A stretch of DNA of 64,000 nucleotides from Acetobacter sp. (GTDB lineage: Bacteria > Pseudomonadota > Alphaproteobacteria > Acetobacterales > Acetobacteraceae), in assembly GCF_022483985.1 (NCBI RefSeq), contig NZ_JAKVME010000001.1:2108001-2172000 (forward strand). The letters are read 5' to 3'. The first letter of the stretch is position 1; each line of letters opens with the position of its first letter. Positions 1-64,000 of the stretch are shown here, one piece after another. The notes below the pieces were generated by a model. It made no database searches. It saw only the letters and a list, made by a program, of their open reading frames with translations, and was not told the origin of the DNA. A program made the translations under genes and the position numbers.

Positions 1-1645
<1,645 letters not shown>

Positions 1646-1690
1646 GGGAGCGGTTCCTTCCTCTGGTATCAGGCTCTGGTATCAGGGCGT
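1646..1690. repeat. Short tandem repeat upstream of the permease gene
   Basis: The sequence CTGGTATCAGG occurs twice in close tandem directly upstream of the permease start, a unit of about 13 bases. It could be a duplicated operator half or a replication slip. It lies in the gap between the ridA terminator and the permease ATG, where a promoter is expected. Confidence 0.45.
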
Positions 1691-1731
1691 GCCCGGCGAT
1701 TTTGTGTCGGAATCGTAATATTGAAAGTCAG

Positions 1732-1764
1732 AAAAATCCCGCTCGGCTCCAGACCGGCGGGATT
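1732..1764 (-). terminator. Rho-independent terminator downstream of the Rid-family gene
   Basis: On the minus strand the arm AATCCCGC with an inner CGG/CCG pairing closes onto GCGGGATT, and a run of five T follows. The hairpin starts about ten bases after the Rid-family stop codon and separates that gene from the permease. Confidence 0.75.
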
Positions 1765-1773
1765 GCAGTCAGA

Positions 1774-2181
1774 CTATTCCCGTTCGGCGATGACATCGAC
1801 CTCGATCAGCCATTCCGGTCTGGCCAGCGCCACGACCACAAGGCCGGTGAAGACCGGGAAGACACCCTTGAGGCGACGGCCGAGCACGCGATAGGTCGCC
1901 TCGCGATAACGGATATCCGTGAGATAGACCGTAACCTTGCAGATGTCCGTGAGCTTGCCGCCCGCCTCTGTCATCAGCAGCTCGATATTGTCCATCACCT
2001 TCTCGGCCTGCGCGATCGGGTCGCCCACGCCGACATTCTCGCGTGTATCGAGATCCTGCGGCACCTGACCACGCAGATAGATCGTGTTGCCCGTGATGAC
2101 GGCCTGACAGAGATCGTTGTCGAGCGCCTGCTCGGGGTAGGTGTCCTTCGTGTTGAAAGGACGGAGGCGGGTGTGGGCCAT
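1774..2181 (-). CDS. Rid (YjgF/YER057c/UK114) family protein lacking the catalytic arginine
   Basis: The 135-residue protein has the Rid fold signature: TIYLRGQVPQD near residue 32, AQAEKVMDNIELLMTEAG, and the C-terminal EVDVIA strand. RidA proteins deaminate reactive imine/enamine intermediates and use an arginine in a PxRS-type segment. Here the matching segment reads FPVFTG, so the arginine is absent. That places it with the Rid subfamilies not expected to have standard 2-imine deaminase activity. The start has a good ribosome site (GGGAGA). It sits between a permease and an aldehyde dehydrogenase, so a role in the pathway of that cluster, perhaps on a ring-opened or imine intermediate, is an inference. 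Confidence 0.85.
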   Translation of the reverse strand: MAHTRLRPFNTKDTYPEQALDNDLCQAVITGNTIYLRGQVPQDLDTRENVGVGDPIAQAEKVMDNIELLMTEAGGKLTDICKVTVYLTDIRYREATYRVLGRRLKGVFPVFTGLVVVALARPEWLIEVDVIAERE

Positions 2182-2344
2182 GGTCTGTGTCTCCCTGTGT
2201 GGGGCTGGTACTGTCCGGTCGGTGTGTCCGCACCGGAGATGATGATCCTGCGCAACGGGGACGGGCTGGTCGCTGCGGAACCACGAGAGGTTCTCAGGTT
2301 CCTGCCCGGATAATCCTGTTGCAAGTGTGAAACGAATTAGGCTT

Positions 2345-2367
2345 TCAGAAAAAGAAATTATTTCTGA
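2345..2367. promoter_or_regulatory. AT-rich inverted repeat between the Rid and aldehyde dehydrogenase genes
   Basis: TCAGAAA and TTTCTGA face each other across nine bases in the 210-base gap between the aldehyde dehydrogenase stop and the Rid start. It could be an operator for a separate promoter of the Rid gene or a weak terminator. Nothing else was recognised in this gap. Confidence 0.3.
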
Positions 2368-2391
2368 CGTTCTGCTTCAGAAAATCTGACC

Positions 2392-3873
2392 TCAGTAATG
2401 AATCCATACGGTCTTCAGCGCTGTGTATTTATCGAAGCTGTGCAGAGAGAGGTCACGACCGAAGCCGGACTGCTTCACACCTCCGAAGGGTGTCATGGCG
2501 GACAGCGCATCCACCGTGTTGACGGACACCGTCCCCACATTCAGCCGCTCCGACAGATCGAGCGCCCGGCTGACATCGCGGGTCCAGACGGAAGCCGCCA
2601 GCCCGTAGGACGTATCGTGCGCCAGACGGAGCGCCTCCTCTTCGTCACGAAAGGTCTGGATGGCGAGAACCGGACCGAAAATCTCTTCCCGCACAATCGG
2701 CGCGTCAGAAGGCGCGTCCGCAAAGACCGTGGGCTGGATGAAAGCATCCGACGCGCCGACCGTCACGCGACTGCCGCCCGCGACAAGGCGGGCCGTCTCG
2801 CGTCCCGAGGCCAGAAACTCCGCGACCCGCGCAGTGTGCCGGACATCCACCATCGCACCCATTCTGGTCTGGGGATCGAGAGGATTGCCGGGCACGATCG
2901 CCTCCGCACGCACGCGCATGCGTTCGACCATGTCGTCCGCCACACTCTCATGCACCAGCATACGGGAGTTGGCGGAGCAGACCTCGCCCTGATTGAAGAA
3001 GATGCCGAAGGCGGCCTTGTCGGCGGCGGCGTCCAGATCGGCGTCCGGGAAGATCAGGTTCGGGCTTTTCCCGCCCGTCTCCAACCAGACCTGCTTCATG
3101 TTGCTCTCACCGGCATAGCGCATGAACAGCTTGCCCACATCGGTCGAGCCGGTGAAGACGAGGCAATCCACATCCGGGTGACGTCCGAGAGCCTGTCCCA
3201 CCTCCTCGCCGAATCCCGGCACCACGTTCAGCACGCCATCCGGGAGTCCGGCCTCGCTCGCCAGTTCACCCAGACGGAGCGCCGACAGAGGCGACTGCTC
3301 GGCAGGCTTCAGAACCACCGAGTTGCCCGCCGCCAGAGCAGGCGCGAGCTTCCAGATGGCCATATCCAGAGGGAAGTTCCACGGCACGACCGCGCCGACC
3401 ACCCCTAGCGGCATACGACGGATCATCGCCACATCGCGTCCACCGGTGGGCGCAACCTCATCATACAGCTTGTCGATGGCTTCCGCGTGCCATTGGAGAA
3501 AATGGATCGAGCCCGGCACGTCCACGTTCACGGTCTCGGAAATGGGCTTTCCCATGTCAAGCGTGTCGAGCAGCGCGAACTCCTCGGCATTGTCGCGGAT
3601 GAACGCGACCAGCCGCAGCAGGACGTCCTTGCGGGCAGCGGGGGTCAGGCGGGACCAACGGCCGTCGTCGAACGCTTTGCGGGCAGCCTGCACGGCCCGG
3701 TCGATGTCCTCCACTCCTCCGCGCGCCACGTCCGTCAGAACCTCGCCGCTGGCGGGGTTGACGGTGCCGAAGCATCGACCGGAAGCAGCGGGGACGAATC
3801 GTCCGTCAATCCAGCACTGATTACGGAAGATCAGGCTGGAGGCGCGCCCCGCATAATGAGCAAGGCTCTGCAT
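2392..3873 (-). CDS. NAD(P)-dependent aldehyde dehydrogenase (PuuC/KauB-like)
   Basis: The 493-residue protein covers the full ALDH superfamily length. Visible are the cofactor-side VVPWNFPLDM (Asn near 166), FTGSTDVGK, the general base Glu in LETGGKSP (near 265) and the catalytic Cys in NQGEVCSANSR (near 299). The overall pattern resembles gamma-aminobutyraldehyde/guanidinobutyraldehyde and betaine aldehyde dehydrogenases, which oxidise amino- or guanidino-aldehydes to acids. The ATG overlaps the TGA of the upstream monooxygenase (TGATG); a GTG just before it could also serve as start. The exact aldehyde is not deducible. Pairing with a flavin monooxygenase suggests that the monooxygenase product is further oxidised. 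Confidence 0.9.
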   Translation of the reverse strand: MQSLAHYAGRASSLIFRNQCWIDGRFVPAASGRCFGTVNPASGEVLTDVARGGVEDIDRAVQAARKAFDDGRWSRLTPAARKDVLLRLVAFIRDNAEEFALLDTLDMGKPISETVNVDVPGSIHFLQWHAEAIDKLYDEVAPTGGRDVAMIRRMPLGVVGAVVPWNFPLDMAIWKLAPALAAGNSVVLKPAEQSPLSALRLGELASEAGLPDGVLNVVPGFGEEVGQALGRHPDVDCLVFTGSTDVGKLFMRYAGESNMKQVWLETGGKSPNLIFPDADLDAAADKAAFGIFFNQGEVCSANSRMLVHESVADDMVERMRVRAEAIVPGNPLDPQTRMGAMVDVRHTARVAEFLASGRETARLVAGGSRVTVGASDAFIQPTVFADAPSDAPIVREEIFGPVLAIQTFRDEEEALRLAHDTSYGLAASVWTRDVSRALDLSERLNVGTVSVNTVDALSAMTPFGGVKQSGFGRDLSLHSFDKYTALKTVWIHY

Positions 3874-5132
3874 CACGCCGCTCCGTGTCCGGGCCGGTAT
3901 GTCATGTAGCTGCGCTGCTTGGCGATATGGTCGGCGACGTATTTCGCGTCATGCCAGACGCCCCAGATGAAGGAGGAGCCCCGGCGCGTCTGCCAGGGCA
4001 GACCGAGAAAATACACGCCCGGCTCGGAGGAAACCCCGCGCTGATGGTGAGGACGACCGTTCTCGTCCAGCGCTTCCATCTTCAGCCAGCTATAATCCAC
4101 ACCGAAACCCGTCGCCCAGATGATGGTGGTGATCCCCGCTTCCTTCAGATCCAGTTCGAGCAGGGGATGCTTCACGCACTCCGGCTCCGGGAGGAAATCG
4201 CGGGCGGAGGGTTCTTCAGGCAGATCCAGACCGTTGCGGGTGACATAGGCGTCCGCCTCTCCGAGCAGGGAGAGGTAGTTGGCGTCGCCTTTCGCGATGT
4301 TTTCGGCGAGATCAGGCGCAAAGGTCAGTCTGTCGTCCACGAAATTTTCGGTGCGCCCGAGCAGGGTCATGCCTTCCGCGGCGAAACGGCGGAAATCGAC
4401 GGTATGACCACCATTCGCACCGCTGACGGCGATGGTCGTGTGTTCCACGCCCGGCGTCGCCTCGGCATCCCACTTGTTCAGCACGCCAAGCCACCACACG
4501 AAATCGCGTCCGCGATAGCTGCGGGGCGGACGGTCATGCGGCCCCACCGAGAGATAGACCTTACGGCCCTTACGCATCAGTTCTTCGGCAATCTGCGCGC
4601 CGGACGATCCGGCTCCGATGACCAGAACAGCGCCGTCAGGAAGCTGGTCGGGGTTGCGATATGCCGCCGAGTGAATCTGGCTGAGACCGGCCGTCTCCGG
4701 CACCACGGACGGAATGACCGGAATCTGGAAAGGGCCGGTCGCAGCAACGACACATTCGGCTTCGATTGCGCCTTCGGACGTGTCGATGTGAAAACCGGTC
4801 TGCCCCTGCCTGCGACGCACCTCCCTGACATCCACGCCACAGCGGATCGGCGCTTCGATCATGTCGGCATAGGCCGCGAGGTAATCGGCGACCCTTTCCT
4901 TCGGTGCGAAATCGTCCGGACCGTCCTTGGGAAACAGCATTCCCGGGAAACGGTCATGCCACGCCGGTCCATTGGCGACGAGGGAATCCCAGCGGCAGCT
5001 CCGCCAACGCTCGGCCACGCGGTTCCGTTCCAGAACGATATGCGGGATGCCGTAGGAGCGCAGGTGTTCACTCATGGCGATACCGGCCTGCCCGGCTCCA
5101 ACCACGACAACTTCGGTTTTTTCGACAGACAT
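3873..5132 (-). CDS. Flavin-containing monooxygenase (FAD/NADPH)
   Basis: This 419-residue flavoprotein begins with the FAD motif VVVVGAGQAGIAMSEHL. A second nucleotide-binding motif for NADPH, VLVIGAGSSGAQIAEEL, lies near residue 170. Near residue 340, WATGFGVDYSWL is the conserved ATG(F) segment of group B monooxygenases. These enzymes oxygenate nitrogen, sulfur or carbonyl carbon of small substrates. A strong ribosome site (AGGAGG) precedes the ATG. The stop codon overlaps the aldehyde dehydrogenase start, so the two are made together. A 113-base gap separates it from the upstream DUF1028 gene. The substrate is unknown; the neighbours point to a nitrogen-containing compound. Confidence 0.88.
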   Translation of the reverse strand: MSVEKTEVVVVGAGQAGIAMSEHLRSYGIPHIVLERNRVAERWRSCRWDSLVANGPAWHDRFPGMLFPKDGPDDFAPKERVADYLAAYADMIEAPIRCGVDVREVRRRQGQTGFHIDTSEGAIEAECVVAATGPFQIPVIPSVVPETAGLSQIHSAAYRNPDQLPDGAVLVIGAGSSGAQIAEELMRKGRKVYLSVGPHDRPPRSYRGRDFVWWLGVLNKWDAEATPGVEHTTIAVSGANGGHTVDFRRFAAEGMTLLGRTENFVDDRLTFAPDLAENIAKGDANYLSLLGEADAYVTRNGLDLPEEPSARDFLPEPECVKHPLLELDLKEAGITTIIWATGFGVDYSWLKMEALDENGRPHHQRGVSSEPGVYFLGLPWQTRRGSSFIWGVWHDAKYVADHIAKQRSYMTYRPGHGAA

Positions 5133-5245
5133 GGCTGCCTCCTTCCTTCCCGGTCATACCCGGGCATGACACAACAATACGATATCGAAACAAATAGACG
5201 TGAAAGATGACGCGCCCGCCCAAGGGCTTTCAGAAGACGAAACGG

Positions 5246-5923
5246 TTATTCGTCGCCGGGCACGCCATAAGACGGGGCCGCTTCAGGGTTGAGGCAGCGG
5301 GTGACGTAATCGTGCATCTGCGGCTTCCAGACACTCCACAGCGACGCCAGACGTCCGATGGGATCGTCCTCCCAGTCCACCCGGAGGTCGGCCAGAGGCC
5401 ACGCCTCCCGGTCAACCAACAGCATGCCCGCAGACCGGACCGGACCAGCTTCTCCGCCTGCATGGAGACCCGCCTGCATGGCCAGCATGACTCGTTCTCC
5501 GAGTTCAATCTCCGGCCCCGCCTCCTCAAAGCTGCGCACGATGGTTGCCGGCACGTCCGGAGAAGCCAGAAGATTGCCTGCGGACACCACATTGAGCCCT
5601 TCGGCGCTTGCGTTGATCCCGAGGGATTTCTCCCCGGACCACAGGGCCGTCCGGCCCTCCCGGTCGATCAGGGTCATCTGGCGAAAGGCGGGGAAAGTAC
5701 ACGTGCGGGCGATGATGTCTCGGGCTTCGCCAGCGGACGCGCCAGCCTGCATCAGGTCAAGCGCCCACGGACCAAGGCGCGGATCGGTTACGTTCTGCGT
5801 GGTGACGGCTCCCACACCGGCTCTCGCAAAGGCGCAGCGGGCCGCCACGGCAGGAGAGGATGAGGATACGGCGACCGCGAACTGGCCGGTACGGGAACAA
5901 CGCGCGACGAGGGAAAAGGTCAT
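5246..5923 (-). CDS. DUF1028 family protein (Ntn-hydrolase-like)
   Basis: The 225-residue protein starts MTFSLVARC and carries GVGAVTTQN and the later SAGNLL segment, the pattern of DUF1028. This family has been placed with N-terminal-nucleophile hydrolases, with Thr2 as the potential nucleophile after Met removal; that role is inferred. DUF1028 proteins often sit in catabolic clusters with Rid proteins and amidases. Here it is the first gene of the left-hand minus-strand cluster, with a 292-base intergenic region upstream that should hold the promoter. An amide or peptide-like intermediate is a reasonable guess for the substrate, but nothing in the sequence proves it. Confidence 0.8.
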   Translation of the reverse strand: MTFSLVARCSRTGQFAVAVSSSSPAVAARCAFARAGVGAVTTQNVTDPRLGPWALDLMQAGASAGEARDIIARTCTFPAFRQMTLIDREGRTALWSGEKSLGINASAEGLNVVSAGNLLASPDVPATIVRSFEEAGPEIELGERVMLAMQAGLHAGGEAGPVRSAGMLLVDREAWPLADLRVDWEDDPIGRLASLWSVWKPQMHDYVTRCLNPEAAPSYGVPGDE

Positions 5924-6145
5924 GGCTTCGATGTCTCTCCGCAGGAAAATCCTGTCAGCCAGAAGATGAATTCTGACTATGTAGAGAGGCTATCATCCTT
6001 GTTCTGACACCGTAACAAGGACTTTCCGAGGCGCTGCTTCTGTTTTTCTGAGCTTTATCTTACTTGAGGATCAGAGAAACGGACATTCAGGGTGACAGAG
6101 CCCATCAGCGCCACGCAATCCGCCATCCCGTCACTGCAAACACAA

Positions 6146-6176
6146 AGGGGCGGCCCGTTACCACGAGCCTGCCCCT
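6146..6176 (-). terminator. Hairpin terminator of the carboxylase/allophanate hydrolase operon
   Basis: On the minus strand AGGGGC pairs with GCCCCT, with further GGC/GCC pairing inside, and the hairpin is followed by TTTGTGTTT. It lies about 40 bases after the allophanate hydrolase stop and is the natural end of the operon. Confidence 0.65.
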
Positions 6177-6183
6177 GCAACAT

Positions 6184-6198
6184 CCCCCCCCCCCCCCC
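6184..6198. repeat. Homopolymer run of 15 C (15 G on the transcribed strand)
   Basis: An uninterrupted run of 15 C lies about 17 bases beyond the allophanate hydrolase stop codon, just before the terminator hairpin. Such tracts are prone to slippage and to sequencing or assembly error. It is outside any gene, so a length change would not shift a reading frame. Confidence 0.9.
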
Positions 6199-6215
6199 TG
6201 CTCTGCCGGAAGTGT

Positions 6216-8015
6216 TTACTTCTTCATGTAACAACGCCAGCCACCCGTCGCGGTGATATCCGTGCCACTCCGGGCGACAGCTTCACTGCACAGAAAGCCA
6301 CAGACTTCCTTGCCATTGGCCAGCGTGAGACGCCCGATGGACATGGGCTGCGGAACCGAAGCGACAAATCGTCCGAAACCTGCGGTATCCAGTTCATAGA
6401 CTTCGACTTCCAGACCTTCGCCCGTGAAACCACGTTCACGCACAAGGCCCGGCTTTGGCGGCGTTGCGTCAGGCAGGGCAAAAAGCCTGTAATCAGGCGC
6501 TGTACGCGTCGTTTCCCGCAGAACGGCGTTCTCCTGCTCAAGCTGCCAGTGCAGGGGGAAACCTTTCAGATGCGCTCCCACGACAGCCAGAAGCACCCGG
6601 CCGGAGGATGAGCCGCCCCGTTCTGCAAAAGATTCCGGCTTTTCACTGCGCGCAGCACCGATGGCTTCACCCAGAGCCTCATGAAAACGCCCCGCCAGAG
6701 CAGCCAGATCCTCATCGGTGAAAGCTGGCCCGACAAATGTCACGCCAAAGGGCAGGCCATCGGGGGCAAAACCGGCGGGCACGGCGCAGGCGGCCATATC
6801 AAGCAGATTGACGAAATTGGTGTAGGCGCCAAGCAGACTGTTCGCGGCGATAGGCTGCTCGATGACCTCCTGCTTCGTGACGATACGGGGCGCGGTCGGC
6901 AACAGCATGACATCGAAATCATTCCACATCCGCTGCGCAACCTGCTGCAACGCATGCTGGCGATAAATCCCGTCGAACACATCTGTAGCGGAATAGTTTA
7001 CCGCTCCGTCGAGGATCACCCCGACAGTCGGGTCCATGTCCTTACGATTTGAGTGATAAAAATCCTTTATTGCCGCAAGACGTTCCACAACGAAGGGACC
7101 GCTGTAGAGCAGGGCCGCCGTTTCCTTCAGAGGCGCGAAATCCAGTTCGACAGGTGTTCCGCCAAGCTGCTCAAGGCGCTGTATGGCCTGTTCATAGAGA
7201 GCGGCATTGGCTTCGTTGCCGTCAAAAAAGCGATCTTCTGCCGACAGAACTGCAAAGCGGAACGTCGCAAGCGGCAGCGAATGTGGCGAAAGGGTCCGCG
7301 AAAACGGTGCACGGGCATCCGCAGCGCCCGCAATCCGTTCGACCTCCCATGCATCGGCGGTCGATCCGGCAAAAACCGAAATACAGTCAAGGGATTCGCA
7401 GGCAGGAACGAGCCCCCGCGTGCTGAGAACACCTCTCGACGGCTTGAGACCGACGATGTTGTTGAAGGCTGCCGGGACGCGACCTGATCCTGCCGTATCC
7501 GTTCCCAGAGAAAACGACACGAGCCCGGCGGCCACAGCCACAGCAGAGCCGGAGCTTGAACCACCCGAGACATAATCCGCGTTAAACACACAATGCGGCT
7601 GGCCATAGGGCGAGCGCATTCCCACAAGACCTGTCGCGAACTGATCAAGATTGGTCTTGCCGATGACAATGGCTCCGGCTGCTTCCAGCCGCTTGATCAC
7701 TTCGGCGCTTTCGCTCGGTTCATAGGCAAAAGCCGGACACGCTGCCGTCGTCGGCAGACCGGCGACATCGATATTATCCTTTACTGCAAACGGAATACCG
7801 TAAAGCGGCAGGTCATCCGCAGACAGCTTTTCCAGCTCGGCAGCACGGGCCAGAAGCTGCTCTGTTGGAACACGGCTGATCCAGACCGCCGAATCCTTGG
7901 CGGCATAAGCCTCAATGCGCGCAGAAACTTCACGCACGATCTCTGTAGGCGTCAGCGTTCCGGCGCGACAGGCGGAAAGCAGGGGTGCTATCTGCAACAT
8001 GTTTGGCAAGGTCAT
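6216..8015 (-). CDS. atzF: Allophanate hydrolase
   Basis: The 599-residue enzyme belongs to the amidase signature family and hydrolyses allophanate (urea-1-carboxylate) to ammonia and CO2. The Ser-cisSer-Lys triad is visible: Lys79 in PFAVKDNID, the cis-Ser in GGSSSGS near 153-155, and the nucleophile Ser177 in GTDTAGSGRVPA. The C-terminal 150 or so residues form the extra domain found in full-length AtzF, ending in a gamma-glutamylcyclotransferase-like segment. It is the last gene of the eight-gene operon, 41 bases after the carboxylase. It performs the final step of the pathway, and a terminator hairpin follows. Confidence 0.93.
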   Translation of the reverse strand: MTLPNMLQIAPLLSACRAGTLTPTEIVREVSARIEAYAAKDSAVWISRVPTEQLLARAAELEKLSADDLPLYGIPFAVKDNIDVAGLPTTAACPAFAYEPSESAEVIKRLEAAGAIVIGKTNLDQFATGLVGMRSPYGQPHCVFNADYVSGGSSSGSAVAVAAGLVSFSLGTDTAGSGRVPAAFNNIVGLKPSRGVLSTRGLVPACESLDCISVFAGSTADAWEVERIAGAADARAPFSRTLSPHSLPLATFRFAVLSAEDRFFDGNEANAALYEQAIQRLEQLGGTPVELDFAPLKETAALLYSGPFVVERLAAIKDFYHSNRKDMDPTVGVILDGAVNYSATDVFDGIYRQHALQQVAQRMWNDFDVMLLPTAPRIVTKQEVIEQPIAANSLLGAYTNFVNLLDMAACAVPAGFAPDGLPFGVTFVGPAFTDEDLAALAGRFHEALGEAIGAARSEKPESFAERGGSSSGRVLLAVVGAHLKGFPLHWQLEQENAVLRETTRTAPDYRLFALPDATPPKPGLVRERGFTGEGLEVEVYELDTAGFGRFVASVPQPMSIGRLTLANGKEVCGFLCSEAVARSGTDITATGGWRCYMKK

Positions 8016-8056
8016 GATGTTTTCCTGTTCTGTCAGCGTCGGATTGTTCGTGAATG

Positions 8057-11000
8057 TCAGTCTGTGCGCACAACCATGATGCGTTCGCCGCCCCGCACTT
8101 CCCGTCCCTTGCGGCAGAGAATATCCGTGACGATACCGGTTGCAGGCGAGACGATCTTCATCTCGGTCTTCATGGATTCAATGATGGCGACGGTGTCTCC
8201 CACTTTCACAGAATCACCCACATTGACGGGAAGCTGCCACACGCTGCCGGGCACCGGGCTGTCCACGCCCATGTGGCCTTCGGGGAGAAGGGATTCATCC
8301 GCCTGATTATCGTTCGTCTCTTCCTCGAATGTGTCGAGACCATTCGCAATCCAGTCCTGACGCTCGGCTTCGAAGGCGGCCTGCTGTCGGCTCCGGGCGG
8401 CTTCAATCTCGTCCCTGTTGGCGTCGAGAAAGGCGCGATACTCCCGCAGACTGAACTGCGTCTCTTCGATCTTCACGGAGAAGCGACCATATGGGAAAGC
8501 GGCACGCGCCTCCATCAGCTCATCGTGCGAGACGGGGTAGAAACGGATCTGATCGAAAAACCTGAGAAGCCACGGTGTACCTTCATGGAACACATCCGTT
8601 GTCCGCCATGTGTTCCAGACCTGTGTGGTGCGGCCAAAAAGCTGATAACCGCCTGGCCCTTCCATCCCGTAGATGCACATATAGCTGCCGCCAATGCCCA
8701 CCACATTATCAGGCGTCCATGTGCGGGCCGGATTGTATTTGGTCGTCACCAGCCGATGACGCGGGTCTATCGGAGTGGCGACAGGCGCGCCGAGATAGAC
8801 ATCGCCCAGCCCCAGAACGAGATAGGAGGCGTCAAAGATAATGTTTTTGACTGCATCAATCGAAGACAGTCCGTTGATGCGACGGATGAACTCGATATTG
8901 GACGGGCACCATGGCGCGTTGGGACGCACAAGTTCCTGATAACGCTGCATGGCTAGACGCGCCTGCTCGTCATCCCATGAGACGGGGAGATGCACGATAC
9001 GGCTGGGCACCACGATATCATCGTCGCCTGATGGAAGCGCCTGCTCGATACCGTGCAGGGTTTCCAGAAGTGCGGACAGACTGATGACATCAGGATTGTA
9101 ATGAACCTGAAGCGACCGGATGCCGGGCGTCAGGTCAATAATACCGTCAACAGCTTCGCCTTTCAGACGCTCCAGCACAAGCTGGGCACGCAGACGCAGC
9201 GTCACATCCAGTTCCGGTGGACCGAATTCGAGCAGCAGATAGCTGTCGCCCGCACGACGATACACGACCGGAATTTCACCTTCCGAACGAAACAGGATGG
9301 GACTGTCACCCGTCACCGAAGCTGTCAGGAATGGCAGATTCAGCGGCTCAGGCTGCACGCGACGGAAGCGCACCTTGTCGCCCGGATGGAGCTGCCCCAT
9401 CTTCCACAGCTCATCGCGGGTGAGCACGGCCGGGCAGACAAAACCGCCCAGACTTGGGCCATCAGGCCCCAGCAGGATCGGCATGTCACCAGTAAAGTCG
9501 ATGGCGCCGATGGCGTAGGCATTATCGTGAATGTTGGAAGGATGCAGCCCAGCCTCGCCGCCGTCCGTGCGCGCCCAGCGTGGCTTCGGTCCGATCAGGC
9601 GGACGCCCGTACGGGCGCTGTTGAAGTGAACCTCGTATTCACTGGAAAACAGCTCGGCGATATCCTCGTCACGGAAGAAATCCGGTGCGCCATGCGGGCC
9701 GTACAGCACACCCAATTCCCATGTCTGCGTCAGCGCCGGACGGTCTTCGACTGGAATGGTGATGGTCGGAGGAGCATTCGTCAGCGGCGCAGCAAGTCTC
9801 AGAACATCACCGGTACGCAACTGTCCGGTCGCATGACCACCGAACTGACCGAGCATGAAGGTTGAGCGCGATCCGAGATAAAGCGGCGCATCAATGCCAC
9901 CCCGGATGGCAAGATAGGTGCGATGCCCTGCCCCCTTGATCTGACCCAGTGACAGAACCTGTCCGGCCTGCACCTCGATCGGCTCCCAGTAAGGAATTTC
10001 CACTCCATCCAGTGTGGCAGGCATAAATGCCCCGGCAAGACCTATGGTGGCAGGAGCGTTGAAACGGAGGACCGGACCAGAAACCGTGAATTCCAGAGCA
10101 GCCACACCCTCGGCATTGCCGACAATGCGATTGGCCAGACGGAAACTGCGATCGTCCATCGGACCATTGGGGGGCACGCCCACATCCCAGTAGCCGATCC
10201 GTCCCGGCCAATCCTGCACTGTGGACTGAAGGCCCGGCGCAATGACTTCGATTGTCGTTGGCGTGTAGGCAAAACTGTTGAGCAGACCAGTAAAAACCTC
10301 ACCGGCCAGCACGGCAGGCGCTCCAGTAATGGCGCGCAGATAATCGAGATTGCTTTCCAGACCACCGATACGCGTCGCCGTCAGCGCTTCGTTCAGATTG
10401 TGGAAGGCTTCTTCTCGTGTAGCGCCCCGTGCGATGACCTTGACCAGCATCGGGTCATAATAGGGCGTCACTTCCGTACCGGTCTCGATCCATCCATCCA
10501 CCCGCACGTTCTCCGGGAAATGGACCTCAGTCAGACGTCCCGTGGACGGACGGAAGTTTTCCGCCGGGTTCTCGGCATACACGCGCGCTTCCACAGCTGC
10601 GCCCTGCGGAATCAGGCTGTCCTGTGACGGCAGAACCAGACTGCCAGCCGCCTGACGGACCATCCACTCCACGAGGTCGATCCCGAATACTTCTTCGGTG
10701 ACGCAGTGTTCGACCTGAAGACGTGTATTCACCTCAAGAAAATAGAATTCACCGCTTTCGGTATCATAGATGAATTCCACGGTGCCCGCAGACTCATACG
10801 CGACTGCGGAGCACAGGGCGCGGGCCGCCTCACGCAGTCCCTTGCGTGTCGCCTCTGACAGGCTGGGAGCCGGTGTTTCCTCAATGACTTTCTGGTTGCG
10901 GCGCTGAAGCGAGCAGTCACGTTCACCCAGCGTAAGAATGTTGCCTTTGCCGTCACCGAATATCTGCACCTCGACATGGCGTGCGAAGGCAATGAACTTT

Positions 11001-11596
11001 TCAAGAAAGACGCGGGCGTCACCAAAATTGTTGCCACCCATACGGGAAACCGCCGCGAAGCAGTCACGCAGTTCAGCCTCGTTGTGGCAGACCTGCATGC
11101 CAATGCCACCACCACCTGCCGTGCTCTTGAGCATGACCGGATAGCCGATGCGCTGGGCCTCGACCGCGGCCTCATCGGCCGTGCCGAGAATATCGGACCC
11201 CGGCAGCAACGGCACATTGTTCTGCTTGGCCAGATCGCGTGCGGTATGCTTGAGGCCGAACGCCCGCATATGCTCCGGACGCGGCCCCATGAAACGGATG
11301 CCACGTTCAGCCAGTTTTTCGGCAAACTCGGCTCGTTCACTGAGAAAACCGTAACCGGGGTGGACAGCCTGCGCCCCCGTTCTGGCGCAGGCATCCAGAA
11401 TCGCGTCCATGTTCAGATAACTGTCTGTCACCACCGCCGGACCGATCAGTACGGACTCATCGGCCTCCAGAACGGGAGGCGTGAAACGGTCCGCTTCCGA
11501 ACACACGGCAACGGACGCGATATTCATGTGCCGGAGTGTACGGCTGACACGCCGGACGATTTCTCCACGATTGGCGATGAGGACCTTGCTGAACAT
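8057..11596 (-). CDS. uca: Biotin-dependent urea/guanidine carboxylase
   Basis: The 1179-residue multidomain enzyme carries an N-terminal biotin carboxylase (residues 1-445, starting KVLIANRGEIVRR, with the glycine-rich KSTAGGGGIGM). A KipA-like half (about 455-760) and a KipI-like half (about 780-1010) make up the carboxyltransferase. A biotinyl domain ends the protein, with Lys1143 in IIESMKTEMK as the biotin site. It uses ATP and bicarbonate to carboxylate urea or guanidine in the cytoplasm. Many bacterial members first named urea carboxylase prefer guanidine, especially when encoded with two DUF1989 proteins as here. I cannot assign the specificity residue with certainty. It lies 18 bases after the second DUF1989 gene. 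Confidence 0.95.
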   Translation of the reverse strand: MFSKVLIANRGEIVRRVSRTLRHMNIASVAVCSEADRFTPPVLEADESVLIGPAVVTDSYLNMDAILDACARTGAQAVHPGYGFLSERAEFAEKLAERGIRFMGPRPEHMRAFGLKHTARDLAKQNNVPLLPGSDILGTADEAAVEAQRIGYPVMLKSTAGGGGIGMQVCHNEAELRDCFAAVSRMGGNNFGDARVFLEKFIAFARHVEVQIFGDGKGNILTLGERDCSLQRRNQKVIEETPAPSLSEATRKGLREAARALCSAVAYESAGTVEFIYDTESGEFYFLEVNTRLQVEHCVTEEVFGIDLVEWMVRQAAGSLVLPSQDSLIPQGAAVEARVYAENPAENFRPSTGRLTEVHFPENVRVDGWIETGTEVTPYYDPMLVKVIARGATREEAFHNLNEALTATRIGGLESNLDYLRAITGAPAVLAGEVFTGLLNSFAYTPTTIEVIAPGLQSTVQDWPGRIGYWDVGVPPNGPMDDRSFRLANRIVGNAEGVAALEFTVSGPVLRFNAPATIGLAGAFMPATLDGVEIPYWEPIEVQAGQVLSLGQIKGAGHRTYLAIRGGIDAPLYLGSRSTFMLGQFGGHATGQLRTGDVLRLAAPLTNAPPTITIPVEDRPALTQTWELGVLYGPHGAPDFFRDEDIAELFSSEYEVHFNSARTGVRLIGPKPRWARTDGGEAGLHPSNIHDNAYAIGAIDFTGDMPILLGPDGPSLGGFVCPAVLTRDELWKMGQLHPGDKVRFRRVQPEPLNLPFLTASVTGDSPILFRSEGEIPVVYRRAGDSYLLLEFGPPELDVTLRLRAQLVLERLKGEAVDGIIDLTPGIRSLQVHYNPDVISLSALLETLHGIEQALPSGDDDIVVPSRIVHLPVSWDDEQARLAMQRYQELVRPNAPWCPSNIEFIRRINGLSSIDAVKNIIFDASYLVLGLGDVYLGAPVATPIDPRHRLVTTKYNPARTWTPDNVVGIGGSYMCIYGMEGPGGYQLFGRTTQVWNTWRTTDVFHEGTPWLLRFFDQIRFYPVSHDELMEARAAFPYGRFSVKIEETQFSLREYRAFLDANRDEIEAARSRQQAAFEAERQDWIANGLDTFEEETNDNQADESLLPEGHMGVDSPVPGSVWQLPVNVGDSVKVGDTVAIIESMKTEMKIVSPATGIVTDILCRKGREVRGGERIMVVRTD

Positions 11597-11614
11597 GACT
11601 GATTTTCCGATGGA

Positions 11615-12259
11615 TCAGATGGAAACGGGGTCGCCGATGACCACGCGGATGGGCGTGGGCGTGAAGCCGTTGCAGGGATTATTGACCTGCGGGCAGTTCG
11701 ACACCACGACAAGCGTATCCATTTCCGCACGCAGATCGACAAAACCACCGGGCTCGGAAAGACCGTCATCAATCACCAGTTCGCCATTCTGCATGATGGG
11801 AACATTCATGAAGAAATTGACGTTGTTGACGATATCCCGCTTGCTCATGCCGTATTTTTCCACTTCCAGAAGGAAGTTTTCGCGACAGGCGTGCATGTAT
11901 TTCGTCTCATGTCCGAAGCGCACCGTGTTGGATTCACAGCTACATGCACCCGCTAGCGTGTCATGACGTCCGCAGGTGTCCTCCACGACGGTCATGAGCA
12001 CATTGCCTTCATTGGAAAACAGGCGACCACCCTTGCCGATATAGGCCGCTCCCTGATTCACAAGCGTATCCTGTGCGCTGTAGCGCTCGTGATAGGCATG
12101 GGCATTGTAGAAAAGGGCATCCACAGCCTGTTGGCTTTCAAGGTCGATAATGCGGAGGACCTGCCCCTTACGGACCACACCGGACCAGGGCACCCGGGCA
12201 GCCACAACCTCATCAAGAGTGATGGTCGAGAAGACCTTGCTGATATCGCATTCTGGCAT
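11615..12259 (-). CDS. DUF1989 protein, probable carboxyguanidine deiminase subunit (second of pair)
   Basis: I chose the start MPECDISKVF at 12259 because the longer reading frame runs back into the preceding gene. The resulting protein has 214 residues. It shows the DUF1989 pattern shared with its neighbour: QAVDALFYNAHAYHERYSAQDT, EDTCGRHDTLAGACS and VDLRAEMDTLVVVSNCP. Proteins of this type, long called urea carboxylase-associated proteins, were shown in other bacteria to form a two-part carboxyguanidine deiminase that turns carboxyguanidine into allophanate plus ammonia. It follows its partner by 16 bases and precedes the carboxylase by 18. The name CgdA or CgdB cannot be assigned from sequence alone. 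Confidence 0.88.
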   Translation of the reverse strand: MPECDISKVFSTITLDEVVAARVPWSGVVRKGQVLRIIDLESQQAVDALFYNAHAYHERYSAQDTLVNQGAAYIGKGGRLFSNEGNVLMTVVEDTCGRHDTLAGACSCESNTVRFGHETKYMHACRENFLLEVEKYGMSKRDIVNNVNFFMNVPIMQNGELVIDDGLSEPGGFVDLRAEMDTLVVVSNCPQVNNPCNGFTPTPIRVVIGDPVSI

Positions 12260-12275
12260 CGATCGGACTCCCGGA

Positions 12276-13079
12276 TCAGACAAAGAGAGGGTCGGTATTT
12301 TCGAAGCCACGGCGGGCTTCTTCACAGAAAGTCCGGCACAGATCATCCGGCTTGATGGCGGGAGCCTGCCAGCGCACGGCCTCGATCGGTCCGGGCGCAA
12401 AGGTTTTCTCCGGAGCCAGAGGATGCGGACAGTTGGAGACCGCCACGAGAAGATTCATCTCCGCCCGCAGATCGACATGGTCGCCAGCCCGGACATCGCC
12501 ATCGATCCAGCGGAAGCTGCCATCCGCCTGCGTGCTGATATGCGAGAAAAAGGTGATGCAGGAGGTGACGTCATGCTGCGACATGCCGTGTTTGCCGGCA
12601 ATCAGACGAAGGTTGTTACGTGTGTTACGCAGACCCTCACTACCAAAATTGCGAGCATTGCTCTGTGGCGTGCTGCCACCGACCAGCGTATCACTGTAAC
12701 CGCAGGAGTCACCGATGATGGAAGCGAGCACACGCCCCATGTCCGAGAACAGGACACGGCCCGTTGTGAGGCATGTGGTCCATTGCAGCTTGATGGTGTC
12801 GCCAGCGTTATAACGCTCGCTCAGATCATCCGCATTCCACAACCCGACGGAAACGCCATTGTTGCCTGATGCATTGATCAGACGCAGCGCCTGACCACGC
12901 GGCAGGATTGTGCTCCAGTACCAACCGCCCGGAATGGCTTCACGATGCAGCACACTGCTTTCGGTCATCTCTATAGGCGTGAAGGCGGGACGTGCGCCGC
13001 TTTCCGCGAGAAGAGCCTGATCACGGAGCTGGTTGTAGCGGGCGCGATACCATTCTGGTGTCTGTTGATCGATCTGCAT
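12276..13079 (-). CDS. DUF1989 protein, probable carboxyguanidine deiminase subunit (first of pair)
   Basis: The 267-residue protein is longer at its N-terminus than its partner but repeats the same core: QALRLINASGNNGVSVGLWNADDLSERYNAGDT, GDSCGYSDTLVGG and VDLRAEMNLLVAVSNCPHP. The conserved Asp/Cys/His-containing segments are presumably active-site or metal-binding parts; that is an inference. A clear ribosome site (AAGGAG) precedes the ATG. It lies 39 bases after the NikR-like gene. Together with the next gene it should form the deiminase linking guanidine carboxylation to allophanate hydrolysis. Confidence 0.88.
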   Translation of the reverse strand: MQIDQQTPEWYRARYNQLRDQALLAESGARPAFTPIEMTESSVLHREAIPGGWYWSTILPRGQALRLINASGNNGVSVGLWNADDLSERYNAGDTIKLQWTTCLTTGRVLFSDMGRVLASIIGDSCGYSDTLVGGSTPQSNARNFGSEGLRNTRNNLRLIAGKHGMSQHDVTSCITFFSHISTQADGSFRWIDGDVRAGDHVDLRAEMNLLVAVSNCPHPLAPEKTFAPGPIEAVRWQAPAIKPDDLCRTFCEEARRGFENTDPLFV

Positions 13080-13118
13080 GAAACGCTCCTTTTTATGGAG
13101 TAAGCCGAAAAATACCGG

Positions 13119-13598
13119 TCAGCACGGCGTTATATCGAGCGAAGGGGGACGTCCCTTCTCGTGAACGGGGGGAATAAGAGATGCGATGAGATGCAGTTTT
13201 CCGGAAATGACACCGGACTGCGTCATGAACTGGTCCGCAATTTCCTGAAGCTTTCCGACCTTTCCCTGCACCAGAAGAACCTCCAGTGTCTGGCGACGCA
13301 CGAGGTTGACGTGCAGAGAACTGATCACTTCGGCAAGATTTTCATATTGCAGTTCAGCAAGCCTCTGGGAAAGGCCCGTTGCGGCGTTGTTGTAGAAAAG
13401 AATGATGACCCCCGCCATCAGTTCATCCGCACAGTCATTGCGTGACGCCATCAGTTCCTGATGCAGGATATTCTGGATGGCCTGAGAGCGGCTGGCGTAG
13501 CCCTTCTCCGCCACCATGGCGTCCAGTTCCTGCAGGATACCGGGCGGCAGCGAAATGCTCACACGACTGACCTGCTCCTTCGTTTCCCGTCTGGTCAT
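13119..13598 (-). CDS. NikR-like ribbon-helix-helix regulator with altered nickel site
   Basis: The 159-residue protein aligns along its length with the nickel regulator NikR. It has an N-terminal ribbon-helix-helix domain (VSRVSISLPPGILQELD, then YASRSQAIQNIL, residues 10-45) and a C-terminal ACT-like domain with SSLHVNL, LLVQGKVGKLQEIADQ and SGVISGKLHLI. The four E. coli Ni ligands are His76, His87, His89 and Cys95. By my alignment they correspond here to Tyr, His, Asn and Thr, so only one is kept and nickel sensing is unlikely. It sits inside the carboxylase operon, 11 bases after the ATPase gene. A NikR-box-like palindrome lies at the operon start, so it is probably the operon's own regulator, with an effector yet to be found. 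Confidence 0.85.
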   Translation of the reverse strand: MTRRETKEQVSRVSISLPPGILQELDAMVAEKGYASRSQAIQNILHQELMASRNDCADELMAGVIILFYNNAATGLSQRLAELQYENLAEVISSLHVNLVRRQTLEVLLVQGKVGKLQEIADQFMTQSGVISGKLHLIASLIPPVHEKGRPPSLDITPC

Positions 13599-13609
13599 TG
13601 GCGCAGTTC

Positions 13610-14524
13610 CTACTCAGCCTTGTCCGTGACGAGGGTAAGAAGCGGAATATTCACATCTTCCCCACCCTCATCCGCGTCTTCCACGTTACCGCCGAAGGAA
13701 CGGATCAGCCCTTCCAGATGGGCTTTCGTCGAGAGGAATTCATCAGATGTCATCTGCGCCGCCCGGCGCGGACGGGACAGCGGCACTTCAATGACTTCTT
13801 CCACCCGTCCCGGACGGGGCTTGAGCACGAGAATGCGATCAGCCAGATAAATGGCCTCATCCAGATCGTGCGTGATGAAGACAATGGTGATGTCGATCTT
13901 GCGCCAGATCTCCATCAGATAGTTCTGCATCTTCAGACGGGTCTGGGCATCCAGTGCGCTGAAGGATTCATCCATCAGCAGAACGCGTGGACGGGCGGCC
14001 AAGGCCCGGGCAATGGCGACACGCTGCTGCATCCCACCGGAGAGCTGATGAGGAAAGGATGTGGCGAACTGTTCCAGTCCTACAACCTGCAACCATTGCA
14101 TGGCCTGACGACGGGCTTCCGACCGCTCGGTACCGCCCATTTCAATGCCGAACATCACATTTCGGCAGACATCCAGCCACGGAAACAACGTGTATTTCTG
14201 AAACACCATACCCCGGTCTGGGCCGGGGCCGTTCACAGGTTTTCCATCTACAAGGATACGGCCTGTGGTCGTTTCCTCAAGCCCCGCAAGGATGCGGATC
14301 AGGGTTGATTTACCGCATCCAGACGGGCCTACGACACAGATAAATTCGCGTCGGTGAACGCCGAATTCGATATCTTCAAGCGCCACGGTCCTGTTGCGCT
14401 TCTGCGCGAAGACCTTTCCAACGTGATCGATCTCCAGCACATACTCGCGCTGTTTGATCTGCTCCATACGTTCGGCCACATCCGCCGGAAGCGTGCGATA
14501 GTCGGGAAGCTGATGTTCAGTCAT
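13610..14524 (-). CDS. ABC transporter ATP-binding protein (nitrate/taurine type)
   Basis: The 304-residue ATPase has Walker A GPSGCGKST at residues 66-74, the signature LSGGMQQRVAIARAL, and Walker B RVLLMDESFSALD. These are typical of the SsuB/TauB/NrtD group. A C-terminal extension of about 60 residues (VPLSRPRRAAQMTSDEF onward) follows the nucleotide-binding domain. Its ATG overlaps the permease stop by four bases (ATGA). It should energise uptake of the carboxylase substrate, guanidine, urea or a related compound. Confidence 0.93.
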   Translation of the reverse strand: MTEHQLPDYRTLPADVAERMEQIKQREYVLEIDHVGKVFAQKRNRTVALEDIEFGVHRREFICVVGPSGCGKSTLIRILAGLEETTTGRILVDGKPVNGPGPDRGMVFQKYTLFPWLDVCRNVMFGIEMGGTERSEARRQAMQWLQVVGLEQFATSFPHQLSGGMQQRVAIARALAARPRVLLMDESFSALDAQTRLKMQNYLMEIWRKIDITIVFITHDLDEAIYLADRILVLKPRPGRVEEVIEVPLSRPRRAAQMTSDEFLSTKAHLEGLIRSFGGNVEDADEGGEDVNIPLLTLVTDKAE

Positions 14525-15486
14525 CCGTCGATCTCCCTTTTCCAGCTGAAGAACCGGTGCCCCAGAAGACCGAGAACCATGTCGGTTCCAAGACCGACGA
14601 TTCCGATAATAGCCATTGCGGCATAAACATTATCGAAATGCTGGTAACGCGCCTGCTGGGTGATGAACCATGTGATGCCTGAAGATGTGCCGATCAGCTC
14701 GGCCACGATCAGATAGGTCCAGGCCCAGCCCAGCAGGATACGCTGGTCGCGATAAAGGTCCGGCAGGATGCCCGGAATCACCACACGAAAAAGCAGCTTC
14801 AACCCCTTCGCTCCAAGCGTGCGGGACGCTTCGATCAGTGCGAAATCCAGCTTGCGTGTCGTGTTGGCAATCACAAGAATCTGCTGAAACAGCGTGCCGA
14901 TAACAATGATGGCAATCTTCGGCGCATCATAAATACCAAGAATGGCGACAGCGAGCGCACCAAATGCCGGCGCGGGAAGATACCGGAAAAAATCCACCGA
15001 AGGCTCGACAAGGCGCGCCAGACCGGGCAGCGCGCCACACAACACACCAAGCGGCACGCCGATCAGGGAAGAGATGAGAAACCCCCAGAAAATGATCTGG
15101 ATACTGTGTCCGAAAGCCTGCGTGATGGAGTGTTCCGCTCCCGTGGGAGCAGAAGACGTGAAGGCACGCACGAAAGCTGTCAGAACTTCGCCGGGAGAAG
15201 GAAGATAGACCGGGTTTGCAGCAATTCCTTGAGGAACAGGCTGATTTTTTGCCTGCATCTCGCTGACGGCACGCGTGAAATCAGCACGGTTCATCCGCAT
15301 GCCCGATTCCAGATAATCCTCGCCACCCGGGTCCGTAATCAGCACCTGCGGATGCCATACGAACGGCAGGTAGCTCACAGCACTCCAGACCAACAACGGC
15401 AGCAGCACGGCAAAAACCCCGAAGACTCCACGGGACAGCCCGTCAGTCCGCCCGTATAGTCTCCATGAAGCGGCAAGGCCCTGCAT
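14521..15486 (-). CDS. ABC transporter permease (nitrate/taurine type)
   Basis: The 321-residue inner-membrane protein has one N-terminal membrane segment, a periplasmic stretch of about 90 residues, and then the BPD_transp_1 core, with the cytoplasmic EAA-like loop around ASRTLGAKGLKLLFRVVIPG. The large loop between the first helix and the core is seen in permeases encoded beside urea carboxylase. The gene is 21 bases after the binding-protein gene and overlaps the ATPase gene by four bases. Confidence 0.92.
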   Translation of the reverse strand: MQGLAASWRLYGRTDGLSRGVFGVFAVLLPLLVWSAVSYLPFVWHPQVLITDPGGEDYLESGMRMNRADFTRAVSEMQAKNQPVPQGIAANPVYLPSPGEVLTAFVRAFTSSAPTGAEHSITQAFGHSIQIIFWGFLISSLIGVPLGVLCGALPGLARLVEPSVDFFRYLPAPAFGALAVAILGIYDAPKIAIIVIGTLFQQILVIANTTRKLDFALIEASRTLGAKGLKLLFRVVIPGILPDLYRDQRILLGWAWTYLIVAELIGTSSGITWFITQQARYQHFDNVYAAMAIIGIVGLGTDMVLGLLGHRFFSWKREIDG

Positions 15487-15507
15487 GGCGGTCGCTCCTG
15501 CCCAGCG

Positions 15508-16491
15508 TTATTTCACAGCCGCCACGAAAGACGGATCGATATAGCTGTCCACATTTTGTGGAGTTTTATAAACGCTGTAGCGGACATTGAAGGAATCGGA
15601 GACCGAGGAAGAACCGTAGAGCGACCCGAGACCTTCTTTTTTTGCAAAAACAGCCTTGTCATCAGACACAGTCAGCAGGTGCGTTCCCTTCAGGAAACGC
15701 TTGTAAGCCTCGGGCGAAACGCCCGTGCGTGTCGCCATGATCTTCAAGGCATCAGGCTGTGTTTTCGGATCCTTGATATAGGAGACGACATGATCCCAGA
15801 CACCCACCAGCTTCTGCCACTGATCCCGGTTGTCATGCAGGGACTGCGGATCGACAACGATGGTGTCATAGATCAATCCGGGCGCTTCATGGGATGTGAA
15901 TACAGGACGCGCTCCCGGCACCATATGCAACGCCTGCCCCGCATTTGGCTGCCAGGCTGCTACCGCAGCAACTTCTCCAGAAGCGAGCACCTGCGGGGTT
16001 TCATTGGTCTTCGTATTGACCAGCTTCACATCCTTCTCGCTCAGACCAGCCTTTTCCAGCCCCGTGAGCAACAGCAGATGATCGACCAGCCCCTCTTCAA
16101 CCGCAACCGACTTCCCTTTGAGCCCCTTGATATCAGTGATGCCCGGCTGGGCGACAACCATGTCATTGCCGTCGGAATAATCCGTGGCGAGGATCATCAC
16201 CCCCTTATGTCCATTCGCTCCCGTGACGAGGGCATCGCCGTTCGTGGCCATGACAGCATCAAGCTTGTGGGCCGAAAACGCATCAAGTGAGGCACTATAG
16301 TCGAACCACTGAAAATCAGCATCGACACCGGCTTCCTTCAACCATCCCTTGTCGATGGCGACCTGCCAAGCAACCCAGCCGGGCCAGTCACTGTAGCCGA
16401 TCTTCAGGGTCGCAGCGGACGCGGAGGAGAGCGTTGCCGCGACACAGACGCCAGCCAGCAGGGTTTTCCGAAGAAGCGGGAGCAGGTGCAT
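15508..16491 (-). CDS. Periplasmic substrate-binding protein of the carboxylase-linked ABC importer
   Basis: The 327-residue protein starts with a Sec signal peptide ending near SSASAA (residue 27). It then follows the NrtA/TauA-like binding-protein fold (LKIGYSDWPGWVAWQVAIDKGWLKEAG). Members of this subgroup are characteristically encoded next to urea/guanidine carboxylase, so it should capture the pathway substrate in the periplasm. It is the first gene of the operon. The ATG is preceded by GGAG and, only 11 bases upstream, by the perfect palindrome proposed here as the operator. Confidence 0.9.
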   Translation of the reverse strand: MHLLPLLRKTLLAGVCVAATLSSASAATLKIGYSDWPGWVAWQVAIDKGWLKEAGVDADFQWFDYSASLDAFSAHKLDAVMATNGDALVTGANGHKGVMILATDYSDGNDMVVAQPGITDIKGLKGKSVAVEEGLVDHLLLLTGLEKAGLSEKDVKLVNTKTNETPQVLASGEVAAVAAWQPNAGQALHMVPGARPVFTSHEAPGLIYDTIVVDPQSLHDNRDQWQKLVGVWDHVVSYIKDPKTQPDALKIMATRTGVSPEAYKRFLKGTHLLTVSDDKAVFAKKEGLGSLYGSSSVSDSFNVRYSVYKTPQNVDSYIDPSFVAAVK

Positions 16492-16502
16492 GGTCAGACT
16501 CC

Positions 16503-16532
16503 AGTAATACGAATCATATAAATCGTATTACT
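16503..16532. promoter_or_regulatory. NikR-box-like palindromic operator
   Basis: AGTAATACGA and TCGTATTACT form a perfect 10-base inverted repeat around a 10-base spacer, directly before the ribosome site of the binding-protein gene. Without the outermost base on each side the element is 28 bases long, the same as the E. coli nik operator (GTATGACGAA...ATCGTCATAC, from memory). By my alignment it matches at 20 of 28 positions. A NikR-like protein is encoded in this same operon, which makes autoregulation by binding here likely. Its position over the start region suggests repression. Confidence 0.7.
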
Positions 16533-17513
16533 CATTCTCTGACGGAATCCAGTTGGTTGCAACATAAAAATGTTCTTGCCATGAAACTAAAATCCGAACA
16601 GACACTAACATTTTGATTTCATGTCATTTATTTCAAAAGAAATCCCTCCATAAATTTGAATACCAAACAGACCCCGATGCGATAGCGCCCCATTTTCCGG
16701 GCTGGTCCGCTATTTTGCGCCGGACGAAGCCGCTCTTTGCCACAGCCAATCGGACGCGATGCCGAGCAAGTCTCCGGATAAATAAAGAGGGGAGCAAAGA
16801 AACCGCAGTCGGGATGAGCAGACACTGGACGTCCGATTTTATATTCGAAACCAGAATCAGAACCCCCTTTCATTTTACGAAAAACTCTGATTCTGCCCAA
16901 ATAAATACTTGATATTTTTATCTTCTTTGCAGGATACAGCCTGTTATGTCCGACGTCCCGGCCGGGCCACGATACGTCCCATCCTGAGGTAAGAAGAGAT
17001 CGTCCTCTGGCGCATCGTGCGTCATATCAGGATGACGCGGCTGGATGTCGCCGTTCACACTGTCAGGTCAGATACAGGCAGAAAGCAGGTCACGCGCCCA
17101 ATGACCGACGGCGGCAATTCCTTCGGTTCTCTGTGGACAGGGACGAAGCCCAACGTCGTTTCTCACACACTGAAGAAAGCAAGGCAGCGCGGGAACAGCG
17201 CCATGGCATTCCTTCCTTTATCGGCACCCCCGTTCAAGGCCACTCTTCCAAACATGGTGCTGACAAACCTCTCTACCCATGACCCTGCCTCTGATCCGCA
17301 ACTCACATAGCGCTCCTGACCAGCGCACAAGGTATGCAGCAGCATGTATATTACCAAACACTGTTTCTGATAAATACCATTCCAATATGAGGTAGACCAG
17401 AGATCGGCTCTTGCCGCCTTTCATATCTCATTGATGCATGGCGAAAAATGCTTCGGGAACCGCCTGACTCTGTAATATGAACCAGATGATCATGATAACC
17501 GGGAGAGTAGCTC
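16533..17513. other. Long intergenic region between divergent nitrogen genes
   Basis: About 980 bases separate the operator from the AtzH-like gene on the other strand. The part next to the operon is AT-rich and must hold its promoter; the far end holds the promoter of the AtzH-like gene. I found no convincing coding sequence, and no guanidine-I, -II or -III riboswitch signature. One inverted repeat at 16852-16895 is listed separately. Confidence 0.5.
16852..16895. repeat. Inverted repeat in the operon leader region
   Basis: CAGAATCAGA at 16852-16861 and TCTGATTCTG at 16886-16895 are perfect complements separated by 24 bases. The element lies about 360 bases upstream of the binding-protein start. 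It may be a second regulator site or a leader hairpin. Confidence 0.45.
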
Positions 17514-17921
17514 ATGCAGTTCAACAATATCAGAATAGTTCAGGAAATTTCCGACTGCGCTGACCGCTATGAAAAGGCTCTGGCTGATAACGACGTTGCG
17601 ACACTGGACGATTTTTTCTGGAATGGACCGGAAGTGGTGCGTTACGGCGTAGGGGAAAATCTGTACGGTGGTGAAGAAATCGCGGCCTTCCGCCGTGCCC
17701 GGCAGGGCGGCTCACCTCCACGCGCGGTCCTTCGACGTCACATTACCAGTATGGGTGATGATACCGCCGTCGTCAGTCTGGAATTCAGGCGGGAAGGCAG
17801 CCAGAGAACGGGCCGTCAGATGCAGACATGGGTCCGTGTGAACGGACAGTGGAAAATAATCGCAGCGCATGTATCGCTGATGGCTCAGCAGTCAGAAGCC
17901 GTCGCGCCTGCCCTTTCATAG
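17514..17921 (+). CDS. AtzH/HpxZ-like NTF2-fold protein
   Basis: The 135-residue protein shows the pattern of the HpxZ/DUF3225 (AtzH-like) family: DRYEKALADNDVATLDDFFW, then GENLYGGEEIAAFR, ending WKIIAAHVS. This is a SnoaL/NTF2-like fold. Relatives are encoded with AtzE/AtzG or Hpx proteins in cyanurate and oxalurate breakdown, where their role is still poorly defined. Here no AtzE or AtzG gene is nearby. The ribosome site GGGAGAG lies a few bases before the ATG. The closeness to the allophanate-producing operon fits the family's usual link to carboxylated urea derivatives, but this is context only. Confidence 0.75.
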   Translation: MQFNNIRIVQEISDCADRYEKALADNDVATLDDFFWNGPEVVRYGVGENLYGGEEIAAFRRARQGGSPPRAVLRRHITSMGDDTAVVSLEFRREGSQRTGRQMQTWVRVNGQWKIIAAHVSLMAQQSEAVAPALS

Positions 17922-17960
17922 GCCCTGCGTCGGAAATCAGCACATCGACCGCGCTCTGTC

Positions 17961-18236
17961 TCAGACCCTTGAGACCGCAATCTGTGTCCTGATGGTGTTC
18001 ATATCACGTGACCAGCGATTACAGGCCGGCAACAGCAAATCGTCGGCCACTGTCAGACGCAGACCGGCGGGCAGCCGTTTAAAGAGCAGCGTATCCAGAG
18101 TGCATTCACCCTGAAGAATCTGCGGGTCAATGGTGAATGCCGCAATATGCAGTTCATCGGATGCTTTCCGTATGGAGCCGTGCTGCGCGGCGCACATGAA
18201 ATATCGGAGAAAACGGGCATCCTGACTTGCTCTCAT
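17961..18236 (-). pseudogene. Remnant of a LysR-type regulator gene (HTH part only)
   Basis: The 91 residues resemble the N-terminal helix-turn-helix of a LysR regulator: FLRYFMCAAQHGSIRKASDELHIA, then TLLFKRLPAGLRLTVADDLLL. The recognition helix is degraded (the expected ISRQI-type helix reads TIDPQIL), and the whole effector-binding domain is missing. The usual length is about 300 residues. It lies between the AtzH-like gene and a flavoprotein gene, on the opposite strand, where a divergent regulator would be expected. Confidence 0.6.
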
Positions 18237-18375
18237 TTTGCGAATACATCATGCTGAATAAAAATATATACAAGAACACTTCGATTGTGAAACATTGACG
18301 TCAGAGTTGCAGGCGCTACCGGGGATATCCGTGAAGAAGCTCTCTGTATGGCGCAACAAGGATTGATAGGCGCGC

Positions 18376-19791
18376 ATGGAACAGCTCGAAAGACAGGTGA
18401 AGGCAGACCTTCAGAAAATCTCGTATGCAACAGGCAACTGGTGTTTTTCCCGTCAGAAAGATGGTGAACAGGTTCTCGATGTCGCCATCATCGGGGGCGG
18501 TCAGGGTGGAATTGCGACATGCTTCGCGCTCAAACGGCGTGGCATTTCCAACGTCTGCATTTTTGATGCGGCCCCTCGCGGTGGAGAGGGTCCCTGGATC
18601 ACCTTTGCCCGCATGCTCACGCTCCGGACGCCGAAATATGTGACAGGACCTGATCTGGACATTCCCAGCCTGACGCCACAATCATGGTATGAAGCCAAAT
18701 ATGGCGTGCAGGCATGGAAAGATCTGAACAAGATCTCCCGTCAGGACTGGCAGGCCTATCTGGACTGGGTGCGGGACGTGCTGGAGCTGCCGGTTCAGAA
18801 CGAGCACCGGCTGACAGACATGGCATGGCAGGATGGCCTTCTGCGTCTGTCTTTTGAATGTGCGGGAGGAGAGCGAAAAACTGTATGGGCCCGCAAACTG
18901 GTTCTGGCGACCGGCATTGACGGTGGCGGCCGGTGGCACATCCCGAAATTCATCTCGGATGCTCTGCCGTCCACCTCCTATGCCCATACGTCGCAGCAGA
19001 TTGATTTCGAGAAACTGCGTGGCAAGCGCATTGGCGTTCTGGGAGCCGGAGCTTCGGCTTTCGACAATGCTGCGACAGCTCTGGAGATGGGGGCGGCCAG
19101 TGTAGATCTCTGCCTGAGACGCAAGGAGATTCCGTCGGTCAATCCATATCGCTGGATGGAAAATGCGGGCTTTCTAAGCTTTTTCTCGGAGCTTCCTGAT
19201 CTCACCCGCTGGCGTTTCATGCGCCGTATCTACGACCTCAACCAGCCTCCGCCGCAGGATACGTTCTGGCGCTGCCGTCGCCATGAGAATTTCGCGTTTC
19301 ATACCGGCGCACCATGGACAGCGGTAAGTCGTGACGGAGATGACGTCGTGGTGACGACACCCAAGGGTGAGATGCGCTTTGACTTCCTTATTATCGGCAC
19401 CGGCTTTACCGTCGATATGGCGCTACGTCCCGAACTGGCGGGAATAGCCAGCCATGTAGCGCTCTGGAAAGAGCGTTTCACACCACCTGAAGATGAACCG
19501 AGCGGTGTTCTTGGAGATTATCCTTATTTGGGAAAAAACTTTCAGTTTCTTCCCAAAGATGAGAATGATCCCATCACACCTATGCTGGCGGCCATTCACA
19601 ATTTTACCTTTTCCGCCACACCCAGCATGGGCCTGTCCGGTGCATCCGTAAGCGCGATGCGTTTCGGCGTCGAGAAACTCTCCTTCGCCATCGGTCGTGA
19701 TCTCTTCGTTCAGGATGGGGATCAGCATTTAAAAAGTCTTCTGAACTATCATGTTGATGAACTTGTCAGTCTGGAGCCGCCACCGGCCTGA
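18376..19791 (+). CDS. FAD/NAD(P)-binding monooxygenase-like flavoprotein
   Basis: The 471-residue protein has an FAD motif VAIIGGGQGGIATCFAL near residue 40, an NADP-type motif RIGVLGAGASAFDNAATAL near residue 215, and IIGTGF near residue 340. This is the flavin-containing monooxygenase arrangement. It differs clearly from the monooxygenase at 3873-5132, with an extra N-terminal segment of about 35 residues and an aromatic-rich middle. Flavoproteins of this type occur beside HpxZ/AtzH-like genes in other bacteria, so it may act in the same unknown purine- or triazine-like pathway. The substrate is not known. Confidence 0.82.
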   Translation: MEQLERQVKADLQKISYATGNWCFSRQKDGEQVLDVAIIGGGQGGIATCFALKRRGISNVCIFDAAPRGGEGPWITFARMLTLRTPKYVTGPDLDIPSLTPQSWYEAKYGVQAWKDLNKISRQDWQAYLDWVRDVLELPVQNEHRLTDMAWQDGLLRLSFECAGGERKTVWARKLVLATGIDGGGRWHIPKFISDALPSTSYAHTSQQIDFEKLRGKRIGVLGAGASAFDNAATALEMGAASVDLCLRRKEIPSVNPYRWMENAGFLSFFSELPDLTRWRFMRRIYDLNQPPPQDTFWRCRRHENFAFHTGAPWTAVSRDGDDVVVTTPKGEMRFDFLIIGTGFTVDMALRPELAGIASHVALWKERFTPPEDEPSGVLGDYPYLGKNFQFLPKDENDPITPMLAAIHNFTFSATPSMGLSGASVSAMRFGVEKLSFAIGRDLFVQDGDQHLKSLLNYHVDELVSLEPPPA

Positions 19792-20570
19792 ATGGTGATC
19801 CAGTGCAGTCTCTCCTGACGGGACCGGTCTTTCGGGTCTGCGCGTCTGATCTCGGCAGCATGGTACTCTCTTGCAGAACCAGTTGCCGTCAATTTTCGGC
19901 CTTGTCCTGACGGGTGGTCACAGTCACCGCACGCAAACGGACAAGGTCACTCTCCATTACGGAAAACATAGTCAGATAAAGCATGTTTTTTACCTTCTTG
20001 AACCGCATATGACACGGTGTTTCATCTCGTTACCTACAGACCAGAAATTCGGGCCTGCCCCTTCCCGTTTTCCCCAGATCATTGTTTTATCTGATGAGAA
20101 TGGACCGGTAGCCGGATTGCGTGCCGCCCGTCATCCATATCCTGACGTTGCATGATGTGTTTTCGACTGTGATCTTCCCCCTCTCAAAATCAGCATTGTA
20201 CAGAAGCTTGTTTTGAGTCGACAGGTCGGAACAGACAGCGGCGTTCTGGCAAAAGAAACAGAAGACCCTCTTTGCGCCGTATGGGAACCTGAAGCGCTCG
20301 CTCCTGCCGACAGCAGAGAGCAGCGCACCCTCCCCTGCGGTCCTGTCTTTCCAGTGCGGTCCGTCTCCCGCTCGTCAATCCTGATCTTCTTCTGAATGCC
20401 AGCACACCGGCAGAACAGGAGCGTAAACACCAGACCTCTTTTCTCGCACCACGCACACAGGAGGTTGCCCCCCATGACGCCACTCCGCGTCGGGAAAGAA
20501 ATCGTCAAAATGTTTTGACAACGTATCATTACACATGGCATCACAAGCCAATGCATCAGCTCGTGACGTG
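19792..20570. other. Long intergenic region before the nitrate operon
   Basis: No gene with recognisable features was found in these roughly 780 bases; the frames present look like chance. Near the 3' end, GTCAAAA/TTTTGAC at about 20505-20519 form a small inverted repeat, and TTGACA at 20515 could be a -35 element of the nitrate operon. A matching -10 is not clear. Confidence 0.4.
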
Positions 20571-20655
20571 CCCATCAACGACGGTGGGGACAGTAAGCCG
20601 ATGACAGAACCAGCGATGACACCCGGATGACCAACGACGGTCTCTGTGCCTGATA
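20571..20655 (+). promoter_or_regulatory. Candidate NasT (ANTAR) leader with two AACGAC-loop hairpins
   Basis: CCCATC pairs with GGTGGG around the six-base loop AACGAC at 20571-20588. GACC pairs with GGTC around the same loop AACGAC at 20629-20642. ANTAR proteins bind paired hairpins with six-base loops having A at position 1 and G at position 4, as both do here. The second stem has only four pairs, the 40-base linker is long, and no T-run terminator follows, so the mechanism may not be standard antitermination. GATGAC also occurs three times at 20600-20631. The ANTAR regulator NasT is encoded in the same operon. Confidence 0.5.
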
Positions 20656-21918
20656 ATGGCGCATCTGCTCCCTGCGACAGATGCTGGACGTTATGACGTG
20701 GACAAAGGCTTCCTCAAGGCAGGAAACCCGCGCACTCTGCTCGCGGCATTCCTCTATTTCGACGTGTCCTTCATGGTCTGGGTTCTGCTCGGACCTCTGG
20801 GAATTTCCATCTCCCACGACCTGCATCTCAATGCAGGTCAGAAAGGCCTGCTGGTCGCGACTCCTGTGCTGGCAGGCGCCGTGCTGCGCGTACTGGCCGG
20901 GGCGCTGGTCGACCTGTTCGGGCCACGCCGCGTCGCTATCGGAGCACAGATTTTCGTCATCGTCGGGCTTTTTCTCGCGTGGATGATCGCGCCGCATAGC
21001 TATGCGGCCCTCTTTGGCGTGGCGCTGGTGCTGGGCGTGGCCGGGGCTTCCTTCGCCGTCGCCCTTCCCCTCGCCTCCGCATGGTATCCGCCGCAGTACC
21101 AAGGCACGGCCCTCGGCATCGCTGGCGCCGGAAATTCCGGAACAGCGCTCGCCTCTCTCTTCGCACCGGGACTGGCAGCCCTTTATGGCTGGGTTAATGT
21201 GCTGGGACTGGCCACTCTGCCGCTGACCGGCGTGCTGATCGCCTTCCTGTTTCTGGCCAGCGAACCTCCGGGCAGAAAAGCTGGAGGTGGCCTGAAAACC
21301 TGGCTTCCCGTTCTGCGTAACGCCGACTGCTGGGCCCTGATGTTTTTCTACGGCGTGACCTTCGGCGGCTTTGTCGGTCTGGCCTCCTTCCTCACCATCT
21401 ACTTCAACGACCAGTACGGCCTGTCTCCCGCGATCGCCGGAACCTGCACCGCTTTTGTTGTGTTCGTCGGCTCCTTCGTGCGTCCTCTTGGCGGGGCAAT
21501 CGCCGATCGTATTGGCGGCGAACGCACCCTGACCATCCTCTACGGACTGGCGGCCATCGTCTTCGCGATTATCGGCTTCGGACTCCCGACCATCTGGCTC
21601 GCTTTCCCTGCTTTCTTTCTCGGTATGGTGGTGCTTGGTCTCGGCAACGGCGCGGTGTTCCAACTTGTGCCGACACGTTTTCCAACGCAGGTCGGCATTC
21701 TTACCGGTCTGGTCGGCATGAGCGGAGGCGTCGGCGGGTTCTATCTTGCCTCATCCCTCGGTGCGGCGCGGCAGGCGACAGGCTCATACGGCCCCGGTTT
21801 TCTGGGCTTCGCGATCATCGCTCTTCTGGGACTGGCATGCGTCAGCCTCTGCCGCCGACGCTGGAAATCCGAACGGGATGTATTTCCTGCCGCCGCAAAC
21901 GCCCCGGCGTCTCTGTAA
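20656..21918 (+). CDS. narK: NarK/NasA-type nitrate/nitrite transporter
   Basis: The 420-residue major facilitator protein has about 12 membrane segments. The family's entry sequence FLKAGNPRTLLAAFLYFDVSFMVWVLLGPLG appears near residue 18 in the usual form. The two nitrate-signature glycine-rich segments appear as GVALVLGVAGASFAVALPLAS (helix 5) and LGNGAVFQLVP (helix 11). It should take up nitrate for assimilation. It is the first gene of the nitrate operon. A GTG at 20698 is an alternative start, since the hairpin leader ends only 13 bases before the ATG. Confidence 0.92.
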   Translation: MAHLLPATDAGRYDVDKGFLKAGNPRTLLAAFLYFDVSFMVWVLLGPLGISISHDLHLNAGQKGLLVATPVLAGAVLRVLAGALVDLFGPRRVAIGAQIFVIVGLFLAWMIAPHSYAALFGVALVLGVAGASFAVALPLASAWYPPQYQGTALGIAGAGNSGTALASLFAPGLAALYGWVNVLGLATLPLTGVLIAFLFLASEPPGRKAGGGLKTWLPVLRNADCWALMFFYGVTFGGFVGLASFLTIYFNDQYGLSPAIAGTCTAFVVFVGSFVRPLGGAIADRIGGERTLTILYGLAAIVFAIIGFGLPTIWLAFPAFFLGMVVLGLGNGAVFQLVPTRFPTQVGILTGLVGMSGGVGGFYLASSLGAARQATGSYGPGFLGFAIIALLGLACVSLCRRRWKSERDVFPAAANAPASL

Positions 21919-21953
21919 CCGTCCTCCCTCTCCCATCAGCAGGAACGCACACA

Positions 21954-23579
21954 GTGACTCCTCGCACGCCATTTTTTCGTCCATCTCGCTTCAGCGCGGG
22001 ATCGGCTGCCCTGCTCGCGGGTCTGTGCATGGCGCAGACCGCATGGGCTGATGCTCTCCCTATCACTCAAAATCCTCCTTCTTCACAGCAGGGAAAAGCA
22101 CCACCCACTTCTAAAAAACTGTTCCTGCACAGCCCTGACTGGGGCGTTTTCAATGCAGGCAAAGGCGCTGCGGCCGGTTTCGGAACAGTAGGCGGATACG
22201 GTCAGGCACGCTGGGCGGAAGACTGGAGCGATATCGTCAATACATCGCCCGAAAAACGGAAGAACGACTGGTTCAATCGTCTGAAATACATTCGCCTGAC
22301 AGACAAGGGCGATATCTGGCTGTCCATCAACGGAGAAGAGCGGCTGCGCTATATCTTCGAGAACCAGCCGATGATGGGAACCGCAGGCAAAACCAATGCC
22401 AGCCGCGTGCTGCTGCGCAGCATGTATGGCGCTGACCTGCATATTGGCGAGCATGTCCGCGCCTACGCCGAATTTCTCTGGGGGGTCGCAGGCGGCTCCA
22501 ATTATTACGGTTATCAGGCCGGAACCCAGCGTGAGCGTCTCGATCTCCAGCAGGGTATTCTTGAAGTAAAAGGAAACCTGCTCGGCGCGAAAATGGGTGT
22601 GATCGGCGGCCGACAGGTGTTTCTTGATGCCCCCGTTTCCATGCAGTCCGCCCGCGATCTGACCAACGTGCAGCAGACATGGGACGGCTTTCGCGGTTAT
22701 GCGGTCTGGAAGTCGTTCCGGCTGGACGTGTTCGATTTCATGCAGACGAACAAGCTGCCGCGGAACGTCTTTGCTGACGGCACGAACTACAATGCCCGGA
22801 TGTACGGAATCTATACCTCCACAGCTCTCCCCACCTTTTCCGTCATGAACCAGAAAAGCCAGCTTTTTGCGGATGTGTTCTTCATCGGTTATCTTTTCAA
22901 CGGCGCCCCGGCTGCCCTGCCGACCATGACCGGCACACAGGCCGGATCAACCCGTCGTGATAATGTCGGTGCACGGTTCTGGGGTAATGTCGGTCCTTTC
23001 GATATCAGCCTGACCGGCGTGTTTCAGGGTGGTGAGTTCCGCCCCGCCGCCAATCAGGGCTCGACCCGCCCGGTCCGCGCCTATGCCGTCAACGGCTCGT
23101 TCGGCTGGACGGCGAAAAGCCTGAAGGCGAAACCCTCCATCGCTCTTCAGGCCGATCTGTTCTCCGGCGGCTCCTATCACAGCAAGGACGGCGCGGTCGG
23201 CACATTCGCCACACCGTATTTCCCGCTGCCTTACTACAACGATGTAACACTCGCCCTCACCTCCCAGAACCTGATCGGGGTTGGGCCTGTCATCACAGCC
23301 GCTCCTCTGGCGAATCTACACCTCAAACTGCATGTGCCGGTCTTCTGGCGTGAAAGCACGCAGGACGCTGTCTATGGCACCGGAAAAATCTACGGATATC
23401 GCAACACTCTTTCCGGTGGCTTCCTCGGTGTTACGCCACAGACGCAGGTCGCGTGGAACTTTGCGCCCCACTGGACATGGACCCATGACATCGCCGGGTT
23501 CCTCGCCTCGCAGGGGATGCATCACGCGGGCGCGAAGGACGGAGCCTTCTACATGCAGACCATGGAATTCAAGTTCTGA
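21954..23579 (+). CDS. Outer-membrane porin of the alginate-export (AlgE-like) family
   Basis: I placed the start at the GTG at 21954, which is preceded by AGGA and gives a clear signal peptide ending AQTAWA. The mature protein of about 510 residues is rich in short amphipathic strands and ends in the aromatic EFKF expected of an outer-membrane barrel. The IRLTDKGDIWLSINGEERLRYIFE segment matches the alginate-export family. Its place between the nitrate transporter and nitrite reductase suggests that it lets nitrate or nitrite cross the outer membrane. That role is inferred from context, not from the family. Confidence 0.78.
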   Translation: MTPRTPFFRPSRFSAGSAALLAGLCMAQTAWADALPITQNPPSSQQGKAPPTSKKLFLHSPDWGVFNAGKGAAAGFGTVGGYGQARWAEDWSDIVNTSPEKRKNDWFNRLKYIRLTDKGDIWLSINGEERLRYIFENQPMMGTAGKTNASRVLLRSMYGADLHIGEHVRAYAEFLWGVAGGSNYYGYQAGTQRERLDLQQGILEVKGNLLGAKMGVIGGRQVFLDAPVSMQSARDLTNVQQTWDGFRGYAVWKSFRLDVFDFMQTNKLPRNVFADGTNYNARMYGIYTSTALPTFSVMNQKSQLFADVFFIGYLFNGAPAALPTMTGTQAGSTRRDNVGARFWGNVGPFDISLTGVFQGGEFRPAANQGSTRPVRAYAVNGSFGWTAKSLKAKPSIALQADLFSGGSYHSKDGAVGTFATPYFPLPYYNDVTLALTSQNLIGVGPVITAAPLANLHLKLHVPVFWRESTQDAVYGTGKIYGYRNTLSGGFLGVTPQTQVAWNFAPHWTWTHDIAGFLASQGMHHAGAKDGAFYMQTMEFKF

Positions 23580-23609
23580 AGCTCACACAGCGCCGCACAG
23601 AGACAGCAC

Positions 23610-26525
23610 ATGACAGAAGACGCGACCATGACCAAGGCAGGCAACATCATCATCATCGGTAACGGCATGGTCGGCCATTACTGTGCCGAGCAGCTTGTGA
23701 TGCATGGGCTGAATGAGACCCATGCGATCCACATTTTCGGCGACGAACTGCATGACGCTTATGACCGGGTGCATCTTACCGAGTATATGAGCGGCAGGGA
23801 CGCGCTGGCGCTTCGTCTGCATGTCGAGGATTTTCACGCAGCACATGAACTCACCCTGCATCGTGGTGTGCGGGTGACAGGCATCGACCGTGCGACGCAG
23901 GTTGTGGAAAGCGACGAAGGCTTCCTGCCCTACGACACCCTGATCCTCGCCACAGGTTCCACGCCTTTCGTGCCGCCGGTTCCCGGCAATACAGGCACGG
24001 CAGGGCTGGTCTATCGTACGCTGGACGATCTCGACATGATCCGCTCAGCCGCAGAAGGTGCGAAACATGGTGTGGTGATCGGCGGCGGTCTTCTGGGGCT
24101 GGAAGCGGCAAATGCCCTTGCTGGTCTTGGCCTTTCAACAGCCGTGGTCGAATTCGCGTCTCGCCTCATGCCTGTGCAGCTTGATGAGGAGGGTGGAGCC
24201 GCGCTGAAACAGCGGATCGAAGCCCTCGGGATTCAGGTTCTGACCGCACACGCCACGCAGGAAATCGTATCTGGTGAAACGCACAGGCACCGTCTCGCAT
24301 TTGCAGACGGCACTTCACTGGAAACCGATCTCGTGGTGTTTTCGGCGGGCATCCGTCCACAGGACCGGTTGGCCCGTGACTGTGGTCTGGCCGTCGGCGC
24401 GCGTGGAGGCGTGGTCATTGATGACACATGCCGCACCTCCGACCCTTCCATTTTCGCCATCGGGGAATGCGCCTGCTGGAATGGACAGGTCTTCGGCCTC
24501 GTCGCACCGGGCTACACCATGGCGCGGACTGTCGCCTCCACGCTGGCGGGTGAAGAAGCGGCCTTCTCGGGCGCGGACATGTCCACAAAACTCAAGCTTC
24601 TGGGTGTGGATGTCGGTTCCATCGGCGACGCACATGGCGTCACACCGGGCAGCCGCAGCTATCGCTTTATTGGAGAAGTCGATGGCTCCTACCGCCGTCT
24701 CGTCCTTTCGGAAGACGGCAGTCAGGTGCTCGGAGCCGTTCTGGTGGGCGACAATGCCTATTACGACACGATCCTTCAGTATGTGCAGAACAGCATCAAG
24801 CCGCCCGCCGATCCTGCGGCTCTGATCCTGCCGCGTGGCGAAGGCGCGGAACTGCTGGGAGCCGATGCGCTGCCGGATACGGCCATGATCTGCTCATGCC
24901 ACAACGTCACCAAGGGCGCGATCTGCACCGCCATTGATGGCGGCTGCGCGGACTTTTCCTCCCTGAAACAGAGCACCAAGGCCAGCACGGGCTGCGGCGG
25001 TTGCGCGGGCCTTCTGAAAAGCGTATTCGAGAATGAACTGGAATCACGCGGAATCACGGTAGATCGCAGTCTGTGTGAGCATTTTTCCTATACACGGCAG
25101 GAACTTTACTCCTTGGTCCGCGTGCATGGCATCCAGACATTTGAAGATCTCATGGCACAGCATGGCAATGGTGGGATCGGCTGCGATATCTGCAAGCCTG
25201 CCGTCGGCTCCATTCTGGCTTCCGCATGGAACAAGCCGATTACGGACCCGCTCTACATTCCGCTTCAGGACACGAACGATACGTTCATGGCCAACATGCA
25301 GAAGAATGGCACCTACTCCGTCGTTCCCCGCATCGCGGGCGGCGAGATCACGCCTGAAAAGCTGATCGTTCTTGGTCAGGTCGCCAAGAAGTATGACCTT
25401 TATACCAAGATCACCGGCGGACAGCGTATCGATCTTTTTGGAGCCAGACTTGAGCAGTTGCCCGACATCTGGGTCGAACTGCTCGATGCAGGTTTCGAGA
25501 CCGGACACGCTTACGGAAAATCCACCCGGACAGTGAAATCCTGTGTCGGCAGCACATGGTGTCGGTATGGCGTACAGGACAGCGTCCGCAAGGCGCTGGA
25601 TCTGGAAAACCGCTACAAGGGTCTGCGTTCTCCCCACAAGCTCAAATTCGCCGTTTCCGGCTGCACCCGTGAATGTGCGGAAGCGCAGAGCAAGGATGTG
25701 GGCGTGATCGCCACCGAAAACGGCTGGAACCTTTATGTCTGCGGCAATGGCGGCATGCGGCCCCGCCATGCGGAACTGTTCGCCACCGATCTGGATACGG
25801 ATACGCTTCTAAAATATATCGACCGTTTCCTAATGTTCTACATCCGTACGGCTGATAAACTTCAACGTACCTCCGTCTGGCGGGAGAATCTGGAAGGCGG
25901 GCTGGATTACCTCAGGGACGTCATCATCAACGACAGTCTCGGCATCTGCACGGAACTGGAGAGCCAGATGCAACTGGTCGTTGACCGCTATCATTGCGAA
26001 TGGCGAGACGCCCTGACGGATCGTGAAAAGCTCAAGAGATTCCGTACATTCGTCAATGACAGCCGTCCCGACCCGAATATCCGCACAGTGCCGGAGCGTG
26101 ATCAGGTTCGTCCGGCTGATAATCTGCCTGAAGCCGTTTCCTCAGCGGGTCCTTTTCACTGGACGACCCTGTGCGGACAGGATGATCTCGTGGAAAACTC
26201 GGGCGTTGTCGCGTGGCATGACGGAAGTCAGATTGCACTGTTCTATCTGCCCGCGACGGAAACCACTGCTGCCCGGGTCTATGCCATCGACAACCACGAT
26301 CCGTTTTCCAACGCCAATGTCATCGGTCGCGGTATCATGGGGGATCTGAAAGGACAGCTTGTGGTCGCCTCGCCTCTCTACAAGCAGCACTTCCGGCTGG
26401 AAGATGGACAATGTCTGGAAGACGCCAATGTTCGGCTGCGGACATGGGACGCCCGGATGGAGAACAGAAAAATCGAGATCAGGGCAAAGACCGAGACAAA
26501 CGTGCCGGATCTCGTAACGGCCTGA
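23610..26525 (+). CDS. nirB: Assimilatory nitrite reductase, NirB-NirD fusion
   Basis: The 971-residue protein starts with an FAD/NAD(P)H domain (IIIIGNGMVGHYCAEQL, and VVIGGGLLGLEAANAL near 150). A BFD-like [2Fe-2S] domain follows (CSCHNVTKGAIC and TGCGGCAGLL, about 425-475), then the siroheme/4Fe-4S reductase with CVGSTWCRYG and SGCTRECAEAQ (about 645-690). The last 110 residues, from FHWTTLCGQDD, are a NirD-like small subunit fused in frame. It lacks the Cys/His ligands of true Rieske proteins, as enteric NirD does. The enzyme reduces nitrite to ammonium in the cytoplasm. A second in-frame ATG at 23628 could be the true start. Confidence 0.93.
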   Translation: MTEDATMTKAGNIIIIGNGMVGHYCAEQLVMHGLNETHAIHIFGDELHDAYDRVHLTEYMSGRDALALRLHVEDFHAAHELTLHRGVRVTGIDRATQVVESDEGFLPYDTLILATGSTPFVPPVPGNTGTAGLVYRTLDDLDMIRSAAEGAKHGVVIGGGLLGLEAANALAGLGLSTAVVEFASRLMPVQLDEEGGAALKQRIEALGIQVLTAHATQEIVSGETHRHRLAFADGTSLETDLVVFSAGIRPQDRLARDCGLAVGARGGVVIDDTCRTSDPSIFAIGECACWNGQVFGLVAPGYTMARTVASTLAGEEAAFSGADMSTKLKLLGVDVGSIGDAHGVTPGSRSYRFIGEVDGSYRRLVLSEDGSQVLGAVLVGDNAYYDTILQYVQNSIKPPADPAALILPRGEGAELLGADALPDTAMICSCHNVTKGAICTAIDGGCADFSSLKQSTKASTGCGGCAGLLKSVFENELESRGITVDRSLCEHFSYTRQELYSLVRVHGIQTFEDLMAQHGNGGIGCDICKPAVGSILASAWNKPITDPLYIPLQDTNDTFMANMQKNGTYSVVPRIAGGEITPEKLIVLGQVAKKYDLYTKITGGQRIDLFGARLEQLPDIWVELLDAGFETGHAYGKSTRTVKSCVGSTWCRYGVQDSVRKALDLENRYKGLRSPHKLKFAVSGCTRECAEAQSKDVGVIATENGWNLYVCGNGGMRPRHAELFATDLDTDTLLKYIDRFLMFYIRTADKLQRTSVWRENLEGGLDYLRDVIINDSLGICTELESQMQLVVDRYHCEWRDALTDREKLKRFRTFVNDSRPDPNIRTVPERDQVRPADNLPEAVSSAGPFHWTTLCGQDDLVENSGVVAWHDGSQIALFYLPATETTAARVYAIDNHDPFSNANVIGRGIMGDLKGQLVVASPLYKQHFRLEDGQCLEDANVRLRTWDARMENRKIEIRAKTETNVPDLVTA

Positions 26526-26531
26526 TCCGAT

Positions 26532-29500
26532 ATGGCGAGAGAGGAAATCCGCACCGTCTGCCCCTATTGCGGGGTCGGGTGCGGCGTTATTCTGGAAGTC
26601 GAAAATGAGCGTATCGTCAAGGTACGCGGCGACACCGCACACCCTGCGAATGGTGGTCGGCTCTGCACCAAAGGCAGTTCCTGCGATAAACCTCTCCTCT
26701 CCGACCAGCGGCTGCGTCAGGCTTTTGTCCGCGCCAAACGTGACGAAGCAGCAGCCCCACTGCCCATGCAGCAGGCCATCGCAACCACGGCGAAACGCCT
26801 GCGGAGCATTCTCGACAAACATGGTCCGGACGCCATCGGCTTCTACGTCTCGGGGCAGATGTCTCTGGAAGCGCAGTATCTGATCAACAAGCTGGCCAAA
26901 GGGTTTGTCCGCAGCCAGCACATTGAATCGAACTCCCGGCTTTGTATGGCCGCCGCCGGAACCGGCTACAAGCTCTCACTGGGAGCCGATGCGCCGCCGG
27001 GCAGCTACGAAGATTTCGACTGCACCGACCTGTTCTTCGTCATCGGCGCGAACATGGCCGACTGTCACCCCATCCTGTTCCTGCGGCTGATGGATCGCAA
27101 ACGCAGCGGAGCCAGACTGATCGTTGTTGATCCGCGCCGGACAGCCACAGCCGAAAAAGCCGATCTTTATCTTCCCATCCGTCCCGGCACCGACCTCGCC
27201 CTTCTCAACGGCTTGCTCCATCTTCTTGTCAAAAACGATGCTATCGACAGGGATTTCATTGCACACGCCACCACGGGCTGGGACTCCATGGAGGCGTTTC
27301 TTGAGGACTACGCGCCTGAAACCGTAGCCGAGATTACAGGTCTGCCCACCGAGGACATCCTGACGGCGGCACACTGGATCGCAGAAGCCGGTGAGTGGAT
27401 GAGCCTGTGGACCATGGGGCTGAACCAGAGCATCGCCGGTACATGGAACACCAACGCTGTGTGCAATCTTCACCTTGCAACCGGGGCCATCTGCCGTCCC
27501 GGTAGCGGTCCTTTCTCGCTCACCGGACAGCCCAACGCCATGGGCGGGCGTGAGATGGGCTATATGGGCCCCGGTCTGCCCGGTCAGCGCAGCGCGCTGG
27601 TCGCAGCGGATCGGAACTTTGTCGAACAGCAATGGAATCTTTCGCCCGGAACCCTGCGTGATACAGGTGGTGACGGGGCCATCGCGATGTTCAAAGCGAT
27701 GGAACAGGGAGAGATCAAGGCGTGCTGGGTCATCTGCACCAATCCTGTGGCGACAGTCGCCAACCGCAAACATGTGGTGCGGGCTCTGGAGGCTGCTGAC
27801 TGTGTCATCGTGCAGGACGCGTTCGCGGACAGCGAGACCACCCGTTTTGCCGACATTCTGTTGCCTGCCACTCTGTGGGCGGAAAGCGAGGGGGTGCAGG
27901 TCAATTCCGACCGCACCATGACGCTTGCCCGTCAGGCTGTGCCGCCACCGGGCGAAGCACTGGCGGACTGGGACATCATTGCCCGCGTGGCCTGCGCCAT
28001 GGGGTTCGAACAGGATTTTACGTTTGCTTCCGCAGCCGACGTGTTTGCCGAAGCCAGCCGGTTCACAAATCCGAAAACAGGTTACGACATTGCTGGTGTC
28101 AGTCATGCCCGTCTTCGCGAAGGCCCCGTGCAATGGCCCGCTCCGGCTGGCGACACGCAGTCGCGGCATCCCATCCGCTATCTCCCGTCTGACAGTGACG
28201 GTCCCGTCTTTGCGACAGCTGATAGCAAGGCGGTCTTTTTCGCTCGTCCATGGATGCGACCGGAGGAATGGCCGGACGACGAGTTCCCCTTCGTCCTGAA
28301 CAGCGGCCGCCTCCAACACCAGTGGCACACGCTCACCAAGACCGGACGGGTGGAGAGTCTCAATCGCCTCAATCCGGGACCATTCGTAGAAATCGGCAGC
28401 GAAGACGCCGCCACGCTCGGGTTGGCGAAGGATGATTCCGTGCGCATCACCTCCCGGCGCGGGCAGATCGTTCTTCCCGTGCTAATCTCGTCACGGGTGC
28501 GTTCAGGCACGTGCTTCGCTCCCTTTCACTGGAATGACAGATTCGGGGAAAACATGACGGTCAACGCCGTCACACCGGATGCCGTCGATCCCATCTCGCT
28601 GCAACCCGGCTTCAAAGTCTGCGCCGTCTCTCTTGAGCGCGTGGAAACAACGACGCACGCCGCTTCCGTGAAACCGGAAAAGGAAGGATCTCACACCATG
28701 ACCTTGCGGTCTCTCGTCACCCATCTCGGTCTGGATTCTTCGACTTCTGTCTCCCTGCCCGCTCTGTCCGAAGAAGCACAGGCATGGTTGTCCGGTTTTC
28801 TTGAAGGACTGAAAATCGCTCCGCCGGAACCGGGTGAACTGCCGTCCGTTCCGGCTTCCGCTCCACTCCCCCCGCAGACACGGACGCATTTCAGCGGAAT
28901 TCTCGCAGGGCTGTACAGCCGGACACGACCAGAGATACCGACACAGGCAGAGGACAACTCTCCGCTGCCTCCGACTATCGGCGTATGGTGGGCTTCCCAG
29001 ACCGGACGTGCTGAAGGGCTTGCGGCAACGGTTGTGACATGGTTACGCGAGGCAGGGCATCCGGCAGAAGCGAAGTGTCTGGACAGTTGGGAGTGTGGCC
29101 ATCCGGTTTCCGGGAAAGCGCTTTTTGTGGTCTCCACTTTCGGAGATGGTGATCCACCGGATTGCGCCGCCCCCTTCTGGGATACGTTAAGGTCTCAGAA
29201 GACGCCATTAACTGGTTTTGCTTATGCCATTCTGGCGCTCGGTGACTCCTCCTATGCCAGCTTTTGCGGCTTTGGACGCGCTCTTGATGGACGGCTGCGC
29301 GAACTGGGAGCGTCACCGTTACTGGAGCGCGTGGACTGCGAACCGGATTTCGAAGACACTGTTGAAGCATGGCGAGGTGCTCTGCTGACAGCACTCAACG
29401 GGACAGGCGCTCCGGCCGCCCCCATTGCCGTCGAAGCTCCCCGGATCGTGGCGGGTACACGCGACGCGCCGGTCGTGGCTAAACTGAGCATCAACGAACG

Positions 29501-30488
29501 GCTCTGCACATCGGGAAGCGAACGGGACACCCGCCGGATCGGTCTTGACCTGAGCGGAACGGAACTGACATGGGAAACAGGCGATGCGCTAGGCGTGTGG
29601 CCCTGCAATACAGTAGAAAATGCAGAGATCGCCTTGCATGCCCTACAACTTCCGGGAGACACATCAATTGTTTTAAGAGAGTGTGGCGCGATCGGATTGA
29701 GGGATGCTCTGTTGCGTCATTTCGATCTGTCCCGTCCCAATCCGGCCATGCTGACGGCTCTCGGTGAACGGGAAACGGGTTTTCTGCCCGACCTTCTCAG
29801 AGAGGCTTCTCTTTCTGTTACAGCGCAGGACGTGCCTGCCCTGTTCCGGCGTATGCAGCCACGTCTTTATTCCATCGCTTCCTCACCGCAGGCCACGGGC
29901 CGGGTGGTGGAACTGACTGTGGGGATCAATTTCACGCCGTGGCCGGGTGTGTGCTCGAACTGGCTCGCCAGTCTGGAGGATGGCCATGAAGTGCCGGTCT
30001 TTACCCAGCCCACCACACATTTCAGACTGCCGCAGGATGATGCGATTCCGGTGGTCATGATCGGTCCCGGCACCGGAATTGCGCCTTTCAGAGGCTTTCT
30101 TCAGGAGCGTGCCGCCCGCAAGGCTTCCGGGTGTAACTGGCTTTTCTTCGGTGAACGCAACGCTGATGAGGGTTTTTACTATCGCTCCGAACTGGAATCC
30201 TTCCAGACTGAAGGTGTGCTGACGCGACTGGACACGGCTTTTTCGCGTGATCAGCCGGAACGGATCTATGTGCAGGACCGTATGGAGGAGGCTGGTGCGG
30301 ATTTGTGGAAATGGTTGAATGATGGCGCTTGTGTCTATGTCTGCGGAGACGCCAGCCGTATGGCCCGCGATGTCGATGCCGCCCTGAAGCGGATCGTCGC
30401 GCGTCACGGCGGCCTGCCGACAGGGGAAGCTGACTCGTTTGTGGCGCAGTTGACACGCGAGGGACGCTATCTGCGGGATGTCTACTGA
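26532..30488 (+). CDS. nasA: Assimilatory nitrate reductase fused to a diflavin (CysJ-like) reductase
   Basis: The 1318-residue protein joins two enzymes. Residues 1-710 are a molybdopterin nitrate reductase of the NasA type, with an N-terminal 4Fe-4S site (CPYCGVGCGV, then LCTKGSSC) and the Mo-ligand Cys in SNSRLCMAAAGTGY. After a linker of about 100 residues follow a flavodoxin domain (WWASQTGRAEGLA, near 820-960) and a ferredoxin-reductase-like FAD/NADPH domain (RLYSIASSPQ, IGPGTGIAPFRGF, YVCGDASRMARDV). One chain should pass electrons from NADPH through FAD, FMN and Fe-S to molybdenum. It lies six bases after NirBD, and its stop overlaps the NasT start by one base. Confidence 0.93.
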   Translation: MAREEIRTVCPYCGVGCGVILEVENERIVKVRGDTAHPANGGRLCTKGSSCDKPLLSDQRLRQAFVRAKRDEAAAPLPMQQAIATTAKRLRSILDKHGPDAIGFYVSGQMSLEAQYLINKLAKGFVRSQHIESNSRLCMAAAGTGYKLSLGADAPPGSYEDFDCTDLFFVIGANMADCHPILFLRLMDRKRSGARLIVVDPRRTATAEKADLYLPIRPGTDLALLNGLLHLLVKNDAIDRDFIAHATTGWDSMEAFLEDYAPETVAEITGLPTEDILTAAHWIAEAGEWMSLWTMGLNQSIAGTWNTNAVCNLHLATGAICRPGSGPFSLTGQPNAMGGREMGYMGPGLPGQRSALVAADRNFVEQQWNLSPGTLRDTGGDGAIAMFKAMEQGEIKACWVICTNPVATVANRKHVVRALEAADCVIVQDAFADSETTRFADILLPATLWAESEGVQVNSDRTMTLARQAVPPPGEALADWDIIARVACAMGFEQDFTFASAADVFAEASRFTNPKTGYDIAGVSHARLREGPVQWPAPAGDTQSRHPIRYLPSDSDGPVFATADSKAVFFARPWMRPEEWPDDEFPFVLNSGRLQHQWHTLTKTGRVESLNRLNPGPFVEIGSEDAATLGLAKDDSVRITSRRGQIVLPVLISSRVRSGTCFAPFHWNDRFGENMTVNAVTPDAVDPISLQPGFKVCAVSLERVETTTHAASVKPEKEGSHTMTLRSLVTHLGLDSSTSVSLPALSEEAQAWLSGFLEGLKIAPPEPGELPSVPASAPLPPQTRTHFSGILAGLYSRTRPEIPTQAEDNSPLPPTIGVWWASQTGRAEGLAATVVTWLREAGHPAEAKCLDSWECGHPVSGKALFVVSTFGDGDPPDCAAPFWDTLRSQKTPLTGFAYAILALGDSSYASFCGFGRALDGRLRELGASPLLERVDCEPDFEDTVEAWRGALLTALNGTGAPAAPIAVEAPRIVAGTRDAPVVAKLSINERLCTSGSERDTRRIGLDLSGTELTWETGDALGVWPCNTVENAEIALHALQLPGDTSIVLRECGAIGLRDALLRHFDLSRPNPAMLTALGERETGFLPDLLREASLSVTAQDVPALFRRMQPRLYSIASSPQATGRVVELTVGINFTPWPGVCSNWLASLEDGHEVPVFTQPTTHFRLPQDDAIPVVMIGPGTGIAPFRGFLQERAARKASGCNWLFFGERNADEGFYYRSELESFQTEGVLTRLDTAFSRDQPERIYVQDRMEEAGADLWKWLNDGACVYVCGDASRMARDVDAALKRIVARHGGLPTGEADSFVAQLTREGRYLRDVY

Positions 30489-31090
30489 TGGTAGAAGGAC
30501 GCCCTCCTCTGGTGGTTCTGGTCGCCGACGCCAATCCGAAACGGGGTTTCGCCCTGTCTGAAACATTGCGCAGTGATAGCTCCCTTCGTGTTCTGACGGT
30601 TCCGGCCGAAATGGCGCTGATTGACGCCGTAAAACTGCACGGTCCGGATGTCGTGCTGGTGGACATGGCGCGAGCCGACCGTGATGCGCTGGACAGTATC
30701 CGCGCCCTGTCGCAATCCGCGCAGGAGCGCCCGATAGCGCTTTTTGTCGACGAGGATGACTCCGCTCTGATGGAAACGGCATTCGATACGGGCATCTGTT
30801 CCTACAATGTGATCGAGACGCCGCCCCGTGACGTCAAGCCTCTCCTCCGGGCCGCCATCGCCCTCTATGACCGCTTCCGCCGGACACGCGAAGAACTCAG
30901 TGAAGTCCAGCGTGTCCTTGCGGAGCGCAAACTTATTGATCAGGCCAAAAGGTGTTTCATGAAGAACGAAAAAACAAACGAAACCCAGGCTCACCGCTGG
31001 CTGCAACGTCGCGCCATGCAGACGTCCCGTCGCATCGCAGCCGTTGCGGAGGAATATCTCGCCAGCCAGAAAAGGGATGATCTGTCATGA
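30488..31090 (+). CDS. nasT: NasT, ANTAR-domain response regulator
   Basis: The 200-residue protein has a receiver-like domain (residues 8-125, with DVVLVDMARADRD at the phospho-acceptor position). The C-terminal ANTAR RNA-binding domain contains LAERKLIDQAKRCFM and AHRWLQRRAMQTSRRIAAVAE (about 140-192). NasT proteins promote transcription through leader hairpins of nitrate operons and are held inactive by NasS until nitrate binds. The candidate hairpins before the transporter gene are the expected target. It overlaps the reductase stop and the NasS start, indicating tight coupling. Confidence 0.92.
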   Translation: MVEGRPPLVVLVADANPKRGFALSETLRSDSSLRVLTVPAEMALIDAVKLHGPDVVLVDMARADRDALDSIRALSQSAQERPIALFVDEDDSALMETAFDTGICSYNVIETPPRDVKPLLRAAIALYDRFRRTREELSEVQRVLAERKLIDQAKRCFMKNEKTNETQAHRWLQRRAMQTSRRIAAVAEEYLASQKRDDLS

Positions 31091-32076
31091 AGACGCCAAT
31101 TCGCATCGGCGTGTTGCAACTGGCCGACAGCGCGCCCGTCATCATGGCTCAGCAGCAGGGCCTCTTTGCCCGGCACGGACTGGAAACGGACATTGTTGTC
31201 TCTCCGTCCTGGGCCAATATCGCGGATGGCCTCGTCTGGAAAAAACTTGATGCAGCTGTAGTCTTTTGCCCACTGGCAATGATGACCGCTCTGGGCCGGC
31301 GTGGACACGGCACCCTTCTGCGTCCTCTGGGCACGATCAGCCGGGGAGGCAATACGATCATGCTGCGGGGAGCCAATCCGGTCGAGACAATCTGGCACGC
31401 AGGCTCACAAGGGCGACGTGCTTTTGATATCTGGCGCAGCGGCATCGGACGACGCCCCCGTATTGCCGTCGTGCACAGCTATTCCACTCATCTTCTCATT
31501 CTCAGAAGATTTCTGAAAATGATTGATGTGGACATGGAAAGCGATATTGAGCTTCTGGTGATGCCACCCGTCGACATGATCCACGCTCTTTCTGAGAAGA
31601 AGATCGACGGTGGATGTGTCGGCCCGCCATGGGGAACTGAGGCGGAGAGGATCGGTGTTGCTTTCCGGGTCGGTGGCTCGTCCTCCGTTTTTCCTGATCA
31701 TGTCGAGAAGATCATGGTGGCTTCCGGGGAGCTTGCCTGTTCCGAACCCAAAATGCAGGCGATGACCCGCGCCCTGCAGGAAGCCATCAGCTTTTGTCAG
31801 CAACCCCACCATAGACAGGGCATCACCGATGCGCTCGCGGCTTCCCTCCCGACGGGCGGTCTCGCGCTCCCTGCGGAAGCCACTCACGCAGTGCTGCCAG
31901 AAGGATCTGCCGCAGAAGCAATCTCCTTTTCTTCCGGAATGCTTCAGAAGCACGATATCGAATGGATCATTCACGACATGATGGCTCTTGGTTGGCTGGA
32001 AAATACCGAACGGCAGACACTCATGCAGTGGAGTGCTTCCGGCGCCTTGACCTCCGCACCTCCCGTTCCTCTCTGA
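31087..32076 (+). CDS. nasS: NasS, cytoplasmic nitrate/nitrite sensor (NrtA-like)
   Basis: The 329-residue protein resembles periplasmic nitrate-binding proteins (IRIGVLQLADSAPVIMAQQQGLF) but has no signal peptide, as expected for the cytoplasmic sensor NasS. NasS binds NasT in the absence of nitrate and releases it when nitrate or nitrite binds. The gene overlaps nasT by four bases (ATGA), so the pair is made together. Unusually, both lie at the 3' end of the operon they should control, rather than upstream. Confidence 0.88.
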   Translation: MKTPIRIGVLQLADSAPVIMAQQQGLFARHGLETDIVVSPSWANIADGLVWKKLDAAVVFCPLAMMTALGRRGHGTLLRPLGTISRGGNTIMLRGANPVETIWHAGSQGRRAFDIWRSGIGRRPRIAVVHSYSTHLLILRRFLKMIDVDMESDIELLVMPPVDMIHALSEKKIDGGCVGPPWGTEAERIGVAFRVGGSSSVFPDHVEKIMVASGELACSEPKMQAMTRALQEAISFCQQPHHRQGITDALAASLPTGGLALPAEATHAVLPEGSAAEAISFSSGMLQKHDIEWIIHDMMALGWLENTERQTLMQWSASGALTSAPPVPL

Positions 32077-32111
32077 TTTTCCGGAAACGTACCTTAACAG
32101 GCTCCTCCTTC

Positions 32112-32567
32112 ATGCTGTTCAACTTCGAAATGGATTTCGCCCATTCGTTGCGCTGCATCCCGATGATAGTCAGGATGAAACTTGATCTGTGCGGTGTAAA
32201 AGTCAGCCTCCGTCAATGGAGCCGTTTCACACAGGAGGATCGGGCCGCACTCGTGCAACGACCGGCAGAAAGCCTGAAGCAGTGTAAAATCTATCGCAAT
32301 CTCCTTGTCGACCTTATCAGGCAAAGAGCGGAAGAAGAGCCCGTCTTTCTTCCGCCAGTTTCACCGGAAACCTGGCAGAAAGCAGATGATATACCGCAGA
32401 GCATCAGACAGACCGCTGCTGCGCATGGCGCAGCCACACCAACCTTGCAGCAGTGGAACCATCTTTCCCCGTTGCAACGCTTCGCCCTGATGAAACTCAC
32501 AAGACCAGGACATGAAAACCAGAATTTCATCCCGGCGTTAAAGGAGTTTTTTACAGAAAATACTTAA
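32112..32567 (+). CDS. narM: Nitrate reductase-associated protein (NarM-like)
   Basis: I chose the ATG at 32112 because the family begins LFNFEMDFAHSLRCIPM. The 151-residue protein then shows IVRMKLDLCGVKVSLRQW and a C-terminal HLSPLQRFALMKLTRPGHE, the pattern of the small nitrate reductase-associated family. Its cyanobacterial member NarM is required for active nitrate reductase, probably in cofactor maturation. It follows nasS by 35 bases and ends the nitrate operon. No clear terminator was seen in the 34 bases before the convergent glycosyltransferase gene. Confidence 0.8.
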   Translation: MLFNFEMDFAHSLRCIPMIVRMKLDLCGVKVSLRQWSRFTQEDRAALVQRPAESLKQCKIYRNLLVDLIRQRAEEEPVFLPPVSPETWQKADDIPQSIRQTAAAHGAATPTLQQWNHLSPLQRFALMKLTRPGHENQNFIPALKEFFTENT

Positions 32568-32601
32568 AATAAAATACAAATACCGAATTGAATATTTAAA
32601 A

Positions 32602-33690
32602 TTAACCATTCCATGAAAGCTTTATTTCCTTCGAAATTTCCGGATTGCATTTCCGGGCAAAAAAGCACGATGACGCCAGAGCTTCCGGCAAATCAATTTC
32701 ATTTAGCTTTCTAAGATCAATAGGATCAAAAAGCTTTTGCCTCAATGTCCGGTTTTGAGGGGCGGTTTTTTTAATATAATGCGTTCCCTGCTCTGTTTTG
32801 CATGGCGATATTTCAGAAAATTTCTCGCCCTGCTGGCGTATATATCGAATATACAAAGTATTAAAATAAATTTCATCAGGAGCCAGACTCCATTTCAGAG
32901 CATGATCCAAATCAGGATGAGATTGCGCAAACCATTCCGCAACCGCCCGGTTTGCGGCAAAAAACTGTGATCCACGCCAGAGATCTGACAAGACGACCTC
33001 TCGTTCCAAAGGAAATTTTCCGCATACTTTTTTATAAAAATTCCATACTCTTGAATGAAGAATGCTTTTTTTAGGATTAAGGCTTTCAATATCACATGGC
33101 TGAAATTTTGTTACGCAATAGCGACCCAATCCTTCGGATGATAGATTCTCCGGATCAATCCCTCCCCATATAGAAAATATATTTCCCTTACTGCGCAACA
33201 AATTATTATTAATTTTAACAGGAATTTTTATCGGGAAACATGACCCGCTTATAAAAACAAAACGATCACTGTCAACATCTTTAAGCGCTTCATAGATAAG
33301 GTTTTTCATGGCTTGTACCGCAGAAAAACCTCCCCAATTCACCCTCACTCTATTTTCCAAAAAAACTATTCTATTACTTTGATTGATTAAATTACCATTA
33401 TGGATATCCACTTTGGCGTCGAGGTGAACATAAACAACAGATCTATGATCAGAGAGAAGGGATTCAAGCAGCAAGTTCAGCTGATCGTCAATTTTATGAG
33501 CCATAATCATATATGATATTTTCGACTCCTTTTTGTGTATGTTTTTATTTTTTAAAATATCTAATTTTTCATACGCACCATCGTGTTTTTTATATACATG
33601 GGTAGTTTTAATTTCGAGAAGATCGTAATATCTATCATATTTTGTTTTTATTTTTTTCGATTTTATCCCAATATCATTGCTATTTTCCAT
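32602..33690 (-). CDS. GT14-family beta-1,6-N-acetylglucosaminyltransferase-like protein
   Basis: The 362-residue protein matches Core-2/I-branching glycosyltransferases: ISYMIMAHKID, VVYVHLDAKVD, NWGGFSAVQAMKNLI, FISGSCFPIK, WRGSQFFAANRAVAEWF and the catalytic SLAPDEIYFNTL (glutamate). It lacks a signal peptide or membrane anchor, so it probably acts in the cytoplasm on a surface polysaccharide or glycan. The gene is far richer in A+T than its neighbours and uses many AAA, AAT and ATA codons, a sign of transfer. It stands alone, with an AT-rich upstream region of nearly a kilobase. Confidence 0.85.
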   Translation of the reverse strand: MENSNDIGIKSKKIKTKYDRYYDLLEIKTTHVYKKHDGAYEKLDILKNKNIHKKESKISYMIMAHKIDDQLNLLLESLLSDHRSVVYVHLDAKVDIHNGNLINQSNRIVFLENRVRVNWGGFSAVQAMKNLIYEALKDVDSDRFVFISGSCFPIKIPVKINNNLLRSKGNIFSIWGGIDPENLSSEGLGRYCVTKFQPCDIESLNPKKSILHSRVWNFYKKVCGKFPLEREVVLSDLWRGSQFFAANRAVAEWFAQSHPDLDHALKWSLAPDEIYFNTLYIRYIRQQGEKFSEISPCKTEQGTHYIKKTAPQNRTLRQKLFDPIDLRKLNEIDLPEALASSCFFARKCNPEISKEIKLSWNG

Positions 33691-34849
33691 AAAATCACCA
33701 AACTATAAATACTTGATTGTTTTTCCTGCACAAACAAAAAATACCACAACATGAAATCTTACAAAAAGAAATTACTTTAAAGTTTACTGCCTTTTGTGTT
33801 TAATAATTTGTATTTTCTGCAAGAAAATAATCCGATGTTCGAATTAATGAGACGGATAGATAAAGAACAATACAAATAATTCTTCTTTATCATTGATAAT
33901 TTCTAAATTCATGACATATCTCACGCAATGAAAATCTGGCTGATTTTGATAAGATTTTACCTGTGGCGCATCATCGCCACCCACTCCACAAAAATCCCGC
34001 AATCATAACTCCATTGTTATATCAATGAATTAGCATGCTCTGTATCCTGAACGTGTCATATGTTATGGCGTAGCAGTGACATCTGACCAGTAAACCGCAT
34101 AACAGGCTGATATTCTCAACAGCCATACAGAACAGGACAAACTGTAAAAACGGTCCAGAACTGCATCTGACGCAGACACACGAACTCAACTACCGCCCGC
34201 AACTTACCAGTCAGCCGAGGCGGTTTCACCGAGTTGGGCAATCCCTCTCCCTTATTCAGAATGTTATGGAAGAGAAGACTTGACTTGCCTGTATCAACCG
34301 CAGGCAGGCTCTGAGATAACCCACGGCTAAACATCCATCTTCCCGCCGGGAGCAGGCCGAGCCTCCACAGGGACGTTCCAGCAGCTGGTACATTCAGTAT
34401 TACAAATGTTTCAATTAAATATCACAGGCCTCGACGACATTGCTCCTTATGGGGCACGCCACCGCATCCGTACGAAGATAAGCAACACCCTCCAGCCTGT
34501 TACAAAGCAGTCTTCTCCTCATGGAAAAGATGCGTCATCAGGCTCAAAGCCAAACACCAGACATCGCGTAGTCTCGCGTATCATGTGCCTGTCAGAGCAT
34601 TCCCGGATCACTCCCTCATATCACCCGCAGCGGGCATAACGACACTCCGGCATGACGTTCAGGAAACTGTCAGCTTCACCTGATAGATTAAAACTCAGAT
34701 CACTGTTCATCCCCACCAACGACACCGAAAGCCGACTGAATTTCATGCATGTTCGTCATGCCACTCAGCACTCCGTCAGTAGGACAGAAGCAAACGTTCA
34801 TCTGGCTGGATGTCAGCGCCCAGACACTCATCGCCGCAGGAAAGGACCA
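33691..34849. other. Intergenic region, AT-rich at its left end
   Basis: About 1.16 kb without a convincing gene. The first 400 bases share the very low G+C of the glycosyltransferase gene and must contain its promoter. The rest has G+C nearer the genome average. Small frames near 34116-34334 and 34406-34639 have no recognisable features. The left limit of the presumed transferred segment is near 32570 and the right one around 34080. Confidence 0.45.
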
Positions 34850-36037
34850 GTGAGTTTCAGGCCCGCTGCCGTCGGATGGCTTCCGGTGCTTGTCTGCCTG
34901 TCTGCCTTGCTTGCACACCCTTCATCAGCGGCGGAGAGCGGGCAGATCATCACAATGGGACCAAAGGCGCAGGGCAATGCCGCCCTGACTGTCTCGACGG
35001 TGCAGTCTGGCGCACTCGGCAAAACTCTCGAAGCCATGGGGACCGTCACATCCGAGGCGAGCCGCATTGTCCGCCTCCACCCCGCGGGTTCCGGAAAAGT
35101 CCTGCACATAGCCGTCGTCCCGGGACAGCACGTCCGCAAAGGTGATGTGCTCCTCACCTATCAGGATCACGCCCTGCATCTGGTGCGTCTTGAGATGGCC
35201 AGAGCCCAGTCCGCACTGGCGACAGCACAGGCAGCCTACCAGAACGCCGCCGCCGCCCACGATCGGGGACGGCTGCTCGCAGGATCAACGGTGTCGGAAG
35301 GAGAAAACAAACGTCGTCTGGCGGCGTTTCAGGCGGCAAAAAGTGATATCATCGCCCGGCAGGCCGATGTTGACACGCTGACCCACCAACTCAGGGAGGA
35401 ATACAACTCCGTTACGGAATCAGACAGGGTCCAGACCAGCAGGTCCGACGAGACATCGGCGATCATCGCCCCTGCCGCAGCGGAAGTGCAGAACATATCC
35501 GTCGGCGTGGCGGACGACGTCTCCCCCGCCACGGAACTGATGACCCTTTCCGACATTTCTTCCGTCTGGATTATCTCGGATATTCTCCCACAGGATGCCG
35601 CTCAGGTGGCGGAAGGCAGCGAACAGACCACGGAACTCGTGTCGGATACCGGCACGACACTGCTGAAATCGCAGATAACCTCGGTGGGTGACGTGGCCGA
35701 CCCGGCTACCGGTCTGGTGCGTGTCATAAGCACCGTTCCAAACCCGGACGGTCGTCTTCGTCCCGGTATGTTTCTTAACACCCACCTGCCCGCACAAGGA
35801 AAAACGACGGGCATCGTCGTGCCCGAAAGCGCCGTCATGGACATCAACGGTATAAGCATCGTCTTCATCCCGGTCGGTCCGGACCGGTTCCGCCCACAGG
35901 AAGTGCGCGTCAGCGGGACGAGCAATGGACAGAAAGTCATTACATCCGGCCTCTCGGCAGGGGAACGGATTGTGACGCACGGTGCGTTCGCCCTGAAGGA
36001 AGTGATGCTGGTCTCTGACTCGGATGACGGAGACTGA
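34850..36037 (+). CDS. Periplasmic adaptor subunit of an RND efflux pump
   Basis: I placed the start at the GTG at 34850, which follows a good ribosome site (GGAAAGGA) and gives a signal peptide, GWLPVLVCLSALLAHPSSAAE. The 395-residue protein has the usual order: a barrel-sandwich half (VRLHPAGSGKVLHIAVVPG), an alpha-helical hairpin with alanine-rich helices (about 115-200), the second sandwich half, a beta barrel and a membrane-proximal domain. It should link the RND permease to an outer-membrane channel, as CusB/CzcB do. No histidine/methionine-rich metal-binding stretch is visible. It ends just before the permease gene. Confidence 0.87.
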   Translation: MSFRPAAVGWLPVLVCLSALLAHPSSAAESGQIITMGPKAQGNAALTVSTVQSGALGKTLEAMGTVTSEASRIVRLHPAGSGKVLHIAVVPGQHVRKGDVLLTYQDHALHLVRLEMARAQSALATAQAAYQNAAAAHDRGRLLAGSTVSEGENKRRLAAFQAAKSDIIARQADVDTLTHQLREEYNSVTESDRVQTSRSDETSAIIAPAAAEVQNISVGVADDVSPATELMTLSDISSVWIISDILPQDAAQVAEGSEQTTELVSDTGTTLLKSQITSVGDVADPATGLVRVISTVPNPDGRLRPGMFLNTHLPAQGKTTGIVVPESAVMDINGISIVFIPVGPDRFRPQEVRVSGTSNGQKVITSGLSAGERIVTHGAFALKEVMLVSDSDDGD

Positions 36038-36044
36038 AAGGCGC

Positions 36045-39000
36045 ATGTCTACCTTTCTATCCGCTCTCCAGACGCGGCGCTGGCTGATCCTCGGAGTTAT
36101 TGGCCTGATCTTCATCGCAGGATGTTTCGCTGTACGTGGCCTCCCTGTGGAGGCCGTGCCTGACATTTCCCCCCAGCAGGTGCTGGTTTCCGTCGTTGCG
36201 CCGGGACTTGCCACGGAAGAAATCGAGCGACTGATCACCTTTCCGATCGAGGCCAGTATGGCCGGCATTCCGGAGATGACCGATCTCAGGTCGGTCTCAC
36301 GGTCCGGGGTCTCCGTCGTTTACCTCCAGTTCGCCGATGATACGGATATCAATCTCGATCGCGCCCGAGTTCAGGAGCGGCTTCAGCAGGCCCGTGACAC
36401 GATATCCGTGCCCGGGATCAGCGTGAATATCGGACCGCTGGCGACCGGCCTCGGCGAGATCATGCAGTTGCAGATCAAGGGCGACGGCTATTCCCTGATG
36501 GATCTGAACCGCCTGATGACATGGACCGTGGCGCCTCAGCTGAAGCTGGTTTCGGGTGTCGTGGACGTCAACGTCAATGGTGGCGCGGAACAGACCTTTC
36601 AGGTGGCTCTCGATCAGGCCCGCCTTCTGGCGCTCGGTGTTTCGGTCGATGACGTTTTCCGCGCGGTGGACGGCAACAACGCCGCATCCGGCGGCGGCTG
36701 GATCGAACATGGTGAAGAGCAGCAGATCGTCGTCGGGCGCGGCCTGATCGGCTCGCTCGACGAATTCGGCTCCATTCCCGTCCGGACCAACGCCAATGGC
36801 ACCGCGATTTTCCTGCGGGATGTCGGACACATCTCCATGGGGCCGAGAACACGCCTTGGCGCCGTCACGCGGGACGGTCAGGGTGAAATCGTCATCGGCG
36901 TCATCATGATGCGCATGGGGGCGAGTTCAGACGCCACGCTGGCCGCCATCCACGCGGCGCTCCCGGATATTCGCCGGTCTCTTCCCAAAGGCGTCAGCCT
37001 CGATCCCTACTATGTCCGTTCGACACTGACGGACAGCACCATCAGAACGGTCAAGGAAAACCTTGTCGTTGGAGCGCTTCTGGTCATCGGCGTCCTGATT
37101 GTGGTCATCGGTGACTGGAGGGCGTCACTGGTCATTGCATCCGTCATCCCGTTTGCTCTCGTCTGCGCCATGACAGGCATGCGCTGGTTCGGGATTTCGG
37201 CCAATCTGCTGAGTCTCGGGGCCATTGATTTCGGGATGATCGTCGACAGTTCGCTTGTCGTGGTGGAAAGTCTCATGACCCACCGCGCGCGGGATCAGGC
37301 CACCGGACAGAAGACGCCGCTGGCTGCTCTTGCGATTGCATCGGCGTCGGAAGTCCTCCGTCCCGTGAGCTTTGGTATTCTCGTCATCATCATGGTCTAT
37401 CTGCCGATCCTGACCCTGCAGGCCATTGAGGGCAAGATGTTCCGGCCCATGGCGCAGACCGTGATCATGGCCCTGCTGGCCTCGCTCTTTTACTGCATCG
37501 TCTGCGTGCCGGTGCTCGCGGCTCTGGTGATGAAATCTGTCGGCCGCCACAGTGATACACGTCTGGTCGCCGTTCTCCGCCGTGGTTATGCTCCGCTCCT
37601 GAACTGGTGCGAGCACCGGCCCCGGATACTCTTCGGCACGACGACCGCAGTTTTTGTGTTTTCCATCTGGGTCGGGCTGCATCTTGGCGGCGAGTTCATC
37701 CCCTCTCTCGGTGAAGGCGCACTGACGGTGACAACGACGCGGCTGCCCGGAATCTCGCTGCCTCAGGCCCTGAAGGAAGTCAGTATTCAGGAGCGTATCC
37801 TGCGCCGGTTTCCCGAGGTGACTGCCGTTGTCAGCAACACGGGAACCTCGGCCATCCCCACCGATCCGATGGGCGTCAACGAGACGGACAGTTTCATTTT
37901 CCTCAAACCGCCTTCCCAGTGGACCACGGCGCGGACACAGGAAGGGCTGGTCATGGCGATGAGCAGGGTGTTGGGCACGGAACTGCCCGGCGTCGCGCAG
38001 TCCTGGAGCCAGCCGGTGCAGATGCGGATGGATGACCTTCTCGCCGGCGTCCGGAGTCAGATTGCGGTCTCGGTCTACGGCGATGATCTCGACACGCTTG
38101 CCCGCCTTGGTGACAGGGTGGCGGCTGTTCTGAAAGCCGTGCCCGGAGCGGCTGACGTTGCCCCTCAGGGGAAGGGAACCGTTTCCTTCATCCATATCGA
38201 CATCGACCGCAGACAGGCGGCGCGTCTCGGAATCTCACAGCAGGAACTCCTGAATGTTGTCGAAGCTGTAGGCGGCCATATCGGACGGTCGGTCACAGTC
38301 GATGACGCCCTGATCAGCACGCAGGTTCGTTATGATCCCGCTCAGGTCGGCACACGGGACCAGATCGCCCGTCTCAGGATACGTCGCGCGGACGGACGCG
38401 GGGCGGTTCTGCTCTCCGAGGTCGCAAAGGTCACGGTGCAGGACGGTCCTCCCCGTATCGGCCGGGACAACATCCGCCGTCGCCTGATTGTTCAGGCCAA
38501 TGTGCGCGGACGTGACCTGAGTTCCTTCGTGGTGGAAGCCCAGAAGGCCGTCGGCACGAAAATCCGCCTGCCCGTGGGCTACCGCATTGTCTGGGCCGGC
38601 CAGTTCCAGAACCTGCGTTCGGCCATGGCGCGTCTGGAAATTGTCGTGCCGATCGCTCTGGCTCTGATTTTCGCCCTGCTGATCACCGCGCTGAATTCCG
38701 TGCGACTGGCCGGGCTGGTTTTCATCAATCTGCCCATCGCCGCGACAGGCGGTATTCTGGCCCTCGCCCTTCGGGGTCTGCCTTTCAGCATTTCAGCCGG
38801 AATCGGGTTTATTGCGCTGTTCGGCGTGGCCGTTCTGAACGGTGTGGTGCTTGTGACAGCCATAACCTCCCTGCGTCAGGCAGGCCGGAACGCCGCGGGT
38901 GCGGCGTTCGAAGCGGCGGAGGAGCGTTTCCGGCCCGTCATGGCGACCGCGCTGGTGGCCAGTCTGGGTTTCATTCCCATGGCCATCTCAAGCAGCGCCG

Positions 39001-39122
39001 GCGCTGAAGTCGAGCGACCTCTGGCGACAGTTGTGATCGGTGGACTGATCTCCTCGACCCTTCTGACGTTACTTGTGCTGCCATCGCTCTATGCCCGGAT
39101 CATGAAAAATCGCATCTCATGA
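36045..39122 (+). CDS. Heavy-metal-type RND efflux permease (CusA/CzcA family)
   Basis: The ATG at 36045 with AAAGG upstream gives a 1025-residue protein, the normal RND length. It shows the duplicated layout: a first helix, a large periplasmic loop (GLPVEAVPDISPQQVLVSVVAPG), a helix bundle, and the same again after about residue 520. The fourth membrane segment reads IDFGMIVDSSLVVVES, keeping the Asp, Asp and Glu of the proton relay of metal-type pumps. The family exports Cu, Ag, Co, Zn, Cd or Ni ions; the metal here is not deducible. No outer-membrane channel gene accompanies it. Confidence 0.9.
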   Translation: MSTFLSALQTRRWLILGVIGLIFIAGCFAVRGLPVEAVPDISPQQVLVSVVAPGLATEEIERLITFPIEASMAGIPEMTDLRSVSRSGVSVVYLQFADDTDINLDRARVQERLQQARDTISVPGISVNIGPLATGLGEIMQLQIKGDGYSLMDLNRLMTWTVAPQLKLVSGVVDVNVNGGAEQTFQVALDQARLLALGVSVDDVFRAVDGNNAASGGGWIEHGEEQQIVVGRGLIGSLDEFGSIPVRTNANGTAIFLRDVGHISMGPRTRLGAVTRDGQGEIVIGVIMMRMGASSDATLAAIHAALPDIRRSLPKGVSLDPYYVRSTLTDSTIRTVKENLVVGALLVIGVLIVVIGDWRASLVIASVIPFALVCAMTGMRWFGISANLLSLGAIDFGMIVDSSLVVVESLMTHRARDQATGQKTPLAALAIASASEVLRPVSFGILVIIMVYLPILTLQAIEGKMFRPMAQTVIMALLASLFYCIVCVPVLAALVMKSVGRHSDTRLVAVLRRGYAPLLNWCEHRPRILFGTTTAVFVFSIWVGLHLGGEFIPSLGEGALTVTTTRLPGISLPQALKEVSIQERILRRFPEVTAVVSNTGTSAIPTDPMGVNETDSFIFLKPPSQWTTARTQEGLVMAMSRVLGTELPGVAQSWSQPVQMRMDDLLAGVRSQIAVSVYGDDLDTLARLGDRVAAVLKAVPGAADVAPQGKGTVSFIHIDIDRRQAARLGISQQELLNVVEAVGGHIGRSVTVDDALISTQVRYDPAQVGTRDQIARLRIRRADGRGAVLLSEVAKVTVQDGPPRIGRDNIRRRLIVQANVRGRDLSSFVVEAQKAVGTKIRLPVGYRIVWAGQFQNLRSAMARLEIVVPIALALIFALLITALNSVRLAGLVFINLPIAATGGILALALRGLPFSISAGIGFIALFGVAVLNGVVLVTAITSLRQAGRNAAGAAFEAAEERFRPVMATALVASLGFIPMAISSSAGAEVERPLATVVIGGLISSTLLTLLVLPSLYARIMKNRIS

Positions 39123-39787
39123 AAATCCTGCTTATCGAAGATGAAAGCGCGCTTGGGTCGGCTGTCAGGGATCACACCCGGCAGGCAGGTCATGTCGTTG
39201 ACTGGTTCAGAACCCTTTCCGACGCCCGTGCGGCCCTGCGGGCTTCTGCGTATGATTTCCTGCTGCTGGATCTGGGACTTCCGGATGGCAACGGCCGTGA
39301 TCTCCTGCGGGACATCCGTCGTGATCGTTCAGCGATGGCGATCCTGATCACCACGGCGCGGGATCAGGTCAGCGACAGGATCGCGGGGCTGTCGGATGGC
39401 GCGGACGATTATATTGTCAAACCCTATGATCTGGACGAACTCGTGGCCCGCATCGAGGCTGTTGCCCGGCGTTATGTGGCATTGCCCGACAATGTCGTGA
39501 CGATTGGCGCGATCGAGATTGACCTGTCCCGGCGGCAGCTCAGGCGCGATGGACATGATGTCGATCTTTCAGCGCGGGAATGGGCTATTGTCGAGCTTCT
39601 TGCGCGCCGCCCGGGCGCTTTGTGCAGTCGCGAACAGATCGAAGATGCTCTCTATGGCCTCAGTGACGATGTAGAGAGCAACGCCATTGAGGTTTTCATC
39701 AGCCGGATACGCAAGAAAACCGAAGCCGGTCTGATCGTGACCGTTCGCGGCCGGGGCTACAGCCTCGCGGGAACGGCGTCACGATGA
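39119..39787 (+). CDS. OmpR-family response regulator linked to the RND pump
   Basis: The 222-residue protein has a receiver domain with phospho-acceptor Asp51 (LLLDLGLPDG), acidic pocket residues IEDE and the Lys in IVKPYD. A winged-helix DNA-binding domain follows (LSAREWAIVELLA, and NAIEVFISRIRKK). Its start overlaps the stop of the pump gene by four bases, so it belongs to the same operon and probably controls it in response to the pumped substrate. Confidence 0.93.
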   Translation: MKILLIEDESALGSAVRDHTRQAGHVVDWFRTLSDARAALRASAYDFLLLDLGLPDGNGRDLLRDIRRDRSAMAILITTARDQVSDRIAGLSDGADDYIVKPYDLDELVARIEAVARRYVALPDNVVTIGAIEIDLSRRQLRRDGHDVDLSAREWAIVELLARRPGALCSREQIEDALYGLSDDVESNAIEVFISRIRKKTEAGLIVTVRGRGYSLAGTASR

Positions 39788-41139
39788 AACACTGGAGTCT
39801 GGCGTCACGCATCGTGTCGGGCACTCTGGTCATCGTACTTGGCGCGTTGATTCTTCTCAGCGTTCTGGTCGCGGCTTTTACCCGTTACGAGGTCACGGAA
39901 CGTCTCGACAACTCCCTGCAGGAAGTCGCGGAGCGTCTGGAATTCGTCATTGGCGAACTGGATAAAAGTGATCACGCTTCCGCCGCGCCGGGCGGGGAAG
40001 TCGCCCGGCTCCCCGGCGTGAATCGGCGCACGCTTGCCTATCAGATCGCTTCAACGGATGGTCGTCTTGAAGTCCGCTCCCAAAACGCGCCGGATACGCT
40101 TTTTGTTCCTCATCTGCAAACGGGATTCTACGATCTTTCCGAATTCCGCGTGTATATCGTGCCTTCGGTTTCCGGGCATCATTACATTCTTGTGGGTGAG
40201 CCGACCTTTCATAGAAATGAAGCGGTCAGACGGGCCACTCTGATTTCAGTCATGCCCATGCTGATCTTCTTTCCGGCGATCTGGCTTCTGGTCCGCTGGC
40301 GTGTGCGCAGCGCCATGCAGCCTCTTACCAGTCTGCAGCAGGAAATCAGAAGCCGAGGCGGAGCAAATCTGGCCCCTATCCCACCGCTGGAACTGCCGGA
40401 AGAACTCGTGGCGATCCACTCCGCCGTCAATCTTCTGCTGGAACGCCTGAAAATGGCGCTTTCGACCGAACGGGCGTTTGCAGCCAATGCCGCCCACGAA
40501 CTCAGAAATCCAATCGGGGCACTTCTGGCGCAGGTGCAGATTCTAAGAGGGATGCTGGAGCACTCGGAACATGAAGAACGCGCTACCACCATCATGCATC
40601 AGGCCCGCCGAATTGGCAGAATGATGGAAAAACTCCTTCAACTCTCCCGTGTCACATCAGGCATTGCCCTGACCGAAGACAGGTTTGATCTGGTGCCTGT
40701 CATCCGATTTCTGGCGCAGGAGCTTGAGCGGGAAAAAGACCAGACTATTGAACTCTCAGGAGTATCACACCTCATGATACGGGGGGACATGGATGCTGCT
40801 GGTATCCTGTTCCGTAATCTTCTGGAAAACGCGGTTCTTCATGGCTCCCTGCGACAGCCGGTCCGGGTGACGGTCACAGAGAGTTCCGAGGTTCTGATCT
40901 TTAATGACTGCAACCCACTCATGCCGGAAATCTTGCAAGATATGGAGAAACCTTTCGTCAGAGGCACGACAGATGCGGAAGGCAGTGGACTCGGACTTGC
41001 GATCGTTCGGCAAATATCACTTCAGCTTCAGGCCGATATCAGGATTACGTCTCCTGTTCCCGGAACGGCAAGAGGCATCATCGTTTCCGTCCGCTTTCCA
41101 TCCGACGAGGCGACTGTCCACGTCAGGAATCAGTCCTGA
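39784..41139 (+). CDS. Sensor histidine kinase linked to the RND pump
   Basis: The 451-residue membrane kinase has two membrane segments (about 10-33 and 152-171) flanking a periplasmic sensor of about 115 residues. A HAMP-like linker follows, then the phospho-acceptor His238 in FAANAAHELRNPIG, and a C-terminal ATPase with NLLENAV and GSGLGLAIV. It overlaps the regulator gene by four bases. The sensing loop contains a few His residues but no clear metal-binding motif. Confidence 0.92.
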   Translation: MKHWSLASRIVSGTLVIVLGALILLSVLVAAFTRYEVTERLDNSLQEVAERLEFVIGELDKSDHASAAPGGEVARLPGVNRRTLAYQIASTDGRLEVRSQNAPDTLFVPHLQTGFYDLSEFRVYIVPSVSGHHYILVGEPTFHRNEAVRRATLISVMPMLIFFPAIWLLVRWRVRSAMQPLTSLQQEIRSRGGANLAPIPPLELPEELVAIHSAVNLLLERLKMALSTERAFAANAAHELRNPIGALLAQVQILRGMLEHSEHEERATTIMHQARRIGRMMEKLLQLSRVTSGIALTEDRFDLVPVIRFLAQELEREKDQTIELSGVSHLMIRGDMDAAGILFRNLLENAVLHGSLRQPVRVTVTESSEVLIFNDCNPLMPEILQDMEKPFVRGTTDAEGSGLGLAIVRQISLQLQADIRITSPVPGTARGIIVSVRFPSDEATVHVRNQS

Positions 41140-41304
41140 AAAGATCGCATTGTGGTGATTTTCGTTTTTCACTCATGTCCTGTCCCGAGATCAACAAACT
41201 GTCTGCTCTTACAGGTTTCTAACGACCGTATCTTCCTCGCATGAACACTTGCTGGAATTCATAGGGACACCTAAAAACAGGAAAATAATCATTAGTGAAT
41301 AAAA

Positions 41305-42381
41305 ATGTCCCTTTTATCATTGGATACACAAAATACACCTCAATCAATCAGTTCCAATATAAGTATAAAAGATAATAGTGGAAACACACTCACTCCCATT
41401 CGTGTCAAAGTCATAAATTCGAGACTTTCAGAATCCTGCACATTCAATGCAACCATACCCATAGATACGACATATAACAGCATTCCGTTTTTTGAAAACG
41501 GCAACTCTATTGATATTTATGCACAAACCACATCATCCGGCTCCGGAAACACGACAAGTGAAGACCGGATATTTTCCGGAAAAATTGATCACTCAACCTT
41601 CAATCCTCTCAAAAGGATCTTGAATCTATCCGGACGAGACTGGTCAGCCAATCTTATAAATTACGAAATATCAGGCGAGTCATTTTTGAACATGACAGCG
41701 TCAGACGCCATAAGCTATCTCGCGGGACAGGTCGGCCTGTCAGCAGATATTGACAAGACGTCCGGATTTATAGGTCAGTTTTACCAGTATGAACATAAGG
41801 CGCATGGTCTTTCCGGCATGCATAGATACCAGACCGCATGGGATCTCTGTGTCAGCATGCAGCACGAATATGGATATGATCTCTGGGTTGAAAATAAAAC
41901 CTTATATTTCAAGAAAAAGCAGGAAAACGATAACATCATTAACCTGCAATGGAACAATCAGACAGGAAGCTCGAATAACTATGAAAGAGCTATTCTCGAT
42001 ATAAATTTACTGAACAACCAGACCTATTCGGAAGATATATATGTAAAAATATCTTCGTGGGATGCTCGCCAAAAGACCGTACATTCCGCACAATATCCAG
42101 AAAACAATAGCTCCGGACATGCCTTTAATTTTACGGCGCCAATTGGAACAACGACTGATCAATGTAAAAATCTGGCTCAGAGACGTTATAACGATATTAT
42201 GGCGCATGGCAAAAATGTTGAACTACACCTCCACCCTTACTTGAATATATCCACAAGACAACTCATAAAACTCAGCGGAACAGGAACTTCTTTTGATTCT
42301 ATAATCTATACTGTTGATCAGGTTACCATCGAATATAGCGGACGATCCATAACAAAAAAGGCGATGTTAAGACCGCGGTAG
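41305..42381 (+). CDS. Phage baseplate hub protein (Mu gpP / P2 gpD-like)
   Basis: The 358-residue protein resembles late-control D/hub proteins of contractile tails. It has a beta-rich first half (RIFSGKIDHSTFNPLKRILNLSGRDWSANLI), then DAISYLAGQVGLSADID, and a second half with AQRRYNDIMAHGKNVELHLH. It is the first of five collinear genes whose order matches the Mu baseplate block. The region is much more AT-rich than the surrounding chromosome and has many AAT and ATA codons. There is no strong ribosome site before the ATG. Confidence 0.72.
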   Translation: MSLLSLDTQNTPQSISSNISIKDNSGNTLTPIRVKVINSRLSESCTFNATIPIDTTYNSIPFFENGNSIDIYAQTTSSGSGNTTSEDRIFSGKIDHSTFNPLKRILNLSGRDWSANLINYEISGESFLNMTASDAISYLAGQVGLSADIDKTSGFIGQFYQYEHKAHGLSGMHRYQTAWDLCVSMQHEYGYDLWVENKTLYFKKKQENDNIINLQWNNQTGSSNNYERAILDINLLNNQTYSEDIYVKISSWDARQKTVHSAQYPENNSSGHAFNFTAPIGTTTDQCKNLAQRRYNDIMAHGKNVELHLHPYLNISTRQLIKLSGTGTSFDSIIYTVDQVTIEYSGRSITKKAMLRPR

Positions 42382-42398
42382 ATATGGAAAATTAAAAA

Positions 42399-42923
42399 AT
42401 GACACAGATTCACAATTCAATAAATATGCTTATGCATTCGCATATCAACAGAATTGGCCGCGCAAAATTTGGCATCGTGAGCGCGCTGGATTATAAAAAT
42501 GGATTGGTAAAAGTACGACTGCAACCAGACAATTGTGAAACCGGCTGGATATGTGATGCGGCAATCTCTGTTGGTGAAGCCACAATCTACTCACCATCGC
42601 CAGTAGGAACACATGTTTTTGTTGATACGGCTCATGGAGATGGCGACAACTATGTCGTCGTAAGCCGGGTTTTTGATTCAACCACACCACCTCAAACGTT
42701 TTCCTGCCTGAAGAATCAACCCGTCTCAGCAGGACAGCTCGGTATAAAAACAGGAAACATCGAATTTTGTATTGACAAAAATGGAATAAAAATAATTTCC
42801 GATCTTGAAATTACCGGCAACGTAACCGTTTCAGGTGATGTGAAAGTATCTGGCATTTCGCTCATGCATCATACACATTCCGGTGTGAAAGCAGGCTCGG
42901 ATTCGACAACACCCCCTCAATAA
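42399..42923 (+). CDS. Phage baseplate spike protein (gpV/Mu gp45-like)
   Basis: The 174-residue protein has an OB-fold start typical of spike proteins (RAKFGIVSALDYKNGLVKVRLQ), then a PVGTHVFVDTAHGDGDNYVVV segment. Its C-terminus, of the form IEFCIDKNGIKI and ITGNVTVSGDVKVSGISLMHHTHSG, forms a repeat-containing beta-helix ending in histidines that can bind an iron at the tip. It follows the hub gene by 17 bases. Confidence 0.75.
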   Translation: MTQIHNSINMLMHSHINRIGRAKFGIVSALDYKNGLVKVRLQPDNCETGWICDAAISVGEATIYSPSPVGTHVFVDTAHGDGDNYVVVSRVFDSTTPPQTFSCLKNQPVSAGQLGIKTGNIEFCIDKNGIKIISDLEITGNVTVSGDVKVSGISLMHHTHSGVKAGSDSTTPPQ

Positions 42924-42946
42924 CACAAATTCAAGGACAGGATAAA

Positions 42947-43303
42947 GTGTCAGATATATCTCATACATCTGGATATGATCTTGATATTACTGAAACAGGT
43001 GATCTGGCTGTAGCATCCGGTTCAGATATTGGAAAACAACGCATTACCCGACGCCTATGCACCAATCCAGGTGATTACATTTTCTGGACTGACTATGGAG
43101 CAGGACTTCCTCAAAGAATAGGAAATACAGATACATTAAATGATATCACCTCCATTATATTAGAACAAATGAAAATGGAATCCGCTATTTCAGTATCACC
43201 AACACCCTCCATAAAAATGCACACCCTAAGTGACGGAACAAAAAAAATCAGCATACAGTACTCCGATTCAACTACGGATGAAACTACGCTGATGGAAATT
43301 TAA
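42947..43303 (+). CDS. Baseplate wedge protein (gpW/gp25, Mu gp46-like)
   Basis: The 118-residue protein starts at a GTG, with AGGACAGG about eight bases upstream. It has the short, acidic gp46/gp25-like layout, with DLDITETGDLAVASGSDIGKQRI followed by the conserved DYIFWTDYGAGLPQRIG. It lies 23 bases after the spike gene and one base before the next gene. Confidence 0.7.
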   Translation: MSDISHTSGYDLDITETGDLAVASGSDIGKQRITRRLCTNPGDYIFWTDYGAGLPQRIGNTDTLNDITSIILEQMKMESAISVSPTPSIKMHTLSDGTKKISIQYSDSTTDETTLMEI

Positions 43304-43304
43304 G

Positions 43305-44447
43305 ATGAATCTATCCTTACAGAATTTTTCAACATTGGTTTCAAATTCATGCGCGGCAGCCCAAAGCGCCTGTTCATCATTGATTGATTTCACAACGGGT
43401 TCAGTCACACGATCGATATTTGAAGCCAATGCAACAGTTGCGCTCTGGATACAGTATTTAATTCTTCAAACCTTATCGCTCACCAGACTTTCCACATCGT
43501 TTGGCGATGATGTTGATACCTGGATCGCACAATTCGGAATTTCCCGCCTGCCAGCAGCAGCATCCACTACAACAGAAACCTTTATCAGCCTGACTCCCGA
43601 CTCCTCATCGGCAACAGTTCCTGTCGGAGCCATCGTCAAATCATCTGATGGAAGCGTATTGTTTTCCGTTACCAAGGATCAGACCAATCAGTATTGGTCA
43701 GAATCTTCAAACGGTTATATCCGTCAAAATGGTGTTGCATCCATCACATGCCCCGTCACGTGCACTGTCGCAGGTTCTGTTGGGAACGTCATGTCAGGTG
43801 TTCTCAATACACTTGGCACCCAGATTTCAGGCATCGACACATGCACCAACCTTTCAAACGTCAGCAATGGTTATGACGAAGAAACAGATGAATCGGTCAA
43901 ATCCCGTATTAACCTGTGGTTCTCTTCATTATCCTCTGCAACGCTTTCGTCCATTGAATACGCCATAGAAAGCTCATTCCCAAATATTTTCTATCAGATC
44001 ATAGAAAACAAGGATCCTTCCGGGTACTATAGACCCGGTTTTTTTTACGTTGCTGTTGATGATGGCTCCGGCGACATATCATCAGACAACATAAACAAAA
44101 CAATAGCGGCGATAAATGTCGTTCGCGCTTGTGGAGTAGAATTTTCCGTCATTCGTTCCACAACAATTCCAGTGTCTGTGGCCGTTCCCATAACGGTAAA
44201 GACCGGAACAGACATGACAGGCATAGAAAAAACCATCACAACCAGCATATCTGATTATATCAACAGCCTCACCGTCGGAGCTGTATGCAGTTATACAAAA
44301 ATATCCAGCGTCATTTTTTCTGCTGCCGAAAATATTGTAGAATCCATTGGCGTCATCATGATTAACCAGCAATCAGTTGATATAGGTGGACAGACCGGCA
44401 CCGTTGTACGGTTGAAAAATATTGATTTTTCCGTATCCTATATTTAA
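43305..44447 (+). CDS. Baseplate J-like protein (Mu gp47)
   Basis: The 380-residue protein matches baseplate J proteins: DFTTGSVTRSIFEANATVALWIQYLIL near the start, the VPVGAIVKSSDGSVLFSVT strand pair, and NGYDEETDESVKSRINLWFSSLSSAT. This protein forms the ring that ties tail sheath to fibres. It begins one base after the wedge gene. The serine/threonine-rich, AT-rich codon use matches the other genes of the block. Confidence 0.8.
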   Translation: MNLSLQNFSTLVSNSCAAAQSACSSLIDFTTGSVTRSIFEANATVALWIQYLILQTLSLTRLSTSFGDDVDTWIAQFGISRLPAAASTTTETFISLTPDSSSATVPVGAIVKSSDGSVLFSVTKDQTNQYWSESSNGYIRQNGVASITCPVTCTVAGSVGNVMSGVLNTLGTQISGIDTCTNLSNVSNGYDEETDESVKSRINLWFSSLSSATLSSIEYAIESSFPNIFYQIIENKDPSGYYRPGFFYVAVDDGSGDISSDNINKTIAAINVVRACGVEFSVIRSTTIPVSVAVPITVKTGTDMTGIEKTITTSISDYINSLTVGAVCSYTKISSVIFSAAENIVESIGVIMINQQSVDIGGQTGTVVRLKNIDFSVSYI

Positions 44448-44456
44448 GGAAATCCA

Positions 44457-45029
44457 ATGGCTACTGGCGACAGTGAAGATATTTTCAAACGCATTCGCTC
44501 TACCTTACCCCAATCATGGTTCCCAGCATCCTCAGAGAATGCGACCCCGGTACTTGATGGTATTTTAACCGGACTGGCGTGGCCATGGGCAATGCTTTAC
44601 AAACTTCTGGGCTACACACAGAACCAGACCCGACTTGATACCAGCAGTGGAAACTTCATAGATATTGCCGCATCTGATTATTTCGGCAACAGCCTGCCAC
44701 GTCTGGAAAATGAAAGTGATTCCTCTTACATAGAACGTATAAAGCAGGAATTTTTCACCAAGCGTAACACGCGAGAGGCTTTTGATTCTGTAAAAGCATC
44801 TGACAGTAGCATAGAAAGAATCGTTGAACCCTGGAGTTCAGTAGACTGTGCATGTTATGGACGCGACACATACGACAGCACCAGTCTTTGTTATGGCTCA
44901 AGAACTTCCCCCGGCACTGTTTTCATAATGACTTCAGGAGAAGCTTCTTTCTCCGTCGTTTCCCACGAGATTACAGGCATCAAGGCTGAAGGAACAGAAG
45001 CCATTCTAGTAGCTTCCAGTTCTGATTGA
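44457..45029 (+). CDS. Phage tail protein (Mu gp48/gpI-like)
   Basis: The 190-residue protein fits the gp48-type tail protein by its position directly after the J-like gene. It has LPQSWFPASSENATPVLDGILTGLAWPWAMLYKLLGYTQNQTRLDTSSGNFIDIAASDYFGNSLPR and further ERIKQEFFTKRNTREAFDSV. It is the last gene of the block: no tail fibre, sheath, tube, tape-measure, capsid or lysis gene follows. It ends 13 bases before the stop of a convergent histidine kinase gene. Confidence 0.68.
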   Translation: MATGDSEDIFKRIRSTLPQSWFPASSENATPVLDGILTGLAWPWAMLYKLLGYTQNQTRLDTSSGNFIDIAASDYFGNSLPRLENESDSSYIERIKQEFFTKRNTREAFDSVKASDSSIERIVEPWSSVDCACYGRDTYDSTSLCYGSRTSPGTVFIMTSGEASFSVVSHEITGIKAEGTEAILVASSSD

Positions 45030-45042
45030 TTCAGACTCCGCG

Positions 45043-46452
45043 TTACACAGCTTCAGAAGCAGGAAAGACAATCAGAAAACAGACTCCTTTTTCAGGAAGA
45101 CCCGCCTGAGTATCAAGAATTTTCAATTCCGCATTATGCAAACGCAAAATCGAGGCAACCAGCGTCAGTCCCAGACCACTTCCAGGAATATGTCTGCTTT
45201 TATCAGATCGGTAAAAACGGGATAAAACAGCCTGCCGTTCGTCAGGTTGTATACCTATGCCTGTATCCTCGACAGCAATGAAAGGATGATGCCCTGTCAT
45301 ACTGACAGAAATCCGGACCGTTCCTCCAGAAGGTGTGAATTTTATTGCATTATCAACAAGGTTTCCAAGCATTTCGATCAAAAGATCCCTGTCTCCGTTT
45401 ACAGAAATCCTTTTCTCCGGAAAAGCAGCCAGAAACTCTATACCTTCACTCTCTGCTATCGGTTCATAGAGATCAACAATATCATACACGAGCGTCGCCA
45501 GATCTATTCTGGTAAATGCCGCACGCCCCTTGCTGTTATCGATTTCCGTCAGTCTCAGCAAAGCCGTTATGATAGAAAAACACTGGTCCAGATTACCGAT
45601 TGCCCGTTCAATTACAGCCCGCAAGGCGTCCGCGGACAAGGCCTGCGGCCCTGAAAGAGCTCTTTCCAGCCCCACCCGCACACGGGCCAGCGGTGTGCGC
45701 AGATCGTGGGCAATATCGTCTCCCACGCTTCGCATGTCATGCATAAGCTGTTCCAGCCGGTCCAGCATCCGGTTGACGCTGCCCGCCAGACGCTGCAACT
45801 CATCCTGCTGGGCGCCAGCGGGCAGCCGTTCATGAATGTCCCCCTGCATGATCAGATCGACAGCTTCATGCATTTCCTTCACACGGGTCAGCGCTCTGTG
45901 ACTCAGCCAGGTTCCCGCCAGGAGAGCAAAAAAGACGATGGGAACAAGAGTGACGAGCGAAGCATGCCGGAGCATGATCTTCTGCTCTTCCAGAACATGC
46001 AGACTACGCCCAAGAACAAGAATATGCCCGTCCGGCATGCTCGCCGCGAGAAATCTCAGCGTATAGGGACTCCCCTCTTCCGGCTCCATCACAACATTGT
46101 GGAGCTTGCCATCCGCGACCAGACCATCCGGCCATGTACGCAGCTCACCGACAACCGGTTGATGGGATGCCGTAAAAATCCCTGCCTCATTCACGACAAG
46201 TCTCAAATCATCGGTGGCGCGCTCGCGGATAACATATTCGAGATGTTCCGTCGTCATCGCCAGAAGCAGCTTCATTTCGCCGTTCAGGACCTGACCGGAC
46301 CTCCGGAATTCGACCGATGTCATCTGGGTATAGGTCAGGCTGAACTGCACGACGATGGTGCCAAGCATTGCCAGAGCGAATGCCAGCCCCAATTTGAAAC
46401 GTGCCGTCCGGAAAAGAGCCAGCCGGTCACTCTGAAGAAGATTTTTCAGCAA
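45043..46452 (-). CDS. Sensor histidine kinase
   Basis: The 469-residue kinase has two membrane segments (about 20-40 and 168-185) around a periplasmic sensor region. A HAMP domain follows, then the phospho-acceptor His249 in IAHDLRTPLARVR, and an ATPase domain with MLGNLVDNAIKFTPSGG and GSGLGLTLV. It is co-directional with its regulator, seven bases upstream. It converges on the phage-like block, whose last gene ends 13 bases away. What it senses is not known. Confidence 0.92.
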   Translation of the reverse strand: MLKNLLQSDRLALFRTARFKLGLAFALAMLGTIVVQFSLTYTQMTSVEFRRSGQVLNGEMKLLLAMTTEHLEYVIRERATDDLRLVVNEAGIFTASHQPVVGELRTWPDGLVADGKLHNVVMEPEEGSPYTLRFLAASMPDGHILVLGRSLHVLEEQKIMLRHASLVTLVPIVFFALLAGTWLSHRALTRVKEMHEAVDLIMQGDIHERLPAGAQQDELQRLAGSVNRMLDRLEQLMHDMRSVGDDIAHDLRTPLARVRVGLERALSGPQALSADALRAVIERAIGNLDQCFSIITALLRLTEIDNSKGRAAFTRIDLATLVYDIVDLYEPIAESEGIEFLAAFPEKRISVNGDRDLLIEMLGNLVDNAIKFTPSGGTVRISVSMTGHHPFIAVEDTGIGIQPDERQAVLSRFYRSDKSRHIPGSGLGLTLVASILRLHNAELKILDTQAGLPEKGVCFLIVFPASEAV

Positions 46453-46459
46453 GGTGATC

Positions 46460-47176
46460 CTAATCCGAAGACTGTAGGGTAAAACCCGCTCCCCGAATGC
46501 TGTGAATCAGGGTCTGCTCCCCAGAGGCGTCCACCTTGCGGCGCAGCTTTCCGATATGCACATCCACCAGATTGGTCTGCGGCGTGAACCGATAGTTCCA
46601 GACTTCCTCAAGAAGCATCGCCCGCGTCAGAATCTGTCCCGGACGACGCATCAGATATTCCAGAAGCCGGAATTCCCGTGGCAACAGCTCGATTTCACGC
46701 CCGTCCCGTTTCACCGTGCGGTCAATGAGGTCCATCGTCAACGGACCGACGCGCAAGATGGTCTGACGGATGTCATCCGGACGACGCAGCAGCGCTTCAA
46801 TCCGAGCAATCAGTTCCACCATGGCGAACGGCTTTGTCAGATAGTCGTCACCGCCCGCCTTAAGACCACTCACCCTGTCATCAACAGCGCCCAGCGCTGA
46901 CAGGACAAGAACCGGAGTACGGCCCCCCTTCTGTCGGACTGCCTCAATCAGAGACAGGCCATCAAGCTCAGGCAGCATACGATCAACAATCATGACATTA
47001 TACTGACCGGCAAGCGCCTGCTCCAAACCAGAGCTTCCCGTCTCCGCAACGGTCACGTGAAAATCACGCCCCCTCAGTTCCGCTGAAATTTCTTCAGCGA
47101 TGTCAGCGTCGTCCTCGACAAGCAGAACCCGGATCCCTTCGACGCCATCAGGCGCTGTAATGGTCATATCTGTCAT
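46460..47176 (-). CDS. OmpR-family response regulator
   Basis: The 238-residue protein has a receiver domain with Asp65 in MIVDRMLPELDG and Lys in YLTKPFAMVELIARIEALLRR. A winged-helix domain follows (LLPREFRLLEYLMRRPGQILTR, and NLVDVHIGKLRRKVD). The first 14 residues are an extra N-terminal tail. Its target genes are not evident: the nearest gene on the same strand is a metallopeptidase upstream. Confidence 0.92.
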   Translation of the reverse strand: MTDMTITAPDGVEGIRVLLVEDDADIAEEISAELRGRDFHVTVAETGSSGLEQALAGQYNVMIVDRMLPELDGLSLIEAVRQKGGRTPVLVLSALGAVDDRVSGLKAGGDDYLTKPFAMVELIARIEALLRRPDDIRQTILRVGPLTMDLIDRTVKRDGREIELLPREFRLLEYLMRRPGQILTRAMLLEEVWNYRFTPQTNLVDVHIGKLRRKVDASGEQTLIHSIRGAGFTLQSSD

Positions 47177-47392
47177 CCTTCACCGATGCCCTGCACATGC
47201 TGACCTGACCACTAAAATCCTTTTCAGAAACAGTACGGTCGTCCAGAAACCGACGCATCACTCCCCGGAAAGGAAGTGCGCGCCTCCTACCCCATCAATT
47301 CCGATTTCCTCACCTGTGGCAAATCAACAGAACGAATGGACTTCACATCGTCGAGACAGAAAAGCCTCCACCTGTCTATTTTCCTTAACCTT

Positions 47393-48259
47393 TCACAGCG
47401 ATGACGCCGCGAACGTGTCACACTGCCTGATGTCGCCACTGCCAAGCCCCCGACGGAACCAGGTGACACGCTGCGCCGAACTGCCATGGGTAAAACTGTC
47501 CGGGACAACATAACCCTGCGTTTCTTTCTGAAGTCTGTCGTCACCAACCGCTGAAGCGGCGTTGAGACCTGACTCCACATCGCCATTTTCAAGGATATGT
47601 CTGGCGTCGTCAGCACGTTTTGCCCAGACGCCCGCAAAACAGTCCGCCTGCAACTCCAGACGGACCGACTGACTGGTCGCACCACGTTGAGTCGCGCCAT
47701 ATTGCTGATTCATCTGCTGCATGATGCCCAACTGGTTCTGAACGTGATGTCCGACCTCATGCGCCACGACATAAGCGCGGGCAAACTCACCACCAGCACC
47801 GAGGCGGTCCTGCAACTCCCGGAAAAAGCCAAGGTCCAGATAAACCTTCTGATCCGCCGGGCAATAAAACGGGCCAGCCGCGGTCTGGGCGTAACCACAG
47901 GCCGAATTTATGCCGCCGCTGAAAAGAACCAGGTGCGGAGGGCGGTAGGTTCGTCCCATCTGCGTGAAATAGTTTGTCCAGACATCCTCCGTGGACGCCA
48001 GAACCCGGGCGATGAAACGCTTCTGTGCGTCATCGGCGGGGGATGGAGCCTGCGCAACGGTGGGACCGCTGCTGACCGCCCCACCGCCACCTTCCAGAAG
48101 ATTGAGAACGATCTGTGGATCAACGCCAAAATAAAGTGCCCCGACAATCAGCAGGATGCCGCCAATTCCGCCCACCCGCAAAGGCACGCGCCTGCCTCCG
48201 CCACTGGCCCCACGCATATCCTCAATATTGGTGCTCTCGCGTTCATCATCCAGACGCAT
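47393..48259 (-). CDS. Neutral zinc metallopeptidase-like protein (YpfJ family)
   Basis: The 288-residue protein has a single N-terminal membrane segment (GGIGGILLIVGALYFGV, residues 30-46) and a periplasmic catalytic region with the zinc motif HEVGHHVQ near 168-175. ACGYAQTAAGPFYCPADQKVYLDLGFF precedes it and ELQADCFAGVW follows, supplying the third zinc ligand. This is the pattern of the widespread YpfJ-type putative zinc peptidases. Substrate and role are unknown. Confidence 0.87.
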   Translation of the reverse strand: MRLDDERESTNIEDMRGASGGGRRVPLRVGGIGGILLIVGALYFGVDPQIVLNLLEGGGGAVSSGPTVAQAPSPADDAQKRFIARVLASTEDVWTNYFTQMGRTYRPPHLVLFSGGINSACGYAQTAAGPFYCPADQKVYLDLGFFRELQDRLGAGGEFARAYVVAHEVGHHVQNQLGIMQQMNQQYGATQRGATSQSVRLELQADCFAGVWAKRADDARHILENGDVESGLNAASAVGDDRLQKETQGYVVPDSFTHGSSAQRVTWFRRGLGSGDIRQCDTFAASSL

Positions 48260-48681
48260 GGATACAGGCTCCGTTCGTGCAAGGTCTCACTACCGTTGAT
48301 ATCTAACGACAATGGCAGGAAAAAGCTGCAACAGAACGCTCCACACCGCACGGATGGAAGACAGAAGCGGACTGGAATATCTCTGCCCGCTTCACAGACG
48401 CCTGACTCAGACCTGAAAAATTAAGGTGTTACTCAACACGATCAGGATGGCGTCCGATCGTCAGGCCTGCGTCATGCATCGTCCGAGGCTGTGCGAAAAA
48501 GAAGCTCCCCACTTTAAAAGCCGGTCACAGCAGGCCGTCGCGCACGACACACTGCCTCTTGCATTCTGTTTTTCAGCGCCCATATCCTTGGCAAGATCAA
48601 GACCATGGCCGCGCCGCCTCCTTGAGGGGCGCTCCCCCATGGCCCTGACCGTCGCCTCACTTCAAAGGGACAAACAGGAAT
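48260..48681. other. Intergenic region upstream of clpB
   Basis: These 422 bases separate the divergent metallopeptidase and clpB genes and must hold both promoters. CTTG-containing stretches near 48586 and 48622 could belong to heat-shock sigma-factor promoters, but the second element does not fit. The start of clpB has AGGA just upstream. Confidence 0.4.
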
Positions 48682-51288
48682 ATGGACATTCAGAAATTTA
48701 CAGAACGGTGCCGTGGCTTTCTTCAGGCTGCCCAGACGATTGCGCTCCGTGACTACAACCAGCAACTCACGCCCGAGCATCTGCTCAAGGCGATGCTGGA
48801 CGACAGTGAAGGCGCAGCCTCCTCACTGATCAAAGCCGCTGGCGGCAACCCGCCCGGCGCTCTGGCGGCCGTGGAAGAAGCGCTCGCCAAACTCCCGAAA
48901 GTTCAGGGAGGCGGAGCCGGACAGCCACAGGCAACGCCTGACCTCGTGCGCCTGCTCGACAACGCTGAACAGGCCGCGCAGAGGGCGAACGACTCCTTCG
49001 TCGCGCAGGACCGGCTGCTCGTCGCCATCGCGGCGTCCGACACACAGGCGGGCCGCGCGCTCAAGGCCAACGGTGCTTCCGCCGAAGCACTTGAAAGAGC
49101 CGTGGCGACAGTCCGCAAAGGTCGCACCGTGACCAGCGAGAATGCCGAAGCCGGGTTCGACGCGCTGAAGAAATATGCCCGCGACGTAACCGCCGTGGCG
49201 CTGGCGGGCAAGCTCGACCCGGTCATTGGCCGTGACGAGGAAATCCGCCGCGCCATTCAGGTTCTGGCCCGTCGCAGCAAGAACAACCCGGTCCTGATCG
49301 GTGAGCCGGGCGTCGGCAAAACCGCCATCGTGGAAGGACTGGCCCAGCGTATCGTCAACGGTGACGTGCCTGAGGCGCTGCGCAACAAGAAGCTGCTCTC
49401 CCTCGACATGGGCGCGCTGATTGCAGGCGCGAAGTTCCGTGGCGAGTTCGAGGAGCGTCTGAAGGCGGTTCTCAAAGAAATCGAATCCGCCGAAGGGCAG
49501 GTCATCCTGTTCATCGACGAGATGCACACGCTCGTCGGCGCGGGGCGCTCCGATGGTGCGATGGATGCCTCCAACCTCATCAAGCCGGAACTCGCCCGTG
49601 GCACGCTGCACTGTATTGGCGCCACGACGCTCGACGAGTATCGCAAATACATCGAGAAGGACGCGGCGCTCGCCCGCCGTTTCCAGCCGGTGTTCGTTGG
49701 CGAGCCTTCGGTCGCCGATACGATCTCGATTCTGCGCGGCATCAAGGAGAAGTACGAACTCCATCACGGCATCCGCATCGCCGACGGCGCGCTTGTCGCC
49801 GCCGCCACGCTGTCGAACCGTTACATCACCGACCGTTTCCTGCCGGACAAGGCCATCGACCTGATCGATGAAGCCTCCAGCCGTCTGCGGATGCAGATCG
49901 ACAGCAAACCGGAAGACCTCGACGAACTTGATCGTCGCGTCATCCAGCTCAAGATTGAGCGTGAGGCGCTGCGTAAGGAAAACGACTCAGCCAGCCGCGA
50001 ACGTCTTGAAAAGGTCGATGCCGAACTGGCCGAGCTGGAAGAGAAATCCGACGCAATGAACGCCGCCTGGCATGCGGAAAAGGACCGGGTCACCGCCATT
50101 CAGAAGCTCAAGGAGCAACTGGACGAAGCCCGTTCACAGGTGGAAGTCGCGCAACGCAAGGGCGATCTGGGTCGCGCTTCGGAGCTGATGTACAGCACCA
50201 TTCCGCAGTTGGAAGCCAAGATCACCGAGGCGCAGAACGAAGAACAGACCAGTTCGGCCAATGATCTGGTGTCGAAAGCGGTTACCGAACAGAGCATCGC
50301 CTCGGTCGTATCCCGCTGGACCGGCATCCCCGTGGATCGCATGGTCGAAGGCGAACGCGCCAAGTTGCTCCGCATGGAAGATGAACTGCGTCGCCGTGTC
50401 GTCGGTCAGGAGCCTGCGCTCAAGGCCGTGGCCAGCGCCGTGCGCCGTGCCCGCGCCGGATTGCAGGACCCGAATCGTCCGATCGGCTCGTTCCTGTTCC
50501 TCGGTCCGACCGGCGTCGGCAAGACCGAACTGACCAAGGCGCTCGCCGAATTCCTGTTCGACGACGAAAAGGCCCTGCTCCGCATCGACATGAGCGAGTT
50601 CATGGAGAAGCACTCCGTGGCCCGTCTGGTCGGTGCGCCTCCGGGATATGTCGGCTACGAGGAGGGGGGTGTGCTGACCGAGGCCGTGCGGCGTCGGCCC
50701 TATCAGGTCATCCTGTTCGACGAGGTGGAAAAGGCTCATCCGGATGTCTTCAACATCCTGCTTCAGGTGCTTGATGATGGTCGTCTGACCGACGGTCAGG
50801 GCCGCACGGTGGACTTCCGCAACACGCTGATCGTGTTGACCAGCAACCTCGGCTCCGACGTTCTGGCCAACCAGCCGGACGGCGAAACCACCGACATGGT
50901 GCAGGCTCAGGTCATGGAAGTCGTGCGTGCGCACTTCCGCCCCGAATTCCTGAACCGTCTGGACGAGATCGTGCTGTTCTCACGGTTGCAGAAGAAGGAC
51001 ATGGCGCGGATCGTGGATATCCAGATATCCCGTCTCCAGTCGCTGCTGACCGACCGGAACATCGTGATCAGGCTGGACGATCTGGCCCATCAGTGGCTGG
51101 CCAACGAAGGCTACGATCCGGTCTATGGCGCCCGTCCGCTCAAGCGGGTGGTTCAGCGCACCCTGCAGAACCCCCTCGCGGAATTGCTGCTCGAAGGCAC
51201 GATCCATGATGGCGAGGAGGTCACGGTCTCGGCCAACGGCGATGGCCTGATCATCAACGGGCGTGAAGCGGCGACCGTTCTCGCCTGA
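48682..51288 (+). CDS. clpB: ClpB disaggregase chaperone
   Basis: The 868-residue protein has the full ClpB layout: an N-terminal Clp-N domain with two repeats (1-145), a first AAA+ domain with Walker A GEPGVGKT at 207-214, and the coiled-coil middle domain (about 400-530). A second AAA+ domain has [17 protein letters not shown] and the sensor [14 protein letters not shown]. It works with DnaK to dissolve aggregated proteins after heat stress. A strong terminator follows. Heat regulation is expected but no convincing promoter could be assigned. Confidence 0.97.
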
Positions 51289-51310
51289 TTGACCGGCTGA
51301 ACTGACGTTA

Positions 51311-51348
51311 TGAAAAAGGCTCCTCTTTTCGGGGAGCCTTTTTCTTTT
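51311..51348 (+). terminator. Rho-independent terminator of clpB
   Basis: AAAAAGGCTCC pairs with GGAGCCTTTTT around a short loop and is followed by CTTTT. It begins 22 bases after the clpB stop codon. Confidence 0.9.
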
Positions 51349-51471
51349 GGAGAACGTCAAATCTCGTAAAGTCACTGCGCTCAGGCGCTCTATGCCTCAT
51401 CTGTCACTTGCGTCTTCCTCCGCAGTCTGGGAAACCGGCCTCCTTCACCGGCGCGACAGGAACTCCTTCTC

Positions 51472-51846
51472 ATGATCGAACGCTATACGGATCACGCCGC
51501 GAACGAACGCACCTTTCTCGCGTGGATACGCACGGCGCTGGCGCTGGTCGCTTTCGGTTGTGTTCTCGCAAAATTCGATCTGTTCCTGCGCCTTCTGGCT
51601 GCCCAGCATGCCGTGACCGTCCATCAGTCCTTCGCATCCACCTCGGAAGTGGGCATTCTTACTGTCCTGACAGGCATTCTCCTGCTTCCCGTTTCTTACT
51701 GGCGTTTCTGCAAGGTAAGAACGGCGCTGAATGAAACAAAGTCCATGGATATCGCTCTGGCAAAAGTTGAGGGCATCCTGACCATTGTCCTGATCGCCCT
51801 CTGTCTGGCTGTGTTTGCCGTGCTGCTTCCAGCCATTACCGGCTGA
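51472..51846 (+). CDS. DUF202 membrane protein (YidH-like)
   Basis: The 124-residue protein has three membrane segments. At its start it carries the DUF202 signature DHAANERTFLAWIRTALALVAFG. The role of this family is unknown. It stands between the clpB terminator and a convergent dehydrogenase gene, with its own small leader. Confidence 0.85.
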   Translation: MIERYTDHAANERTFLAWIRTALALVAFGCVLAKFDLFLRLLAAQHAVTVHQSFASTSEVGILTVLTGILLLPVSYWRFCKVRTALNETKSMDIALAKVEGILTIVLIALCLAVFAVLLPAITG

Positions 51847-51873
51847 AAGCCGTATCGCGTTTCTGCAACACGG

Positions 51874-52653
51874 TCATCGATAGACCATGCCTCCATCAAT
51901 CAGAATCGCCTGACCCGTCACATAATCGGAATCCGGTCCGGCAAGATAGGACACGAGCGCCGCGACATCGTCGGGTGTCTCCGGACGGCCAAGGGCTATG
52001 CCTTCAACATATTTATTGAAGGTCGCTCCTTTTTCAGCCCCTGTAAGTTCGGCGAAAAGACTGTCGATTTCGACCCACATGTCGGTTCCCACGACACCGG
52101 GACAGTAGGCGTTCACTGTGATCCCCTTGCTGGCATATTCCTTGGCCGCTGCCTGTGTCAGTCCCCGCACGGCGAATTTCGTCGAGGAATAGACCCCCAG
52201 CAACGCGTATCCCTCATGACCGGCAATGGAGCAGGCGTTGATGATCTTTCCTTTCTGCTGCCGCATCATGAACCGGTCTGCCGCCGCCTGGATGCCCCAC
52301 AGGACACCCTGCACATTGATGCGATAAATTCGCTCGACATCTTCCGGCGTGACGGCGGCAATCGGTTTCACCTGTGCAATACCGGCGTTGTTGATCATGA
52401 CATCAAAGCCGCCCAGCGTCTGATCAGCGTGATCCACGGCGGCCCGAACCTGCTCCCGGTCCCCGATATCCGCACTGAAAGTGGTGCAGGTTCCGCCCTG
52501 TTCGTGAATCTCTCCGGCCACCCCATCCAGCGCTTCCCGCTTGATATCGACCAGAGCGACGGCAAATCCGTCACGCACCAGACGCAGGGCGATGCCCCTG
52601 CCAATCCCCTGTGCCGCGCCTGTCACCAGTGCGACTTTTTTTGATGCTGTCAT
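51874..52653 (-). CDS. Short-chain dehydrogenase, acetoin/diacetyl reductase-like
   Basis: I placed the start at the ATG at 52653, preceded by GGGAGGGGGC; the longer frame adds only unlikely residues. The 259-residue SDR has the NAD motif TGAAQGIG (11-18), NNAGIA, and the catalytic Ser, Tyr and Lys in [21 protein letters not shown]. The C-terminal [24 protein letters not shown] is close to acetoin reductases/meso-butanediol dehydrogenases. It probably reduces diacetyl or acetoin with NADH. Confidence 0.85.
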
Positions 52654-52920
52654 GCTGCCCCCTCCCGCTGGACATCGGCTTCGGCCGTGCCCCGGCAGCA
52701 CATCACGCCTGCATTTCCGATTACAAAATACGCAGGTTCAGTCTCTCAATTTCGTGACAACAGCTTGTCCGTTCTGTCGCATAAACGCGACAGGCCTGCC
52801 GGAAACAGCCCTGATTTCCATCAGGAAGAAGCTTTGATCAGGAGAAATCCTCGTATGGGCGTGGGGAAACTTTTCAACTCCGGCATGCGTTCTGGAAGGA
52901 ACGGAACAGGAGTATTTCCC

Positions 52921-53088
52921 ATGGACCTTTTACGCTGGACCCTGATTTTTCTGGTGTTCGCCCTGATCGCGGCGGTCTTCGGTTTTTCCGGCATAGCCGC
53001 CAATTTTGCCTATATCGGCAAGATCCTGTTCTTCATCTTTATCGTCATGTTCGTCATCAGCCTCTTGTTCGGCCGCAGAAGGGGCTGA
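52921..53088 (+). CDS. Small DUF1328 membrane protein (YtjA-like)
   Basis: The 55-residue protein starts [29 protein letters not shown] and has two membrane segments, ending in FGRRRG. This is the DUF1328 pattern. A ribosome site (CAGGAG) lies before the ATG. Its last 32 bases overlap the end of dsbB, which runs the other way. Confidence 0.85.
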
Positions 53089-53599
53089 GCAACCCGACAG
53101 CAAGCAGAACAAGAACAGTCAGGGCTGCCACTCCCTCCATCACGGTAAGGGAGACCGGCAGCCCGTCAAAAAGATAGGTCGGCATGTCGCAGGGCTTGGA
53201 GGGCCGTAACGGCATGGAGGCCAGCCGCTCCGCCATTGTCGCGCCGGTCAGATGCGGGGACAGGCATTCGGGCAGCGGGCTCTTCCAGAAGCGCCACTCG
53301 ACCCCGGCGTGAACGCCCACAAGAACGAGATCGACCAGCAATGCCGGCACGCCGCACCACGCCACGGTTCTGGCCCAGCGTCGCGGCACGAGCAGACCGA
53401 TCACCCCGATCACCACCAACGCACGCCAGGGCCAGCGTTCCCACAGACAGAGCGCACAGGGCGCTATGCCAAGCCCGTCCTGCACCCACCATACGAAAAG
53501 CATCGCCACAACCCCCGCGACTATCAGCAGGAGGCTGGGCAGGCGTACCGTTCCGGGTGTCTGTTTATTGAAAATTCTGCGTCGTGGCATCAGCACCAT
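53057..53599 (-). CDS. dsbB: Disulfide bond formation protein DsbB
   Basis: Starting at the ATG at 53599 the protein has 180 residues and four membrane segments. The periplasmic loops hold the CxxC in [10 protein letters not shown] and the second pair as LPECL... and KPCDM. It re-oxidises DsbA and passes electrons to quinone. A longer frame back to 53677 overlaps the stop of otsA but would add an unusual polar N-terminus. Confidence 0.88.
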
Positions 53600-53673
53600 G
53601 CGCCAAGCTTTCTGTTCCACATGGAAATCATGTGTTTCGGGAAACGTGCGTATAGCAGCACCCCACATGAATT

Positions 53674-55035
53674 TCACCCGGTACCGGTCTTTCCGGTACG
53701 ATTCAGGGCTTTCAGAAAATCCCGGGCCCAGGAACCGGCTGTCGTGTTGCGGACCTCACTGTTGAGGATGTCCCAGCGACGCTTGCGCTCTTTCTTTTTC
53801 ATGGTCAGCGCCAGATGCAGGGCATCGGCAATCGCGTCCGCATCGTGCGGGTTGACCAGCAGCGCCTCATCCAGCTCCGGCGCAGCCCCCGCCAGATGTG
53901 ACAGGACAAGCGCGCCGGGATCATCCGGGTTCTGTGCCGCCACATATTCCTTGGCGACGAGATTCATGCCGTCACGCAGGGGCGTGACCAGCGCGACATC
54001 GGCGAGACGATAGAAACCCGCCAGTGTCTGACGTGCGATAGGTCGCGTCAGATAGCGGATCGGCGTCCAGTCATAGGCGGCGAAGACACCATTGATCCGG
54101 CCGATCGTTTCATCAAGCTGACGGCGCAGCAGACGGTATTCCTCGACCTCGCCACGGGAAACCGGCGCGACCTGAAGATAGGTGACATGCCCATGATGCT
54201 CGGGATAACGGATCAGCAGCTTTTCATAACCGAGAAAACGCTCTTCCAGCCCCTTGGAATAATCCAGACGGTCCACGCCGATAATCAGCGGCTCGTCATG
54301 AAGACTTTCTCGCAGACGACGCACCTCCGGCCCATCGAAAGCCTCCCTCGCCTCCTCGCTGAAGGAAACGGGATCGATCCCGATCGGACAGGCGACTACC
54401 CGGGACGGGTCGGTCATGCCTTCGACACGCAGGCATTCCCATAGGTTCTGGGCGTCTTCTTCTGTCTGAACGCCGATGAGATCATAGGATTGCATGGCCT
54501 CCAGAAGGGCCGTCGCCGGCGGCAGGGCGCGGAACAGGCTCCAGGGCGGGAACGGAATATGTAGGAAGAACCCGACGGGAGCGGTTACGCCAAGCGCACG
54601 CAGCTCCTGCGCCAGCGGAAAAAGATGATAGTCATGAATCCAGATGATATCATCAGGCTTCAGAAGAGGAGCCAGCGTCCGGGCGAACATCCTGTTCACC
54701 TCAAGATACTGCTGCCAGTCCGCCCGTCCATAATTCATGAGCCCCAGCCGGTAGTGGCAGAGGGGCCAGAGGATGCCGTTCGAGAAACGCTGATAATAGC
54801 CGCGATGCTGCGTCGGGGTCAGAGGAATCGTGGCGTAGGTTACCGTCCCGTGCGTATCCAGAGACGGCACAGGATCCGCGTCCGACTCCACCTGTCGGCC
54901 AGACCAGCCGAACCACAGGGTCTGCTGATCCTCACGCAGGGCATCGGCCAGACCGACCGCAAGACCACCCGCGGGCTTGTTTCTCTCCCGAGGGTCCGGC
55001 ACCCGGTTGGAAACAACGACAAGACGTCCCATCAC
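53674..55035 (-). CDS. otsA: Trehalose-6-phosphate synthase
   Basis: The 453-residue GT20 enzyme joins UDP-glucose and glucose-6-phosphate. It has VVVSNRVPDP at the start, WFGWSG, IWIHDYHLFPLAQELR, GVDRLDYSKGLEERF and TPLRDGMNLVAKEYVAAQ, all conserved in OtsA. The gene overlaps the phosphatase gene upstream by four bases. Trehalose gives osmotic and desiccation tolerance. Confidence 0.95.
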   Translation of the reverse strand: MMGRLVVVSNRVPDPRERNKPAGGLAVGLADALREDQQTLWFGWSGRQVESDADPVPSLDTHGTVTYATIPLTPTQHRGYYQRFSNGILWPLCHYRLGLMNYGRADWQQYLEVNRMFARTLAPLLKPDDIIWIHDYHLFPLAQELRALGVTAPVGFFLHIPFPPWSLFRALPPATALLEAMQSYDLIGVQTEEDAQNLWECLRVEGMTDPSRVVACPIGIDPVSFSEEAREAFDGPEVRRLRESLHDEPLIIGVDRLDYSKGLEERFLGYEKLLIRYPEHHGHVTYLQVAPVSRGEVEEYRLLRRQLDETIGRINGVFAAYDWTPIRYLTRPIARQTLAGFYRLADVALVTPLRDGMNLVAKEYVAAQNPDDPGALVLSHLAGAAPELDEALLVNPHDADAIADALHLALTMKKKERKRRWDILNSEVRNTTAGSWARDFLKALNRTGKTGTG

Positions 55036-55838
55036 TCCGCCCCACTGTCCGTCGGACGCGCCCCAGCCTGCACCCCGGCCTGCGCCTCAACCAGAGACGC
55101 AAGCCAGCCCCGGAAGACCGACGGCGTCGGAAAATCAACCGGAATACGCAGCCCGGCTCCTCCCGTACGTGCGGCAGCCCTGATGGCGTCCTCATCCGTC
55201 ACGTCGTCTCCGACAAAGACCGGTCTGCGACCGGCAAACGGAGCGTTTTCCATGAGCAGTTCGACCGCATAACCCTTGTCCACACCGGCTGGCCTGATTT
55301 CCCACGCCATCTTGGCCGACTGAATATGGAATTTGCCATCTTCTTCCTTCATCCACGCCTCCGCTGCCTTACGGAGCTGCCCTCCCGTTTCCGGCGCCCC
55401 CCTGTAATGCAGAACGAACCCGCCGATCTTTCGTTCCAATCGCGTGCCCGGCAGGGACGCGACCAGTTCCTGCGCCTCGATCACCCACCTGCTGGGAACG
55501 GAGGGAAGAGCGGCCCGCTCAATGGGGCCGCCCGGACGATGACGGATGGCGATGCCGTGCTCCCCGGCAACGGCGAACGGTATATCACCCAGAAAGGCGT
55601 CGATCTGATCAACAGGCCGCCCGGAGATGATCGCCAGAGCGCCACCCGTCGCTTCCCGCAGCGCGAGCAGCGTCTCCTTCAGCCCCGGCGGCACGACCAC
55701 CGACTCAGGAGTGGGAGCAATATCGACAAGTGTGCCGTCAAAATCGAAAAGAAACGCCACCTGCCCCAGAGGCATATGACTGCGTGTCAGTTTGGCGGTT
55801 GAATCCTGAGGAGCTGAAGTCTTGTCCGAAGAGTTCAC
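55032..55838 (-). CDS. otsB: Trehalose-6-phosphate phosphatase
   Basis: The 268-residue HAD-type phosphatase has motif I FLFDFDGTLVDI (Asp32/Asp34), AIISGRP and the C-terminal VFVGDDVTDEDAIRAA. It removes the phosphate from trehalose-6-phosphate. It is the first gene of the otsB-otsA pair, with its promoter in the 188-base gap upstream. Confidence 0.95.
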   Translation of the reverse strand: MNSSDKTSAPQDSTAKLTRSHMPLGQVAFLFDFDGTLVDIAPTPESVVVPPGLKETLLALREATGGALAIISGRPVDQIDAFLGDIPFAVAGEHGIAIRHRPGGPIERAALPSVPSRWVIEAQELVASLPGTRLERKIGGFVLHYRGAPETGGQLRKAAEAWMKEEDGKFHIQSAKMAWEIRPAGVDKGYAVELLMENAPFAGRRPVFVGDDVTDEDAIRAAARTGGAGLRIPVDFPTPSVFRGWLASLVEAQAGVQAGARPTDSGAE

Positions 55839-56026
55839 GACAAAATACCTTCCCTGCTCGCCTGTTCAGCCTGCGCCAACCCGGCTCATCCCGGAGGGCA
55901 GCGCGTACAGGTCGTTTCACTGATGGAGCCGCGCCTGCTGCGTAGAGTGTCCCGTTTCACCATAGCGTCACCGGCATTGCTACAGACGGACCAGATCCCC
56001 TGCTCCGCGTCTCCATCGCAACAACG

Positions 56027-56653
56027 TCAGGGTTGAGCCCCGTTCGTCGCGTCATGATCCGTTGAAGAACCGGAAGAAGATGGAGCGATTTCGTTATTTT
56101 CTGGTGTATCGCTCCCATGTCCGCTGTCCTGCTCCTGACCCGATTGTGAACTGTCAGGTTTCTTCCCGGGCAGAGGCGGAACCGCCGGTTGCTCCAGCGT
56201 CGGCAGCATGGGCTGAATATCGTTCCCTTCACAGGTCACGACATGCACATCATAGATCGGGCTTTCGAGAATGCCCAGTGACGGTTCGGCGGCAAGCATC
56301 CAGCCATGGAAAGTCGCGCCTTCAGCCCGACGATCCTGAATATCGAGCCATGCGGCGGCATCCTGACGCGCTGTCGGGGCATGTTGCAGGCAGCGCGTCA
56401 CGCCGATTTCAAGCGTCTCGTAATGAGAGGTTTCACCAACCGGGATTTTCACGGTCTCAACACGGGAATCGAGACGATTGAGCACCCGCACGACGGCTGT
56501 ACTCTTCCCCTGCCATGTGTTGCGCGGATACATCGCCGGTGGCGCCAGCGGCTCCGCTGCAACAGCCGCTCCAGAGAGGACCAGAACTGACGCCAGCCCC
56601 AGAAACGCCCGACCGGACCGTACCAACATCTTCGTTTTCACCCTGCCCGTCAT
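56027..56653 (-). CDS. DUF2155 protein, exported
   Basis: The 208-residue protein has a signal peptide (about 1-32, ending GAAVAAEP). Its core matches DUF2155: AVVRVLNRLDSRVETVKIPVGE, VTRCLQHAPTARQDAAAWLDIQD and GWMLAAEPSLGILESPIYDVHVVTC. The C-terminal 60 residues are proline-, serine- and glutamate-rich and probably disordered. The family is common in alphaproteobacteria next to mlaD and NDUFA12 genes; its function is unknown. Confidence 0.88.
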   Translation of the reverse strand: MTGRVKTKMLVRSGRAFLGLASVLVLSGAAVAAEPLAPPAMYPRNTWQGKSTAVVRVLNRLDSRVETVKIPVGETSHYETLEIGVTRCLQHAPTARQDAAAWLDIQDRRAEGATFHGWMLAAEPSLGILESPIYDVHVVTCEGNDIQPMLPTLEQPAVPPLPGKKPDSSQSGQEQDSGHGSDTPENNEIAPSSSGSSTDHDATNGAQP

Positions 56654-56871
56654 ACCGAAGACCTGCCGAGAGGGCTGGTGAGAGACCCCACGAGGGCCGT
56701 CAGCATTTTTTTCATTTCAGCCTCATCCACACCCATCAGCACCGCGTCTTCAAACGCGTCCTGCATGACGCCCTGCAACTCTTCCCAGTTCTGACGGAGA
56801 ACCAGCAATTTTTCCGTGCAGGAAACAGGCGTTCCATCCGACTGAGGCCAGAGAGAGGGAACCTCCGTCAC
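56650..56871 (-). CDS. Small conserved hypothetical protein
   Basis: The 73-residue protein overlaps the DUF2155 gene and the MlaD gene by four bases each, so it is probably translated as part of the operon. It is predicted to be mostly helical (LLVLRQNWEELQGVMQDAFEDAVLMG) with no membrane segment. I do not recognise a family. Confidence 0.65.
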   Translation of the reverse strand: MTEVPSLWPQSDGTPVSCTEKLLVLRQNWEELQGVMQDAFEDAVLMGVDEAEMKKMLTALVGSLTSPLGRSSV

Positions 56872-57434
56872 GGCAGCGTCTCGCCCTTCGGCGCATCCAT
56901 TTCTTTTTTCGCCTTCGCCTGATTGGCCTGCGTCAGCGTATCCGTGACAGAGAAAATGAACTTGCTCAGCAACTGCTCAAGACTGATCGACCCCTGCGTC
57001 TCGCTGATCTCACCACCGGCTTTCAGGTTTTTCGTGTCACCACCGGGTGAAATGGCGATATATTTGCCGCCGAGGAGACTGTCGCTGGTGATGATGGCAG
57101 CGCTGTCCACCGGCAGTTGCACGTCCGGACGCACCGTGAACACGACTTCCGCCTGAAAAGTTTTCGGATCGACCCCAGCGGACACGACATGGCCGATCGA
57201 AATCCCGGCCAGTTTTACAGCCGATCCGATATCGAGACCGTCGATGTGGGAGAACCCTGCCCTGAGCTGATAGCCCGCATCCGTCTTGCGGCCACTGCTG
57301 ACTACGGCAAGCCCCAGCAGAAGCACGAAGGCGATGATCACGGCGAAACCCGCGAGGAGCTCAACGGTCGAACGTGTTCTGCGAAGAGGTGACAGCGCCT
57401 CCGCAGGCCGGGAAGTGGTCGAAACAGAACTCAT
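56868..57434 (-). CDS. mlaD: MlaD-like MCE-domain lipid transport protein
   Basis: The 188-residue protein has one N-terminal membrane segment (VELLAGFAVIIAFVLLLGLAVV), then the MCE domain with GYQLRAGFSHIDGLDIGSAVKLAGISIGHV. A C-terminal helical tail follows. MlaD is the inner-membrane-anchored periplasmic ring of the Mla phospholipid system. The partners MlaE and MlaF are not in this window. Confidence 0.9.
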   Translation of the reverse strand: MSSVSTTSRPAEALSPLRRTRSTVELLAGFAVIIAFVLLLGLAVVSSGRKTDAGYQLRAGFSHIDGLDIGSAVKLAGISIGHVVSAGVDPKTFQAEVVFTVRPDVQLPVDSAAIITSDSLLGGKYIAISPGGDTKNLKAGGEISETQGSISLEQLLSKFIFSVTDTLTQANQAKAKKEMDAPKGETLP

Positions 57435-57553
57435 GAGTTCTCATACGCCTTTAAGATCATCCGTTCTTGTCGTCTGGAATGATGAAGCCTGACAAGCCCG
57501 GTAGCGCAACTCTCTGGCAAGAATATGCCCGCGCCCGCATATCCGCCTATTCA

Positions 57554-57577
57554 GGGCACGTTAAAACGTGCCCTTTT
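57554..57577. terminator. Perfect hairpin between NDUFA12 and mlaD genes
   Basis: GGGCACGTT and AACGTGCCC pair perfectly around two bases, followed by TTTT on the plus strand. Both neighbouring genes run on the minus strand, where the hairpin has no T-run. It may still end the NDUFA12 transcript, or be a remnant or regulatory site. Confidence 0.45.
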
Positions 57578-57613
57578 GTCGCGGCTTCCGTTCATGTCTG
57601 AAACTTCGGCCGC

Positions 57614-57994
57614 TCAGCCTTCCGGCGTCCAGGCGTCGTAATCACCTGTCGCTGACGGACGACGCCCACCCCTGTAGGCGCTGCCGGGAGGACGATAGGC
57701 CTCCGCCGTGCCAGTCTTGTTGGGCTCGTAGGGCAACTGCCAGGGCTTGCGGGTCTCCATGGGGATCGGCTGATCCTCCATGTAATGCAGCCAGCCCCAC
57801 CACTCGGGCGGCACAGCGGATGCATCCTCACCCTTCCTGTAGATGACCCAGCGCTCATGGCGCTCGCCCCCACCCATTTTACGGGTAGGTCGCCGCGACT
57901 CGTAATAGGCGCGACCATCATTGTCCTTGCCCACAAAACGTCCATGCAGGCGGGTATGAAGAAGGGTGCCAAGCGTTGCCATGAGCACGACCAT
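57614..57994 (-). CDS. NADH:ubiquinone oxidoreductase subunit NDUFA12
   Basis: The 126-residue protein has the NDUFA12/B17.2 pattern: LHTRLHGRFVGKDNDGRAYYESR, then ERWVIYRKGEDASAVPPEWWGWLHYM and the end ANKTGTAEAYRPPG-like. This accessory subunit of respiratory complex I is typical of alphaproteobacteria. An in-frame ATG at 57982 could be the start instead. Confidence 0.93.
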   Translation of the reverse strand: MVVLMATLGTLLHTRLHGRFVGKDNDGRAYYESRRPTRKMGGGERHERWVIYRKGEDASAVPPEWWGWLHYMEDQPIPMETRKPWQLPYEPNKTGTAEAYRPPGSAYRGGRRPSATGDYDAWTPEG

Positions 57995-58231
57995 AGGCTG
58001 TCGAACTGCCGCCGTCCACCGCTCACGCGCTTCCTCGCGTTCACTTTACGCAGCACCTCCCCGAGAACGAGTCCGGACGTATCGCCGCACGCCCCGGAAG
58101 CGTCACTCCACTCCTTTTCCAGCCTTGATAAAAGTTATCCCCCATATCCTCGCTTTCCCGACCATTATCCCCTCCTTATCCTCAGCCTGCCCCGCTTCCG
58201 CCCGCCTCTCGCGGAACGATAAGCTTCCGGC

Positions 58232-59902
58232 ATGAACGCTCATCATTTCTGGAACGGTGTCGAAATGCGCACCGTCATGGCCTCCGCCGACCCCGACGCC
58301 CCGGCACGCGCCATTACGCTGCCCGCCGACTGGGATGACGAGGCCGCCGCCGCTCTTGCGGACATTGTCACCGGAACACGGCCGGTCTCTCTGCCGATGG
58401 AGTCCGCACGCTGGATCGACTCCTTTACATCCGGTGCAGCGCAGCCGGGCGCAAAGGACGCTGGTCCATCACGCGGAGAAATCATCAGCGGGCGTTCGCT
58501 CGCATGGCTCCTGATCCTCAGGCAGGCCGCGCCGACACTTGCCGTCTGGCATGGCGCATCAGACAGACGGCCGGGATTCGTCCTCAACCTCGCCGCCTTC
58601 GTGCTGCCGGGCGAGGATTTCGCCGCCGAGACGTTTGTGGCGGCGCTCCGCCTGCTGTGCCTCGTTCTGCGCACGGACGCCCGCGTCAAGGCCGCCCGGC
58701 GCAATGGCGAACTGCCGCTTGACGAGGTGACGACCACCGAACCGACGCTGTTCGATCTGCCGACCACACCGTCCGAGATGAAATCCCCGGCAAAACCGGT
58801 GACGCCATCAGTCCCGGCCGAAGCCGACATCACAGGCAGCCTGCTTCCGGACGCACCGCTTCCGATCGTGGGCGAGATTCTGCTGACCAATCTGGACGCC
58901 TGCCTCGCCGCTCTCGGTCTCGACTATGACAGCGATGACGGACGTGACGCGGCCTGCTCGATCGTCGCGCTGACAACACTCGTCTCCCGCGAGGGCACAG
59001 GGTGCGACCATCTCCCCCTCATGCCGCATCGCCATGTGCTGCCGGGTCTGTCCGCCGCGATCCGGGACGCATGGTCGCGCGCCGCCGTCGATACCGACAC
59101 ACCAGAAGCCCGGATTGAAACAGGCTTTTCCTCAACCGGACCTGTCGATGCGCTGCTGGGCTGCGAGGCCTGCGGCCTTGCGCCTGTCTTTTCCCCGCTC
59201 CGGCCCGATGGGCGTCTTGCCGCAAGCACGCTCAATCGGCTGGCCGCTCGGGGTCTATCCGTGGAAACGGCGCTGGCGGCCTCTCTCGCGGGCGAAAGCC
59301 CGCTGATTCTGCCGACAACCGACGCGCATATGCGGATGTATCGCGCCCTCGCCGGATTTGTGGACCGTGTTCCGGCTCGCCCGGACCCGACGATGGCGCC
59401 ACCGCCCCGTATCCTGCCACGCGGCACGTTGCAGCCGCTTCCCGAGCGCCATACCGGAATCGCCCAGAAGGCCTCGGTCGGTGGTCATCGCTTCTTCCTG
59501 CGAACAGCGGAATATGAAGACGGCACGCTTGGCGAGATCGCCCTGACACCGGCCCGTGAAAGCGCGATGGTGCGCGGTCTGATGGAAAGCTTCAGTCAGG
59601 CCGTGAGCATCGGTCTGCAATATGGCGCGCCGCTGGAAGACTTCGTCGAACGGTTCGCCTACTCATCATTCGGTCCCGCCGGCACCGTCGAGGGTGACCC
59701 GGTCACATCCTATGCGACCTCGATTCTGGATTACGCCTTCAGAGCGCTGTCCAACCTGTATCTGCAACAGCGTCTACCCGATGCGCCGCATGAGGACGAT
59801 CAGCAGGGAGGTTCGCCGTTGCTACCGTTCGATTTCAAAAGCGGCGATGCCGCCAAACCGTCACCACCGGGCGGCCGGCGGGGATTGCGGCTGGTCAGTT
59901 GA
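58232..59902 (+). CDS. TSCPD-domain protein derived from a class II ribonucleotide reductase
   Basis: The 556-residue protein ends (about 425-525) in the TSCPD region typical of adenosylcobalamin-dependent NrdJ: GGHRFFLRTAEYEDGTLGEIAL, AVSIGLQYGAPLEDFVERF, TSYATSILDYAFRAL. The first 400 residues keep scattered likeness to the NrdJ large chain (FVLNLAAFVLPGEDF, LLGCEACGLAPVFSPL). They lack the visible catalytic cysteine and radical-site motifs of a full reductase, which would be about 900-1200 residues. It is probably not a working reductase. Divergent to NDUFA12, with 237 bases between. Confidence 0.75.
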   Translation: MNAHHFWNGVEMRTVMASADPDAPARAITLPADWDDEAAAALADIVTGTRPVSLPMESARWIDSFTSGAAQPGAKDAGPSRGEIISGRSLAWLLILRQAAPTLAVWHGASDRRPGFVLNLAAFVLPGEDFAAETFVAALRLLCLVLRTDARVKAARRNGELPLDEVTTTEPTLFDLPTTPSEMKSPAKPVTPSVPAEADITGSLLPDAPLPIVGEILLTNLDACLAALGLDYDSDDGRDAACSIVALTTLVSREGTGCDHLPLMPHRHVLPGLSAAIRDAWSRAAVDTDTPEARIETGFSSTGPVDALLGCEACGLAPVFSPLRPDGRLAASTLNRLAARGLSVETALAASLAGESPLILPTTDAHMRMYRALAGFVDRVPARPDPTMAPPPRILPRGTLQPLPERHTGIAQKASVGGHRFFLRTAEYEDGTLGEIALTPARESAMVRGLMESFSQAVSIGLQYGAPLEDFVERFAYSSFGPAGTVEGDPVTSYATSILDYAFRALSNLYLQQRLPDAPHEDDQQGGSPLLPFDFKSGDAAKPSPPGGRRGLRLVS

Positions 59903-60034
59903 TCACAGTCCTCTCATTTCCTGAAGAAGACTGCCTTGTGCGGGCGGCATGACTGACTGCCGCCTGCGAAGGTTGATATGGGTTCTGCCTGTACCCGAAA
60001 GAGACCACAGGCTCCTTGACCCGATTTGTCCCCT

Positions 60035-60055
60035 AAAAAAACAGCTTCCAAAAGC
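60035..60055 (-). terminator. Weak terminator of the phosphatase/ADP-ribosylglycohydrolase gene
   Basis: On the minus strand GCTT pairs with AAGC around TTGG and is followed, after one base pair, by a run of seven T. It lies about 60 bases after the stop codon. Confidence 0.45.
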
Positions 60056-60116
60056 ACACCTCTCGCGGGGTTCGGGACAGCGCCCCGTAATCTCCCCGGA
60101 GCAAAGGATTCTGATA

Positions 60117-61652
60117 TCACCTGCCCGGATAAAATTCCGAAAAGAGCAGAGCGAGACGCTCACCCGCTCCGCCATGCACGACATCGCACAGATCACTGGC
60201 CAGCCGATCGATCAGATCCGCGCACTCGATCCGCGTGCGCCAGACATGAGCCATAACCTGCTCGGGAAACAACAGCCCCAGCAGGTTTCCGGCGATGGCT
60301 CCCGTGCTGTCGCTATCCCCTGAATGTGTCACGGCGATACGCAATCCTTCCTCAAAACCTGTCGCGACACGGGCCGCATAGAGCGCGATGGACAGCGCTT
60401 CTTCCGCGACCCAACCCTGCCCAAGCGTTGCAACCGTTTCCGGCCGTCCATCCGGTAAGGCGACCCCGGCCCGCTCCACGGCCGTTCTTGTCGCCGCGTC
60501 CAGATCCAGCCCATTCAGAGACCGGACGGCTTCTTCCAGAGAAACGCCTTGCAGCAAATGCGCCAGAATATGCGCCTGCGCCCGTGCGGCACCACGACCG
60601 GCTGGGTGAGCATGTGTCAGATAGGAACACGTATCAGCCAAAGAATCAGAGTTTAGACCGGCATAGAGGGCGACCGGCGCAACACGCATGATCGTTCCAC
60701 ATCCCTTGCTGTCGTTGACAGCCGTTTCCCCGAAATGCTCAGCGGCTTCCAAGGAAGACAGACAGGTTATTCCCGGCGCGCGACGACGATGCAGACGTGG
60801 ATCACTGACGAGACCACACCAGTCAAGAATATGCGTTTTTGGTGTCTCCCCCTGCGTGATCAGCCAGCGTAGCAAAGCATGATGCACAACGCTCGGAGGA
60901 TGACATATTCCTTTCAGACTACCGCGGACAGCGGCACGAATCAGTCCTTCCGCCGTAAACAGAGTCATCTGCGTGTCATCCGTAATGGCCGCCGGACGCC
61001 CATCATGCGGCAGAATCCGGTCAACACCGTTCGGAAAGCTCTGACGGATACGATCCAGAGACCAGAACTCCATTTCCGCCCCCAACGCATCGCCAATGGC
61101 GCCTCCGAACAGGCAGGCGCGGAACAACAGACATTCCCTTCTGTGTTCCTTCCGCCGCTCTTCCAGCCATGCCCTCTGACGCGGCAGCGGTCCGGCACCA
61201 TTACGGGCTTTTGCAATCTGTTTCAGAGCTCGGGAGATACTTTCGCCTCGCTCACACTGAAGCAGCGCAGCCACCAGCGCCGTACGTTCCAGTCCGGCGC
61301 TGCAATGGATCACGACCCTGCCTCCCGCTTCCAGCCGCTGATGCAGCACAGGTGAAATCCGACGCCACACCCGCAACCAGTCAGTATCCGGAATGCCAGC
61401 GTCAGGGATGGGCATGACATACCACAGCAGCCCAGCCTCTCTCATGGCGGCGCTCATGTTGCCGACCCGCAGGTGGTCCATCTCTTCCTGTCCTGTCAGG
61501 GAGATCACGATATCCGTGCGCCAAAGGCGCAGGCGCAGAATGTCCGCCTGCACATCACGGTTCCAGTCGGGACCGGAAAGGGACGGTCCCTTTCGCCCCG
61601 GACAGAGGGTCATGCCGACGCTGCCTTCAGCCAGATGGAAACTGTCGATCAT
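60117..61652 (-). CDS. Dual-specificity phosphatase / ADP-ribosylglycohydrolase fusion
   Basis: I placed the start at the ATG at 61652; the longer frame begins with a TTG. The 511-residue protein joins two domains. Residues 1-160 are a cysteine phosphatase with the P-loop HCSAGLERT (116-124) and the general acid in PIPDAGIPD. From about 170 follows a DraG/ADP-ribosylglycohydrolase domain, with GDALG (187-191), TDDTQMTL (224-231) and the C-terminal HSGDSDSTGAIAGNLLG, which carry the metal-binding acidic residues. It may reverse both phosphate and ADP-ribose marks on a protein or small molecule. No gene for a matching ADP-ribosyltransferase is nearby. Confidence 0.88.
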   Translation of the reverse strand: MIDSFHLAEGSVGMTLCPGRKGPSLSGPDWNRDVQADILRLRLWRTDIVISLTGQEEMDHLRVGNMSAAMREAGLLWYVMPIPDAGIPDTDWLRVWRRISPVLHQRLEAGGRVVIHCSAGLERTALVAALLQCERGESISRALKQIAKARNGAGPLPRQRAWLEERRKEHRRECLLFRACLFGGAIGDALGAEMEFWSLDRIRQSFPNGVDRILPHDGRPAAITDDTQMTLFTAEGLIRAAVRGSLKGICHPPSVVHHALLRWLITQGETPKTHILDWCGLVSDPRLHRRRAPGITCLSSLEAAEHFGETAVNDSKGCGTIMRVAPVALYAGLNSDSLADTCSYLTHAHPAGRGAARAQAHILAHLLQGVSLEEAVRSLNGLDLDAATRTAVERAGVALPDGRPETVATLGQGWVAEEALSIALYAARVATGFEEGLRIAVTHSGDSDSTGAIAGNLLGLLFPEQVMAHVWRTRIECADLIDRLASDLCDVVHGGAGERLALLFSEFYPGR

Positions 61653-61709
61653 CAGCGGATGGCTCAAGGAATCTCGCAAGTCTGGTCTCCTCGGGTCTGG
61701 CGGGGCAGA

Positions 61710-62423
61710 ATGTCACCCGCGCACTTTGTTCCTGAAGCCGTTTTTCATGAAAGCGCGCTGCAATATCGAACCGTCGGGATTTTCCGCATGCCTCTTCACA
61801 AATCCTATGTCGCCCTGACGTGGACCCGCCCTGTTCCGTGGGCCGGGTTTGACACTCTTTCCTCCGATATCGACGTCGCGGCACAGCAAAGCCGCACCAT
61901 CCGCTATCAGCGTGATCTGATCCGACAATACGTGCGCGAGGTGAACGGCATTCTGGAGCGGGAGGTGGCTCTGCTGGAACTGGAGCCTGACCGGGCGACA
62001 TCCGAGAGTCTGGCGACCCTTGAAAAACTGGCGCAGGAATGCCCCCCGAACGCCACATTTCTGAGCGTGGACTTCACAGCCGCTCAAGGCTGGCGTCCCC
62101 AGCCTGCATTGAGAAAAGGCCTGCCTCCAGAGCGATGTGTGGCGCTGCCTCCGACTCCCATGATCGTGGATGGAATGCTCTTCGATCCACAAGGGCATTT
62201 CCGGGAATGGAGGATGAGGGAAAAGAACCACATGCAGTCAAAGCCGGAGCATCGACAGACCATTCTGCGCGCTCTGGACAGACAGGAGGGTCTGTCGTTA
62301 CGCCAGCAGGCGGACCTGCTGAATGAACGGCACCTTCAGACACATGGCGGAAAACTATGGACAGCAGACAACCTTCGAAAATTTCTTACCCTTTCAGAAT
62401 CAACCGACATATCCGGCCCGTGA
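61710..62423 (+). CDS. Unknown protein with a recombinase-like C-terminal motif
   Basis: I chose the ATG at 61710, after GGCGGGGC, since the longer frame lies antisense to the phosphatase gene. The 237-residue protein has no recognised N-terminal domain. The middle is helical (QSRTIRYQRDLIRQYVREVNGIL). The last 40 residues (GLSLRQQADLLNERHLQTHGG, then LWTADNLRKFL) resemble the helix-turn-helix end of large serine recombinase domains, but no serine catalytic domain is present. It is divergent from the phosphatase fusion, with only 57 bases between starts. Confidence 0.65.
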   Translation: MSPAHFVPEAVFHESALQYRTVGIFRMPLHKSYVALTWTRPVPWAGFDTLSSDIDVAAQQSRTIRYQRDLIRQYVREVNGILEREVALLELEPDRATSESLATLEKLAQECPPNATFLSVDFTAAQGWRPQPALRKGLPPERCVALPPTPMIVDGMLFDPQGHFREWRMREKNHMQSKPEHRQTILRALDRQEGLSLRQQADLLNERHLQTHGGKLWTADNLRKFLTLSESTDISGP

Positions 62424-62598
62424 TCTACTTATGCCGGATCCGAAATATCTTTCAGAAATAAAGATTTTTATCCATCATGATCAGGTCAGGATGCTCCCTC
62501 CTCCTGCAACCAAGAAGCACCTTTATAAGAGCACAAGGCAGAGAATTCATGGAAGCTGCTCTCTTGCCCCCCTGTTATCCCTGCCTCAACCCGCCTGT

Positions 62599-63855
62599 TC
62601 AGTGATGACCGGCAGACCGATCCGGCGCAAGCCGCAGCACCGTGCCGTTATGATCTTCTGAAATCAGCAGGGTTCCATCCGCCATTACGGCCAGACCAAC
62701 GGGCGAACCTGTCGGATCGCTGCCCGGCTGGGTGAGGTTACGCCACCCCTGAACGAGCGGCTGCGGAGAACCCTGCGGTTTGCCATCAGGATTGATCGTC
62801 AGGCTCATGACACGATGCCCGGTATCCCGATAACCGTGATACGCTATGAGAATCTTATTCTGTAATTCCGGGAAAGCCCTTCCAGAATAAACAAGCATAC
62901 CGAGAGGCGCTGCGTGGGCAGGCAGCAGGAGATCCGGTGGCGTTACCCCTGAACAGTCATGCTTTGGATATTCGGGGGCTGGTTTCCTGTCATCAAAACA
63001 GTAAGGCCAGCCATAGTCTTTTCCTTTCTGCACCACGAGAAATGGTTCATGAGGAAGTGTTTCATCGGACAGCTTTGGATCAACGGCGTTGATGCTGTCG
63101 CGTCCATTGACTGCGGCAAGCAGCACCCCGTTCGGCATGACAGTCAGCGCCGCAGGATTCCGCATACCGGTAGCAACAACAGTCGCAGCCGAAGCAGGCT
63201 GGGGTTTATCGTTCGGCCTGAACCACAGGATCGAGGCGCGAGGCACCTTTCCCTGCGTCTCGGGACAGGCTTGCGAAGCGACCGGCAGGCCACCCGACGC
63301 TGTTTCACAATTATTCGTAGCAGACCCCTCACTGACATACAGACCGCCGTCATGGTCCGCCGCCAGAGCCTTGAGAGGGTGACGGCCAACGGAAGGCAGA
63401 TCGGTCAGAACCTCCCGTGTCTCCGCCGAACCGTTGTCATGCAGAACCACACGCAGGACACGGTCAGGCAGGCCGATATAAAGCTGCCCATCGGATGCAA
63501 AGACGAGACCGCTGGGACGATCCAGCCCGGTCAGAAGCACCTTGCCCGCCTCATGGCCATTCTGTCCGAACGCCAGAAGGCGACCACGGTTACGCTGCCA
63601 GCCTCCCATATCCACGACATAAACTGTCGAGCTCCTGACAGCCATATCCCGCGGAAAACGCAAACCAGAAGTCACAAGTCCCATGCATGTTCCGGCGGGT
63701 GTCTCCAGACTGACACGCGGAAATCCGTCACATGACCCGCTGGTTGTATAAAGAGAGCGGGCATGGGCTACACCCATCCCTGCAAATGCGGGAAGAATAA
63801 CTGATAAAAAGCAGATTCTCTTCAAAAACCCGCGTCGCCGACGCTCATCACTCAT
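62599..63855 (-). CDS. Exported PQQ-type sugar (sorbosone) dehydrogenase
   Basis: The 418-residue protein begins with a twin-arginine signal (RRRGFLKR, hydrophobic stretch, AHA). A six-bladed propeller of the glucose/sorbosone dehydrogenase family follows: LRFPRDMAVRSSTVYVVDMGGW, GLDRPSGLVFASDGQLYIGLPD, VVATGMRNPAALTVMPNG, KGKDYGWPYCF. Relatives bind PQQ and oxidise sugars in the periplasm. This fits the oxidative life style of acetic acid bacteria. Four or more cysteines could form disulfides. It stands alone in the window. Confidence 0.85.
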   Translation of the reverse strand: MSDERRRRGFLKRICFLSVILPAFAGMGVAHARSLYTTSGSCDGFPRVSLETPAGTCMGLVTSGLRFPRDMAVRSSTVYVVDMGGWQRNRGRLLAFGQNGHEAGKVLLTGLDRPSGLVFASDGQLYIGLPDRVLRVVLHDNGSAETREVLTDLPSVGRHPLKALAADHDGGLYVSEGSATNNCETASGGLPVASQACPETQGKVPRASILWFRPNDKPQPASAATVVATGMRNPAALTVMPNGVLLAAVNGRDSINAVDPKLSDETLPHEPFLVVQKGKDYGWPYCFDDRKPAPEYPKHDCSGVTPPDLLLPAHAAPLGMLVYSGRAFPELQNKILIAYHGYRDTGHRVMSLTINPDGKPQGSPQPLVQGWRNLTQPGSDPTGSPVGLAVMADGTLLISEDHNGTVLRLAPDRSAGHH

Positions 63856-63927
63856 AGTCTGCTCCTCCGGAACATATCTTCACCAGAAATCCTCTCGTCT
63901 CGCATCAGTCACGTGAAAAGCGCCATG

Positions 63928-64000
63928 CTACAGCAGCACCTCTTCCCCACCATCATCCGTTGTATCGAGGCTCCGCAACTGCCGGGCCACGACCCGTGTC
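63928..64000 (-). CDS. Possible 3' end of a gene cut by the window edge
   Basis: On the minus strand an open frame enters from the right edge, reads RVVARQLRSLDTTDDGGEEVLL and stops at 63928-63930, 72 bases before the dehydrogenase start. The composition looks coding, but too little is visible to name it. Confidence 0.35.
   Translation of the reverse strand, partial: TRVVARQLRSLDTTDDGGEEVLL

Follow-up and report, generated by a model that had tools for sequence, protein, structure and literature searches.

A NikR relative lacking its nickel ligands, found with a NikR-type operator at guanidine carboxylase operons, is a candidate guanidine-responsive repressor

NikR, the nickel-responsive repressor described in E. 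coli, P. horikoshii and H. pylori, recognizes paired half-sites which, in the accessible portions of the literature, are given as GTGTTAC-N13/14-GTAACAC and GTATGAT-N13/14-ATCATAC (PMC545781), or as a NikR box of the form GTATGA-N16-TCATAC (PMC7055735). Guanidine carboxylase operons, for their part, are controlled by the guanidine-I and guanidine-II riboswitches (ykkC and mini-ykkC; PMC12186494; PMC12508155, both as partly accessible), and the available text of a 2025 review names riboswitches as the only known guanidine receptors besides transporters and enzymes, adding that guanidine-binding regulatory proteins may yet emerge (PMC12186494). In the open-access literature we found no description of guanidine operons being regulated by a NikR-like or CopG protein, in line with the initial annotation of the present locus, which knew of none; the accessible portions of papers on Acetobacter urea carboxylase (PMC10269862, PMC6691051) and on the distribution of NikR (PMC2667541) make no mention of it.

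The window analysed here, a stretch of 64 kb from an Acetobacter genome, contains an operon in which a NikR-like gene lies among genes for an ABC transporter, two DUF1989 proteins, a carboxylase and an allophanate hydrolase (Table 1). The available text on the published rule for guanidine carboxylases calls for Asp at K. lactis positions 1330 and 1584 (PMC11410670), and by both of these signature residues the carboxylase of the window is of the guanidine type, not of the urea type. The same two residues occur in all 30 loci of the regulator's clade (see below) with a matched carboxylase and also in 20 control guanidine loci, so that the signature does not set the clade apart. The initial annotation had listed guanidine, urea, allophanate or another metal as possible signals; since the carboxylase carries both guanidine-type residues, guanidine or a related compound is the better candidate, and urea or a metal is less favoured. 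Its further suggestion of a nickel-free route replacing urease fails, given that a urease alpha subunit (182 bits) is encoded in the same genome, as is a second NikR in which all four nickel ligands are present, and that the pathway degrades guanidine. The TTG start listed for UAAP2 overlaps UAAP1; translation probably begins at a more internal codon.

Table 1. Features of the operon and its upstream region, in window coordinates
Feature	Coordinates	Strand	Remarks
Allophanate hydrolase	6216..8015	-	profile match
Guanidine-type carboxylase	8057..11596	-	Asp700 at K. lactis Asn1330 place, Asp932 at Asp1584 place
DUF1989 / UAAP2, carboxyguanidine deiminase subunit (function per literature)	11615..12400	-	profile match
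DUF1989 / UAAP1, carboxyguanidine deiminase subunit (function per literature)	12276..13079	-	profile match
NikR-like regulator (ribbon-helix-helix + NikR_C domain), nickel ligands lost	13119..13598	-	159 aa ORF
ABC transporter ATPase	13610..14524	-	Pfam/ORF
ABC transporter permease	14521..15486	-	Pfam/ORF
ABC transporter substrate-binding protein, related to putative urea-binding family TIGR03427 (162 bits, cut-off 334)	15508..16491	-	first gene
Operator AGTAATACGA-N10-TCGTATTACT, i.e. GTAATAC-N14-GTATTAC	16503..16532	.	exact palindrome, upstream of first gene
Candidate -10 element GAGAAT	16534..16539	-	by eye; 17 bp from -35, one base before palindrome
Candidate -35 element TTGCAA	16557..16562	-	by eye; conserved in most Acetobacter upstream regions shown

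The regulator belongs to the NikR family by fold and descent, as initially annotated: like NikR it has a ribbon-helix-helix domain (RHH_1, PF01402; 20.6 bits, cut-off 20.5) followed by NikR_C (PF08753; 73.2 bits, cut-off 22), and its best PDB match is 2bj1 (4.2e-22). Five NCBIfam NikR models match it, one narrowly over its curated cut-off (83.4 vs 83) and four below theirs (103.2 vs 105, 91 vs 111, 75.8 vs 175.45 and 71.5 vs 119). AlphaFold on 11 Acetobacter sequences gave a mean pLDDT of 56.6, too poor for use. Aligned with the genome's second NikR and with E. coli NikR, the protein has Tyr85, Asn98 and Thr104 in place of the ligands His76, His89 and Cys95, and keeps His87 alone, as His96; aligning 113 unique domains leads to the same assignment, and the earlier reading that a single ligand remains is therefore upheld. 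The low-affinity (K+) site is changed as well, with Gln39 for Glu30 and Asn43 for Asp34.

These losses are not peculiar to the window. The regulator falls in a single clade (bootstrap 100) of 35 domains from alpha- and gammaproteobacteria, all scoring over 180 bits, with the next best domain at 140.5 bits. His76 and Cys95 are absent from all 35 and His87 is present in every one, whereas 76 of 78 NikR domains outside the clade have all four ligands. Glu30 and Arg33, both invariant in the 79 other NikRs (E. coli included), are replaced by Gln in 34 of 35 clade domains and by Q, A, V or N in at least 33 of 35, respectively; a C-terminal extra segment contributes Pro143 in 35/35, where 66 of the 79 others have a gap. 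Arg3 and Arg28, on the other hand, are kept in every clade member, as in NikR. Public records label four members 'CopG family' proteins, a name shared with other ribbon-helix-helix repressors; CopG itself, however, is without the NikR_C regulatory domain. An ordinary NikR that just happens to lie in a nitrogen operon, with nickel still as its signal, would have a NikR_C domain and a NikR-type box, as found here, but the ligand loss is clade-wide, the clade is separate, and the genome already has its four-ligand NikR, which makes this the least credible of the readings we considered.

A protein that is still a metalloregulator, in which the kept His87 and new ligands would sense another metal, such as that of the DUF1989 deiminase, deserves somewhat more attention. 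His at position 89 occurs beside the universal His87 in 5 of 35 domains and 7 of the 35 retain Asp34, and therefore metal binding by some members is conceivable; several metals can bind NikR (PMC7055735, in its accessible part), and in sphingomonad-type loci a gene for a TonB-dependent receptor, a class that often imports metal complexes, lies near the box. However, two of the four ligands are lost in every clade member with many different replacements, Glu30 and Arg33 are changed too, and the operon genes found serve guanidine or related nitrogen compounds, so that we regard a metal signal as improbable. A point against the guanidine reading favoured below is the variability of the pocket within the clade (Y, A, Q, R, S, V, L or G at position 76; N, F, H, Q or V at 89), which is odd for one small ligand.

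The exact palindrome ahead of the operon ends at 16503, leaving 11 bases before the ATG of the first gene at 16491, and both its coordinates and a palindrome search bear out its first description. It is the sole exact 10-N10-10 palindrome in the window and, because about 0.06 would be expected there by chance (4^-10 x 64,000, simple arithmetic), its weight lies in its position and conservation. Relative to the initial annotation, we refine the operator to two GTAWTAC half-sites with a 14 bp spacing. This is the frame of the published NikR signals, namely two 7-bp half-sites 13-14 bp apart (PMC545781, available part). The claimed agreement with the E. coli nik box at 20 of 28 positions is reproduced by our recount, both counts resting on a full-length nikA box of which the accessible part of PMC7055735 shows just GTATGA-N16-TCATAC. 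Although the half-site differs from that of NikR in most clade members, and the targets are guanidine genes with no nickel genes among them, the box of one clade genome (G866; GTATGAC-N14-GTCATAC) fits GTATGA-N16-TCATAC exactly (PMC7055735, as partly accessible).

When up to two mismatches are allowed, 33 of 34 clade loci have GTAWTAC-N14-GTAWTAC upstream and none of the 20 control loci does, a comparison in which some of the loci tested had also served to define the motif, the controls are unmatched in base composition and the clade loci are related to each other (14 of the 34 are from Acetobacter or a near genus and 10 are sphingomonad-type). The pattern recurs upstream of related operons. 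Operator sites number 42 in 23.9 kb of upstream sequence vs 18 in 605 kb elsewhere, and 12 of those 18 likewise lie ahead of a gene for a TonB receptor, a regulator or a binding protein. The exact pattern occurs once in the 3.7 Mb genome, at the palindrome itself; across the 11 genomes or records examined there are nine exact sites, one or two in each of seven, and eight of the nine are at the operons considered here. With up to two mismatches the source genome gave 16 places vs 27 for the reversed control pattern, and only the exact site is therefore meaningful there. One-mismatch searches did not exceed the reversed control in most of 10 genomes or records (6 vs 10 in W01 and 3 vs 5 in G858, for instance, though 5 vs 1 in W02 and 4 vs 1 in G981).

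The palindrome could instead be an RNA hairpin before the ribosome site and no protein operator, given that in Acetobacter it could form a 10-bp stem directly before the Shine-Dalgarno sequence and that the central W of the half-site pairs at 43 of 53 sites. At the other 10 sites, however, that position does not pair; the arm bases are conserved as sequence, without compensating changes; no Rfam model matches in the window; and the box also stands outside the leader, upstream of the riboswitch aptamer at two Acinetobacter loci and, in sphingomonad-type loci, enclosing a TTGAC that resembles a -35 element. A hairpin is accordingly very unlikely, and we treat the palindrome as an operator. In Acetobacter the box lies just past a possible -10 assigned by eye, a consensus promoter scan having found no promoter. 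The TTGAC is within the box, on the gene's strand, at 9/9 receptor sites and 6/7 regulator sites of the sphingomonad-type loci, the best -10 behind it matching at only 2 or 3 of 6 positions; it is absent from all 10 matched binding-protein sites and from locus L056. A sigma-54-like promoter directly precedes the box in 9 of 40 site/strand pairs and is a weak match (8/11) at three Acinetobacter UAAP1 sites, with none (at most 7/11) at nine Acetobacter-type sites, the sphingomonad-type sites or L056.

The regulator goes together with the guanidine pathway. In the phylum sample, UAAP1, used as the pathway marker, is carried by 8 of the 9 clade genomes vs 6 of the 41 with only a lower-scoring NikR match (Fisher test vs the rest, 5e-7 and 0.81, respectively). 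Among 52 pathway genomes, the regulator is present in 7 of the 9 without a detected guanidine-I riboswitch and in 1 of the 43 with one (Fisher 2e-6, with four of those seven genomes belonging to one family); put the other way, guanidine-I went undetected in 7 of 8 regulator-bearing UAAP1 genomes. The window itself gave no Rfam match over its 64 kb, and hence none upstream of the operon, nor did RF00442 or RF01068 match across the source genome under stricter filters. Absolute exclusivity of regulator and riboswitch is nevertheless rejected, since among 22 clade loci scanned with Rfam a guanidine-I riboswitch lies between box and UAAP1 in L055 and L057 and a guanidine-II riboswitch occurs in L059 and L142. 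We do not claim the SMR gene of L057 as a guanidine exporter; its best matches are Qac models and it falls below the SugE cut-off.

Some clade genomes depart from this pattern. In G866 the regulator and its box sit with creatininase-like and type III glutamine-synthetase genes, while the UAAP1 locus, on a separate contig, lacks the box and has guanidine-I and II riboswitches; G858, outside the 52 UAAP1 genomes, has the regulator with ABC genes and a creatininase-like/GS-III pair, and G981 has no carboxylase within 20 kb. Given these exceptions, a different nitrogen compound of the guanidino or amide kind may be the signal. The same regulator and operator could thus respond to carboxyguanidine, allophanate, methylguanidine or another such compound imported by the shared ABC system: pathway intermediates are frequent inducers, and the regulator accompanies creatininase-like, GS-III-like and related ABC genes in L109, L141, L142 and L059 and the creatininase/GS pair alone in L110. 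Against this, most pathway genomes without a detected guanidine-I riboswitch have the regulator in its place, and 4 of the 22 loci scanned also contain guanidine riboswitches, both of which favour guanidine itself. A signal other than guanidine is the most serious alternative, even if we find it rather doubtful.

We therefore favour, with a probability of roughly 0.78, a local repressor of the operon for guanidine uptake and degradation that would sense guanidine or a close guanidino compound. The initial annotation is upheld on these points: a NikR relative without nickel ligands, in a guanidine/urea carboxylase operon, keeps a NikR-type DNA target and has very probably changed its signal. 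While the descent of the protein, the loss of its ligands, the type of operon, the operator with its conservation and the co-occurrence with the pathway are observed, we infer with confidence that the protein binds the operator and represses: like NikR, it would grip half-sites (here GTAWTAC) separated by two helical turns, and from a position at the core promoter would block transcription. With the nickel site dismantled and the conserved Glu30 and Arg33 gone, the regulatory domain would instead sense guanidine or a near guanidino relative, and binding of this compound would release the DNA; this signal and its polarity are inferred. The regulator is best read as replacing or backing up the guanidine riboswitches, a protein where those are RNA: it would occupy the place that guanidine-I holds in most other guanidine-carboxylase genomes, Acinetobacter having both.

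At somewhat better than even odds, the clade could be a family of transcription factors that respond to guanidine, the first of its kind. In it the scaffold of a metal sensor would have become the sensor of a small organic cation, which in acetic acid bacteria and sphingomonads would have assumed the role of the guanidine-I riboswitch and in Acinetobacter would act in series with it. Current database labels are likely misleading, because several clade proteins score near or above nickel-regulator models or carry the CopG label. If our reading is true, this would be the first candidate protein sensor for guanidine, where control of guanidine-breakdown genes has so far been known only for RNA switches, and the clade, its defined operator and the promoter set would make the existence of guanidine-binding regulatory proteins directly testable. 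It would also offer natural cases of a metalloregulator that has lost its metal site, and of a protein repressor and a riboswitch that replace one another on operons of one type.

In an alignment with E. coli NikR and the second NikR of the window genome, three of the four NikR nickel ligands (as described in excerpts of PMC7055735) are replaced in the window regulator, His76 by Tyr85, His89 by Asn98 and Cys95 by Thr104, and only His87 is kept, as His96, just as the initial annotation had read it. The 140 NikR matches from the collected loci gave 113 unique domains of at least 100 residues each, among which the best 35 score at least 180.9 bits and the next 140.5. These 35 form a single clade (bootstrap 100, stem 0.62 substitutions per site) in which His76 and Cys95 are always absent and His87 is always present, and 76 of the remaining 78 domains have all four ligands. 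The other two, HHRC from locus L126 and HQQR from L029, lie outside the clade and are possibly other nickel-blind NikRs. Compared with 79 other NikRs, E. coli included, Glu30 and Arg33, invariant in those 79, are Gln in 34/35 clade domains and Q, A, V or N in at least 33/35, respectively; Arg3 and Arg28 are retained in all 35. Position 81 is Glu in 32/35 versus Leu in 64/79, position 102 is Gln in 35/35 versus Arg or Lys in 73/79, and Pro143 of a C-terminal extension, found throughout the clade, falls in a gap in 66/79. The regulator has NikR's fold and DNA target.

The operon comprises eight co-directional genes, and by regulator protein the nearest named relatives of this 3.7 Mb genome are Acetobacter (12/12 loci, identity up to 97%). 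In the 1179-aa biotin-dependent carboxylase, Asp700 aligns with Asn1330 and Asp932 with Asp1584 of K. lactis urea amidolyase (structure 5i8i); guanidine carboxylases are expected to have Asp at both positions according to excerpts of PMC11410670, and those of PMC12186494 also give the Asp/Asn difference. Every clade locus for which a carboxylase was matched (30/30) has both Asp, as do the 20 control loci. Since both are present and the gene set fits the pathway of guanidine carboxylase, carboxyguanidine deiminase and allophanate hydrolase (PMC11410670, excerpts), we assign the operon, on sequence grounds, to guanidine. The proposal that it replaces urease is unsupported, as urease is also encoded in the genome. 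The TTG start of the listed UAAP2 (deiminase subunit) frame falls within UAAP1, and the true start is probably downstream, because the conserved part begins further in. A guanidine-type operon is also carried by the A. fabarum locus L010; in a strain of that species, disruption of a urea carboxylase gene by a transposon altered persistence in flies (PMC10269862, excerpts).

Features with coordinates in the window and in compared loci (L)
Locus	Feature	Coordinates	Strand
Window	Operator palindrome	16503-16532	
Window	Operon, in order: ABC substrate-binding protein, permease, ATPase, NikR-like protein, DUF1989 proteins UAAP1 and UAAP2, carboxylase, allophanate hydrolase	16491 down to 6216	-
Window	NikR-like regulator	13119-13598	-
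Window	UAAP2 frame as listed	11615-12400	-
L064 (G169, Acetobacter)	Damaged operon: carboxylase match broken by ~1 kb gap, binding-protein match short	about 6400-15500	
L101 (Novosphingobium resinovorum)	Two regulator copies	8986-9453; 12531-12986	
L057 (Acinetobacter)	SMR transporter, 2OG-Fe(II) oxygenase and protein without family match amid guanidine genes	13320-15546	
L196 (plasmid of L057)	Second exact box	4775-4802 (NZ_CP015595.1 269274-269301)	

The exact palindrome stops 11 bases short of the first start codon, where it had been placed initially, and the expectation that it would recur in related operons held. Boxes with up to two mismatches were sought in the 350 bp preceding pathway transcription units (those of ABC ATPase alone or SMR alone excluded). 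Of 34 clade loci, not counting the window, 33 had one, versus none of the 20 control loci (Fisher 7e-14, controls not matched for base composition); 19 controls came from the 44 UAAP1 genomes that lack the regulator and one was the separate UAAP1 locus of genome G866. The sole exception, L064, has a damaged operon; its regulator gene is still open. Across lineages the box reads GTAWTAC-N14-GTAWTAC, and sphingomonad-type loci show the variants TTATTAC or ATATTAC; Acetobacter boxes have conserved arms and a variable centre, and the exact form occurs once in the window genome. Upstream DNA of the clade loci (23.9 kb) holds 42 sites, versus 18 in 605 kb elsewhere, and that of the control loci (13.3 kb) holds none, versus 2 in 381 kb, base composition being unmatched between the two sets. 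Genes for TonB receptors, regulators or binding proteins have twelve of the 18 on their upstream side, outside the 350-bp rule, the receptor sites being 0.3-0.4 kb off in three loci and 0.8-1.4 kb in four, where another gene may intervene; the remaining six appear to be chance matches. Half-site T2, A3 and A6 are invariant in a manual selection of 53 sites, made up of the 42 without two near-copies in L145, those 12 and the window, with the six left out, although any two mismatches were permitted. Published NikR signals share this frame (GTGTTAC-N13/14-GTAACAC and GTATGAT-N13/14-ATCATAC; PMC545781, excerpts), and the G866 clade box, GTATGAC-N14-GTCATAC, fully fits the E. coli consensus GTATGA-N16-TCATAC quoted in PMC7055735. 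On the Acinetobacter plasmid of L057, the second exact box precedes an ammonium transporter gene, with a glnT/glxC cluster close by, and the local regulon may extend deeper into nitrogen metabolism. Three Acinetobacter baumannii records filed as plasmids (NZ_CP064203.1, NZ_CP104448.1 and NZ_CP077849.1; 3.7-4.1 Mb) look like chromosomes, judged by size.

The box follows a sigma-54-like promoter at 9/40 site/strand pairs (L109, L141, L142, G578, G866 and four of the six Acinetobacter sites of L055 and L057), with scores of 9 or 10 out of 11, attained by at most 3% of shuffles, and a gap of 5-19 bp between the -12 element and the box; the remaining 31 reach no more than 8. A sigma-54 link fits nitrogen control. 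In sphingomonad-type loci, TTGAC lies within the box on the gene's strand at 9/9 receptor sites, in the same place, and at 6/7 regulator sites, in the same place in five, with none at ten binding-protein sites or at L056; the closest -10 candidate behind it agrees at just 2 or 3 of 6 positions. A TonB-dependent receptor gene, an odd partner for a molecule as small as guanidine, stands beside the operon in L058, L060, L101-L103, L105-L107, L143 and L144, and in nine of these ten the receptor gene has a TTGAC-containing box to its upstream side, at 0.2-0.4 kb in five and 0.8-1.4 kb in four. The Acetobacter box comes, by eye, one or a few bases after a TTGCAA-17/18-GAGAAT-like pair; a consensus scan found no promoter there. 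All three placements suit a repressor.

Regulator scores separate the clade cleanly from other NikR matches: nine of 397 phylum-sample genomes reach at least 185 bits (next best 100), three of 150 in the order of G858, from another class of the phylum, at least 194 (next 93), and four of 299 in the family sample at least 285 (next 73); in the window's genus the regulator occurs in 3/8 genomes, among the matches listed. The pathway marker UAAP1 is present in 52/394 phylum-sample genomes (one only under the family cut-off; this set and the 397 are perhaps not fully identical), including 8/9 clade genomes (Fisher 5e-7) and 6/41 with another NikR match, a class defined by score (Fisher 0.81). The guanidine-I riboswitch was detected, under stricter filters that lose weak matches, in 43 of these 52. 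The regulator occurs in 7/9 genomes where the riboswitch was not detected (own, G578, G540, G711, G816, G848, G852, but not G834 or G676) versus 1/43 where it was (Fisher 2e-6), four of the seven being one family and so fewer independent events. The one exception is G866, where the regulator lies elsewhere, with other genes. Guanidine-II exceeds the cut-off in 40/53 genomes, G578 and G866 being the regulator genomes among them. In an all-Rfam scan of 22 clade loci, L055 and L057 have a guanidine-I aptamer between box and UAAP1, and L059 and L142 have guanidine-II. The protein can therefore replace the RNA or act alongside it, which is the strongest reason to take guanidine as the signal.

Other candidates for the signal are a related guanidino compound and a shared import substrate. 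In G866, G858 and G981 the regulator stands beside creatininase-like and type III glutamine-synthetase genes with no carboxylase nearby, and its pocket positions differ between lineages, both of which speak against guanidine as the sole signal; G1003 and G578 have this pair and the carboxylase set. By locus, the pair accompanies the regulator in L109, L141, L142, L059 and L110, without a nearby carboxylase in L109, L141 and L110, and may represent an additional pathway for a guanidino compound. The L057 SMR transporter, oxygenase and no-family protein may resemble the methylguanidine pair MgdH/MgdL described in excerpts of PMC12508155.

Loss of the ligands, the clade, the kind of operon and the operator with its position are shown. 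We infer with confidence that the regulator would bind its operator in NikR's manner and, so bound, repress the operon; guanidine or a close relative would be the inducer. In NikR the ligand strengthens DNA binding, whereas here the sign would be reversed. If confirmed, such a signal would have no precedent among transcription factors in excerpts of the 2025 review PMC12186494 or in searches of the open PMC library.
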